Below, in pieces: positions 1 through 38,060 of a stretch of 38,060 nucleotides of DNA. The stretch is taken from assembly GCA_030613375.1 (NCBI GenBank), contig JAUWMC010000006.1, positions 1 to 38,060 of the forward strand. Direction: 5' to 3'. The notes beneath the pieces were generated by a model. It made no database searches, had not been told where the DNA came from, and saw only the letters and a list, made by a program, of their open reading frames with translations. The stretch's first letter is position 1. The number at the start of each line of letters is the position of its first letter. The translations under genes and the position numbers were made by a program. Origin of the DNA: Microcaldota archaeon (GTDB taxonomy: Archaea; Micrarchaeota; Micrarchaeia; Anstonellales; Bilamarchaeaceae).

Positions 1-219
1 TTCAAGGAAACAAAAAATGGATTTGATATTGGATCCGCGGTTATTTCCGCAGAATATGCTGACCTGAAAAAGAAGCTCATCCTTGTGTTCGATGGGGAGG
101 AGGACGTGAGGAGATTTATGAGTGCCCTCAAAGGAGTAGAGCGGGCCAGGCTTGAAGTAAAGAAGACCAACGACCTGTTGAAACTTGTCCCCATAGACCA
201 ACTGGAAGAGATTTTATGA
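1..219 (+). CDS. 3' end of an unrecognised gene (partial)
   Basis: An open frame runs from the window edge to TGA at 217-219 and gives 72 residues, so the N-terminus is missing. The fragment is charged, with alternating hydrophobic positions, and ends in PIDQLEEIL; it looks like the end of a small soluble domain. I do not recognise the family. Its stop overlaps the ATG of the next gene (ATGA at 216-219), so the two genes are probably translationally coupled and co-transcribed. Confidence 0.6.
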   Translation, partial: FKETKNGFDIGSAVISAEYADLKKKLILVFDGEEDVRRFMSALKGVERARLEVKKTNDLLKLVPIDQLEEIL

Positions 220-1373
220 TTAGGGAGATTTTCCTCCTCCTGCTTATTCTAGGTTTTTGCATTGCTTTAGAAGACCCTCCGGTTGAGGAAGTGGTGCAGC
301 ATAATCAAGGGTTAGGTGCAGAAAAACTAATGGGAAATGCAACTATCAATGTTAGTTTCGGGAGTTATGCTACAGGTGCAGGAGTAAGGATCATAACTGT
401 GCTTCCTGCTGTAGATAATCGCATCCCTCCGGATGCTGAAGGGGTTCTTTGGGGGTGGAACGAGGAATACGAAGATGAGATAAACATCAGTGAGTATACC
501 TGCTATATTTCCAATCGATCGCTGCAGGCAAACATGTATTTTGAATTCAGGAATGAAAACATGTCAGTGGGTCTTTCTGGAATAAATCCCATAATCAACA
601 TACCGTTTGATGTTGAGTTGCTGGAAACTGCAAATGGGACTGAGAATCTAACTGTCATCCTAGAGGGGAATTATTTTTATGCATATGAATGTCCAGTAGG
701 AGGTAATGGAACAGGGATAACTTATGAAAGCTCAATAAGCGTATATGACAGAAGTGAGTTCATAGTTGAACCTGGAAAAGCAAACTTCTTCCTTGTGCGG
801 CCCGTGATTGGAGAACAATGGTACCAAAATAATCATTTTGATACTCTTGTTTTTTCTAGAAAGAGCATATACAAATCAGAAATAAGCATGGATGGAAACG
901 AAACTGCGTATGCGCGTATCTATGATTTCAGCGTGCTTAAAGATCCAATGGGCGCCTGGCACATAATTGTAAATGAGACTCAGAATTTCAGCAATGCTAG
1001 TATGGAGAATTATGAGATTTCATATTGGGCCAATCCGGTAGTAAAAGAGGATAACCCTTTCTCGCACCTATACGAGGTAAACTATACCTATGACGGATGG
1101 GGGCCTCATTGGATGAACATCACTGTTACAGATTTCTTTTTGGGAGAACATACTTACGCACGGGAGATATTGAGCAGAAAAATTACCAGGCAGGGAGTAA
1201 GTGAAACCGGGGAGCCAGCAGGAAGCGAAGAGTACTACAGGCCAGGGGAACCCGAACTGGAGAAAACTGAAATAACGCACTACCTCCTCCCGTCAAACGA
1301 AATCATCATGGTATTCCTGGTAGCCTCTCTTTGGATGTTCTGGCACTATAGCAAAAGCGGGAAATCCAGGTAA
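216..1373 (+). CDS. Secreted, sequon-rich protein with C-terminal membrane anchor
   Basis: This is a 385-residue protein of unrecognised family. It begins with a signal-like hydrophobic segment (residues 5-18, FLLLLILGFCIAL) and ends with one membrane helix (about 361-377) followed by a short basic tail (HYSKSGKSR). That is the layout of a type I protein with a large extracellular part. The exposed part has at least eleven N-X-S/T sequons (for example NATINVS, NGTENLT, NFSNAS), which fits an N-glycosylated archaeal surface protein. The ATG overlaps the upstream stop by 4 nt. No catalytic motif is visible, so a structural or binding role on the cell surface is an inference. Confidence 0.75.
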   Translation: MIREIFLLLLILGFCIALEDPPVEEVVQHNQGLGAEKLMGNATINVSFGSYATGAGVRIITVLPAVDNRIPPDAEGVLWGWNEEYEDEINISEYTCYISNRSLQANMYFEFRNENMSVGLSGINPIINIPFDVELLETANGTENLTVILEGNYFYAYECPVGGNGTGITYESSISVYDRSEFIVEPGKANFFLVRPVIGEQWYQNNHFDTLVFSRKSIYKSEISMDGNETAYARIYDFSVLKDPMGAWHIIVNETQNFSNASMENYEISYWANPVVKEDNPFSHLYEVNYTYDGWGPHWMNITVTDFFLGEHTYAREILSRKITRQGVSETGEPAGSEEYYRPGEPELEKTEITHYLLPSNEIIMVFLVASLWMFWHYSKSGKSR

Positions 1374-1401
1374 TCTTTGCCTGTTGGGCTAATTAGAAAC
1401 A

Positions 1402-1410
1402 TGTGACATT
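1402..1410 (-). repeat. Right-end copy of the 9-bp element flank
   Basis: The - strand reads AATGTCACA, identical to the copy at 2714-2722. It lies three bases beyond the right-end hairpin. In IS200/IS605 elements the cleaved right end resembles the target motif, so this is the likely right boundary. Confidence 0.6.
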
Positions 1411-1412
1411 CT

Positions 1413-1432
1413 CCCCACCCTACAGGGTGAGG
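1413..1432 (-). other. Right-end hairpin of the IS element
   Basis: On the - strand CCTCACCCT pairs with AGGGTGGGG (nine pairs including one G-U) around a two-base loop. The tnpB stop TAG (1422-1420) lies in it. This is the subterminal hairpin bound by TnpA in IS200/IS605 elements and also the 3' part of the TnpB guide RNA. Confidence 0.75.
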
Positions 1433-2601
1433 CTTCCATCTTCGCAGACAGAGTTTCCTGATTCATCGGCAGAACTTACCCTTTCGGGCAGAGGACCACT
1501 CTCCACAGGCGTTTCTGGCCTAAATGGCCTAGCTTCCCGGCGCCCACCGGTAGCTCGTTTAAGTATGTTTTTGGCTGCATTAAAGTCTCTGTGCATAGAT
1601 GCCCCACAAGAACAATTATGCCATCTTTCTGCAAGCGTTTTCTTTCGTATTAAACCACAGCTGCTGCACTCCTGAGAAGTGTAGGCAGCATCTACAAGAA
1701 CCACTTCAGAACCAGCTTCCTCCGCTTTGTAATGAAGCATTCCTTTGAATTCTGCCCAGCTACAGTCCAATACATGTTTTGCAAGGAAACCTTTGCTTAA
1801 TCCGTGTACATTTAGATCTTCCATTGCAATTAAAAAATATGAATTTGCCAACTTCCTGCTGGCTTTGTGCAGAAAATCTCTTCTATCGTTGGTAACTTTT
1901 TCGTAAGCCCGTGCCACCCTTGATTTTGCTCTTTTCCTGTTTTTACTCCCTTTCTTTTTCTTTGAGAGCAGTTTCTGAGCCTGTTTAAGTTTGTTTTCTG
2001 ATTTCTTCAGGTGCCTTGGGTTCGCGATTACGGAATCATTGCTTAAATGTCCAAAATGCTCTATTCCGAGATCGATTCCTACCTTTGGACCTTTATTGCG
2101 TGTTGGCATCATTTCAACTTCAGAAGCAAATACTGCATACCACTTTCCTGACGGCATTTGTTTTATTGTGAGTGTTTTGGTTTTTCCTTTAACTTCTCTG
2201 TGTTTTTTAATTTGGATTTCTCCTATTTTTGAAAGTAAAAGTTGTCCATTTAGTTTGAATCCAAACTGTGGGTAAGTGAATGATTTCATTCGTTCTATTG
2301 GCTTGAACCTGGGAAAACCTGCTTTTCCTCCTTTTTTCTTTGTTGCAATCATTCCTTTCAGGGCTTTCGTGAGTTTGTCTGCTATGTTTTGGGCTACTTG
2401 TGAGAATATTTTGGTTTTCTTTTTTGTTAAGAGATAAAGTTGTTTCCTTGTTGGAAATCTCTTGGTTTTTTCGTAGTATTCTTTTGTGTGCTCCAGCAAG
2501 TAGTTCCATAGGTTTTTGCATTCGTAGAAATAATATTGGAGTTCTTTTTCTTGCTCTTTTGTTGGGTAAATTCGAAACTTCCAACTTCTTATGGCCATCA
2601 T
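1420..2601 (-). CDS. tnpB: TnpB RNA-guided nuclease (IS605 OrfB)
   Basis: TnpB is the RNA-guided DNA endonuclease of IS200/IS605 elements and the ancestor of Cas12. The 393-residue protein begins with the usual KFRIYPT segment and has an intact RuvC centre: Asp177 in GIDLG, Glu261 in AMEDLNVHG and Asp339 in HRDFNAAKN. A four-cysteine zinc ribbon (C312, C315, C330, C332) lies between the last two motifs. Nothing is broken, so it is probably active. I chose ATG 2601 because a TATA-like CTTTATAAAG (2624-2633) sits about 27 bp before it, which suggests a leaderless message; ATG 2598 is equally possible and an upstream TTG at 2610 is less likely. The tail after residue 350 is low complexity because it overlaps the guide-RNA region. 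Confidence 0.95.
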   Translation of the reverse strand: MMAIRSWKFRIYPTKEQEKELQYYFYECKNLWNYLLEHTKEYYEKTKRFPTRKQLYLLTKKKTKIFSQVAQNIADKLTKALKGMIATKKKGGKAGFPRFKPIERMKSFTYPQFGFKLNGQLLLSKIGEIQIKKHREVKGKTKTLTIKQMPSGKWYAVFASEVEMMPTRNKGPKVGIDLGIEHFGHLSNDSVIANPRHLKKSENKLKQAQKLLSKKKKGSKNRKRAKSRVARAYEKVTNDRRDFLHKASRKLANSYFLIAMEDLNVHGLSKGFLAKHVLDCSWAEFKGMLHYKAEEAGSEVVLVDAAYTSQECSSCGLIRKKTLAERWHNCSCGASMHRDFNAAKNILKRATGGRREARPFRPETPVESGPLPERVSSADESGNSVCEDGSLTL

Positions 2602-2623
2602 TGGTAACAAAGTGAATTAAGAA

Positions 2624-2633
2624 CTTTATAAAG
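2624..2633 (-). promoter_or_regulatory. TATA-like box for tnpB
   Basis: CTTTATAAAG lies about 27 bp upstream of the tnpB ATG on the - strand. It is inside the element, so tnpB carries its own promoter. Confidence 0.5.
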
Positions 2634-2647
2634 AAAAGGATGCGGTG

Positions 2648-2665
2648 TGTTTCCAGTGTTTCCAG
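2648..2665 (+). repeat. Tandem 9-bp repeat in element left end
   Basis: TGTTTCCAG is repeated twice in direct tandem between tnpB and the left-end hairpin. No function is evident. Confidence 0.5.
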
Positions 2666-2696
2666 TGACAATATACCAAAGGAAAGTTTCCATAGT

Positions 2697-2714
2697 AAGA
2701 ATAAGAGGATTCTT
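2697..2714 (-). other. Left-end hairpin of the IS element
   Basis: AAGAAT and ATTCTT form a perfect 6-bp stem with a 6-nt loop. It directly adjoins the 9-bp flank copy, the position of the TnpA-binding hairpin in IS200/IS605 left ends. Confidence 0.6.
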
Positions 2715-2722
2715 GTGACATT
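2714..2722 (-). repeat. Left-end copy of the 9-bp element flank (candidate target motif)
   Basis: The - strand reads AATGTCACA, matching 1402-1410. At the left end this sequence would be the target-adjacent motif that TnpA cuts beside and TnpB recognises. The following stretch to 2830 contains no gene that I can see. Confidence 0.55.
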
Positions 2723-2830
2723 ACTCAACTAACTCGTGTCCAATTCCCCTTCAGCTTTCCCCAGCTTGCCTGAAAAGCTATAACTCCATAGAGTTCATAG
2801 ATTTCTTGGTCACTAGGCATAAGCAAGGTA

Positions 2831-2839
2831 TTAAATATA
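2831..2839 (+). promoter_or_regulatory. Promoter (TATA) of the S19e-FtsY operon
   Basis: TTAAATATA is the best TATA-like box before the ribosomal operon. It would start transcription near 2860, leaving a leader of about 50 nt with a Shine-Dalgarno AGGTGA at 2900-2905, four bases before the S19e ATG. Confidence 0.5.
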
Positions 2840-2909
2840 CAAGTAATCTAAATATTGGAACCTAAGGTATCCAGCTTTTTATTGAAAAAGCAACAAAACA
2901 GGTGAAAAT

Positions 2910-3320
2910 ATGGTTAGGGTATATGATGCTGATGCAAATGCGCTTATAGCAAAAACGGCGGAGAAGCTCAAAAAAATGGGCATCCCAAAGCCGGATTTTG
3001 TGGGAATCGTGAAAAGCGGGTCACATGCTGATAGGCCTCCTCAAGACGAAGGCTTTTGGTATACAAGATGCGCTTCCCTCATGAGGCAGACCTACGTAAA
3101 TAGCAATGTAGGCGTGAATAGGATGAGGAGCCACTACGGCGGGAAGAAGAATAGGGGAGTGAGACCCGGGAAGCATGTTCCATCAGGAGGATCGACCATA
3201 AGAAAAGCATTCCAGGCGCTTGAAGAACTGGGCCTTATGGAAAAATGCTCCAAAGGAAGGAAACTCACCGCAAAGGGAATGTCTCTCTTAGACAAGACCG
3301 CGAGCGAACTCAACGGGTGA
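2910..3320 (+). CDS. rps19e: Ribosomal protein S19e
   Basis: S19e is a small-subunit protein shared by archaea and eukaryotes and absent from bacteria; it sits in the head of the 30S subunit and is needed for its maturation. The 136-residue protein matches the family throughout: YDADANALI near the start, the GFWYTRCASLMRQ core, SHYGGKKNRGVRPGKH, and the C-terminal winged-helix-like IRKAFQALEELGL segment. The length is typical. The ATG has a strong Shine-Dalgarno (AGGTGA) four bases upstream. It is the first gene of a ten-gene operon; its stop overlaps the GTG start of the PDCD5-like gene. Confidence 0.97.
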   Translation: MVRVYDADANALIAKTAEKLKKMGIPKPDFVGIVKSGSHADRPPQDEGFWYTRCASLMRQTYVNSNVGVNRMRSHYGGKKNRGVRPGKHVPSGGSTIRKAFQALEELGLMEKCSKGRKLTAKGMSLLDKTASELNG

Positions 3321-3601
3321 AGCCTTTGTCTGAAAGCCTCGAAGAGGCAAGAATGCAAGAGGCTGAAGAGAAAAAGAAAGATGGGCAGGTCAAGGGCCTG
3401 CTCCGGATAGCTCTCAGCGAAAATGCATATGAGCGGCTCATGAACGTGAAGCTGGCGAATTCGCAGCTTTATGCAATGACTGCAAATCAAGTGTTCAACC
3501 TTTACCAAAAAGCTGGAAGGAAGCTCTCGGAAAAAGAGCTGATTGCCATCCTAAAGGCAATAAAAGGAACCCAGCGGGAAACAAAAATAACATTCAAATA
3601 A
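3317..3601 (+). CDS. PDCD5-family DNA-binding protein
   Basis: This 94-residue protein belongs to the archaeal homologues of human PDCD5 (TFAR19), small helical nucleic-acid-binding proteins commonly encoded after S19e. It has an acidic/basic N-terminal helix (SLEEARMQEAEEKKKD) and the conserved core LLRIALSENAYERLMNVKLA, then QVFNLYQKAGRKLSEKELIAIL and a basic C-terminus (KGTQRETKITFK). I set the start at GTG 3317, which overlaps the S19e stop as GTGA; a longer reading from ATG 3245 lies inside S19e and adds residues unlike the family. No Shine-Dalgarno is present, so initiation probably depends on coupling. The in vivo role in archaea is not settled. Confidence 0.88.
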   Translation: MKPLSESLEEARMQEAEEKKKDGQVKGLLRIALSENAYERLMNVKLANSQLYAMTANQVFNLYQKAGRKLSEKELIAILKAIKGTQRETKITFK

Positions 3602-3611
3602 GGTGGTTTTA

Positions 3612-3776
3612 ATGAGCAAACACAAGAGCTCGGAAAAGAAAAAGAGACTTGGGAAGAAAACCAGGCAGAACAAGAGGATGCCTGTCTTTGTAACCGTAAG
3701 GACAAAGAGGAAGGTAATGTGGAACAACCAGAGCAGGAACTGGAGAACCGAAAAGATCGGATACATAAGTGATTAA
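3612..3776 (+). CDS. rpl39e: Ribosomal protein L39e
   Basis: L39e is a very small basic large-subunit protein that lines the peptide exit tunnel in archaea and eukaryotes. The frame ATG 3612 to TAA 3774 encodes 54 residues with the family core NKRMPVFVTVRTKRKV and the Trp-containing RNWRTEKI end. About a third of the residues are Lys or Arg. A Shine-Dalgarno AAGGTGG lies at 3600-3606, and only one base separates its stop from the L31e ATG. The pair L39e-L31e is a conserved archaeal neighbourhood. Confidence 0.95.
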   Translation: MSKHKSSEKKKRLGKKTRQNKRMPVFVTVRTKRKVMWNNQSRNWRTEKIGYISD

Positions 3777-3777
3777 C

Positions 3778-4314
3778 ATGGCAGATCTCGAGAGAATTTA
3801 TGTTATTCCGCTCAGGAAGGCTTATGATACTCCTCCCCGCACAAAGAGAAGCAGGAAGGCAGTAAAAATAGTCAGGAAATTTATCTCCAGACATATGAAA
3901 GCTGAAGAGACGGATGTTTCAATAAGCGAAGGAGTAAACAGCCTTATCTGGAAAAGGGGAATCCAAAAACCTCCTAGGAAAATCAAGGTAAAGGCAGTAA
4001 AGAGTGGAGATAGAGTTGTTGTTTCACTCCTAGATGAAAAGGTTGAGGAAAAGAAGCTTGAGACTCCTAAGGTGAAGAAGGAAGAAGCTCCAAAGGCGGA
4101 AGAAAAGAAAGTAGAAGAAAAGAAAGAAACGGCGCCTGAAGAGAAAAAGGTTGAGCCTGCTCCAGTAAAAGAAGAGCCTAAGAAAGAGGAGAAGCCTCCG
4201 GAGCCCAAAGAAGAAAAACCCGCTGAAAAAAAGGAGCCGGAAAAACCCGCTGAGGTTCCAAAGGAAGAGCCTAAGCCTGAGGTTAAAGCTGAGGCTCATA
4301 AAAAGAAGGAATAA
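3778..4314 (+). CDS. rpl31e: Ribosomal protein L31e with long K/E/P-rich tail
   Basis: L31e is a large-subunit protein near the exit tunnel rim, where chaperones and the signal recognition particle dock. Residues 1-90 match the family (LERIYVIPLRKAYDTPPRTKR, then VNSLIWKRGIQKPPRKIKVK). The family is normally about 80-100 residues, but this protein has 178. Residues 91-178 are a low-complexity tail of Lys, Glu and Pro with repeated EEKK, KEEP and EKPAE units. Part of that tail matches the FtsY linker encoded downstream, including KKVEPAPVKE at 123-132. The start is ATG 3778; an in-frame GTG at 3769 lies inside L39e and is less likely. The tail would lie on the ribosome surface near the tunnel exit. 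Confidence 0.95.
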   Translation: MADLERIYVIPLRKAYDTPPRTKRSRKAVKIVRKFISRHMKAEETDVSISEGVNSLIWKRGIQKPPRKIKVKAVKSGDRVVVSLLDEKVEEKKLETPKVKKEEAPKAEEKKVEEKKETAPEEKKVEPAPVKEEPKKEEKPPEPKEEKPAEKKEPEKPAEVPKEEPKPEVKAEAHKKKE

Positions 4315-4316
4315 CG

Positions 4317-4988
4317 ATGGCGTACCGAAGGGCCGCTTATTTCGGCAACCCGTTTATTGGGCTGTTTTTCTGCACGAACGGAAAGCATACTCTTTTCCCG
4401 ATAGATGCGAAAGATAGCCTGATGGAGACTGTGTGCTCAGGCCTGAAAACGAAAGGAATCAAGATTAATGTACAGGCATACAACCTAAACGGAATATATG
4501 TTGTGATGAACGATAATGGAATTGTGCTCCCTTCGCTTTCTTCGGATAGTGAAGTAAAGCTTCTGGAAAAGGAAACCGGACTTGCGGTTTATGTTTCCAA
4601 GGAAAAAATGAACGCACACGGGAACAATATCGCCCTGAATGATATGGGTGGGCTTGTAAATCCCTGTATAAACCAAAAGGAAAGGATTGAAATGGAAGAG
4701 TGTTTAGGGATTGAGCTCGTTCCTTTTAACGTTGCAGGGTTTACTGCAATGGGCTCGCTCTGCGTTGCAAACAACAAAGGGTTCATAACTCACTACTCTG
4801 CAACCGAAAGAGAACTTGCTGAGATGGGGGACATACTCAAGGTAAAGGGGCTTCCGGGATCTGTGAATACTGGAACCGGATTTGTGGGCATTGGCCTGCT
4901 TGCAACGGACAATGGGTACTTTGCAGGGGAAGCAACAAGCTCTTTTGAGCTTGGGAGAGTAGAGGAAGCACTTGGAATGATTGAATGA
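4317..4988 (+). CDS. eif6: Translation initiation factor aIF6
   Basis: aIF6 binds the 50S subunit and prevents premature joining with 30S; it acts in late subunit maturation and recycling. The 223-residue length is typical. The protein shows the pentein-repeat features of the family: NPFIGLFFCTNGKHTLFP near the start, GLVNPCINQKERIEMEECLGIE in the middle, and GFVGIGLLATDNGYFAGEATSSFELGRVEEALG at the end. It begins two bases after the L31e stop. The L31e-aIF6-LX order is conserved among archaea. Confidence 0.96.
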   Translation: MAYRRAAYFGNPFIGLFFCTNGKHTLFPIDAKDSLMETVCSGLKTKGIKINVQAYNLNGIYVVMNDNGIVLPSLSSDSEVKLLEKETGLAVYVSKEKMNAHGNNIALNDMGGLVNPCINQKERIEMEECLGIELVPFNVAGFTAMGSLCVANNKGFITHYSATERELAEMGDILKVKGLPGSVNTGTGFVGIGLLATDNGYFAGEATSSFELGRVEEALGMIE

Positions 4989-5003
4989 TTATAGGGTGAT
5001 GAA

Positions 5004-5180
5004 ATGAAGTTTAGGATAAGTGGAGAGATGAAGCTTGGTTCTGAAAAGAGGGCTTTTACAAAGGAAATTGAAGCAAAGACCGAAGCTCATGCAAAAGAGA
5101 TTGTTTACGCTCTTTTCGGAGCGCAGAATGGAATAAAGAGAACCAACGTTAAGATTGCTGAAATTGTCAAGGTGGCATAA
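5004..5180 (+). CDS. rplX: Ribosomal protein LX (L18Ae/L20e)
   Basis: LX is the archaeal counterpart of the N-terminal half of eukaryotic eL20 (L18Ae), a large-subunit protein. ATG 5004 to TAA 5178 encodes 58 residues with the family pattern: FRISGEMKLGSEKRAFTKEI, the HAKEIVYALFGAQNGIKRTNVKI helix and strand, and a short IVKVA end. An earlier ATG at 4999 stops after two codons. GGTGA at 4995-4999 can act as the ribosome-binding site. The stop overlaps the prefoldin start by one base (TAATG). Confidence 0.93.
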   Translation: MKFRISGEMKLGSEKRAFTKEIEAKTEAHAKEIVYALFGAQNGIKRTNVKIAEIVKVA

Positions 5181-5656
5181 TGGAACAGGAAGAGGTTCTT
5201 GCAAATGCAAGGCTTTACAGCCAGCAGAAGCAGGTTCTTGAAAGGGAATTGGAAAAGCTAATGGTTTCGCTTATGGAGCTAAACAGTTCTATCCTCACAA
5301 TAAAAGGGATGAAAGATGGCGAAGGGCTTGTGCCTATCGGAGGAGGGGCGTTTGTAAAGGCAACGCTTGAAGGAAAAAATGTGCTTATACCTATTGGTTC
5401 CGGGTATTCACAAGAGTATGACATTAAAGGAGCATCTGCAGAGGTTTCAAAAAGAATCGAGCTTACTGAAAAGGCAGTAAAAAGGATGAGAGACGAGCTG
5501 GAAAAAGTAGATAAGGAAATGATAAAGCTCGAAACTGAATTCAGAAAACTCCAGCAAGGGGGAGCTCTGAGTGTTCGGTCTCCTAAGAAAGAAGATTTCT
5601 GGTTTTGTAGAAAAGCTTTCGGGCAAAAAAGAGGAGAAGAAACCACCGGAGCCTAA
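5180..5656 (+). CDS. pfdA: Prefoldin alpha subunit
   Basis: The prefoldin alpha subunit joins beta subunits in a jellyfish-shaped hexamer that hands unfolded proteins to the thermosome. The 158 residues show an N-terminal coiled coil (about 1-48), a beta-hairpin region with GLVPIGGGAFVKATLEGKNVLIPIGSGY (about 50-80), and a second coiled coil (about 87-127). The family usually stops soon after the second coil. Here about 29 more residues, basic and without obvious structure, run through the first 86 bases of ftsY in another frame. That extension may be forced by the overlap rather than selected. Confidence 0.9.
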   Translation: MEQEEVLANARLYSQQKQVLERELEKLMVSLMELNSSILTIKGMKDGEGLVPIGGGAFVKATLEGKNVLIPIGSGYSQEYDIKGASAEVSKRIELTEKAVKRMRDELEKVDKEMIKLETEFRKLQQGGALSVRSPKKEDFWFCRKAFGQKRGEETTGA

Positions 5657-7031
5657 AGAGGAAAAGATTGTTGAGAAGAAGCCTGTTGAAAAAAAAGAGG
5701 CACCCAAGCCCAAAGAGAAGTCTCCTGAAAAAAAGAAAGTTCCTGAAAAACCTAAAGAGGCTCCAAAGAAAGAAGAGAAGCCCGAGATTAAACAGGAGAA
5801 AGAGAAAACACCTCCTAAAAAAGAAAAACCAACTCCTGAAGTAAAAAAGGTTGAACCTGCTCCAGTGAAAGAAGTACCTAAAAAGGGAAAAAGGGAGCCG
5901 GAAAAACCTAAAGAGATTCCAAAGGAAAAGCCAAAACCTCCTGAAAAACCCAAGGAGAAGAAAGGGTTGCTTGAGAGGATTCTTGGGTCTAAAAAAGAAG
6001 AGAAAATGCCTGAACCTGTTGTTAAAGAGATTCCAAAAGAAGTTGAGAAAGCGGAGCCCATAGTTGAAGAGAAAAAGCCCAAAGAAGTTGAACTTCCAAA
6101 AGAAGAGAAGGCAAAGGAGAGGGACGAAGAGCTCAAAAAGAAAGTAAAAAAAGGTCTTTTTGCAACAGTAACCGAAACTATTACCGGAGAAAGCGAGGTT
6201 AAAGAAGGGGAAGTTGTCGAACTCCTAGATGAACTGGAATTGGGGATGTTGGAAAGTGATGTAGCACTTTCTGTTGCTGAAGAAATAAAGGAGGAATTGA
6301 GAAAAAGGATTCTTGGAGCAAAAGTAAAGAGGGGGCAGACTGCAGTATTTGTAAAGGATAGCTTAAGGGACATCCTGCTGAATATGTTTAAGGAAACTCC
6401 AGGGTTTGAGTTCTCGGAAAGGATAATGGGGGGGGAGAAACCGTATAAGATTATGGTCGTGGGACCAAATGGAGCAGGAAAAACTACAACTATCGCGAAA
6501 ATAGTTACTCTTTTGCAGAAAAACGGGCACACTGTTTGCGTTGCAGCATCTGATACGTTCAGGGCAGCAGCGGTTGAGCAGCTTGTGTATCACGGAGAAA
6601 AATTGGGAATTAAAGTGATTCATGGAGCATATGGGGCAGATCCCGCATCAATTTCATTTGATGCTGTAAATTATGCAAAATCAAACAACCTAGATGTTGT
6701 GCTTATTGATACTGCCGGAAGGCAGGAAACAAACATAAACCTCCTAAATCAGCTCAAGAAAATGGATAGGGTAATCAAGCCGGACCTGAAGATATACGTA
6801 GGAGAAAGCATTGCAGGAAATGCGATGGTAGATCAGATTTCCAGATTTAATGGAGACATTGGGCTGGATGGAGTGATACTTACAAAGCTAGATTGTGACG
6901 CAAAGGGCGGAACAGTGATCTCAGTCTCAAGAGTTGCGAATCTTCCTATTCTGTATGTGGGAATAGGACAAGGGTATGAAGACATGAAGAAGTTCGTAGC
7001 TGAGGAGATTGTGGAGGAGATTCTTTCTTGA
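5571..7031 (+). CDS. ftsY: SRP receptor FtsY with long K/E/P linker
   Basis: FtsY is the membrane receptor for the signal recognition particle and completes its GTPase pair with SRP54. The C-terminal NG domain (about 185-486) carries G1 GPNGAGKT (298-305), DTFRAAA (328-334), DTAGR (380-384) and the guanine-specific TKLD (438-441). The N-terminus starts with an amphipathic basic segment (FGLLRKKISGFVEKLSG), a plausible lipid anchor, followed by about 160 residues of Lys/Glu/Pro repeats. A second FGLL-like segment (KGLLERILGS, 131-140) interrupts the linker. The GTG start lies 86 nt inside prefoldin. The linker contains KKVEPAPVKE, identical to the L31e tail. Confidence 0.96.
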   Translation: MFGLLRKKISGFVEKLSGKKEEKKPPEPKEEKIVEKKPVEKKEAPKPKEKSPEKKKVPEKPKEAPKKEEKPEIKQEKEKTPPKKEKPTPEVKKVEPAPVKEVPKKGKREPEKPKEIPKEKPKPPEKPKEKKGLLERILGSKKEEKMPEPVVKEIPKEVEKAEPIVEEKKPKEVELPKEEKAKERDEELKKKVKKGLFATVTETITGESEVKEGEVVELLDELELGMLESDVALSVAEEIKEELRKRILGAKVKRGQTAVFVKDSLRDILLNMFKETPGFEFSERIMGGEKPYKIMVVGPNGAGKTTTIAKIVTLLQKNGHTVCVAASDTFRAAAVEQLVYHGEKLGIKVIHGAYGADPASISFDAVNYAKSNNLDVVLIDTAGRQETNINLLNQLKKMDRVIKPDLKIYVGESIAGNAMVDQISRFNGDIGLDGVILTKLDCDAKGGTVISVSRVANLPILYVGIGQGYEDMKKFVAEEIVEEILS

Positions 7032-7411
7032 TTCCAAAAAAAGTACTTCTGGATACTAATTTTCTTCTTGTGCCGTACCAGTTCAAGCTGGACATTTTTA
7101 CGAAAATAGAAGAAATGCTGGAAGTTCCTCATAGTTTCGTTGTTCCTACGGGAGTGGTGGGAGAACTTGAAAAACTTTCCAAAGGAAAAGGAAAGGAGGG
7201 AGCTGCGGCTAGGTTTGGGCTGAAGCTTCTAAGGTTCAGGGAGCACGAAATGGTTGAAAGCAGCGGAAACGTGGATAACTGGATAGTTGAATATGCGAAA
7301 GAGAAGGGATTGATGGTTGCCACAAATGACCGAGCGCTCAGGGTTAAGTTAAAAAAGAAGCGCGTAAAAGTGATATCACTCCTTTCTAGGTCCAAGGTAG
7401 GGGTTGTTTGA
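7028..7411 (+). CDS. PIN-domain nuclease (Fcf1/VapC9-like)
   Basis: The 127-residue protein is a single PIN domain, a Mg-dependent RNase fold. The expected acidic residues are present: Asp9 in LLDTNFLL, Glu46 in GVVGELEKL, and Asp99 in ATNDRALR; a further acidic Asp82 lies in NVDNWIVEYA. The basic C-terminus (LKKKRVKVI) is typical of archaeal PIN proteins related to Fcf1/Utp24. It overlaps ftsY by 4 nt (TTGA), so it starts at TTG 7028. The position in a ribosome operon, with no antitoxin gene beside it, argues for rRNA processing rather than a toxin-antitoxin role; that is an inference. Confidence 0.85.
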   Translation: MIPKKVLLDTNFLLVPYQFKLDIFTKIEEMLEVPHSFVVPTGVVGELEKLSKGKGKEGAAARFGLKLLRFREHEMVESSGNVDNWIVEYAKEKGLMVATNDRALRVKLKKKRVKVISLLSRSKVGVV

Positions 7412-7761
7412 TGAATATGCTGGCTAATATCGACATGACCGGATGGATTCTTATCGGAATCTTTGCATTTTTTGCATTCCTTGTAATGGTCATGATCGTC
7501 TATTTAATTTGGAAGAGGGGGGCAGGTTCAGTAACGTTCAGGAAGAAAATAGTAGAGGGAAAGAGCCTGGTTCTTGTGCAGCCGTTTGTGAATCTGAAGA
7601 GGATTATGGTACAGGATAAGGCAGGAGGACAGAACCTTGTTTTCGTAAGGGAGAATGTAGTGTCAGGAGAAAAAATATGGTTTGAGTATCCTGCTTCAAA
7701 TACCTCTGCAAGATTAACTACTGAGGGGGAAATACAAGTAACTATTGAAGCGAAGCCCTGA
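7411..7761 (+). CDS. Small membrane protein, single N-terminal helix
   Basis: This 116-residue protein is not a family I recognise. One strong membrane helix (about 11-33, WILIGIFAFFAFLVMVMIVYLIW) is followed by a basic WKRGAG turn and a small beta-rich cytoplasmic or external domain of about 80 residues. ATG 7411 overlaps the PIN stop (TGATG), making it the tenth gene of the operon. Its last 20 bases overlap the 3' end of ksgA on the other strand. Being next to ftsY suggests a link with membrane insertion, but nothing in the sequence proves it. Confidence 0.7.
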   Translation: MNMLANIDMTGWILIGIFAFFAFLVMVMIVYLIWKRGAGSVTFRKKIVEGKSLVLVQPFVNLKRIMVQDKAGGQNLVFVRENVVSGEKIWFEYPASNTSARLTTEGEIQVTIEAKP

Positions 7762-8467
7762 GCTTTTCGCTTAATTCAAGGATTTCTTCTTTTGAGAGTT
7801 CACGCGCACGCTTTTTTGGGAGCTCTAGATCTGTTTCGATTCCTCCGTGATGTAATGCATTCTTTATCATCTGGTTTTTGTGCTGGAAAAGTATTCGGAT
7901 GAAATCCTCCAGAAACTGGTCCATTTCAAAGTCGTTTCTTTTGAGGAGGATTATGGCGGAATCTACCTTAGGGGGTGGGGTGAATGAACCTTTTTTTACT
8001 TTCTTGATTAGTTTTGTATTGAAGAGAAGCTGGGATGTTACCGAAAGTCTTCCGTATTCGCTTGTTTTGGGCACCGCAACCATTCTTTTTGCAAATTCAA
8101 GCTGGACCATTAGGATTGCGGAGTTAAACGGGATTTTGGCGAGTGAAAATATTATGGGGGAACAAATGTAATAGGGGAGATTGCCTACAATTACATCTGC
8201 TGAGAGGTTTTTCTGTTCAAGGAAGTCTCCTTCTATTACATGAACTTTTTCACCGAATTTATCCCTGAGGTGCTCTGCCCAGCGGGAATCCTTCTCCACT
8301 ACAATGAGGGATTTTGGATCTTTTTCCAGGAGTTTTTCAGTAAGACGACCGTCTCCTGGGCCGATTTCAAGCACAGTTTTTCCCTTGGGGTTTGCAAGAG
8401 TGGCTTCGAACTCTAATGTTGAAGCACTGTTTAAAAAATGCTGGCCAAGGGATTTGTTGAGCTTCAT
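7742..8467 (-). CDS. ksgA: 16S rRNA dimethyladenosine transferase (KsgA/Dim1)
   Basis: KsgA/Dim1 uses S-adenosylmethionine to dimethylate two adjacent adenines near the 3' end of 16S rRNA, a late step and checkpoint in 30S assembly. The 241-residue protein has the family start LGQHFL (7-12), SAM motif I EIGPGDG (34-40), the acidic VVEKD (56-60), EGDF (79-82) and catalytic motif IV NLPYY (96-100). The C-terminal domain contains FTPPPKVDSAII. It is somewhat shorter than bacterial KsgA. Its start overlaps the stop of the DUF357 gene by 4 nt, so the two form an operon. Confidence 0.96.
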   Translation of the reverse strand: MKLNKSLGQHFLNSASTLEFEATLANPKGKTVLEIGPGDGRLTEKLLEKDPKSLIVVEKDSRWAEHLRDKFGEKVHVIEGDFLEQKNLSADVIVGNLPYYICSPIIFSLAKIPFNSAILMVQLEFAKRMVAVPKTSEYGRLSVTSQLLFNTKLIKKVKKGSFTPPPKVDSAIILLKRNDFEMDQFLEDFIRILFQHKNQMIKNALHHGGIETDLELPKKRARELSKEEILELSEKLRASLQ

Positions 8468-8709
8468 TCTGGAAATTCACCTTTTTTTCCTTCGATTATG
8501 AGGATTGCGTCGAGAAGGCCATATGCGTAGTCAGAACAGCCAAATGAGCTAAAATGGTCTCCTTTTTTCAGGTAGTGTCGGGAATCTTTTGTGTACTGGG
8601 AAGCAAGCTCGAATATTTCGGAGTATTTTTCGCTGAAACCAAGGTTTTGAATATCTTTGAGCTTGGTTTCGAGTTTTTCCAGGCTTTTCTGGGCTCTTTC
8701 TTCTTGCAT
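8464..8709 (-). CDS. DUF357-family protein
   Basis: This is an 81-residue helical protein of the archaeal DUF357 family, whose role is unknown. The family signature is visible in YTKDSRHYLKKGDHFSSFGCSDYAYGLLDA: a DS..YL.KGD core followed by an aromatic/alanine-rich helix ending in GLLDA. The first 50 residues form a charged helix. It lies directly upstream of ksgA with a 4-nt overlap, suggesting a role in translation or RNA modification by context only. Confidence 0.8.
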   Translation of the reverse strand: MQEERAQKSLEKLETKLKDIQNLGFSEKYSEIFELASQYTKDSRHYLKKGDHFSSFGCSDYAYGLLDAILIIEGKKGEFPE

Positions 8710-8883
8710 GGAAATAGTGTGGTGGGAAACGCTTAAATTTGCGTGTTTGGCGGGAGTATGTGGGAATATGTGTTTATAAATAAGGGGGGGCTTACGTCTG
8801 TGGGGGGGTTGGGATGTGGCAGAAAGAGTTTATAAATGTTTCTATACTATATTATATCATAATAATAGTTGGAATTGATGGTT
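8710..8883 (+). promoter_or_regulatory. Divergent promoter region, DUF357/ksgA and giant protein
   Basis: The region serves both strands. A + strand TATA box TTTATAAAT at 8829-8837 fits the giant gene, giving a leader of about 20 nt. A second TTTATAAAT at 8771-8779 reads as a TATA on either strand. AAATTTAAG on the - strand near 8735-8745 is about 30 bp from the DUF357 ATG. The middle (8779-8815) is unusually G-rich on the + strand with two runs of seven G. No gene is seen. Confidence 0.5.
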
Positions 8884-11800
8884 ATGTCTGATAAAGATGA
8901 GGGAAATAGACCGGATAAAGGCCGCGGAAGTCTTAAGGATGATGCTGCCGGTTCTTCTGGAAGATCTGCTAGGAACAGAAGCTGGAACAGCGTTATCAGG
9001 AAGGCAACTGGCAATACATCTAGCGCAAGCGAGGAATCCCGCAGCAATCTTACTGAGGCAGTTGAAGCGGTTGCAGAAGAACATGCAAGGCAAAAAGAGG
9101 TTTCCCAGCTTGCAAAACTCGAGCCCCTGAATGAGTTCCTTACGCCCAGGGAAGGGGATGACGAAAAAACTATAGCTGATCTTGACGGGAATATTAGGAC
9201 AGTATTCCAGGACAGGGTTCTCAAAAGAATAACCACGCTTACAGAGCTGCGCAGGAGCAGGCTCATGGAAGAAGGGGAAGAGGGGCCCACCGTAACGAAG
9301 ATTGGTGATGAGCTGCTCATTTTGGGAGAATATATTCCAAGGGGGAAAGGAAGCGTGCTGGATGAAAACTCTGTGTTCTTCGAACTTGATCACGTAATAA
9401 GAGAGAGGAGAAAGTCGGAACCTCTTGAGCCAAGTGCAGATGATATTGGGCCTGTGCTTGAAGAAGAAGGACTTGGTACTGATAGCTGGGATGGCCTTGG
9501 TAGAAGCTTCAAAGCAATTACAGGAAAGAAAGGGGAAGCTCCCGTGGGGCTTGGAAAAGGAATTGATGAAGGCGCAGGGCTTTCAGAAACAAGGCTTTGG
9601 AATACTACAGGGCCTGAAGGCGAAGCTGCAGAAGGTCCAGAAGATGCTTCAGATACCTGGTTCCAGAACGAGGATGGAGTAGCTGGTTCAGTTAACCCAA
9701 TTCCTGCAAGACCCTCAATGATTGAAGGTGTTGAACTTGCAGAAATTCCGGTTTTGGATGGACTAGAGATACGCCCTATGGGCCCGGAGGAAATAGACCT
9801 TATTGCAAAGCTGGACGAATGCGATTGCACTGATTTGCAGGAGATGGCACTTACGAGAAGGTTTCGCGCAGAAGAAAACATTAAGGGGGCACATGCTCTG
9901 AATATCGAAGTTGATGTGGAAGGCATAGAAAATCTTCTTGCACAGGCTGAAGCACTTGAAAAAGAATCCGACCGCAGAAATCCAAATAATTCTGAGGAAG
10001 CTGTTTCCACTGGAACCGTAATCAGGAGCAAGAAAGAGGTTGGTGCAACCGGACCAGTTGGTGTGGGAGTTTCCAAGAAAGAAAAGGGAAAAGGAAGACT
10101 AGAAACCGTGGTGGGCGTTCGCCCAGTAAGGCCAGTGAGCAGACCGCCTTCTTCAAGAACAGTGATAAAGAAGGGTGGTGAGGCACAGAAAACAAGCGAG
10201 CCTGTTGGAGCAGGGGTGCCTAAGGCTGAGAAAATGCCAATGGAAAAAACCGTACTGGAAATGCATGGAGTAGAAGGTGATGCCTCTGCAAAAGAGGGGG
10301 TTAGCCCAAGGGAAGACTCTGGACTGAGCCAATCTGGGCTTTTCGCTGGTCTTGATGACACTGAAATGGGGCAATTGGCAAACGAGGGAAGTAGGGCAGA
10401 CATACTTATAGACATTATTGAGGGGGATGGACCCAAGAGAAAACGCGAGGTTTCTGAAAGAATGGATACGGGGGCTATGAAAACTGGGGAAAATGGAGTA
10501 GGAAACGTGGCAAGCCTTGAGGGCACAAGCATTAGGGTTCCGCAGAAAAAGAAACCTAGGGCAGTAGAGTCCCCTACCCAGAGAAAGCTAGAACTGGCGA
10601 ATACCCGGCTTTCAACATCTCCACCACAATGGACAGAAACTGCACCAACTAAAGACATTGAACTGCTTGAGGACTTCAGCAGATATGGAGACATCTTTTA
10701 CGCGATGGAAACTGTTTTTGTGGAATCTGGAACAAAAAGAAGCAGTGGGCTGAAGGAATTTGCTGATGATTTAACAGATGCCATACGGCTTGCGGAAAAG
10801 ATAGCTGCATCGGAAGATACTGTTTATGATGGAGACATGACAGGGGTCAGCCCTGAAATGAGGAGAATGCAAAGGCTTAGGGCGTTCAAAAAAGAATTCA
10901 TTGGTACTCCAGATAAAGGAATTATTCCCAGAAAAGAGCTTAAACAGTATTTGCTCTGGCAGGAAATGCAGAGTAACTCCCACAAAAGAATTGCAGGTGT
11001 TTTTGATGCCCTTGAGGTTTCCCCTGGAGAATACAGCAGAAAAGGAATCCTCAGGATTTGTGCGGTTAGCTTGGAAAACGGGGAGCTTAGCAAAGAGGAT
11101 GCTGAAAAGGTCCATGCCCTCAAAGAAATGCTAGAAGCAAAAAAGGGTGAGGGTGAAATTGATGAGTTCGCGGCAGAAAGAATTGCAGAACTAAACTATG
11201 AAATGGTCGTTGGGTTTGGAACAAAGAGGGAAAGGGAGCTCAGAAAAAATCAGGTTGAAGGAGTTCTGAGAATGGAAGCAGAGCTCACGGAACTTAAGTT
11301 AAAAATAAGCGCATTCAAGCAAAACGAAACCCAGATGGTAGATATTCTTGCTAATCTGTATGCGAGTGTAAAGACTGCGGGTAGCAAACAGGAAGGGATG
11401 GCAAAATACATTCCAGAGATACGGATGGCTCTCATGAAGCTTGAACCTGACAATAGGGAAAGGGACAAGTACATGAAAGCTCTCTTCAGGGCGCTTAAGG
11501 GAGAAGGCGAGATTGGAGTCTGGCTTGGGAAGAAGGCAAAGGATAAGCTGGACAGAGAGCTGAGAGTGGCTGAGATGGCTTCTGCAGAACAGGCACGCTA
11601 CTCAAGAAAAGGAAGTGGGGTTGCGAAAGGGATTGCAATTGCAACAACTCTTCCATTTGTGGGTGCTGCGATACTTGCTGGAGGGCTTTGGCTCGGTCAG
11701 CAGGGAATAACTCTTCCGTTTGGAAAGAATGTGGTTGATGCTCAAAAGGATTCTGCAGCGAAAGTTTATGTTGTGAAAACAGATACTGTGCCTTCTGCGG

Positions 11801-13686
11801 GCGTTGTTGGTGGAGTGGATGCACAGGCAGAAGAGGCAGGGCCTGAAGAAACTGCAGAAACTAACAGTGACCTTGGCGGAAATGGCCCGGAGCCAGATGA
11901 AGAGGCTGAAGTTGATACTGAACCTGAGAGAGTAAAGGTGACTGGTGGGGACGAAGAAGTTGTTGTAGAAGAACCTACGGAGGCTGAAGAAGAACCTACG
12001 GAAGGAGAAACGCTTGAGGGTTTCGCAAGGACCCGCATAGGCCTCAGGCTTGCGCTTAATGATTGGTGCGCAGATGCAAAATTCATCGTGGTGGACAATG
12101 AAATGTTCAGGGCAGCATATGCATCTACTGAGGAGGCAATAATCAAAAGGGCAAGGGATGATGGAAAGGAGATTCCGCTTCCTGGTGATGCATCATGGCC
12201 AAAAACCCTGCTAAGGATGAAGTTCGACAACTCAGTATACGAGCTTGCAGTAATGTCAGACCTTTGGAGGCTTACGGGAAAAAGCATCAAACCAGAGGAG
12301 AGGTATGCTGCAGGCATGCGCCTTGCAACCATGCTTGGTTATGGGGCAGGGGACAAGAGGAGTTTGGGGGAGAGGATAAAACTATTCAACAATAGGAACA
12401 AAAGGAAGGACAAGAAAAAGGGGACAGTTACTCCAGAGATTCCTGGACTTGGAAAAGATAGCCTTCTTGGGGCTACTGAATACCACAAGAAAGGAGATGG
12501 CTATGGCAGATACACTTCCTGGCAGTCAAACTGCCTCGTGTGCTCACTATATGATACGGTAGTTAGCGAGCTTACTGAGATACCCGAGAGAGAAAAGATC
12601 ATGGTGGCTCAGGAAGCAGTCCTTGATAAGCTTGGAAAATCGAAGGAGATTAACAAAGAAACATACCATAAACTTGCAGGGGAGATAGAAGAGGTTGGGC
12701 ACTACTTCATCAAGAAGAGGTTTGTTGAAAGGGCAATAGAAATAATCGAAGCTGTTGCAGGTGAAAGTGCTGCAAAAGTTATCGAAAAAATAAATAAAAA
12801 AGGCCTTTACAGGAAGATTGCAGACGACCTCAAGAGAATTGAAGGGCTGGAACAGAGAGATGTTTCAGAGATTATGGAGCAGATCCGGGAAATAAAGAAA
12901 GACAAAGCTGCCGAAAAATCAAGTGAGAGGTATTCAACTAGGGTTTTGGAAGCAATAGTGGAGGGCACCATTGATTCATTCAGCACAGAAAAGACTACAG
13001 AAAAGTTTGCAAAGAGAATGAAGAGCGTTATGAATAGAAGCATGAAAGAGCGCAAAAGAGAATTCCTCGGTAGAGTGAGGATAGTGCTTGGGGCTCGTGA
13101 TGATAAAGTCTTCAAGAAATTCGAGAATGCAAAATGGGAAGCAAATGGCCCAAGAAGGACCAAGAAGCTTGCAGATGCATGCAGGGTGCTCACTCAGGGC
13201 AAGCTTGGAAGAGGGGCCCTGGAACAAGGAAGGAAAGTGAAGCGTGAGTGGGACTGGATAAGGCTCAAGAAAAAGAGGCAGGAAGCAAGGAGGCAGGCAG
13301 AAGTGGATAATCTGACGGGGGGCGCATTCAATAACAAAAAGCAGCTTAATGCGGAAAGGAAGAAAGGGGAAAAAGTAAAGAAAAGGGGGAAGAAGAAAAC
13401 AAGGGACCTGTCGGAGGACACCCTTCCAGACTTCCTGAACAAACTACATGAGAAAAATATAAAATCTTCTATGGAAGAAAGGAAAGCCAGGAGAAGCCAG
13501 CTTTTCAGCTATAGGGGAGGCGTAGGCAGGGATGAGAGCGAAACAATACGGAGAGCGAAAAGAGAAACCTACCTCGAACGGGGCAGAGTCAGGTTGGGTG
13601 TAGAGAAGAAAAGCTCTCCGTTTAAGAGATTGGCTTCAAAACTTGGAATTGGGAAAGGTTTTGGAAGGGCAACTGCCCGAGCCTAA
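8884..13686 (+). CDS. Giant 1600-residue single-pass membrane protein, unknown
   Basis: I do not recognise this protein. Residues 1-600 are hydrophilic and low in predicted structure, rich in Gly, Glu, Ser, Pro and Lys, with short linker-like motifs (GPVGVGVSKKEKGKG and SEPVGAGVPKAEK are related). Residues about 600-905 look helical and charged. One membrane helix lies at about 912-938 (GIAIATTLPFVGAAILAGGLWLG). An acidic Glu/Thr/Pro stretch follows (about 970-1045), then a roughly 400-residue helical region with few Cys (SNCLVCSLYD), and a very basic end with Arg/Lys runs. I start at ATG 8884 (MSDKDEG); ATG 8878 and TTG 8869 are also in frame. A TATA box and a downstream T-tract suggest it is transcribed alone. 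Confidence 0.85.
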   Translation: MSDKDEGNRPDKGRGSLKDDAAGSSGRSARNRSWNSVIRKATGNTSSASEESRSNLTEAVEAVAEEHARQKEVSQLAKLEPLNEFLTPREGDDEKTIADLDGNIRTVFQDRVLKRITTLTELRRSRLMEEGEEGPTVTKIGDELLILGEYIPRGKGSVLDENSVFFELDHVIRERRKSEPLEPSADDIGPVLEEEGLGTDSWDGLGRSFKAITGKKGEAPVGLGKGIDEGAGLSETRLWNTTGPEGEAAEGPEDASDTWFQNEDGVAGSVNPIPARPSMIEGVELAEIPVLDGLEIRPMGPEEIDLIAKLDECDCTDLQEMALTRRFRAEENIKGAHALNIEVDVEGIENLLAQAEALEKESDRRNPNNSEEAVSTGTVIRSKKEVGATGPVGVGVSKKEKGKGRLETVVGVRPVRPVSRPPSSRTVIKKGGEAQKTSEPVGAGVPKAEKMPMEKTVLEMHGVEGDASAKEGVSPREDSGLSQSGLFAGLDDTEMGQLANEGSRADILIDIIEGDGPKRKREVSERMDTGAMKTGENGVGNVASLEGTSIRVPQKKKPRAVESPTQRKLELANTRLSTSPPQWTETAPTKDIELLEDFSRYGDIFYAMETVFVESGTKRSSGLKEFADDLTDAIRLAEKIAASEDTVYDGDMTGVSPEMRRMQRLRAFKKEFIGTPDKGIIPRKELKQYLLWQEMQSNSHKRIAGVFDALEVSPGEYSRKGILRICAVSLENGELSKEDAEKVHALKEMLEAKKGEGEIDEFAAERIAELNYEMVVGFGTKRERELRKNQVEGVLRMEAELTELKLKISAFKQNETQMVDILANLYASVKTAGSKQEGMAKYIPEIRMALMKLEPDNRERDKYMKALFRALKGEGEIGVWLGKKAKDKLDRELRVAEMASAEQARYSRKGSGVAKGIAIATTLPFVGAAILAGGLWLGQQGITLPFGKNVVDAQKDSAAKVYVVKTDTVPSAGVVGGVDAQAEEAGPEETAETNSDLGGNGPEPDEEAEVDTEPERVKVTGGDEEVVVEEPTEAEEEPTEGETLEGFARTRIGLRLALNDWCADAKFIVVDNEMFRAAYASTEEAIIKRARDDGKEIPLPGDASWPKTLLRMKFDNSVYELAVMSDLWRLTGKSIKPEERYAAGMRLATMLGYGAGDKRSLGERIKLFNNRNKRKDKKKGTVTPEIPGLGKDSLLGATEYHKKGDGYGRYTSWQSNCLVCSLYDTVVSELTEIPEREKIMVAQEAVLDKLGKSKEINKETYHKLAGEIEEVGHYFIKKRFVERAIEIIEAVAGESAAKVIEKINKKGLYRKIADDLKRIEGLEQRDVSEIMEQIREIKKDKAAEKSSERYSTRVLEAIVEGTIDSFSTEKTTEKFAKRMKSVMNRSMKERKREFLGRVRIVLGARDDKVFKKFENAKWEANGPRRTKKLADACRVLTQGKLGRGALEQGRKVKREWDWIRLKKKRQEARRQAEVDNLTGGAFNNKKQLNAERKKGEKVKKRGKKKTRDLSEDTLPDFLNKLHEKNIKSSMEERKARRSQLFSYRGGVGRDESETIRRAKRETYLERGRVRLGVEKKSSPFKRLASKLGIGKGFGRATARA

Positions 13687-13702
13687 TCCTTTTTTCTTTT
13701 TT
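13687..13702 (+). terminator. T-rich terminator after the giant gene
   Basis: CCTTTTTTCTTTTTTAC follows the stop within a few bases. Archaeal RNA polymerase terminates at such T-tracts without a required hairpin. Confidence 0.6.
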
Positions 13703-13729
13703 ACACTGGAAACCTAGCATACACAGAAA

Positions 13730-13738
13730 GATAAAATT
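13730..13738 (+). promoter_or_regulatory. TATA-like box before the LAGLIDADG gene
   Basis: GATAAAATT lies about 23 bp upstream of GTG 13757, compatible with a leaderless message. It overlaps a small inverted repeat, ATTACC-GG-GGTAAT, at 13736-13749, a possible binding site. Confidence 0.4.
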
Positions 13739-13756
13739 ACCGGGGTAATCCAATTT

Positions 13757-14500
13757 GTGGAGCGTTCGAATTGTTTAGCGGAAGTCTGTGGAATCCATGC
13801 AGGAGATGGATACTTACGAAATTCTGGATATAAACGAGAATTGGATGTGAGTGGTAATCTAGAAGAAAAATCATATTACGATGGATATGTGGCTCCTCTT
13901 TTTTCGCGAGTGTTTAAACTTGAGGTAAAAACCAGGAGTTTCCCTTCTAGGAGAACATATGGGTTTGTAATAAGAGATAAAACTGCAATTGAAAATATGC
14001 ACGAGGTAGGGTTCCCATATGGAAAAAAAAGTTCTATAGTAAGGGTTCCTGAGTTCGTAATGAAAAGTAAAAATAAATGGGTGAAAGCAGCCTTCCTTAG
14101 AGGTTTTTTCGATACGGACGGGTGCTTGGCGTTTGAAAGGAAACGTGGAAAGTATTGCACATTCAAAAAAACTCATCACTATTACCCTCTTCTCATCCTA
14201 AATACAATCTCGGGGGGATTGGCCAATGACATGGAGATTCTCTTGGAAGAACTTGGATTGCATTTTTGTAGGGAATGTAGGAGACCCAAACAGGAGGGAT
14301 GGAAACCCCTAAACCGGATCTGGTTACGAGGAACCTTTTTTGTAGAATGGATGAAACTGGCGGGTAGCAAAAATCCTTCCAAATTAAGCAGATATCAAAT
14401 ATGGAAGAGATATGGGCACTGCCCCCCAAACACCACATTTGCGGAACGTTTATCAATATTGAGTGGAGAAATTAAGTTGGACCATGGGCCCGTGTGGTAG
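13757..14500 (+). CDS. LAGLIDADG homing endonuclease
   Basis: This 247-residue protein has two LAGLIDADG motifs, so it should act as a monomer that cuts a long DNA site. Motif 1 is LAEVCGIHAGDGYL (7-20, catalytic Asp17) and motif 2 is FLRGFFDTDGCLAF (113-126, Asp121). Both catalytic acids are present and the frame is intact. It starts at GTG 13757 with no Shine-Dalgarno. The last five codons and stop lie within the 5' part of the tRNA-Arg gene (overlap 14486-14500). It is therefore free-standing beside a tRNA, not inside the tRNA's 25-nt intron. A role as a maturase or as a domesticated DNA-binding factor cannot be excluded. Confidence 0.9.
   Translation: MERSNCLAEVCGIHAGDGYLRNSGYKRELDVSGNLEEKSYYDGYVAPLFSRVFKLEVKTRSFPSRRTYGFVIRDKTAIENMHEVGFPYGKKSSIVRVPEFVMKSKNKWVKAAFLRGFFDTDGCLAFERKRGKYCTFKKTHHYYPLLILNTISGGLANDMEILLEELGLHFCRECRRPKQEGWKPLNRIWLRGTFFVEWMKLAGSKNPSKLSRYQIWKRYGHCPPNTTFAERLSILSGEIKLDHGPVW
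14449..14458 (+). promoter_or_regulatory. Candidate tRNA-Arg promoter inside the endonuclease gene
   Basis: TTTATCAATA ends 27 bp before the first base of the tRNA, the normal TATA distance in archaea. It lies within the last 20 codons of the endonuclease gene, so tRNA transcription would start inside coding sequence. Confidence 0.45.
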
Positions 14501-14584
14501 CCTGGATAACCGACAAGGCTTCGGTTGAATAATTTTAAATTCAGAAGAAACCTTGGAACGCGGGTTCGAATCCCGTCGGGCCCG
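14486..14584 (+). tRNA. trnR-UCG: tRNA-Arg(UCG) with a 25-nt intron
   Basis: The cloverleaf folds completely: acceptor GGGCCCG/CGGGCCC, D arm TGGT/ACCG with GG in the loop, anticodon stem CAAGG/CCTTG, T arm GCGGG/CCCGT around TTCGAAT, and discriminator G. After intron removal the anticodon loop is CTTCGGA, giving anticodon UCG (Arg, CGA codons, others by wobble). The mature RNA is 74 nt; CCA is not encoded. The gene overlaps the last 15 bases of the LAGLIDADG gene, and the next ORF opens two bases after it. Confidence 0.93.
14525..14549 (+). other. tRNA intron with canonical bulge-helix-bulge
   Basis: The intron lies after position 37, the commonest archaeal site. A perfect motif is visible: exon stem CAAGG/CCTTG, four-pair central helix CTTC/GAAG, intron stem TGAAT/ATTCA, and three-base bulges GGT and AAA on opposite strands. 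The splicing endonuclease would cut after GG and after AA. Twenty-five bases is too short to encode a protein. Confidence 0.9.
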
Positions 14585-14586
14585 AT

Positions 14587-15165
14587 ATGGAAATTACAGA
14601 AAAGGAATTACAGGAGACATTCTCAAAAATGAAAATCCCGGAAGATATCCGGCTGTTCATGATAACTGAGAAAATGTATGTACGAATATACAAAGGGAAG
14701 GTTACGTGGAAGCTTCTTTCAGAGGAATTTGAGTTTGTAAGGAAGCTCAAATGTGAAAGGGGGGAGATACTGGACTTATTTTCAAAGATGGAGTTCTTGG
14801 TGAATGAGCTTATTCAGCTTAGGATGCTGGGTGCGAATTCAGAAGAGGCAGATAAACTGGATGATGTGGTTGCATACGTGGATTTCTTCAGCAGGCTGAA
14901 ACTTCTTAAGAAATGGGGAATCATAGAGAATAAAACTGTGGAAATGGTGAACCAAACGAAACAGGTGAGGAACGGATTTGCGCATGCCTGGGGAACTGAA
15001 GAGGTTTTGTATAAGGAGAAACCTATTGAGGAGAATTTTGAGAAATTCAAGCATGACATGGAGGAAATCTGGAAAGCGCTAGTTGAGGTTTATTCGGTTG
15101 AACAGAAAAAGTATGATGTTTCAGAGATATTCAAAAGAATACGGGAAGAAAATAAATCAGTTTGA
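14587..15165 (+). CDS. HEPN-like protein encoded directly after tRNA-Arg
   Basis: The protein is helical and has the R-X4-H signature of HEPN RNase domains at 128-133 (VRNGFAHAW), after an alpha-helical stretch (about 57-125) that fits the four-helix HEPN fold. HEPN proteins are often RNases or partners in toxin-antitoxin, anti-phage and RNA-processing systems, and several cut tRNA. ATG 14587 is two bases after the tRNA, leaving no room for a promoter or ribosome site, so the message would come from tRNA 3' processing or from a start further in. ATG 14629 (residue 15) has AGGAG at 14612-14616 and is the alternative. No antitoxin-like gene is adjacent. The HEPN assignment rests on the motif and predicted helices only. 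Confidence 0.75.
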   Translation: MEITEKELQETFSKMKIPEDIRLFMITEKMYVRIYKGKVTWKLLSEEFEFVRKLKCERGEILDLFSKMEFLVNELIQLRMLGANSEEADKLDDVVAYVDFFSRLKLLKKWGIIENKTVEMVNQTKQVRNGFAHAWGTEEVLYKEKPIEENFEKFKHDMEEIWKALVEVYSVEQKKYDVSEIFKRIREENKSV

Positions 15166-15843
15166 ATAGTTGAATGAGAATATGAACTCTTCTCCTGTGT
15201 CTGCTGGGATTGGATCGTAAACTATACGGAGAGTACCATCAAGCGGATCCTCCTCCTTGTCAACTTCTATCCAAACTTCTCCAGAGATGGCCTGGCCTGG
15301 GTAAATGTATTTTGTTTCTAGGAGAAGGTCCTGGTAATTGTCCCTACAAGTATAGTGGGGGAGGACAGGGTCTGGATCATATTTAGCTCCCATGGTATCT
15401 AAGAGGTAGAAGCTGGGGTAGCTTACAAACTGGCTGCGGTTTAAGGTGTTCTTGAGGTTTGCGTGAAAAACCAGGTAATAGATGTAATCTTCATTGTCAG
15501 AAAATCCAATGCACCTTCTTTCTTCAAGAAAAGTAACTTGTAGTTTAAGCCCATTTGAGGTTATTGTTTCCCCTAATTCAGAAGCTGGGCAATCGTAATC
15601 AATAAGGGCTGTACATCCTGCGGGGCAGCATCCATCTCCAAGAGTACAGGAGCTTATCTGGTCACAAGAAGGAGGGGAATATTGCTGGATTGGAGCTGGT
15701 TCTGGTGATTGGTTTTGAGGTGCTGGTTCAGGTTCTTGAGATTGTGGAGGCTGTGGGGTGGATGTTATCAGGATATATGATACTGAGAGGATTACGACTA
15801 GTATTAGTGCCAGCAGTGTACCCGAGTAATAGTCCAGCTTCAT
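15157..15843 (-). CDS. Membrane-anchored Cys-rich protein with DUF4352-like domain
   Basis: The 228-residue protein has an N-terminal membrane helix (about 8-27), a Pro/Gln/Glu linker (30-57), and a cysteine-rich segment with C..SSC..GDGCCPAGC......DC (about 59-87), a pattern seen in exported archaeal proteins. A beta-rich domain follows (about 92-225) resembling the DUF4352 Ig-like fold, with G-E-T-I-T-S-N-G-L at its start and YPGQAISGEVWIEV near its end. It probably sits outside the cell on its anchor. Its 3' end overlaps the HEPN gene tail to tail by 9 bp. Confidence 0.75.
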   Translation of the reverse strand: MKLDYYSGTLLALILVVILSVSYILITSTPQPPQSQEPEPAPQNQSPEPAPIQQYSPPSCDQISSCTLGDGCCPAGCTALIDYDCPASELGETITSNGLKLQVTFLEERRCIGFSDNEDYIYYLVFHANLKNTLNRSQFVSYPSFYLLDTMGAKYDPDPVLPHYTCRDNYQDLLLETKYIYPGQAISGEVWIEVDKEEDPLDGTLRIVYDPIPADTGEEFIFSFNYSN

Positions 15844-15927
15844 AGATAAAGTTAGGGAAATAGGAAATAAAAAGGGTGGAGGGCTATGAGAGCAGGAATA
15901 AAAAGGGTTCTAAGGTAAAATCTGAAC

Positions 15928-16836
15928 ATGGAAGAAGAGGCTGCAGAGGCAAGCATCGAAGAATTCGAAGAAGCCGGAAAGATAGGGGCACGCATACGGG
16001 AGGAAAGCAAGCAGCTCATAAATATAGGGGAAGGGCTTCTGGACATAGCAGAAAGCATAGAAGGCATGATAAAAGAAGAAGGGGGAAAGCCCGCTTTCCC
16101 AGTAAATGTTTCCATTAATGAAATTGCTGCGCATTATACTCCAGAATTTGAAGACAAGGCAATAATTGGGGAGACGGATGTTGTAAAAATTGATTTGGGG
16201 GTTGAGTTGAATGGAGCAATATCTGATACGGCCTACACAATAGACCTAAGCGGAGAGAACGGAAAGCTTGTGGAAGCGTCTGAGAAGGCGCTAGAGAGGG
16301 CAATAGAAGTAATGAAGGCGGGAGTGACAATTGGGGAAGTAGGAGGAGCAGTAGAGGATAAAATAAAGGAATATGGATTCAAGCCTGTGGCAAATTTGAC
16401 CGGGCATAGGATAAGCACTGGAATGCTGCACACGGGAATAGATGTCCCTTCGATAAAGACCGAGGACCCGTACCAACTGCAGGTAGGGGAGATATATGCA
16501 ATAGAGCCATTTGCAACAAACGGAAAGGGATTTGTTTCAGATACAGATCAGGTTGAGATATTTAGCTTGTATATGCCAGGAATGCTTAGAATGAGAGAAT
16601 CAAGAAAACTCCTGAATTATATAATCTCTAATTACGGAATGCTGCCTTTTGCAGAAAGGTGGCTTTTGAAGGATTTCAAGTCAAAGCTTCTTTTGAAAAA
16701 TGCACTGAAGGAAATGCTTAGGATGCAGGTAATCAAAGCATATCCTGTGTTAAAGGAAGCAGAACGAGGCCTTGTTTCCCAAGCTGAGCATACACTGCTT
16801 ATAGAAGAAGATGGAGTAAAGGTCCTCACTAAGTAG
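15928..16836 (+). CDS. map: Methionine aminopeptidase, type II
   Basis: Map removes the initiator methionine from nascent proteins. The 302-residue protein carries all five metal ligands of the pita-bread fold: Asp89 (KIDLG), Asp100 (SDTAYT), His160 (LTGHRIS), Glu193 (IEPFA) and Glu287 (SQAEHTLLI), plus the active-site His69 (EIAAHY). The insertion between about 205 and 265 (MLRMRESRKLLNYI...) marks type II, the archaeal/eukaryotic class. The start ATG 15928 gives a slightly extended acidic N-terminus. No clear Shine-Dalgarno precedes it. Confidence 0.97.
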   Translation: MEEEAAEASIEEFEEAGKIGARIREESKQLINIGEGLLDIAESIEGMIKEEGGKPAFPVNVSINEIAAHYTPEFEDKAIIGETDVVKIDLGVELNGAISDTAYTIDLSGENGKLVEASEKALERAIEVMKAGVTIGEVGGAVEDKIKEYGFKPVANLTGHRISTGMLHTGIDVPSIKTEDPYQLQVGEIYAIEPFATNGKGFVSDTDQVEIFSLYMPGMLRMRESRKLLNYIISNYGMLPFAERWLLKDFKSKLLLKNALKEMLRMQVIKAYPVLKEAERGLVSQAEHTLLIEEDGVKVLTK

Positions 16837-17091
16837 TGCGCTTTTTTCTTGAATGTGCCGGAGGTTCCCTAGGCTCTTCCCCCAGCCAGTTCTTCAGGGG
16901 GAACCTCAAACTCACTTCTTTTTTCGTTCTCCTGTTTCCACCAAAAATAAAGGAAATTTAGAAACTGTAGCAATGCAACATTCATCATAAAACAGGGTTT
17001 ACGTATCCATATTCTCGGGAGAGAAAGGAGAAACGGAAACGAAGAGGGGCGCCAGTAGGAGGTTCCTCATAAAACGTATAACGACCAGATA
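16837..17091. other. Intergenic stretch with hairpin, no gene
   Basis: No convincing ORF is found. A T-rich tract (CTTTTTTCTT, 16841-16850) just after map is a likely terminator. A large inverted repeat follows at 16861-16907. GGAGGTTCC occurs at 16860-16868 and again at 17058-17066. The rest is purine-rich on the + strand without recognisable structure. Confidence 0.5.
16861..16907. ncRNA. Possible small structured RNA or attenuator hairpin
   Basis: GAGGTTCCC (16861-16869) pairs perfectly with GGGAACCTC (16899-16907). An alternative stem TTCCCCC (16877-16883) with GGGGGAA (16897-16903) uses the same 3' strand, so the two folds exclude each other. I do not recognise an H/ACA, C/D, SRP or RNase P signature. 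It may be a regulatory element or just part of the map terminator region. Confidence 0.3.
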
Positions 17092-17102
17092 TTTTATAAA
17101 TA
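17092..17102 (+). promoter_or_regulatory. TATA box for the 227-residue orphan gene
   Basis: TTTTATAAATA lies about 50 bp before ATG 17148, and GGTG at 17137-17140 provides a ribosome site 7 bases before that ATG. Confidence 0.55.
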
Positions 17103-17147
17103 AAGAGTGCTCCTACTACTAAGAGAGATAACTAAAGGTGTATGATT

Positions 17148-17831
17148 ATGGGTAGATCAATACAAATATCGAAGAAAAAGGCAACTGGAGCACTTACTGG
17201 GGCTGAAAAAAAACAGTTAGTGGACAATATGACAAAAAATGTAATGGAAGAAATGACTGGACCGGACAGCTTCCTCAGAATGGAGGAAGCAGAAGTTGCA
17301 GAAGAGCTGAAAGGAAAGAGCAGGGGCGAGCAGAATGAGATACTTGATGGGTTTGCTGAAACACTGGAGAAGGATTACCCATTCGTGGGAGAATGGAAAG
17401 CGTCCCTTAAGCCTAGCACATATATAGATGGTGATGGGAATGAAGTGAAAGGACGGATCGTACTTGACAGGAAAACACTGGGAAAAAACGTAAGGGAGCT
17501 TGTGGAAGCATCGGTAGATAATCTGCTCGTGCGGGTTAATGAAATGGGAGAGGATGCTGCAAAAGGAGTAACTTCTAAAACTTCTAAGGATGGACTAAGG
17601 CTTGGAGTAGATGAATCCGGAGCAGAAGAGTTTAATGCTTCTATTGTAAATGCGCTTGTAGAAAACCTCCCTCAAAAACTTGAAGGCACTGTGAAGGTAG
17701 AGGGCATAAAAAACAAAGATGACGAATATACTGGAAACGTGCAACTCAGCTGGGTGGGACGGATGGGCAGCAAAGATGTTAAAATAAGCTTGTTTACTGG
17801 AAAACCTGTGGGCTCTACTAAAAAAGCATAA
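17148..17831 (+). CDS. Orphan cytoplasmic protein
   Basis: I do not recognise this 227-residue protein. It is charged, without signal or membrane segments or cysteines. The first 85 residues look helical, with KKATGALTGAEKKQLVDNM and MEEAEVAEELKGKSRGEQNEILDGFAETL; the rest seems mixed alpha/beta, ending in a KDVKISLFTGKP strand. ATG 17148 is favoured over 17142 by spacing to GGTG. It has its own TATA box and no close neighbour on the same strand. Confidence 0.7.
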   Translation: MGRSIQISKKKATGALTGAEKKQLVDNMTKNVMEEMTGPDSFLRMEEAEVAEELKGKSRGEQNEILDGFAETLEKDYPFVGEWKASLKPSTYIDGDGNEVKGRIVLDRKTLGKNVRELVEASVDNLLVRVNEMGEDAAKGVTSKTSKDGLRLGVDESGAEEFNASIVNALVENLPQKLEGTVKVEGIKNKDDEYTGNVQLSWVGRMGSKDVKISLFTGKPVGSTKKA

Positions 17832-17977
17832 TGCTCATGAAAAAAACAATTTCAGAACGTTATATGGAACGCTTTCCTGAGCCGACTCCGTCCAGAATAA
17901 AGCGATTCCACTTATTCTTTCCGGGAAAAATACCCTGGTGGTTGCTCCCACTGACAGAGGTAAAAGTGGGGCGTGCA

Positions 17978-19225
17978 TTAGAGTTCAATTACATCTCCGT
18001 TTTTGGGTGCAACTGCATCAAAGCCCATCGAGATAAGTTCTTTTGCAAATTCAGGTGTGTTGTCTCCGTGGTTGAGGATTATTTTTTCCGGGTTGGTTTT
18101 CTTTACGAAATCAATCAAGCCAGTGCGGCCAACATGGGCACTGAAATCAAGGTATTCTGCGGGGACTGAAACGTCCAGTTCATAACCATCTATCATGACC
18201 TTGTTTTGGTTGAGGATTCTTCGTCCGTTTGTTCCTTCTACATTGTACCCTGTAAAGATAATCTTGGAATTGGGGCTGAGATTTTGGAGATAGCTTAAGG
18301 CAGGACCACCTTCCATCATTCCTGCTGTGGAAACTATTACACTAGGTTCGTTTGTAGCATCCCTGCGGTCCCTTGGGTTTCCTACAAAGATTACTTCATG
18401 AGTTGCCTCTCTGAATGTTTTTGGGTCCTTTATGTAATCATCGTGTTTGAGGTAAATGTCGGTTACTGCCTTGGACATTCCATCCAAAAATATGGGAATT
18501 CCCCGGAGGTGGGCATGTAAAATAGAGATTAGTTCTTGAGATCGTCCCACTGCAAAGGCGGGGAGGAGAACTGAGCCACCATCGTCTATTGTTTCTTCTA
18601 TTTTGTGGATTAGTTGTTTTTCGGATTCTGCCCTATCTGGATGGTTTCGGTTGCTGTAAGTGGTTTCAAGAATTAAGTAATCTACCTCATCTGGAGCAAC
18701 TGCGCCTTTGTGCATCTGAGTATCGCTTTCCTTGAAATCTCCAGAATAGATAAGAGTTTTTCCTTCATATTTTGCTTTTATCATAGAAGAACCGAGAATG
18801 TGGCCCGCATCATGAAGAGAATAATCTGTTTTTCCAAGGGAAAGTGATTGTTCGTAAAGAAGGGGAGCATAATTGTTTTCTGCGCGGTTGATGTGCATTT
18901 CCTGGTAAGGAGCATCTTCTCCCATTATTTTAAGGGAATCTGCCCAAAGGAGAGATGCTATTTCCATTGTGGGGAGAGTACCAAACCAATGGGCCGGAGG
19001 ACGTGTGTAAAGCTCGGGAATGAAACCGCTATGGTCCAAGTGAGCATGGGAAAGAATCATTGCATCTATGTTCTCTTGATATGGAAGCGGAGTCATTTCC
19101 TGCTTGTTTGCTTTATGGCCTGTGTGGATTTTGAGGCCGTAATCAAAGAGGGTGCGCTGGTCTGTTTCAATCATGAAACAGCTTCTACCCACCTCCTGGC
19201 CGGCTCCTAAGCACTGAATTCTCAT
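17978..19225 (-). CDS. Beta-CASP metallo-beta-lactamase RNase (aCPSF2-like)
   Basis: Beta-CASP nucleases of this group (archaeal CPSF homologues) process or degrade RNA 3' or 5' ends; aCPSF1 orthologues mediate termination. The 415-residue protein has the zinc motif HAHLDH (60-65), His142 (DAGHILGSS), Asp163 (SGDFKESD), the beta-CASP acid in LETTYSNR, motif B-like STAGMMEGGP, and the C-terminal His motifs DFSAHVGR and LNHGD. It lacks the N-terminal KH domains of aCPSF1, so aCPSF2 is the better label. A TATA-like ATTATTAATCC at 19247-19257 is 27 bp from the ATG, implying a leaderless message. Confidence 0.93.
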   Translation of the reverse strand: MRIQCLGAGQEVGRSCFMIETDQRTLFDYGLKIHTGHKANKQEMTPLPYQENIDAMILSHAHLDHSGFIPELYTRPPAHWFGTLPTMEIASLLWADSLKIMGEDAPYQEMHINRAENNYAPLLYEQSLSLGKTDYSLHDAGHILGSSMIKAKYEGKTLIYSGDFKESDTQMHKGAVAPDEVDYLILETTYSNRNHPDRAESEKQLIHKIEETIDDGGSVLLPAFAVGRSQELISILHAHLRGIPIFLDGMSKAVTDIYLKHDDYIKDPKTFREATHEVIFVGNPRDRRDATNEPSVIVSTAGMMEGGPALSYLQNLSPNSKIIFTGYNVEGTNGRRILNQNKVMIDGYELDVSVPAEYLDFSAHVGRTGLIDFVKKTNPEKIILNHGDNTPEFAKELISMGFDAVAPKNGDVIEL

Positions 19226-19246
19226 GGAGGAGATATCCGTGAAAAA

Positions 19247-19257
19247 GGATTAATAAT
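19247..19257 (-). promoter_or_regulatory. TATA box of the aCPSF2-like gene
   Basis: ATTATTAATCC on the - strand is centred 27 bp from the start codon. The palindrome at 19279-19294 is centred about 35 bp further upstream. Confidence 0.5.
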
Positions 19258-19278
19258 GATGGGTCTACAGACGGTGTA

Positions 19279-19294
19279 TGTAACCATGGTTACA
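19279..19294. promoter_or_regulatory. 16-bp palindrome, copy 1 (candidate operator)
   Basis: TGTAACCATGGTTACA is a perfect palindrome in the divergent region between the aCPSF2-like gene and acdB. The same 16 bp recur at 26631-26646. It is about 35 bp upstream of the aCPSF2 TATA and 70 bp upstream of the acdB TATA. Such a site would suit a dimeric helix-turn-helix regulator. Confidence 0.65.
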
Positions 19295-19352
19295 CAGACT
19301 CCCGAGAATCATTTTTTTCCATTATCCTACGTGGGGCCAAACCACCGGCGAG

Positions 19353-19361
19353 TTTAAAATA
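19353..19361 (+). promoter_or_regulatory. TATA box of acdBA
   Basis: TTTAAAATA lies about 26 bp before the acdB ATG, implying a leaderless transcript; the preceding CCGGCGAG could serve as BRE. Confidence 0.55.
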
Positions 19362-19382
19362 ATTGTAGGTTTAAGCTGAGTT

Positions 19383-20015
19383 ATGGTGAAGAAAGCTGCC
19401 CTTCCTGAATTCAGGATGCTTCAAAAATACGGCATCCATCCACTTTCCCATGGGATTGCAAAAACCTCTGCACAGGCCCTGAAAATTGCTGAAGAAATAG
19501 GCTATCCTGTTGCGCTGAAGATCGTTTCCCCTGAAATCTCGCACAAAACTGATGTTGGGGGGGTAATAATTGGAATACGTGATGGAAAAAGATTGGTTCA
19601 TGCATATGAAGATATCCTGGAGGGTGCAGGAAAACATAAGGTAACTGGAGTTCTTGTGCAAAAGATGGCACGAAAAGGAATTGAACTTATTATTGGGGGT
19701 AAAAAAGACCCTCAGTTCGGACACATGATTATCCTCGGGATGGGAGGAGTGTATGTTGAAGTATTCAAAGATGTAACTGCGCGCATCTGCCCCATAACCA
19801 AACAAGATGTTATTGAGATGATTAATGAACTTCAGACCCATCCATTACTTACAGGAGTACGGGGAATGGGGCCAATAAACATGAAGCAACTCTATTCTCT
19901 TATGGTAAAAACGTCTGAGATGATAGTAAAGGAAGACATGAAAGAGCTGGACCTGAACCCCGTAATCTTTGATGAAAAAGGATATGATATTGTTGATGTG
20001 AGGTTTCGGAAATGA
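19383..20015 (+). CDS. acdB: Acetyl-CoA synthetase (ADP-forming), beta subunit
   Basis: With the alpha subunit this enzyme converts acyl-CoA, ADP and phosphate into acid, CoA and ATP, a main energy-conserving step in fermenting archaea. The 210-residue protein is the ATP-grasp part: PVALKIVSPEISHKTDVGGV near the start, LVQKMARKGIELIIGGKKDPQFG in the middle, and the metal-binding LDLNPVIFDEKG at the end. Length is close to the usual beta subunit (~230). It starts at ATG 19383 and overlaps acdA by 4 nt (ATGA). Confidence 0.95.
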   Translation: MVKKAALPEFRMLQKYGIHPLSHGIAKTSAQALKIAEEIGYPVALKIVSPEISHKTDVGGVIIGIRDGKRLVHAYEDILEGAGKHKVTGVLVQKMARKGIELIIGGKKDPQFGHMIILGMGGVYVEVFKDVTARICPITKQDVIEMINELQTHPLLTGVRGMGPINMKQLYSLMVKTSEMIVKEDMKELDLNPVIFDEKGYDIVDVRFRK

Positions 20016-21397
20016 GGAAAGATATTGCAAATCTCAAGTATGTTTTTAACCCGAAATCAATTGCAATTATCGGGGCCTCGGATAATCCAGCAAAGCTGGG
20101 AAATGTGATACTCAAAAACTTAGTTGATGGGGGATTTGAGGGAAAAATATATCCCATTAATCCAAAATACCCTGAACTTTTGGGGCTGAAATGTTATCCA
20201 AGCATCAAAAAATTAAAGGGGAAGGTGGACATGGCAATCTTTGCGGTTCCTTCGAAGATAGTTCCTGCAATTGCAGATGACTGCGGAAAGAATGGAGTAA
20301 AGGGAATTGTTGTTCTGTCTGCAGGATTTGGAGAGGTCGGAAACGTTGCGCTGGAGGAGAAACTGAAGAATGTTGTGCTTAAACATAATATGGCAATGAT
20401 TGGCCCAAATTGCCTTGGGGTAATGAACCCTGAAAAAAGAGTGGACAGTATCTTCTTCCCATTCTACAAGTTCGGAAGACCGAATGTGGGGGGGATTTCG
20501 CTTATTACCCAGAGTGGAGCGGTTGGATCGTGTATTGCAGACCTTGCTGCATATTACGGGGTTGGGTTTGCGAAATTTGCTTCCTACGGAAACGGAACTA
20601 CGATAAATGATGCAGACCTGCTCGAGTATTTTGGAGCAGACCCGAAAACAGAACAAATCCTTCTTTATGTGGAGGGAACCAAGAATGGGGCGAAATTGCT
20701 GGAAATGCTAGAGAAAGTGAATAAGAAAAAACCGATAATCGTGCTGAAGGCAGGTAAGAGCAAGGCAGCCGGGGAAGCTGCAATGTCCCACACCGGGAAC
20801 CTTGCAGGGAATTATATGGCATACAAAGCTGCGTTCAGGCAAAGCAAGGCAATTGAAGTAGATTCAGTAGTAGATTTGTTCTATGTTGCAAATATGTTCA
20901 GCCAGGCGCGGCCTAAAGGAAAGAAAGTTGCAGTACTTACTGATGGAGGTGGGTTGGGGGTGCTTACTGCCGATTCGCTGGAAGAAGAAGGATTAGAAGT
21001 TACGAAATTCGGTAAGGAAACAAAAAAGAAGCTGAAGAAAGTGCGTCCGGAATATGTAAATGTTGTGAATCCTTTGGATATTGTTGCGGATTCCGGGACA
21101 GATACCTATCGGAAATCTTTGAGAATCCTTATGGAGGATAAGGAGATTGATTCTATTATAGTAATAATACTTTTCCAGGCACCTGCTGTTGATTCACGAA
21201 TAATAGATATATTAGTGAAAGAATCTGACAAGCAGAAAAAGCCGATAATCGTTGTTGCGGTGGGAGGAGAATACACTAAAGAAAATAGGAGGATACTAGA
21301 TAGTTATGGGATTCCCACCTATGGGTCTCCTGCTTCTGCTGTTAAAACACTGAAAAAATTCACTGATTATTCACTTTTTCTTAAGAACAAGAAATAG
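20012..21397 (+). CDS. acdA: Acetyl-CoA synthetase (ADP-forming), alpha subunit
   Basis: The alpha subunit carries the CoA-binding and succinyl-CoA-ligase-like domains. Visible are the CoA-binding Rossmann motif IIGASDNPAKLGN (19-31), MIGPNCLGVMNP (129-140), ITQSGAVGS (165-173) and the phosphohistidine motif EAAMSHTGNLAG with His260. The 461 residues match the family length. It follows acdB with a 4-nt overlap, as in other archaea with separate subunits. Its end lies 2 bp from the convergent orphan gene. Confidence 0.96.
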   Translation: MRKDIANLKYVFNPKSIAIIGASDNPAKLGNVILKNLVDGGFEGKIYPINPKYPELLGLKCYPSIKKLKGKVDMAIFAVPSKIVPAIADDCGKNGVKGIVVLSAGFGEVGNVALEEKLKNVVLKHNMAMIGPNCLGVMNPEKRVDSIFFPFYKFGRPNVGGISLITQSGAVGSCIADLAAYYGVGFAKFASYGNGTTINDADLLEYFGADPKTEQILLYVEGTKNGAKLLEMLEKVNKKKPIIVLKAGKSKAAGEAAMSHTGNLAGNYMAYKAAFRQSKAIEVDSVVDLFYVANMFSQARPKGKKVAVLTDGGGLGVLTADSLEEEGLEVTKFGKETKKKLKKVRPEYVNVVNPLDIVADSGTDTYRKSLRILMEDKEIDSIIVIILFQAPAVDSRIIDILVKESDKQKKPIIVVAVGGEYTKENRRILDSYGIPTYGSPASAVKTLKKFTDYSLFLKNKK

Positions 21398-21399
21398 GT

Positions 21400-23616
21400 T
21401 TAGAGCTTGACGAAACGATCTATTTCAACAGTAACTGTTTTTCTGAGGGAATCCATATCTGCTGCATCAGCAGCATAAATTTTTTCCATTTTTTTCGCAA
21501 GGAACATTGGGGAGATCCTCATTGAGGGGTTGAGGTTGAAAATCCCTCTGAATTTTTCCATCCCGTTTTCATCAGCAAAAATCAATCTGGCTGCTTTTTC
21601 GAAGTCTCTTTCCCTCATTGCTTTCGCAATTTCGGGATTTTCGATCTGGGCAGGATTAATGACCTCCCTTTCAAGAAGAGGGAGTTTTTCTTCTATCATA
21701 TCATTCCCTCCTGAATTTCCTGTAGAAATAGTATCGGCAGTATCAACCATCTGATAGAACAGCTTGGGGCTTCCGGAATATCCTGCTGATTCCATAATCC
21801 TAAGGATGTCTTCTGAAGGAATAAGAAGTTGGATTGCGAGCTTCTCTGTTGTTACATTAATTGATTTACTTTTTTCTGCTGCTTCTTCGAGAGCTAGGAA
21901 TGTTATTCCCTCCCCCTTAACCAACATTGGGTGGAAGCCCTTTTTCCTGAGAAGCATTTGTGCCCCACTTGAATTTGAGAAGGTAAGTGCAAAGAGCGAA
22001 CGGTTCTGGCTTTCAGCAAGCTGCTTAAGGAAAGAGATTGCTTCTTCAAAACAATTTACTGCTTCATCGTAAAGAGGCTTTCCCTCTGCGGCCTGGGGGT
22101 TGAACTCCAAGGCGTCAATTATCACTGCCTCCCCTCCTGCAATCGTCCCAAGCGTAATATTCATTTTTCCTATGAAGTGTTTGCCACTGGACATCTTTAT
22201 GATATTATATGCGGGATTGATGAGCCAGGTTACTGAGTTTCCGAAATTTACGCTTCCTTTCGCAGTGCAGTCTCCGCACTTGTCCCCTAAAGAAAGGTCA
22301 CTCTTTTCCCTTCTTGCAAACCTAAATTTTACGCCATTTGAATATTTTGCCTGTGAAAGAACTGCTGAAAGACCAGGATCATCTTTGAGTTGTTTCATCT
22401 GCGAAACTTGAAAGACTGCATCGAGTATCTCATCTGCATAGAAAGTGAAATGGGTTGATTTTAGGTTCTTTGAACGCACTCCAAGTGATTGAGAAAGCAC
22501 ATTGTCCAGCTTATTGATTCTTGGTCCAAGCTTCTGTGATGCAATCCTGACTGATTCCCTTGCGAGCTCAGGGTTGTTTACTGTAATCCATGCCTGGGGA
22601 TTTGGGAGGGATTCAAGCAAATCAGAGCCTTCTAACACTAGCTGTTTTATATCTCTGTTTTGGGCAAGAAGGGAATATGCTGATTTCTGGTCTTCCATGG
22701 TAAGTAACCTACCAACTTCATCTGATCTGTTCATAGTTAAAAGTCTCTGGACTCCTCCCGTGAAACCAAGTTCTATCAGACAGAGCTCATAATCTCCTAA
22801 GAATTCTGTTCTAGATTCATGTGCTAAAGAATAAATAGTTTTCAAAGTGGGTAACGCCTCTTTTGCCCCAAGGAAAGCAAGGCACGCACACTTGGAACGA
22901 ATGTCTCCACTATCCATCGCTTGCTCTAGGAAAGATCTATGGTTCTCACTAAGGGGATGGCGGTACCCATCTAGCCAAACAGAGATTTTCTCTTTTTTCA
23001 AATACCCAATAATAAGACCTGAAAGCTCCTTTGCACGTTCTGTTCCTTTTATATGTTGGGAAACCAGAGGAAAGAGATGTTCCCCATCACCAAGAAAATT
23101 ATCGGATGTTGCTTGCACCTTCGCAATTTCGAAAAGGAGGTCTCCTGCTCCTTGATGCCGAGACTCTGCAAGAATAAAGAGTGTAGCAAGAGCCTGCCCT
23201 TCTAATCTTGTGTCTAGGGTTGTGTCTAGGTCGTAACTGTCACGCTGGAAGGACCTAAATATCTCAATAAGAGCAGAGAATTGTTCATCGCTTATTGGAA
23301 TTTTTGGTTTAGTATGATCAAAACCAAGATCTCCCAGTGTGGGACTGTTCTCAAAAAGATTGAGAATGGATCCATCACCAACAACACGGTCTGATAAAAA
23401 TATTGTTAACTCCTTAATCTGATCCACAGTCAGCTTTCCGAAAACCTCCCTTATTGGAGTGAAAATATCGTCACTTTTCCCCTTGAGCACCTTTTCAAAC
23501 GGCTTTTTCCAGTCGAGTGAGTCAGTGAGGGGATCGTTTTTGCCTAGTTGTGCCTTTGGCTTGATGATGGGCTTGCTGACAGTCTCGTTAGTGCGAATGC
23601 CTCTGGTCTTTGCCAT
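21400..23616 (-). CDS. 738-residue orphan with helical-repeat and GNAT-like regions
   Basis: I do not recognise the whole protein. Residues 1-70 are polar. About 70-370 is helical with HEAT-like stretches (SGDIRSKCACLAFLGAKEALPTLKTI). About 385-570 looks like a separate alpha/beta domain with KFRFARR, a CGDCTAKG motif near 448-455, NYL-like strands and the ALTFSNSSGAQMLLRKKGFHPML segment, which resembles the acceptor-side end of GNAT folds. The C-terminal ~170 residues are helical. No membrane segment is present. A TATA box (CTTTATAAAC, 23641-23650) is about 30 bp from the ATG. Acyltransferase or protein-binding roles are guesses. Confidence 0.8.
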   Translation of the reverse strand: MAKTRGIRTNETVSKPIIKPKAQLGKNDPLTDSLDWKKPFEKVLKGKSDDIFTPIREVFGKLTVDQIKELTIFLSDRVVGDGSILNLFENSPTLGDLGFDHTKPKIPISDEQFSALIEIFRSFQRDSYDLDTTLDTRLEGQALATLFILAESRHQGAGDLLFEIAKVQATSDNFLGDGEHLFPLVSQHIKGTERAKELSGLIIGYLKKEKISVWLDGYRHPLSENHRSFLEQAMDSGDIRSKCACLAFLGAKEALPTLKTIYSLAHESRTEFLGDYELCLIELGFTGGVQRLLTMNRSDEVGRLLTMEDQKSAYSLLAQNRDIKQLVLEGSDLLESLPNPQAWITVNNPELARESVRIASQKLGPRINKLDNVLSQSLGVRSKNLKSTHFTFYADEILDAVFQVSQMKQLKDDPGLSAVLSQAKYSNGVKFRFARREKSDLSLGDKCGDCTAKGSVNFGNSVTWLINPAYNIIKMSSGKHFIGKMNITLGTIAGGEAVIIDALEFNPQAAEGKPLYDEAVNCFEEAISFLKQLAESQNRSLFALTFSNSSGAQMLLRKKGFHPMLVKGEGITFLALEEAAEKSKSINVTTEKLAIQLLIPSEDILRIMESAGYSGSPKLFYQMVDTADTISTGNSGGNDMIEEKLPLLEREVINPAQIENPEIAKAMRERDFEKAARLIFADENGMEKFRGIFNLNPSMRISPMFLAKKMEKIYAADAADMDSLRKTVTVEIDRFVKL

Positions 23617-23640
23617 ATACTATATATTAATAATAATAAT

Positions 23641-23650
23641 GTTTATAAAG
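23641..23650 (-). promoter_or_regulatory. TATA box of the 738-residue orphan
   Basis: CTTTATAAAC on the - strand lies about 30 bp from ATG 23616, with an AT-only leader rich in ATT repeats. Transcription is probably leaderless or nearly so. Confidence 0.55.
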
Positions 23651-23667
23651 GTGTTGGTTTGTGGATA

Positions 23668-24318
23668 TTACTCTTTCCTAAGCACTAAAAATAGGTGGTC
23701 CTTCTCATAAGGTTCCAGGTTTATTTCTTCAATTAGCTCAAGCTCTTTGGAAAGCTCTTCCTTTACTTGTTTGTAAGTTTCCTCAGGCTTTTTGGTAACG
23801 TCTATGCTCTGGGACTTTATTGCAATCATTGCATAGCCGCCTTTTTTCAGGAAAGCACGGCAGTTTTTGAGGAGAATGTCTGCCTGTTCGGGAGATGCAA
23901 CATCTTCATATACAATGTCTACTTCGCCAACCTCCTTGTATGTGTGGGGCTGGCGCGCATCGGCAAGAATAGGAATTAAATTTTCCCTTTTCTCGCACAG
24001 GCGCAAAAGATTCTTCATGGAATGGGCGGAAATTTCGACTCCATATAGCCCTCCATCCGTAAGGATGTCCGAAACATGGGAAGGCGTAGTGCCTGTGGAA
24101 GCACCAAGGTAAAGAACCACAGAATCGTGCTTAATCGGGTTGTTCTTAAGGCCTTTTTTGATTGCAGCGCAGAGCTTGCTCCGGTTAGGGTTCCAAGCAC
24201 GATACTCTTTCCCTTCTACCTTAATCAGATTCTCCCCATATACTTTGAAGCCGGGAACCATATTTCGAGTAAGGATGCGCCCTTGGTGCTCGAAAACATT
24301 ATCGAAAATCTCTTTCAT
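23668..24318 (-). CDS. flpA: Fibrillarin-like rRNA/tRNA 2'-O-methyltransferase
   Basis: Fibrillarin is the SAM-dependent catalytic subunit of C/D-box sRNPs; with Nop5 and L7Ae it methylates rRNA and tRNA riboses. The 216-residue protein shows YRAWNPNRSKL (39-49), the SAM motif YLGASTGTTPSHVSDI (70-85), GVEISAHSMKNLL (93-105), the acidic VDIVYEDVASPEQADI stretch and MIAIKSQSIDVT. Length is normal for archaea. It lies 26 bp downstream of the TFE gene on the same strand, with AAGGT before its ATG. Confidence 0.97.
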   Translation of the reverse strand: MKEIFDNVFEHQGRILTRNMVPGFKVYGENLIKVEGKEYRAWNPNRSKLCAAIKKGLKNNPIKHDSVVLYLGASTGTTPSHVSDILTDGGLYGVEISAHSMKNLLRLCEKRENLIPILADARQPHTYKEVGEVDIVYEDVASPEQADILLKNCRAFLKKGGYAMIAIKSQSIDVTKKPEETYKQVKEELSKELELIEEINLEPYEKDHLFLVLRKE

Positions 24319-24344
24319 AAAAATACCTTAGATAAAGAAGAAAA

Positions 24345-25289
24345 TTAAAGGTGAGGTTTTCTGAACGCCTTCATCGGGAAGAGCTCTTCTGCCTTGGCTT
24401 CAGAAAGGAAATCTAAAGCTGAGCTGCAGGTCGGACACTTGAACCCGAAGTCAGATGCAGAAACGAATTCGTGAATGCTTGCACCTCCACAACTAGGGCA
24501 GAAATAATATTCTCCCCCGCTAAAATCAAAGTTGCGGCGCTCTTCCTCAATTCGATCATTTACCCACCCCTTCATCTTGTCAACATTCAAGCACCAGAAA
24601 TATGAAAACCAACCGGTTTCAGAATCCTTGTGGCGAGTATACTCCACGATACCTAACGAATGGAGTTTGTTCAAGGTTGCGCGTACATCGCTGATTTTTA
24701 TCTTGAGTTTCTTGCACATATCCTCATCGCTAGAATTGTTGGAAAATCCTCGTACGATTTCGAGTGCGTGTTCACCTCCAAATTCGATAATAAGATGTCG
24801 TGCATAGGAATCGGAAAGGAGTTTACGGATTTCAGCACGATTGAGCTCTTTTTCAGGAGTGGGAAATTTCTTTGTTTTCTTTTCCTTTAGTTTTGGCTGT
24901 AGTGCCTCCTTGGGCTTAGATATTTTTTTCACTAACTTTTTCTTTGTAACTTTTTTCTTGATTGGCTTCTTTTTCACTGTTTTCTTTTTGGCGGATCTCA
25001 CTGTTTTCTTTTTTGTGACCTTACACTTGGCAGGAACCCTTTTCTTAACGGTTTTCTTTGTAACTTTCTTTTTAGCGGTCTTTTTCTTTGGGGCTTTTTT
25101 CACTATCTTTTTTTTGACGAGGTTCTTTGATTTGATTTTTACCCGCTTTGCAACCGCTTTCCGAATTGCCTTCCTTGCAATTGATTTCTTGAGCTTCTTT
25201 TTAGGCTTAGCTTTAGTTGTGGAAGGCTTTTTCTTTGAGGATGTTTTTGGCTTTTTTTGTGCTTTTTTCTTCATCTGCTTTTTCGGCAT
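24345..25289 (-). CDS. tfe: Transcription factor E (TFE alpha) with histone-H1-like tail
   Basis: TFE helps RNA polymerase melt promoters. Residues about 150-310 are TFE: winged helix with MCKKLKIKISDVRATLNKLHSLGIVEY and the aromatic GWFSYFWCLN wing, a helical linker, then a zinc ribbon (C264, C267, C285, C288; FCPSCGG and FKCPTCSS). Before this are about 145 residues in which nearly half are Lys, with repeats such as KKKTAKKKVTKK and KKKTVKKKPIKKK, like histone H1 or bacterial H1-like tails. Normal TFE alpha is 170-190 residues. I start at ATG 25289, which has GGTGG five bases upstream; ATG-like 25301 is alternative. It is probably in operon with flpA. Confidence 0.9.
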   Translation of the reverse strand: MPKKQMKKKAQKKPKTSSKKKPSTTKAKPKKKLKKSIARKAIRKAVAKRVKIKSKNLVKKKIVKKAPKKKTAKKKVTKKTVKKRVPAKCKVTKKKTVRSAKKKTVKKKPIKKKVTKKKLVKKISKPKEALQPKLKEKKTKKFPTPEKELNRAEIRKLLSDSYARHLIIEFGGEHALEIVRGFSNNSSDEDMCKKLKIKISDVRATLNKLHSLGIVEYTRHKDSETGWFSYFWCLNVDKMKGWVNDRIEEERRNFDFSGGEYYFCPSCGGASIHEFVSASDFGFKCPTCSSALDFLSEAKAEELFPMKAFRKPHL

Positions 25290-25378
25290 TAGGACCACCA
25301 TAGGAGTAGATCTATTTAGGGGTAAATCAGGTATTTAAAGGTTTTGAGATTGCGAAAGGCAAAGGGTTTTATTTAGAT

Positions 25379-26635
25379 ATGCTACCTCACCGGAAACCTA
25401 CCCTGAAAGATATTTTAAGCTGGAAACCGAAAAGGAAGTGTGAGTGGGAAATGAAGCCTGATAATTATTGCGTAACCTGTAAAGGAACCAAAAACTTGTG
25501 CGGCCTTGGATATTGCCCAATTCTAAAAAAGATACATATACAGCACAAGTTCAGCGGAGAGATAAAACAGGATGTTTTTGGGGCTTCGAACGAAGCGTTT
25601 GTAGGTTCAGCAAATTATCCAGATGTTTCCTGGGGGCCAGTGCTTTCTTTAGAATCCCACAAAGGAATGCGGGATATTTACGAAGAGGGATATGATAAAG
25701 TTATTGAGTATCGCGCGGCGATGGTAAAAGGAAAGAGGTTTGGGGGAATACGACCGCACAAAAGAAGTGTGGAGGAAACGCAGGAAGCCGTGCTTTCAGT
25801 AAAACCTGTAGATATTGAGATTAACTTTTCTAGGAAGCCGCGGTATGATATGCGGTTTTCTTCGGTTGTTCAGCCCACCGGGGCATCAGCACCCATGAGA
25901 AGGGTGAGGATATGCGACAACCCCAAAATACCAAAACAAGTGGATACGCTTATTGAGGAGGGAAGAAAAGCAAGGGAAACTGTGATTGAGCTGCACAGCA
26001 AAGGTCTGGATAACTACTATATTACAAATGTACTTTCGGTCGGAAAGCTGGGTGTTTTTGAAAATAGAATTATGGTGCCTACAAGATGGAGCATAACTGC
26101 AACGGATGATATGCTGGGAAAACATCTTATGGAAAGGGTGAGAGAGTACAAGCAGATGAACAAGGTGTGGGTTTTCAGCCACGAATCATTCTCCAACCAT
26201 TATGAGATACTGGTTATTCCAGGAGCATGGGAATTTGAGAATTTTGAGGCGTGGTGCCCAAAAACGATTTGGAACATGGTGGGAAGTACAGCAAGAGTGA
26301 GTAAAGAGTACGAGCCATTCCACGGAAGGAGTAAATACGCTGTATCCCAAGCGGGAGCGTATTATGCTGTAAGGCTTGCTGTGTTGGAATTCCTAGAACG
26401 AATACGGAGACAAGGGAGGGTTGTTGCAATAAGGGAAGTGTATGAAGGGTACCAGGTTCCCGTAGGTGTTTTCCAAGTAAGGGAGAATGCAAGGGACGCT
26501 ATGGAGAACCCCCAGATGTATTCTTCTGTAAAAGAAGCGGTGGAAGCGGCTTCTGGGAGGATGAGGCTGCCTAGTTCTGATTACACCAAACGTAGCCAGG
26601 TTATAGGGCAGAAGAATTTGCTGGAATATATGTAA
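25379..26635 (+). CDS. nreA: DNA repair protein NreA
   Basis: NreA is an archaeal DNA repair protein known to interact with PCNA. The 418-residue protein has a four-cysteine zinc site near the N-terminus (C31, C34, C41, C46; CVTCKGTKNLCGLGYC), the family segment FGASNEAFVGSANYPDVSWGP, and an extreme C-terminal PIP-like box QKNLLEYM (411-418). The stop codon TAA (26633-26635) lies inside the second palindrome. ATG 25379 is the first start after the divergent region shared with tfe. Confidence 0.93.
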   Translation: MLPHRKPTLKDILSWKPKRKCEWEMKPDNYCVTCKGTKNLCGLGYCPILKKIHIQHKFSGEIKQDVFGASNEAFVGSANYPDVSWGPVLSLESHKGMRDIYEEGYDKVIEYRAAMVKGKRFGGIRPHKRSVEETQEAVLSVKPVDIEINFSRKPRYDMRFSSVVQPTGASAPMRRVRICDNPKIPKQVDTLIEEGRKARETVIELHSKGLDNYYITNVLSVGKLGVFENRIMVPTRWSITATDDMLGKHLMERVREYKQMNKVWVFSHESFSNHYEILVIPGAWEFENFEAWCPKTIWNMVGSTARVSKEYEPFHGRSKYAVSQAGAYYAVRLAVLEFLERIRRQGRVVAIREVYEGYQVPVGVFQVRENARDAMENPQMYSSVKEAVEAASGRMRLPSSDYTKRSQVIGQKNLLEYM

Positions 26636-26648
26636 CCATGGTTACATA
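26629..26648. promoter_or_regulatory. 20-bp palindrome, copy 2 (candidate operator)
   Basis: TATGTAACCATGGTTACATA is a perfect 20-bp palindrome containing the same 16 bp as the copy at 19279-19294. It overlaps the nreA stop and is centred about 40 bp upstream of the purSL TATA box. That spacing is close to the one at the aCPSF2 promoter. Confidence 0.65.
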
Positions 26649-26673
26649 GACCCTGCGAACGCGCGCGAGCAGT

Positions 26674-26682
26674 ATTATAAAT
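26674..26682 (+). promoter_or_regulatory. TATA box of the purSL operon
   Basis: ATTATAAAT is about 40 bp before ATG 26718; GGTGG at 26708-26712 supplies the ribosome-binding site. Confidence 0.55.
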
Positions 26683-26717
26683 TTAGGCGCAGAGTAAACG
26701 CAACATTGGTGGGATTA

Positions 26718-29633
26718 ATGCGAAGAATCGAAGTTAAGCCAAAGGGCAGTTTGCGGGAGCCTGCCTCATATTCTCTCAAAAAAGAAATAGAAACCACGTT
26801 CAAAGTAGACGTTGCAGACCTCATGATTACAAAGGCCTACAATAAAGATGCAGATCTGAGCGATGACGATCTGGACAAATTGGGCAAAGAGCTCTTCGCA
26901 GACAGAATCGCAGAAGAGTACACAATCTCAGAGCCTGCATATTCCAATATGTGGAGGATAGAAGTAGGCTTGCTTCCAGGCATGACAGATAATGTAGGTC
27001 GAACTGCAGGTGGCGCTATTTCCGACATAATAGGTCAAGAGTATCCAGTGTACTACTCACGCGTATTTTACATTGATGCTGAATTCGAAGACGAGGATGT
27101 GCTAGATGAGATTGCCGATAAACTATTGGCGAACAAAGTAATAGAACGCTGGAGGATTTACAGCCCAAAGGACAGCAAGTTCGAGCCCTTTCCTGCAAAG
27201 GTGGAGCTTGACCATGAGCCAACGGTAGAGGAAATAAATCTAGATATCGGTGCGGAGGCACTTGGAAAAATGAGTAAAGAACGCCTCCTCGCACTTTCCA
27301 TAGACGAAATGGAAGGGATAAAGGAATATTACGAACAGGGTGCCGTTCTAGAACAACGCAAAAAAGTAGGATTGGGGAACAAGGCAACTGATGTTGAGCT
27401 GGAAGCCCTTGCCCAATCTTGGAGCGAACATTGCAAGCACAAAATCTTCAATGCAGATATCGAATATTCTGAAAATGGGGAAGTTGTAGAGGAAATAAAA
27501 TCCATTTTCAAAACATATATCCAAGGGGCAACAGAAAGAGCGATGAAGCCATATGTTCTTTCTGTATTCAAAGACAATGGAGGAATAATCAAATTCAATC
27601 TGGACCATGATATTGCAGTAAAGGTAGAAACCCACAATGCGCCTTCCGCGCTCGACCCATACGGAGGCGCAATTACAGGCATATTGGGTGTGATCAGGGA
27701 TGTATTAGGAACAGGAATGGGAGCAAAGCCGATTGCAAACATGAACATGCTCTGTTTTGGGTATCTGGATGAAACAGAGATTCCTGAAGGGGTGATGCAC
27801 CCAAAGAGAATTGCAACCGGAGTAGTCAGGGGAATTAAAGATGGGGGAAATCCTGTAGGAATTCCTACAGTAAACGGATCCGTTGTTTTTGAAAAATGTT
27901 ATACTGCAAGACCGCTTGTTTATGCAGGAACTGTAGGCATAATGCCAAACAAGATTGGAGACAGACCAACAGCGGAAAAGAAAATAGAGCCTGGATATCT
28001 GGCAGTAATGGTTGGGGGAAAAATTGGAAAGGATGGAATACATGGAGCTACGTTCTCTTCACAGGAACTCACTATAGGGATAAACTCAAGTGTTGTACAG
28101 ATAGGGGATGCGATAACAGAAAAAAAAGTAATTGACCTTGTTCTGGAAGCAAGGGACAATATGCTCTTTGAAGCAATAACTGACAATGGAGCAGGTGGGC
28201 TTTCCTCAAGCATTGGAGAGCTTGCGCAGTTTTCAGGGGGATGTGAAATCTATCTGGACAAATGCCCTCTCAAATACCCTGGGCTCGATCCATGGGAAAT
28301 TTTACTTTCAGAATCCCAAGAAAGGATGACCCTGGCTCTCCCAAGGGAAAATTGGGAAGATCTAAAAGAGCTTGCAAAAAAACACGATGTTGAAGCGACA
28401 ATTGTGGGTACTTTTACAGACAGTGGTTATTTCCATATACTCTACAATGAGGAAACCATTGGATATCTAATGATGCAATTTTTGCATGAGGGAATGGGTG
28501 CGATGAAGCTCAAGGCAAATTGGGAAAAGAAGCTTCACCCAGAGCCAGACATTACAGACAGTGACCCAAATGATGTTCTCACAAAGCTGCTTGCTCAGCC
28601 AAACATCGCCTCTAAAGAGTGGGTGATAAGGCAATACGACCATGAAGTACAGGGTGGAAGCGTCATAAAGCCAATAATGTGCAACAACAGCACTTCTGAT
28701 GCTGCCGTGATCAGGCCAATTCTGGACTGGGAAGAAGGATTAGTAATTAGCCACGGAATGTGTCCAAGACAAGTTGAAGATGCATATCATATGGCCCAAC
28801 TTTCACTAGATGAAGCAGTAAGAAATGCTATTGCAACAGGAGCAATGTTTGGATATCTTGCATGTCTGGATAACTTCTCCTGGCCAGACCCAATCAAGTC
28901 CGAGAGAACACCCGATGGAGAATATAAGCTCGCTCAATTGGTCAGATGCGTAAAAGGCCTGCATGACATTGCGGTTGCTTATGGCTGTCCGCTTATTTCA
29001 GGAAAAGACAGCATGAAAAATGAATATACTGTAAACGGGCAGAAGTATGCAATAAACCCAACCCTCTTGGTTACTGTTGTTGGAAAGATACAGGATGTTG
29101 AAGAAGCAGTAACTGCAAACTTCAAAGAACCTGGAGACCTTATTTATGTTCTTGGAAAAACAAAGGGTGCGCTTGGAGGAAGCGAGTACTACAAGCTTTA
29201 TGGAGGGGTTGGAAATGGAATGCCAACTGTTGACCTAGATGCAAACATCCCGCTTTATACTTCACTTTCAAAGGCAACTGCTGCGGGGCTGGTCAGCTCT
29301 GCGCACGACCTCTCGGATGGGGGACTTGCCGTAGCACTAGCAGAGTGCACAATGGCAAACCTTAGGGGTGCGGATCTGGATCTGGACCTTTGCGAAAAGG
29401 AAACAGAAGAGGTAAATGCTCTTCTCTTCTCAGAAGACCCGGGAAGATTTATTGTAAGCGTAAAACCTGAAAATGAATCCAAGTTCGAAAAGACAATGGC
29501 AGGCACGGTGTTCAAGAAAGTTGGAAGAGTGCGGGGAGACAAACGCATGGTTATACGATATGGAGGGAAGACTGTTGTAAACCAAGATGCTTCAGATATG
29601 AAGATTTCCTGGAGGAGGGGATTGAAATTGTAG
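26718..29633 (+). CDS. purL: FGAM synthase, PurS-PurS-PurL fusion
   Basis: FGAM synthase makes formylglycinamidine ribonucleotide in step four of purine synthesis. The 971-residue protein begins with two PurS-like repeats (about 2-71 and 79-148; each starts R-I-E-V and ends in a strand such as RWRIYS). The PurL part follows, with LGNKATDVELEALAQSWSEHCKHK, KVETHNAPSALDPYGGA, the ATP-binding DNGAGGLSSSIGE and a second half-domain with SAHDLSDGGLAVALAE. The glutaminase is not fused but encoded next (purQ). ATG 26718 is chosen because of GGTGG; TTG 26706 is in frame. Confidence 0.95.
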   Translation: MRRIEVKPKGSLREPASYSLKKEIETTFKVDVADLMITKAYNKDADLSDDDLDKLGKELFADRIAEEYTISEPAYSNMWRIEVGLLPGMTDNVGRTAGGAISDIIGQEYPVYYSRVFYIDAEFEDEDVLDEIADKLLANKVIERWRIYSPKDSKFEPFPAKVELDHEPTVEEINLDIGAEALGKMSKERLLALSIDEMEGIKEYYEQGAVLEQRKKVGLGNKATDVELEALAQSWSEHCKHKIFNADIEYSENGEVVEEIKSIFKTYIQGATERAMKPYVLSVFKDNGGIIKFNLDHDIAVKVETHNAPSALDPYGGAITGILGVIRDVLGTGMGAKPIANMNMLCFGYLDETEIPEGVMHPKRIATGVVRGIKDGGNPVGIPTVNGSVVFEKCYTARPLVYAGTVGIMPNKIGDRPTAEKKIEPGYLAVMVGGKIGKDGIHGATFSSQELTIGINSSVVQIGDAITEKKVIDLVLEARDNMLFEAITDNGAGGLSSSIGELAQFSGGCEIYLDKCPLKYPGLDPWEILLSESQERMTLALPRENWEDLKELAKKHDVEATIVGTFTDSGYFHILYNEETIGYLMMQFLHEGMGAMKLKANWEKKLHPEPDITDSDPNDVLTKLLAQPNIASKEWVIRQYDHEVQGGSVIKPIMCNNSTSDAAVIRPILDWEEGLVISHGMCPRQVEDAYHMAQLSLDEAVRNAIATGAMFGYLACLDNFSWPDPIKSERTPDGEYKLAQLVRCVKGLHDIAVAYGCPLISGKDSMKNEYTVNGQKYAINPTLLVTVVGKIQDVEEAVTANFKEPGDLIYVLGKTKGALGGSEYYKLYGGVGNGMPTVDLDANIPLYTSLSKATAAGLVSSAHDLSDGGLAVALAECTMANLRGADLDLDLCEKETEEVNALLFSEDPGRFIVSVKPENESKFEKTMAGTVFKKVGRVRGDKRMVIRYGGKTVVNQDASDMKISWRRGLKL

Positions 29634-29650
29634 GAAAAACAAATGCGCTG

Positions 29651-30406
29651 GTGCTTACTGGATATGGAATAAATTGCCCTGTTGAGACTGCATATGCGAT
29701 AACTGCAGTTGGGGGGAATGCTGAAATAAAGCATGCAAGCGAAATACTTGAAACCCCTTCTCTCCTAGACAACTATAACTTCCTAGTAATCCCAGGGGGA
29801 TTCTCGTTCGGAGACGATATTGGTTCTGGAAAAGTGCTTTCCAACAGATTGAGATACAAAGCAGGTGGAAAACTGCTTGATTTCATAAGTCAAGGCAAGC
29901 TCATGTTAGGAATCTGCAATGGGTTTCAGGTTCTCGTAAAAATGGGTCTTCTTCCTGAACCAGACTTTGAGCAAAAGGTTACAATAACTTACAACGAATC
30001 CGGGAAATTTGAGGATAGGTGGGTCAAGCTTCTTGTAAACCAAAAATCCCCGTGCATCTTCACCAGGGAACTCGCAGAGATTGATCTTCCCATACGGCAC
30101 GGAGAAGGGAGGTTCATACCAGCAACAAAAGAAATCCTCAATGAGATAACCAAGGATGACCTTCACGTAATGCAATATATCGATGATAAGGGAGGTCTTG
30201 GAAAATATCCCTGGAACCCAAATGGTTCGGTTATGAACATCGCAGGAATATGCGACAAAAGCGGGCAGGTTTTCGGCCTCATGCCGCATCCTGAAGCATA
30301 TAACCACCGGACCAACCACCCCTGCTGGGCAGGAGGAATAGGCTCAACAGGCCGCGGGCTTTCCCTATTCAGAAATGCAGTTTCTTACATCGAACAGGAG
30401 TGGTGA
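29651..30406 (+). CDS. purQ: FGAM synthase glutaminase subunit PurQ
   Basis: PurQ is the class I glutamine amidotransferase that feeds ammonia to PurL. The nucleophile lies in LGICNGFQVL (Cys89 if counted from GTG 29651), the oxyanion turn is VIPGGFSFGDD, and the His/Glu pair is in GLMPHPEAYNH. The start is uncertain: GTG 29651 leaves the first beta strand truncated and has no ribosome site. The frame stays open upstream, and ATT 29627 would add IVGKTNAL, completing the usual first strand, with GGAGGAGGGG at 29611-29620 seven bases before it. An AUU start overlapping the purSL end is possible. Confidence 0.93.
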   Translation: MLTGYGINCPVETAYAITAVGGNAEIKHASEILETPSLLDNYNFLVIPGGFSFGDDIGSGKVLSNRLRYKAGGKLLDFISQGKLMLGICNGFQVLVKMGLLPEPDFEQKVTITYNESGKFEDRWVKLLVNQKSPCIFTRELAEIDLPIRHGEGRFIPATKEILNEITKDDLHVMQYIDDKGGLGKYPWNPNGSVMNIAGICDKSGQVFGLMPHPEAYNHRTNHPCWAGGIGSTGRGLSLFRNAVSYIEQEW

Positions 30407-30412
30407 AATCAG

Positions 30413-30898
30413 ATGGGGAAACGAAAGCTGGAAACAATCAAAACCCCCGGGAAAAATTCCCTTAGGCATGTATGGAAGTATCGAGATCCCCTCAGAGTAG
30501 TTTTCAATTTCCTGGTAATTTATTGTACAAAATATTGTCCCAGCATGGAACTGAAAAAAGACCTCCTTAAATTAACGGGAATGAAAATCGGAAAGAATGT
30601 GTCCATAGGTCTCGCTGCAATGTTCGATATTTTCTATCCTGAGCTCATAGACATAGGGGAAAATTCGATCATAGGATACAATACGACAATACTGGCGCAC
30701 GAATACCTGATAAACGAACTGCGCACGGGAAAGGTAATCATAGGAAAGAATGTTATGATTGGGGCAAACAGTACTGTTCTTGCCGGAGTAAACATCGGAG
30801 ATAACGCAATGATTTCTGCTGCAACTCTAGTAGACAGAGATGTGCCCGCAAACAACTTTGCAAAGGGAAACCCGATGGAGATTGGTGAGAAAAAATGA
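30413..30898 (+). CDS. Hexapeptide-repeat acetyltransferase (LbH family)
   Basis: The 161-residue protein has the left-handed beta-helix repeats of the maltose/galactoside acetyltransferase group: IGKNVSIGLAA, IDIGENSIIGYNTTILAHEY, VIIGKNVMIGANSTVLAGVNIGDNAMISAATLV, ending in KGNPMEIG. The N-terminal 45 residues are basic and hydrophobic. The catalytic His of the family may be His in ILAHEY. The acceptor (sugar or other) cannot be told. GGTGA at 30401-30405 precedes it; it overlaps the next gene by 4 nt. Confidence 0.88.
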   Translation: MGKRKLETIKTPGKNSLRHVWKYRDPLRVVFNFLVIYCTKYCPSMELKKDLLKLTGMKIGKNVSIGLAAMFDIFYPELIDIGENSIIGYNTTILAHEYLINELRTGKVIIGKNVMIGANSTVLAGVNIGDNAMISAATLVDRDVPANNFAKGNPMEIGEKK

Positions 30899-31473
30899 AT
30901 TTGATAAAATTGGTTTTCATCTTTTTGTGTTTGGTATCGTTCTTCTTTGGATATTCAAGCTACATTAAGATGTTCTCTGATTTCAACCCTGCTCTCTGGG
31001 TGTTTATCCCAGATTGCCCATTGTATGTTGCTCTACTATTCGGTATTGTGCTGCTGAACATCAAAAGTGATGCCTTTCGCTTCTTGACCGGGGTAGGGCT
31101 AGTCAAATATGGGATTTGGACTCTGATGATATTTGCAGTATACCCAGAATACTACCTTTCAGGTCACCTTACCGGGCAAACTATGACCTTGATTATAGGG
31201 CACGTGCTCATGGTGTTATCTTCACTCATAATTATCCCAAAGAAAATAGACCTACGCATTGTGCTAGTTGTACTCTTATGGTTCCTGTTAAATGACTTCA
31301 TTGACTATGAGGTGGGCACCCTGCCCCTGTTCCCAGATAGACATCTGGATTTCGTTGTTCGGGCCACGGTTGCATTAAGCCTTATTTCTGTGTTTGCAAT
31401 ATACAAATTAAGTTATTTGCGCGACCTGGAGTTACTCGAATGGTTACGTTTGAAACTGGGTGTATCAAAATGA
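30895..31473 (+). CDS. DUF1405-family membrane protein
   Basis: This is a 192-residue protein with about six membrane helices. It resembles DUF1405 (YpjA-like), with the signature ALWVFIPDCPLYVALLFGI, GLVKYGIWTL, and HVLMVLSSLIIIPKK. Function is unknown for the family. It overlaps both neighbours by 4 nt (ATGA), so it belongs to the purSL-pepA operon. Confidence 0.83.
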   Translation: MNLIKLVFIFLCLVSFFFGYSSYIKMFSDFNPALWVFIPDCPLYVALLFGIVLLNIKSDAFRFLTGVGLVKYGIWTLMIFAVYPEYYLSGHLTGQTMTLIIGHVLMVLSSLIIIPKKIDLRIVLVVLLWFLLNDFIDYEVGTLPLFPDRHLDFVVRATVALSLISVFAIYKLSYLRDLELLEWLRLKLGVSK

Positions 31474-32939
31474 AAATAAATTTTGAAAAAAAGAACTTTG
31501 ATGAAGTTTCTGCAGAGGCTCTTTTTGTCCCTTGTATGAAAAAAAGGATTCCGTCCTGGGCAGCTGAAATGCTAAAGGAAGCAGGCGTTGAGAAAGATTT
31601 TGATGGATCAAAAGGGAAAAGATATCTTCTTCCTGTGCCAGGAAAAACCTACAAGCGCCTTATGCTCATTGGCCTTGGAAAAGAAGAGAAAGTCAAATTG
31701 GAGGGTTTCAGGCTTGCCGGAGGGAAGGCATATGGAATCGCAAAGGGGAATGGGCTGGAAAAATGTGCTCTCTGGGTCAACGAAAGAATGGAACTATCTA
31801 AGGGAAGTGCCATCCAAGCTTTTGTAGAAGGTTTCGTGCTTAAGGGGCTAAAGCTAGACGTATACAAAACCCAGGAGAAAGAGGAAGACGAAGATAAAAA
31901 AGAGGTAAAAACTCTGGTTGTTGTTTCAGAAGAAGACTTCTCCAGGCAAGTGCGTGAAGGGACCATACTTGCAGAATCCCAAAATTATGTAAGGAGGCTT
32001 GATCTGGAGCCATCCAATGTAATGACGCCTCAAAGGATGGCTGATGAAGCACTTATGCTTGCAAAAAAGTATGGAATGGATTGCAGAGTTTACAGTATGG
32101 GAGAACTGGAAAAGAAAGGAATGGGTGGAATCCTTTCGGTGGGAAAAGGAAGTGCCAAACCCCCCGTGTTGGTTAGGATGACCTACAATGGAGAAAAAAA
32201 ACTCCCGCACATTGCGCTTGTGGGAAAAGCAATTACCTTTGATAGTGGAGGCATCTCACTAAAGCCGGGGAAGGGGATGGCAAGCATGAAATATGACAAA
32301 AGCGGTGCGCTTGTACTTATGGGAGTCATGAGAGCACTTGCAGAACTTAAGGTTCCTGTAAAAGCAACTCTTGTCTTCGGTGCGGCTGAAAACATGCCTG
32401 ATGGGAATGCAACAAACCCGGGAGACGTTGTAAAAACATTCAATGGAAAGACCATAGAAATCCTAAATACTGATGCTGAAGGAAGAGTCTGTCTAGCGGA
32501 TTCTGTTGCATACGCAGCAACCAAAAAGCCTGAACTGATTGTAGATGTCGCAACACTTACTGGAGCAGCAAATATCGTGCTCGGAAGGCACGGAATCTGC
32601 ATGATGGGAACTGAAGGTAGTGCTTTGAAGAGTTTTGAGAAATGCGGCCAGGAAACATATGAACGAGTGTGGCCCCTTCCAATATGGGAAGAATACTCTG
32701 AGATGATAAAGAGTGATATTGCAGATGTGAAAAATATTGGAAGCGAACATGGTGAAGCTGGAACAATAACCGCGGGAATGTTCATCAAAGAATTCACCGA
32801 GGGGCTTCCTTGGATCCATTTAGATATTGCAAGTGTGGATTTGATAGAGCACCCAAATGCGTATCTCCCAAAAGGACCGGCAGGTCGTGGAGTGAGGCTT
32901 ATTACCTCATTTGTACGGGAATGGGCCCAGAAAAAGTGA
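31470..32939 (+). CDS. pepA: Leucyl aminopeptidase (M17)
   Basis: M17 aminopeptidases are hexameric two-zinc enzymes that trim N-terminal residues from peptides. The 489-residue protein has an N-terminal domain (about 1-160) and the catalytic domain with Lys253 and Asp258 (VGKAITFDSGG), Lys265, Asp276, and the NTDAEGR motif with Asp335, Glu337 and Arg339, all conserved. ATG 31470 overlaps the DUF1405 stop; an earlier in-frame GTG-like start at 31440 would lie inside that gene. It is the last gene of the purine operon. Confidence 0.96.
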   Translation: MKINFEKKNFDEVSAEALFVPCMKKRIPSWAAEMLKEAGVEKDFDGSKGKRYLLPVPGKTYKRLMLIGLGKEEKVKLEGFRLAGGKAYGIAKGNGLEKCALWVNERMELSKGSAIQAFVEGFVLKGLKLDVYKTQEKEEDEDKKEVKTLVVVSEEDFSRQVREGTILAESQNYVRRLDLEPSNVMTPQRMADEALMLAKKYGMDCRVYSMGELEKKGMGGILSVGKGSAKPPVLVRMTYNGEKKLPHIALVGKAITFDSGGISLKPGKGMASMKYDKSGALVLMGVMRALAELKVPVKATLVFGAAENMPDGNATNPGDVVKTFNGKTIEILNTDAEGRVCLADSVAYAATKKPELIVDVATLTGAANIVLGRHGICMMGTEGSALKSFEKCGQETYERVWPLPIWEEYSEMIKSDIADVKNIGSEHGEAGTITAGMFIKEFTEGLPWIHLDIASVDLIEHPNAYLPKGPAGRGVRLITSFVREWAQKK

Positions 32940-32987
32940 GTTTTGGAACAATGCAAAAAAATTAAATAACGATTGAGATAATAATAT

Positions 32988-35900
32988 ATGAAAACTCAAC
33001 TTCTGATTCTTTTTGTGTTGGTGGGACTTGTAAGTATTTCTTATGCTGCCAGTGAGCACTATTCCCGGCCGTGGGAGAATACGACCTGGATTGGGGAGAA
33101 TCAATATGCGGAGGATTTTTTTGGCATAGATGTGATATATACTGAAGAGGCGCTCACAGAAGAACAAAAATTCCTGCGTGAAGTTATATTCAATGATACC
33201 CTCCCTTCATTGCAGGAAAGCCTGGAAGAGATAAGAATCACCCAGGTCAACCATGAGATACTTGATGCTGGTTTAGAAGATACTGCGGTTGCTGCTGCAG
33301 TCACTTATAAAAAAAATGCAGATGACCTGGCTTCCTCTATGTGGTATGACCACATTGGGTTTGGGATTGTCAGGATTATCTCATATAATGATTATTGGAA
33401 AGCTACGGCTGGGCATTCTCTGCTTGCACTAGAGGGATATGCTTCAACAGTCAACCAGAAAAGATCAGAATTCGAACAGTGGCGGGAAAAACTTGATTAT
33501 GCCGGCATTTGTGATGACGATTACATTGGAGGGAGCATCCAATACTGTGAAATGCCCCTAGAAGATGTTGAATGTGATTACTCTGAAATATGGGAGGATA
33601 TTCCCGGATTTACCTGGTATTATGGCTGCATGCATGAGCACTGGGATGCAATCGCAGCACTGGGGGTAAAGGTCCATGGGATTGAAATCTCATACAATGA
33701 GACTGTGGATTTGTGTGAAGACGGTTGGGTAGAAGCAGGGGAAAGGAAGGGGCTTGCAGAAAAGAAGGTCTTAGAAATGCAAACGGAGGAACTGGATAAG
33801 ATATATCTAAGTTCATATGGGGAGGGAAATAGCGGGGCCCTAGGTGTGAAAGGAACATATGAAGAGATTTTAGGGATAATAAAAGTTGCCGATGCGTCAT
33901 ATTTAGAAGCCAAAAATGCTAATGATGGAGATAATAAATGGTTGAAAGACTGCATTTTGGGCAGTGGAAACGCAATTGCAGGGTATGAATTAATCATACA
34001 AAGCGCAATTGTTGAAGAAGCAGAGATTGTAGTGGAAGAGTACAGGGGAGATGCATGGGAAACTCTTGAAGAAGCAAATGACTTGGAAAATGAGATGGGA
34101 GAACTAGGAAAATCCCGCCTTGGAACCGCACGGAATGCATGTGAAGGTGGGGACAGTGCAACTACGTTGGGAAAACGATTTGAGAATTATGGAAAATGCA
34201 TCAAATACTCAAATATGGCAATGGAAGCTGTTGAGGAGGGGGAGGGAGTTATTGAAGCGTATCTGGATGCGGAGATTGTGTGGTTGGAGGGTTTTCTGGT
34301 AAAGGCAGAAATAGATGGGATAGATACCCATTCTGAACGGGCACAGAAATCTGTTTTGGATGCAACAAGGCCTGCCAATTATGCTGAAATTATTGAAAAT
34401 ATCGAAGAAAGCATCCTGGCAAAGGCAGAGCATAAGTATGGAGATCTCACTGAAAAAAGGGCTGAACTTAAATCATATATATCCTTAGGGGGAGAACAAT
34501 TTGCACACGCAACAACTTGGTTTACGCCTGAAACAATGGAAGTGTGCTACTCTGGAGACAACTTAGACTATTCCTGTGCCCTTGGCCATCTGAGGAAAAT
34601 GCAGGAGGAGTATGCTGACATTGAAGAAAAATTATGGGAACAGAAGGACGTCTTGGTGAAAAGTTCGTTAATAGTTGATGAGCAGCACAGCTGGGCAATA
34701 CCTACATTGGATGAACCCAGTGAAGTATACCTGTATGTGGATATAACCAACCCAACCAAATTTTCTGCAGAGGACGTTGTAGTGGAGATTTCAACTGATT
34801 TTGAATTCAGGAAAATTGACCTTGTATATGGTGCAGATGAAGTCCGCATGGTTACTCCTTCCACAGACAAGATAGAGATTTACCTCATGGAGATACTGCC
34901 GGGGGCAACAGTGCACCTCGAATTCGCGAAGGAAGAGATCGTGTGCAGAACCAAAAAGTATGAAGAAACTGCGTTCGGGGACAGTGAAGGAGGTGCAACA
35001 GTGGCGCAAACCCTCACCGTGGATTGTGAATATGCTGTGGGTGGGCTCGTTCTTGGGGAGGAGTTTAATGCAGATGAAATAACTGTAAACGGGCTCGAGA
35101 TTGGTGGGACTGATGGGAGAATCCCAATGGCACTGGCAAAGGGCATCCACATCGTTGAGATTGACTCATATGATTATGATGCATATGATGTGGAGAGGGA
35201 GGTCTCCTTCATGAGCACAATCGGGCAGATTACAAAAGTAGAACTGTTCTTCAATTTTGAGCCAAACAGGGATCTTGACTACATTGCATATTCCAGTGTA
35301 GAGGAGGGGAAAGATCTTGACAAGCTGAAGGTATTTGGTTACACTGGAGAAAAGATAACGGACAAAAAACCGATGGGGGAAAGCACAGTATTCTTCAAGG
35401 TCCATGACTTAATTGAAGGAAAAGAAACGAAAGTGAGGGTCGCATATGAAATAAGCGACTTGGAAGACTATATGAATCAACAGATTTTGTATTACACGGG
35501 ACTGAACCTTACTGCTGAAGAAGAGGCCATTCTCTCCCAAGCAAAAAACCACTTGTTGCTGGATGAGGATATTGGAGCTTATCAAAAACTGGAAGAGCTT
35601 AGGAGTGTTGTGGAAAAACGAGAAAAAACACAAAGTAAGGTTCTGGAAAAACATGAAAAACTTAAGGAAAAACTTGAGGTGAAGGTTGCCGCACTTGAGA
35701 AAGCAGTATCTTTGGCTGATGGGTTTGGGTTGGATAATAGTTTTGTCAGGGAGATAAGGTCTAGATTAGAAGAACTGAAAAATGCATTGGAAATGGAAGT
35801 GGAACCAGGGGCACTTATCGGGCCCCTTGAAAGCTTTGATCTGGGATGGGAGAAACGGGAGATTACGAAAATCTCCAAGGAATTGTTGAAGCTGGAAAAA

Positions 35901-36674
35901 GGAGTGAAAGAGGGATGGGCAGAACTTGGAATAGAGGATAAAGGAGTTGAAACGGCAGTAGAAGAAATTGAGCAGAAGAATAGCAAGTTTTCAGGAAGCC
36001 TGGATTTCGAAGATGCTATGGAAGCATTCTACGCACTCTCGGTGGCTGAGAATGCCCTAGATCAATTGAATGAAAATGAAGCCACCTCAGATGCCGCAAA
36101 CAATTCAATGTTGGAAAGTAGAATAGATGATGCATATGATTTGTTGGGAACATATACCCGGGAGTATGAAGAGGCTGATGAAACACACCTGGAGGGGCTG
36201 TTCCCATTTAAGCCCAGCGAAGCCAGCAAGGTTTTGAAAGAAGCTTCTGGAACGGTAGATTATCTGGCTGCTATTGAAGATGTGGAAATGTTAATAGAAG
36301 ACATGCAAGACACTCTGGATCTTTTGGAAGATGAAGAAAAACGAACAGAAGAGAATGTCGAAAGCCTATATTATGAAGTAAAAGATGATATGGGAGAAAC
36401 CGACGCAGCTTTTGTTGAAGCCGCAATACAAAATGCCAAGATGTACGCAGAAAAGGGAGAATATACCCGCGCAATCAAGAGCCTAGAGGATGGAATCCGC
36501 CGATTACAAACTTTTGAAAAGAAACAAGATGGCCTGCTTGTACTGGCACTCACCGGGTTGTTGGTGCTTGGGATAATTGCATTATACTTGTTAAGGGATC
36601 ACATTCCCAAAGACTTGCTTCCTAAAATACATGAAAAGGAGAAGAAATACAAAAGGCTTAAACGGGAAATTTAG
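32988..36674 (+). CDS. Large surface protein, signal peptide, coiled coils, C-terminal anchor
   Basis: I do not recognise a family for the whole protein (1228 residues). It begins with a signal peptide (about 1-20, cut near SYA-ASEH). Acidic helical regions fill residues 30-540, with several Cys pairs. A beta-rich middle (about 555-840) includes a PEGA-like module (LPVNGLEIGG-type: TVNGLEIGGTDGRIPMALAKGIHIVEI). Coiled coils follow (about 860-1000 and 1110-1180), then one membrane helix (about 1183-1204) and a basic tail. A type I layout puts most of it outside the cell. A TATA-like AATTAAATA lies about 25 bp before the ATG. Confidence 0.8.
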   Translation: MKTQLLILFVLVGLVSISYAASEHYSRPWENTTWIGENQYAEDFFGIDVIYTEEALTEEQKFLREVIFNDTLPSLQESLEEIRITQVNHEILDAGLEDTAVAAAVTYKKNADDLASSMWYDHIGFGIVRIISYNDYWKATAGHSLLALEGYASTVNQKRSEFEQWREKLDYAGICDDDYIGGSIQYCEMPLEDVECDYSEIWEDIPGFTWYYGCMHEHWDAIAALGVKVHGIEISYNETVDLCEDGWVEAGERKGLAEKKVLEMQTEELDKIYLSSYGEGNSGALGVKGTYEEILGIIKVADASYLEAKNANDGDNKWLKDCILGSGNAIAGYELIIQSAIVEEAEIVVEEYRGDAWETLEEANDLENEMGELGKSRLGTARNACEGGDSATTLGKRFENYGKCIKYSNMAMEAVEEGEGVIEAYLDAEIVWLEGFLVKAEIDGIDTHSERAQKSVLDATRPANYAEIIENIEESILAKAEHKYGDLTEKRAELKSYISLGGEQFAHATTWFTPETMEVCYSGDNLDYSCALGHLRKMQEEYADIEEKLWEQKDVLVKSSLIVDEQHSWAIPTLDEPSEVYLYVDITNPTKFSAEDVVVEISTDFEFRKIDLVYGADEVRMVTPSTDKIEIYLMEILPGATVHLEFAKEEIVCRTKKYEETAFGDSEGGATVAQTLTVDCEYAVGGLVLGEEFNADEITVNGLEIGGTDGRIPMALAKGIHIVEIDSYDYDAYDVEREVSFMSTIGQITKVELFFNFEPNRDLDYIAYSSVEEGKDLDKLKVFGYTGEKITDKKPMGESTVFFKVHDLIEGKETKVRVAYEISDLEDYMNQQILYYTGLNLTAEEEAILSQAKNHLLLDEDIGAYQKLEELRSVVEKREKTQSKVLEKHEKLKEKLEVKVAALEKAVSLADGFGLDNSFVREIRSRLEELKNALEMEVEPGALIGPLESFDLGWEKREITKISKELLKLEKGVKEGWAELGIEDKGVETAVEEIEQKNSKFSGSLDFEDAMEAFYALSVAENALDQLNENEATSDAANNSMLESRIDDAYDLLGTYTREYEEADETHLEGLFPFKPSEASKVLKEASGTVDYLAAIEDVEMLIEDMQDTLDLLEDEEKRTEENVESLYYEVKDDMGETDAAFVEAAIQNAKMYAEKGEYTRAIKSLEDGIRRLQTFEKKQDGLLVLALTGLLVLGIIALYLLRDHIPKDLLPKIHEKEKKYKRLKREI

Positions 36675-36675
36675 T

Positions 36676-38060
36676 TCATTCCATAAATTTGGTTAGGGTG
36701 TTCTGCCCCACATTTTTCATTTTTTGCCTTGACACCAGGGGTTTTCCTGAACGGAATTTTTCCTGGATGGAAAGTAAAACTTCTTTCATTTTCTTTTCCC
36801 GTTTTTTAGATGCCCAAAAATAGTATTCGTCCCGTGTGTCCTTTGTCATAAGCACATAAACGGATCCCTCTTTGAGTCTTCCTGCCCTACCTCTTCGTTG
36901 AATAGTGCGGATCTCGCTTGGGATGGGTTCATAGAATATAACTGAATCCACATTAGGAATGTCCAATCCTTCTTCCCCAATAGAGCTGGCAACAAGCACA
37001 TCAAATTCTCCCTTTCGAAAAGAATCCATGGTTTCTTCCTGCATTTTTTTAGTGAAATTGTTCCTTTTTCCCATAAAAGGACGGGTGGAATGCCCTTGTT
37101 TAGCCAGTTCAGAAACGATCTCAGTTATTTGGTCCCGATACTGCACAAAAACAATCAGTTTCTTTCCTTTTAGGGTGGAAAGCAACGAAAAAAGCTTCTT
37201 CATTTTAGGGTGATCATCTGAAGAATTCAACAACGACCTGATTTTTCTCATTTCTGTGCTAGTAGTGACCGTTTTTGCTGATTTGGAATCAGATTTTGAG
37301 AGTTTTTCAAGGTATTTAAAAACTGGAACCTTTCCCTGTGTTTCAAGCAGTTCTTGTATATGTAGGGTGTGAAGCAAACAAGTATACAGATATATCAAGT
37401 GGTATTTCATTGGGTGTTTTATCTTGAGTATTTTTGGCCTTAGCGCAAGGAATGCCCGTTTGGAGATGATTTGCGGGTGGATTCCCCTGTTTCTCAAGAG
37501 CCCAACTTGTTTCTTAACATATGTTGAAAGTATCGTCTTTGCCTCTGCGTATTCCTTACTGAGCTCTACAGGGATCCAATTGTAGTTCATTTTTTGTACG
37601 TATGGAGAGACATCTGGATCTGTAGGGGCTCTGACTTCTATGTTGGTTATTTTGAGGTTTGCAAGCACTTCTGTTATCTTACTGCCGTCTCCCCCAGGCG
37701 ATGCGGTAAGGGCAATGATTTTTGTTGTTTTGGGAAGTTTCTCGGCTATCTGTACATATGCGTAGTCTCCAACTGCACGATGGGCTTCATCAAAAATAAC
37801 AAGGGAGACCTGCTCTTTTGGAAAAATGCCTTTCTTTATGTCATTGCGTATTGTTTGGGGTGTTGATGAAATCACCCTGTTATTATAGAGCACGGCCCGC
37901 TTTTTTGGAGTGGTTTCTCCAGTTACCAGAACAGATCCTCCCTTTACTTCCCCTAAAACTTCTGCAATTGTTTTTATGTGTTGTCTGGCCAATGGTTTAG
38001 TAGGAGTAAGGAAAAGGCATTTTCCAGGTGTTTTTTCTATTAAGCTAAGGGCAATCAAGG
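36676..38060 (-). CDS. hef: Hef/FANCM-type helicase without nuclease domain (partial)
   Basis: Hef is an SF2 helicase for stalled forks. The N-terminus, including the Walker A motif, lies beyond the window. Seen are LTPTKPLARQH (motif Ia), VTGE, VIFDEAHRA (motif II, DEAH), IALTASPG (III), the insert between the two RecA lobes (about 140-300), VFVQYRD (IV), ASSIGEEGLDIP (V) and QRRGRAGR (VI). Full Hef proteins continue into an XPF-type nuclease with GDYVVSDR/ERK and HhH motifs; none is present after motif VI. The C-terminus is QNTLTKFME, a PIP-like box. It converges with the surface-protein gene. Confidence 0.92.
   Translation of the reverse strand, partial: LIALSLIEKTPGKCLFLTPTKPLARQHIKTIAEVLGEVKGGSVLVTGETTPKKRAVLYNNRVISSTPQTIRNDIKKGIFPKEQVSLVIFDEAHRAVGDYAYVQIAEKLPKTTKIIALTASPGGDGSKITEVLANLKITNIEVRAPTDPDVSPYVQKMNYNWIPVELSKEYAEAKTILSTYVKKQVGLLRNRGIHPQIISKRAFLALRPKILKIKHPMKYHLIYLYTCLLHTLHIQELLETQGKVPVFKYLEKLSKSDSKSAKTVTTSTEMRKIRSLLNSSDDHPKMKKLFSLLSTLKGKKLIVFVQYRDQITEIVSELAKQGHSTRPFMGKRNNFTKKMQEETMDSFRKGEFDVLVASSIGEEGLDIPNVDSVIFYEPIPSEIRTIQRRGRAGRLKEGSVYVLMTKDTRDEYYFWASKKREKKMKEVLLSIQEKFRSGKPLVSRQKMKNVGQNTLTKFME

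Follow-up and report, generated by a model that had tools for sequence, protein, structure and literature searches.

The window (the whole 38,060-nucleotide stretch of DNA analysed here) is one contig of a 1.16-Mb draft archaeal genome (G000; 93.8% complete). On its forward strand, a LAGLIDADG endonuclease ORF (P0001; 13757–14500; 247 amino acids, with an uncertain GTG start) runs with its final 15 bp, stop codon included, into a tRNA-Arg(UCG) gene (14486–14584), and the start codon of a gene for a 192-residue HEPN-like protein (P0002; 14587–15165) follows 2 nt past the tRNA. A previous sequence-only reading had described this geometry (15 bp shared on one side of the tRNA, 2 nt before the next ATG on the other), and the coordinates all hold. 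The endonuclease ORF matches Pfam LAGLIDADG_3 (PF14528; E = 3.6e-7) and contains two acidic LAGLIDADG motifs: AEVCGIHAGDG (residues 8–18, with catalytic Asp17; 13778–13810), of which GDG is invariant in homologue alignment A3, and FLRGFFDTDG, of which the LRGFFDTDG region (R115, G116, D119 and D121; 14093–14122) is invariant in alignments A1 and A3. Overall, the catalytic acids of GDG (D17) and FDTDG (D119/D121) are invariant or nearly so in the homologue alignments. The structural model (mean pLDDT of 92) has a LAGLIDADG fold; its best PDB match in Foldseek is I-Tsp061I (E = 5.2e-11), and I-DmoI (E = 1.6e-7), bI3 maturase and WhiA are also in the list. The predicted structure and the conserved acids appear compatible with an active LAGLIDADG enzyme of the I-Tsp061I/I-DmoI type, and the earlier claim of two LAGLIDADG motifs is borne out by the acidic residues and by the Pfam and Foldseek matches.

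The tRNA-Arg gene was detected with Rfam (RF00005, 42.6 bits), as a default ARAGORN run misses it because of its intron. Its anticodon (TCG; 14521–14523) is the only one of its kind among 45 tRNA hits in this 93.8%-complete assembly. The precursor, with a likely intron at 14525–14549, folds as a cloverleaf with a bulge–helix–bulge (BHB) intron at position 37/38 (z = −2.5), confirming the intron-bearing tRNA-Arg(UCG) of the sequence-only reading; the intron position is the same in relatives. The tRNA is complete and the endonuclease ORF lies upstream of it, inside neither an intron nor an intein. The D-arm (14495–14512) has an altered stem, TGGT..ACCG, in place of the GCGC..GCGC of the endonuclease-less relative G002, and is probably part of the endonuclease target.

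A TATA-like 16-mer, AACGTTTATCAATATT (14445–14460, forward strand), lies within the endonuclease ORF 25 nt upstream of the tRNA. The block is found 25–26 nt upstream of tRNA-Arg in G000, G027, G004 and G005, and with one change in G028; in G004 and G005 it is retained despite the decay of the rest of the endonuclease ORF. This pattern fits a TATA-type promoter element of tRNA-Arg that the endonuclease frame would read through, and its survival of endonuclease decay in relatives lends support to the earlier remark that the tRNA promoter would lie inside the ORF.

The HEPN-like gene behind the tRNA

P0002 is probably a HEPN protein. Its R-x4-H motif (RNGFAH, residues 128–133; 14968–14985, forward strand) can be read in the sequence, and RNxFAH, a form of R-x4-6-H, is invariant in four homologues. 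Residues 78–165 match the PADLOC CARF_HEPN profile (E = 2.8e-7), the protein falls under the Pfam cut-off for DUF4145, and HEPN toxins and Cas13b are among its Foldseek matches, although no match reaches significance (none below E = 0.1). The motif noted in the sequence-only reading thus stands, and a HEPN fold is likely at moderate support. Only two other genomes encode a close homologue (identities of 85% and 78%); a further, distant homologue is 28% identical. This distant copy (L035, 1441–2159; G005:C15) lies ~75 bp from a convergent tRNA-Arg(CCG) and has no endonuclease beside it.

The HEPN-like gene again begins 2 nt past tRNA-Arg(TCG) in G002 and G004, a contact that is kept in three genomes of one genus only. 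ORF starts within ~3 nt of a tRNA 3′ end recur in G000 (C55:1278, C65:14486 and C9:5459), and 3′-end processing of a tRNA may therefore yield a leaderless or near-leaderless mRNA for the ORF directly behind it.

The sequence-only reading had linked all three elements, and endonuclease, tRNA and HEPN RNase could be pictured as partners, perhaps in defence or as a toxin with its guard. Such a module would suit the geometry in the window, the intact HEPN motif and the tRNA–HEPN adjacency retained in G002 and G004, but comparison with relatives makes it highly improbable. G002 has the HEPN-like gene and the tRNA at this locus without the endonuclease, which already contradicts a module; G004 has both with the endonuclease as a broken remnant; and in G003 and G005 tRNA-Arg has no HEPN-like gene after it. 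Moreover, the endonuclease by itself sufficed as a query to find ~60 other endonuclease–tRNA pairs, and neither of the other two pairs in G000 has a HEPN neighbour in the flanks viewed. The lone distant homologue of G005 also speaks against the module. The link did not survive these comparisons: on the evidence of G002, G003 and G005 the HEPN protein was rejected as part of the endonuclease–tRNA system, and its gene appears to be a co-directional neighbour outside that unit.

Endonucleases abutting tRNA genes across the phylum

We searched with P0001 in 99 relatives and then used a 19-row profile in 295 Micrarchaeota genomes, which returned many stand-alone ORFs; 97 loci were taken for tRNA-like matching, of which 95 were testable. 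A same-strand tRNA-like match lies within −60 to +200 of the endonuclease stop in 62 of the 95 testable ORFs, or 62 of 78 once rRNA-intron ORFs and five unrelated ORFs are removed (among the remaining loci, twelve lie in rRNA genes, a known kind, and five carry another ORF type). Opposite-strand matches in the same interval occur at 10 of the 95 loci, and other 260-bp windows further off give 0–4 hits per strand. The endonuclease ORF often terminates inside the tRNA, where nucleotides T8-A9-G10 of the tRNA commonly supply its stop codon. All three such endonuclease genes found in G000 abut tRNAs (Arg, Ala and Gln), and endonucleases 62% and 57% identical to P0001 overlap tRNA-Arg(TCG) in two other genera (G027 and G028). 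Small, compact genomes might bring ORFs and tRNAs into contact everywhere; this genome is gene-dense, and some of its other ORFs begin directly after tRNAs. Coincidence of this kind is scarcely credible here, however, and is refuted by the survey: the density peak is restricted to the endonuclease stop (62/95 versus 0–4), and ORFs of >200 amino acids in G000 enter a tRNA 5′ end only if they are LAGLIDADG genes. The contact exceeds chance because it recurs across the phylum, and the generality of the endonuclease–tRNA pairing there is strongly supported.

Several loci have features of their own. At a minority (L041, L043, L045, L052, L111, L115 and L125), the endonuclease ORF reads toward or into the 3′ end of an opposite-strand tRNA, so that some C termini are encoded by antisense tRNA. 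A tRNA-Phe-linked endonuclease (L049; G011:C15) lies ~100 bp downstream of the RNase P RNA gene. The tRNA-Ala endonuclease ORFs (L013, L046 and L098–L106) are often longer, with open frames of ~330–360 amino acids and an N-terminal extension resembling a helix–turn–helix region. At L110 (G166:C21), a LAGLIDADG ORF sits between the 5′ and 3′ parts of tRNA-Thr, whose ends pair (GCGCAGAAGC..GCTTCTGCGC); this is apparently a ~0.9-kb endonuclease-coding intron within the tRNA-Thr gene. A search for viral carriers found just distant relatives (~28% identity), with no tRNA found alongside.

The target of each endonuclease was read from the sequence of its tRNA (Ala, Arg-TCG, Arg-CCT, iMet, Phe, Val, Gly, His, Thr, Asn and Gln). 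For 66 labelled proteins and these 11 targets, the protein tree requires 15 target changes, whereas none of 200 shuffles needed fewer than 42; the tree was built by a quick method, and the labels of some multi-intron tRNAs are the analyst's reading. As judged from this tree, endonuclease clades follow tRNA isotype, each lineage with its own assigned tRNA. P0001 clusters with the two proteins that overlap tRNA-Arg(TCG) in G027 and G028, and next on the tree is L097, from another family (G166:C93), in which the endonuclease overlaps a degenerate tRNA-Arg(TCG)-like copy that is followed by a second, complete tRNA-Arg(TCG) (2151–2430).

Occupied and empty sites and altered D-arms

Occupied and empty alleles of one site were found for tRNA-Arg (G000 versus G002) and tRNA-Ala (G005 versus G003). 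At the tRNA-Arg locus, ~54 bp separate the upstream gene stop from the tRNA in G002, compared with ~800 in the window. In G003, which lacks the endonuclease there, tRNA-Ala(CGC) is one continuous gene, whereas G005 has, in order, the upstream flank, nucleotides 1–15 of tRNA-Ala, the endonuclease, a complete tRNA and the same downstream flank as G003 (G003 1327–1515 matches G005 903–1095, and G003 1500–1596 matches G005 2108–2204), an insertion of ~1 kb within the tRNA gene. The piece left behind, GGGCTTGTAGCTCAG, is canonical, and the rebuilt tRNA (GGGCTTGTAACTCAG..GAGT) has a changed D-stem that is still paired. This comparison is our most direct evidence, and its alignment indicates that the insertion landed inside the tRNA gene, supplying it with a different 5′ portion. 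A similar tRNA-Ala remnant, GGGCTTGTAGCTCAGTAGTA, lies 1,032 bp before the complete tRNA-Ala of G000. These two tRNA-Ala cases hold up in a search for left-behind 5′ fragments upstream of 52 endonucleases, in which the overall distribution equals that of a far-upstream control. Upstream of the window tRNA, no left-behind tRNA-Arg fragment was found, which counts against homing.

Decayed endonuclease sequence persists ahead of tRNA-Arg in G004 and G005, and ahead of tRNA-Ala in G201 and G181; within one genus the gene is present, decayed or cleanly absent. A domesticated host gene that serves the tRNA, for example as a regulator or splicing helper, and is kept adjacent for that function would account for the very tight coupling, with bases and promoter region in common; LAGLIDADG maturases do exist, and Foldseek lists bI3 maturase and WhiA. 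We nevertheless regard domestication as very unlikely, given this patchy presence, decay and clean absence among genomes of the same genus, the conserved catalytic acids and the many linked tRNAs that have no intron.

The D-arm of linked tRNAs is frequently altered. For tRNA-Ala(CGC), a changed D-stem or D-loop insert occurs in 10 of 10 scored linked genes compared with 6 of 22 unlinked ones (Fisher P = 0.00025), although the counts come from related genomes and so are not independent. The linked tRNA-Ala of G244, unscored by the script, has a canonical D-arm by eye and counts against homing; its inclusion gives 10/11 versus 6/22 (P ~0.0007, by hand calculation), and restriction to tRNA-Ala found by one pattern only gives 6/6 versus 6/22 (P ~0.0025, by hand calculation). 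Several different alterations are seen (GTCT, ACTC, GATC, GCAC, GTGT, GTCA and an intron), suggesting that such events happened repeatedly. At tRNA-Arg(TCG), each of the three intact endonucleases (G000, G027 and G028) lies beside a D-stem of the xGGy type, and the stem is GCGC in the remnant-bearing G004 and G005 and in the empty G002; other endonuclease-free genomes are mixed, so that for tRNA-Arg alone the association is weak (3/3 linked versus ~10/27 without endonuclease). Altered D-arms without an endonuclease, in 6/22 tRNA-Ala and ~10/27 tRNA-Arg, also count against homing. In G000, the D-arm is changed in all three linked tRNAs: Arg and Ala have stem changes, and the tRNA-Gln behind the third endonuclease (C57) carries a D-loop insert of ~33 nt. 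D-loop introns accompany some endonucleases (G040 Ala, G028 Arg and G000 Gln). The five genomes with an endonuclease linked to tRNA-iMet have no intron-free tRNA-iMet, but many other genomes lack one as well (18 of 43 have it; P ~0.06, by hand calculation); tRNA-Phe is nearly always interrupted in the family examined and so offers no linked/unlinked contrast. As read from these alleles, an altered D-arm could protect the linked tRNA from cutting.

Two further observations concern candidate protective changes and their history. The anticodon-loop intron of the window tRNA-Arg is shared by endonuclease-free relatives and was therefore ruled out as the protective change. In G002, an altered tRNA-Ala (L201; C13) that is 97% identical to that of G000 (L072; C55) has neither an endonuclease nor a tRNA fragment; either the endonuclease was lost with the altered allele kept or the altered allele came first.

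Probable homing into tRNA genes and its precedents

We consider it probable that the family comprises homing endonucleases that target tRNA genes at the D-arm and travel with a resistant tRNA allele, the HEPN-like gene being a neighbour. Now or formerly, the endonuclease would cut alleles of one particular tRNA gene that lack the endonuclease, with the exact cut site presumably in or near the D-arm. Gene conversion from a donor copy would repair the break and copy in the endonuclease ORF together with the adjoining part of the donor tRNA. The tRNA would be rebuilt complete behind the ORF, so that the host keeps an essential tRNA, and the incoming copy would bear compensatory D-stem changes or a D-loop intron that leave it no longer cut. 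The ORF would then abut the tRNA, and its terminal part would double as the tRNA 5′ end and probably also as the tRNA promoter. The minority of ORFs that face the tRNA 3′ side count against homing. The suggestion of the sequence-only reading that the tRNA serves as target, guard or landing site fits the endonuclease, given that the pairing recurs with the same and other tRNAs and that tRNA-Ala offers a filled and empty site, and fails for the HEPN-like gene.

tRNA genes are the classic attachment sites of archaeal integrative elements, and the endonuclease ORFs could instead be cargo or remnants of integrase-borne elements that use them. Integrases do produce a left-behind tRNA fragment and a rebuilt tRNA. 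We think this unlikely, as the compared inserts are ~0.75–1 kb and hold essentially one ORF, the LAGLIDADG gene, with no recombinase seen; the endonuclease itself follows tRNA isotype; and rRNA-intron members of the same LAGLIDADG family home by themselves. SSV and pNOB8 integrase elements likewise use tRNA genes as insertion sites that are rebuilt, but they are large elements with tyrosine recombinases, none of which were seen at the compared loci.

In the open-access literature, to which our search and the novelty of the pairing refer, we came across no account of LAGLIDADG genes lying against tRNA genes in these archaea. The closest precedent is a ~1.9-kb insertion within the tRNA-Thr(GGU) gene of Caldiarchaeum subterraneum (Sugahara et al. 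2012, PMC3293823), and the nearest working analogue is phage SegB. The Caldiarchaeum locus resembles ours in retaining a 5′ fragment of the old tRNA, in having an ORF (813 bp) immediately upstream in the same orientation and in its rebuilt tRNA, which gained an intron at 24/25; in contrast, its ORF was described only as a DNA-binding/recombination protein, and the proposed model of the event was integrase-type recombination, an interpretation that favours the integrase reading (PMC3293823). It is also a single locus, and its ORF enters the comparison by its published description. SegB of phages T4 and T6 is a free-standing homing endonuclease beside tRNA genes that cuts within tRNA sequences and spreads with them, but it belongs to the GIY-YIG family, is phage-encoded and is not specific to one tRNA isotype, and the available text of these sources describes for it no altered linked tRNA or splice intron (PMC2988022, PMC13096335).

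The archaeal rRNA-intron LAGLIDADG enzymes I-DmoI and I-Tsp061I share fold and family with P0001, and rRNA-intron members came up in the same search. Theirs lie inside rRNA introns, whereas here the ORF is outside a complete tRNA gene, the target would be the tRNA and protection would stem from an altered tRNA sequence. Collaborative homing (reviewed in PMC2988022) similarly places a free-standing endonuclease beside an intron that may protect the linked allele, but it involves group I introns instead of BHB tRNA introns, and many linked alleles here are stem substitutions with no extra intron.

In reviews, how tRNA introns transpose is described as unknown, and a shielding role of introns against integrating elements is discussed (PMC4090602). 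For the old question of how archaeal tRNAs gain introns and odd structures, our data offer a concrete enzyme that is physically tied to its presumed target tRNA, and one genus in which the site is found occupied, empty or decayed, along with changes to the tRNA in the region presumed to be cut. If homing is correct, the enzymes would form an additional family of natural nucleases with specificity for tRNA genes. The broader proposal, on which we are evenly divided, is that LAGLIDADG endonucleases form a gene-drive-like system throughout the phylum, homing into tRNA genes present in single copy, with recoded or intron-bearing tRNA alleles as protection. If true, such a system would also account for the Caldiarchaeum tRNA-Thr case and would be a general engine of archaeal tRNA intron gain and abrupt D-stem replacement.

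Follow-up and report, generated by a model that had tools for sequence, protein, structure and literature searches.

A 16-bp palindrome, TGTAACCATGGTTACA, is confirmed by sequence comparison as a real promoter-linked regulatory site in Micrarchaeota. Probably, a small protein called c1 here binds this palindrome at a putative origin of replication, represses its own gene and has come to adjust the expression of purine and replication genes as well.

Two palindromes in the window

The window (the whole 38,060-nt stretch of DNA that was analysed) holds copies of TGTAACCATGGTTACA at 19279-19294 and 26631-26646. A scan of the window at up to three mismatches gave no third match, the expected number of matches is 0.16, and two matches arose in 0 of 100 shuffles of the window, so the original prediction was right to treat the identical pair as more than chance. 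It was right, too, that the 26631 copy grows longer: it is part of a 20-bp perfect palindrome, an extension that the 19279 copy does not share. The features concerned are:

17978..19225, minus strand: metallo-beta-lactamase/beta-CASP/RMMBL protein, aCPSF2-like
19250..19257, minus strand: TATA-like ATTATTAA of the beta-CASP gene, about 34 bp from the palindrome centre and about 28 bp before the start codon
19279..19294, no strand: palindrome TGTAACCATGGTTACA, in the gap that separates the beta-CASP gene from the divergently transcribed acyl-CoA synthetase genes; the genome has 13 exact copies, this one included
19383..21397, plus strand: ADP-forming acyl-CoA synthetase in two ORFs (ATP-grasp, 19383-20015; CoA-binding/ligase, 20012-21397)
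26629..26648, no strand: palindrome TATGTAACCATGGTTACATA, with its core at 26631-26646, ahead of purSL; it shares bases with the stop codon of the preceding gene nre (25379-26635)
26674..26681, plus strand: TATA-like ATTATAAA of purSL, about 39 bp from the palindrome centre
26718..29633, plus strand: purS-purL fusion (ATG at 26718 preferred; the ORF opens with TTG at 26706; family confirmed for relatives)
29651..30406, plus strand: purQ-like glutamine amidotransferase (GATase_5)

These centre-to-centre distances agree with the TATA spacing that had been claimed for the beta-CASP and purSL promoters. The acyl-CoA synthetase ORFs are a less likely target because their TATA-like box lies about 70 bp from the palindrome.

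Distribution and promoter linkage

The genome from which the window comes holds 13 exact, two one-mismatch, no two-mismatch and six three-mismatch copies of TGTAACCATGGTTACA. The reversed sequence gives six matches at up to three mismatches in the same genome, which means that chance does not account for the 15 good copies. Across the phylum, TGTAACYATRGTTACA is present in 66 of 301 genomes and its reversed control in none. Leaving out sites with truncated flanks gave 199 unique sites, of which 159 Micrarchaeota sites were counted for gene and promoter position (50 loci, non-Micrarchaeota by title, were excluded from the locus comparison). Only 18 of the 159 fall inside ORFs, against 82% at random, and 92 have an ORF start no more than 120 bp downstream of them (random expectation 11%); the flank is repeated in only three sites of the window's genome. 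The copies are thus neither unrelated to promoters nor part of a repeated element, and a genome scan, which had been proposed as the check on a regulon, came out in its favour. A restriction or methylation site is not favoured, because the sites stay out of genes and sit at promoters. AATAGTGGAA alone was tried as a second regulon and rejected: it has eight copies in the window's genome against three for the reversed sequence, with two at c1 and one at priL.

At most target promoters the palindrome lies upstream of a TATA-like box (by 12-49 bp in lineages g1, which is that of the window, g4, g7, g9 and f15), a position typical for archaeal activators, and we infer that regulation at the pur genes would be positive. 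In the AT-rich c1 promoters, where TATA calls are loose, 13 of 39 lie 15-17 bp from the palindrome centre and the rest 21-44 bp.

The genes behind the sites (named from one representative per cluster) include de novo purine genes at 31 of the 199 unique sites: nine purF, nine purL, five purE, four purP, three purN and one purD. Replication is represented by three priL, three DNA ligase, one MCM and one PCNA gene; pyrD and a xanthine permease occur once each. Four sites in the window's genome precede purP, purF, purL and purE. The site at the beta-CASP/acyl-CoA promoter recurs in only two examined genomes (clusters T18 and T19). Of the regulon originally proposed, the promoter linkage and the purine genes stand, and the theme of RNA 3'-end processing or acetyl-CoA metabolism, given that recurrence, falls away. 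In its place, the common theme is de novo purine synthesis together with replication, so the original interpretation is partly supported.

A candidate regulator

The regulator had been said to lie outside the window, and the gene for the candidate, c1, does lie outside; c1 and the origin-like locus escaped the original prediction for that reason. The protein is unannotated and basic, with about 77 residues, a median net charge of +7 and conserved K, R, F, Y and Y. Its predicted fold is Cas2-like (pLDDT 93.5), and the ten best Foldseek chains for the model are all Cas2. In VIA-align, Cas2, PII, CutA and others tie (Z 6-7.7), which does not separate the ferredoxin-like folds, so Cas2 is favoured by the Foldseek ranking only. 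One of four c1 members gave a weak full-length match to TIGR01573 (E 0.036; 14.3 bits against a cut-off of 24.5); c1 falls below every curated Cas2 cut-off, a Pfam search gave no hit, and a PDB sequence search gave nothing meaningful. The Pfam and NCBIfam profiles recognised no DNA-binding motif, and no specificity-determining column could be demonstrated in the c1 alignment.

The gene was found in 92 of the 301 genomes, all within the 108 genomes G000-G107, and in none of the other 193. Of the 66 palindrome genomes, 60 also have c1; it was not found in six, perhaps through incompleteness. The correlation of c1 and palindrome across the clade is confounded by descent. Named neighbours of c1 are hef, pheT and an acyl-CoA synthetase gene, and in many genomes the Hef-like helicase gene is divergent from it. 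A mobile-element cargo with inverted ends was considered and rejected: c1 is single-copy in nearly all genomes, stays syntenic with hef and pheT, and does not occur in plasmids, phages or viral contigs. Other genes near sites, TrmB-like (L014, L031) or Lrp-like and HTH/nucleotidyltransferase (G051), were rejected as general binders, each being confined to one or two genomes.

The pairing of palindrome and c1 is conserved. The palindrome is present (up to three mismatches) in 76 of 85 windows upstream of c1, 48 of them with a perfect copy, against 10 of 1,700 shuffles; one of the nine windows without it, that of G082, has a palindrome further upstream. Symmetric variants at c1 (TGTATCTATAGATACA, TGTGACTATAGTCACA and TGTACCTATAGGTACA) preserve the palindrome. 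In the sister genus g2, the sole perfect site sits at c1 in 8 of 17 genomes. In group f2g20, the pair of boxes described below flanks a palindrome without c1, and the relocated c1 has a palindrome with one to three mismatches in seven of eight cases. Loci abandoned by c1 keep a perfect palindrome, and c1's own promoter there usually has a degenerate one.

A different protein, such as a transcription factor, a nucleoid protein or Orc1/Cdc6, might bind the palindrome, with c1 being only its most conserved target. This would fit the lack of a recognised DNA-binding domain in c1, the six palindrome genomes in which c1 was not found, and the origin-like locus in G087 and f2, which retains the palindrome with no c1 beside it. 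It is nevertheless unlikely: in the eight g2 genomes it would require a regulator dedicated to another small gene, relocated c1 still carries a promoter palindrome, and c1 and palindrome share a clade limit. We infer that c1 itself is the binder.

An origin-like locus

Half-boxes flank c1 on either side at 48 of its 82 loci and in 0 of 1,640 shuffles; of the 136 palindrome sites away from c1, only eight have any half-box. The box is CCCCN(3-5)TTCCRCTAWT, and its TTCCACT half and G-string spacing match the common archaeal ORB as given in the available text of the Ori-Finder 2 paper (PMC4164010). The boxes form inverted pairs with a G-string, one half-site conserved and the second diverged. In the c1 clade, 15 of 72 box hits lie elsewhere than at the c1 locus; the count uses the list for G001-G099, in which double hits that overlapped were combined by hand. 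Box pairs also occur in genomes of f20-f28 with neither palindrome nor c1, so not every such locus requires these two. A permissive inverted-repeat score was weak (maximum 40, random 99% level 34), and the reading therefore relies on the more specific pattern of boxes. As expected for an unwinding region between boxes, the DNA is AT-rich near the palindrome: 62-79% AT within 70 bp, against 46-57% for the locus (11 c1-less loci). A conventional full ORB with a G-string occurs in 4 of 16 genomes, and no rival origin appears to be supported. From these sequence features, the palindrome-bearing box locus looks like a replication origin of Micrarchaeota.

In G089, a near-complete chromosome, the GC-skew change-point falls at 944.5 kb (5-kb grid; 0 of 200 block permutations) and c1 at 942.2 kb; the coding-strand and TA curves break there too, without significance (p 0.24 and 0.27). 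The skew passes from plus to minus at c1. By the usual rule the leading strand is G-rich, and a plus-to-minus change would then mean a terminus. Several identical 16-bp palindromes also resemble parS, and orc1/cdc6 was not adjacent to the locus in 15 genomes tested (the nearest seen is about 6 kb away, in G105). These points would suit a terminus or a dif- or parS-like segregation site whose partition or resolution palindrome was co-opted at promoters. We consider that quite improbable, since the sites mark promoters of one functional theme, the boxes agree with the ORB half and G-string spacing, and none of the libraries searched (Pfam, NCBIfam, Foldseek) places c1 among the relatives of ParB or Xer.

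Still less probable is an ordinary purine operator of one lineage, unconnected to replication, with boxes and skew coincidental. The 31 purine sites, and the four in the window's genome, are what it would predict; it leaves aside the half-boxes flanking c1 and the sites at primase, ligase, MCM and PCNA promoters, and in the majority of c1-clade genomes no purine gene carries the site, which is found instead at c1 or at the box pair.

Proposed mechanism and significance

In the mechanism that we consider probable, c1, a small basic protein of predicted Cas2 fold, binds the palindrome, most likely as a dimer. The palindrome's most widely shared place is the putative origin, in AT-rich DNA between the ORB-like boxes, and in most genomes c1 is encoded within this locus. 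The palindrome there is close upstream of the c1 start codon, so c1 is most likely self-repressing. In g1, g4, g7, g9 and f15 the palindrome has probably been recruited upstream of the TATA-like boxes of purine, pyrimidine and replication genes, and a single origin-bound protein would, by DnaA-like logic, link the origin's state with both the replication enzymes and the provision of nucleotides. The full claim, that a stand-alone Cas2-fold protein encoded within the Micrarchaeota origin is a sequence-specific, origin-binding, self-repressing regulator directly coupling origin state to purine, primase, ligase, MCM and PCNA genes, is possible, at slightly less than an even chance.

The results bear on the place at which Micrarchaeota begin replication and on the way archaea keep nucleotide production in step with it; searches of one open-access library found no account of an origin in Micrarchaeota and no comparable purine regulon in archaea. 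The outcome here is a precise candidate origin, a candidate binder of 77 residues that is accessible to synthesis and a defined 16-bp site, and each step can therefore be put to a direct test. If true, the Cas2 fold would extend from CRISPR integration and toxins to sequence-specific control of genes and origins, c1 would represent a class of regulator new to archaea, and its circuit would be the first in DPANN archaea to link nucleotide supply to an origin.

Comparison with known systems

Bacterial DnaA binds the origin, is autoregulated and acts also on nucleotide-supply promoters. The logic proposed for c1 is alike, although no relation of sequence or fold is claimed and c1, a much smaller protein, is no ATPase. 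In Thermococcales, TrmBL1 (at the TGM) and SurR use palindromic sites that activate when upstream of TATA and repress when downstream; they differ from c1 in being winged-helix proteins, in their motifs and in the pathways concerned. The predicted fold and the conserved YD that ends strand 1 liken c1 to the Cas2/VapD family, from which it differs in falling below the curated cut-offs, in having hef, pheT and acyl-CoA synthetase as its named neighbours, and in being tied to a palindrome and operator-like positions.

The locus resembles archaeal oriC, as described in the available text of PMC4164010, in its TTCCACT and G-string spacing, in inverted boxes around AT-rich DNA and, in one genome, in a skew break of ambiguous sign. 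It differs in that the second box half is ATT/AAT instead of TGGAA, orc1/cdc6 is not adjacent in the genomes tested, and the boxes enclose a gene and an additional palindrome. A further comparison is with UBP of Sulfolobus, a 111-aa protein that binds DNA as a monomer, through beta-hairpins, at the 11-bp ucm motif and has 329 ChIP peaks, with no pathway theme in the available text (PMC12141716). Both are small basic archaeal proteins with a short motif in origins and at many other sites, modulating nearby genes (binding, origin and modulation being predictions in the case of c1). By the length, fold and motif described for UBP in that text, c1 stands apart: it has about 77 aa, a Cas2-like predicted fold, a 16-bp palindrome with at most about 17 perfect sites, a purine and replication theme, and a gene within the locus itself.

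Distribution of the palindrome

The promoter-linked 16-bp palindrome is a real feature of these genomes, and re-inspection of the sequence bore out the positions and promoter geometry of both window copies as the original prediction had described them. The window features relevant here are as follows.

19279-19294, palindrome at the beta-CASP gene
26631-26646, palindrome at purSL
24348-26635, genes for a TFIIE-alpha-like protein and for Nre (archaeal DNA-repair family), directly upstream of purSL
13757-14500, ORF resembling, by eye, a LAGLIDADG-type (homing endonuclease) protein

A genome-wide scan of the window's genome (1.16 Mb in 90 contigs) found 13 exact copies, 2 with one mismatch and none with two; three-mismatch matches (n = 6) were as numerous as in the reversed control. 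None of the 15 good copies lies within any ORF of at least 100 aa. Three sites (L004, L014 and L015, at G000:C29:16858, C74:595 and C78:8306) have 54-86 nt of flank that is repeated at these three only, which may represent duplication of a small promoter or element. Public genome contigs contain at least 111 stretches with the palindrome, many from records titled Candidatus Micrarchaeota; three bacterial (Thauera) records, L017, L055 and L083, each with one exact TGTAACCATGGTTACA, are also among the matches listed.

Among 301 Micrarchaeota genomes, the exact 16-mer is present in 19, mostly in the window's genus (g1; 6/6 genomes, 8-17 copies), genus g4 (5/5 genomes, 4-11 copies) and family f13. 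When the centre is relaxed (TGTAACYATRGTTACA), 66/301 genomes are positive, all within the 108 genomes G000-G107 (reversed control: 0), and the same search of the 193 genomes outside that set found none. Two more genera of family f1 are rich in palindromes (12 copies in G051 and 13 in G057); in the remaining positive genomes one or two copies are usual.

Promoter linkage and target genes

The collected loci yielded 199 unique sites, of which 159 had sufficient flank for counting ORF positions. Only 18 of these are inside an ORF (random expectation 81.6%) and 92 have an ORF start no more than 120 bp downstream (against 11.1% at random), leaving 67 with none at that distance. At 49 promoters of the target genes described below, a TATA-like box lies downstream of the palindrome at a centre-to-centre distance of 12 to 49 bp, with a median of 31; archaeal activators often bind at this kind of position, upstream of the TATA box.

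Target genes were defined by clustering genes that start within 160 bp of a site and naming representatives by NCBIfam and Pfam. By this clustering, purine promoters with a site include purF (9), purL (9), purE (5), purP (4), purN (3) and purD (1); the window's own genome has purP, purF, purSL and purE among its site-bearing genes. Other targets are hisS (5), priL (3) and ATP-dependent DNA ligase (3), with single promoters for MCM, PCNA, pyrD and a xanthine/NCS2 permease. Targets vary by genus (purine genes in g1 and g4; MCM, PCNA and the permease in g7) and purD is the target in family f15; nevertheless they have a common theme of nucleotides and replication. Sites also occur at hisS, thrS, ferredoxin, a glycosyltransferase, the beta-CASP gene and unknown genes, which are off this theme. 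The original prediction of a regulon joining RNA 3′-end processing and/or acetyl-CoA metabolism with purine synthesis was right in kind, its content being purine synthesis and replication.

A candidate regulator

The gene found most often beside the site (39 of 199 sites) is c1, a small gene which lies outside the window and whose product probably is the palindrome's regulator. The protein is about 77 aa long with a net charge of about +7, and K20, R21, F23, Y24, Y25, K40, S41, D54, F56 and F57 (alignment numbering) are near-invariant. The gene is found in 92/301 genomes, in nearly all as a single copy, and the search of the 193 genomes outside the clade found no c1; 60 of the 66 palindrome genomes also carry it. 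The palindrome is present with at most three mismatches in 76/85 c1 upstream windows (perfect in 48), compared with 10/1,700 shuffled windows. In the sister genus g2, the sole perfect site adjoins c1 in 8/17 genomes, and 7 others have a one-mismatch palindrome there. In some lineages symmetric double changes at c1 preserve the palindrome, as expected of a dimer site. In g1 a TATA-like stretch precedes the site and the start codon follows it, a position expected for autorepression; the TATA call is a loose one, the region being AT-rich.

A confident AlphaFold2 model of c1 (pLDDT 93.5, pTM 0.80) has a beta-alpha-beta-alpha-beta order. Its ten best Foldseek chains are all Cas2 (E 0.0045-0.016); when ranked by Z-score, Cas2 ties with other ferredoxin-like folds. 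The sequence match to Cas2 is sub-threshold only, and comparison with Pfam gave nothing above cut-off.

An origin-like locus

Mutually facing CCCC-N(3-5)-TTCCRCTAWT boxes flank c1 and its palindrome. The common archaeal origin recognition box (ORB), given in PMC4164010 as TCCA[CG]T[TG]GAAA[TC][GA]AAGGGGT, has in reverse complement the same C-run, spacing and TTCCACT, whereas the remaining half differs. Half-boxes are found on both sides of c1 in 48/82 loci (shuffles 0/1,640) and at least one in 58/82 (shuffles 1.6%), compared with any half-box at 8/136 other palindrome sites. At the priL (primase) palindrome of the window's genome, AATAGTGGAA, the half-box elsewhere seen at c1, follows immediately (L012, 1517-1527).

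A box search requiring the G-string was positive in 169/301 genomes, usually with one or two matches and often as an inverted pair; its reversed control gave about 39 matches in total by our own count, so some boxes outside the c1 clade are due to chance. Within the clade, 57 positive genomes have 72 matches: 50 are no more than 500 bp from c1, 7 are at most that far from a c1-less palindrome, and 15 are elsewhere. Inverted CCCCN(3-5)TTCCRCTAWT pairs about 90-170 bp apart are also present in G108-G300, in genomes with neither c1 nor palindrome, and such pairs are a possible phylum-wide origin signature. The most conserved home of the palindrome is a putative origin. Genes for orc1/cdc6 are present in all 15 genomes tested, in none of them beside the c1/box locus.

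In one genome, G089 (1.18-Mb contig, 800 kb sampled), GC skew has a change-point at 944.5 kb, as strong in 0/200 block permutations; the position of c1 is 942.2 kb. Breaks in TA skew and in coding strand fall at this change-point too, neither of them significant. By the usual convention the sign of the GC skew would indicate a terminus; the direction of the non-significant coding-strand break would indicate an origin.

In family f2, c1 and the box locus are separate. Two convergent genes, identified by eye as PRC-barrel-like and TFE-like, are separated by a long AT-rich gap in which the palindrome lies alone, with a half-box on at least one side of it in 8/10 loci and c1 elsewhere in the genome. 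In genus f2g20, 7/8 c1 upstream windows retain the palindrome with 1-3 mismatches, and 6/8 genomes have one perfect palindrome elsewhere, at the gap locus in all six, which implies that both the box locus and the c1 promoter kept the site after parting. This separation is the strongest genomic argument tying the product of c1, beyond its neighbourhood, to the site. TFE-like genes adjoin both this c1-less locus and the purSL region (the TFIIE-alpha-like gene).

Proposed mechanism and comparison with known systems

From these sequence facts we infer binding by c1, the identity of the origin and the direction of regulation. A c1 dimer would bind the palindrome; bound within the origin it would switch off its own gene, and at other promoters it would act from a position upstream of the TATA box. 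Autorepression at the origin would keep the c1 level proportional to origin copies, and recruitment to pur and replication genes would make the supply of nucleotides and of replisome components follow the c1 level.

No description of this Micrarchaeota palindrome motif, regulon or locus was found among the open-access papers searched. Of published systems, the nearest is UBP of Sulfolobus (PMC12141716), which is likewise small and basic and whose targets are an essential origin motif and 329 further sites. The two differ in size, site and binding mode as that paper describes them, and UBP sites have no pathway theme, unlike the palindrome sites.
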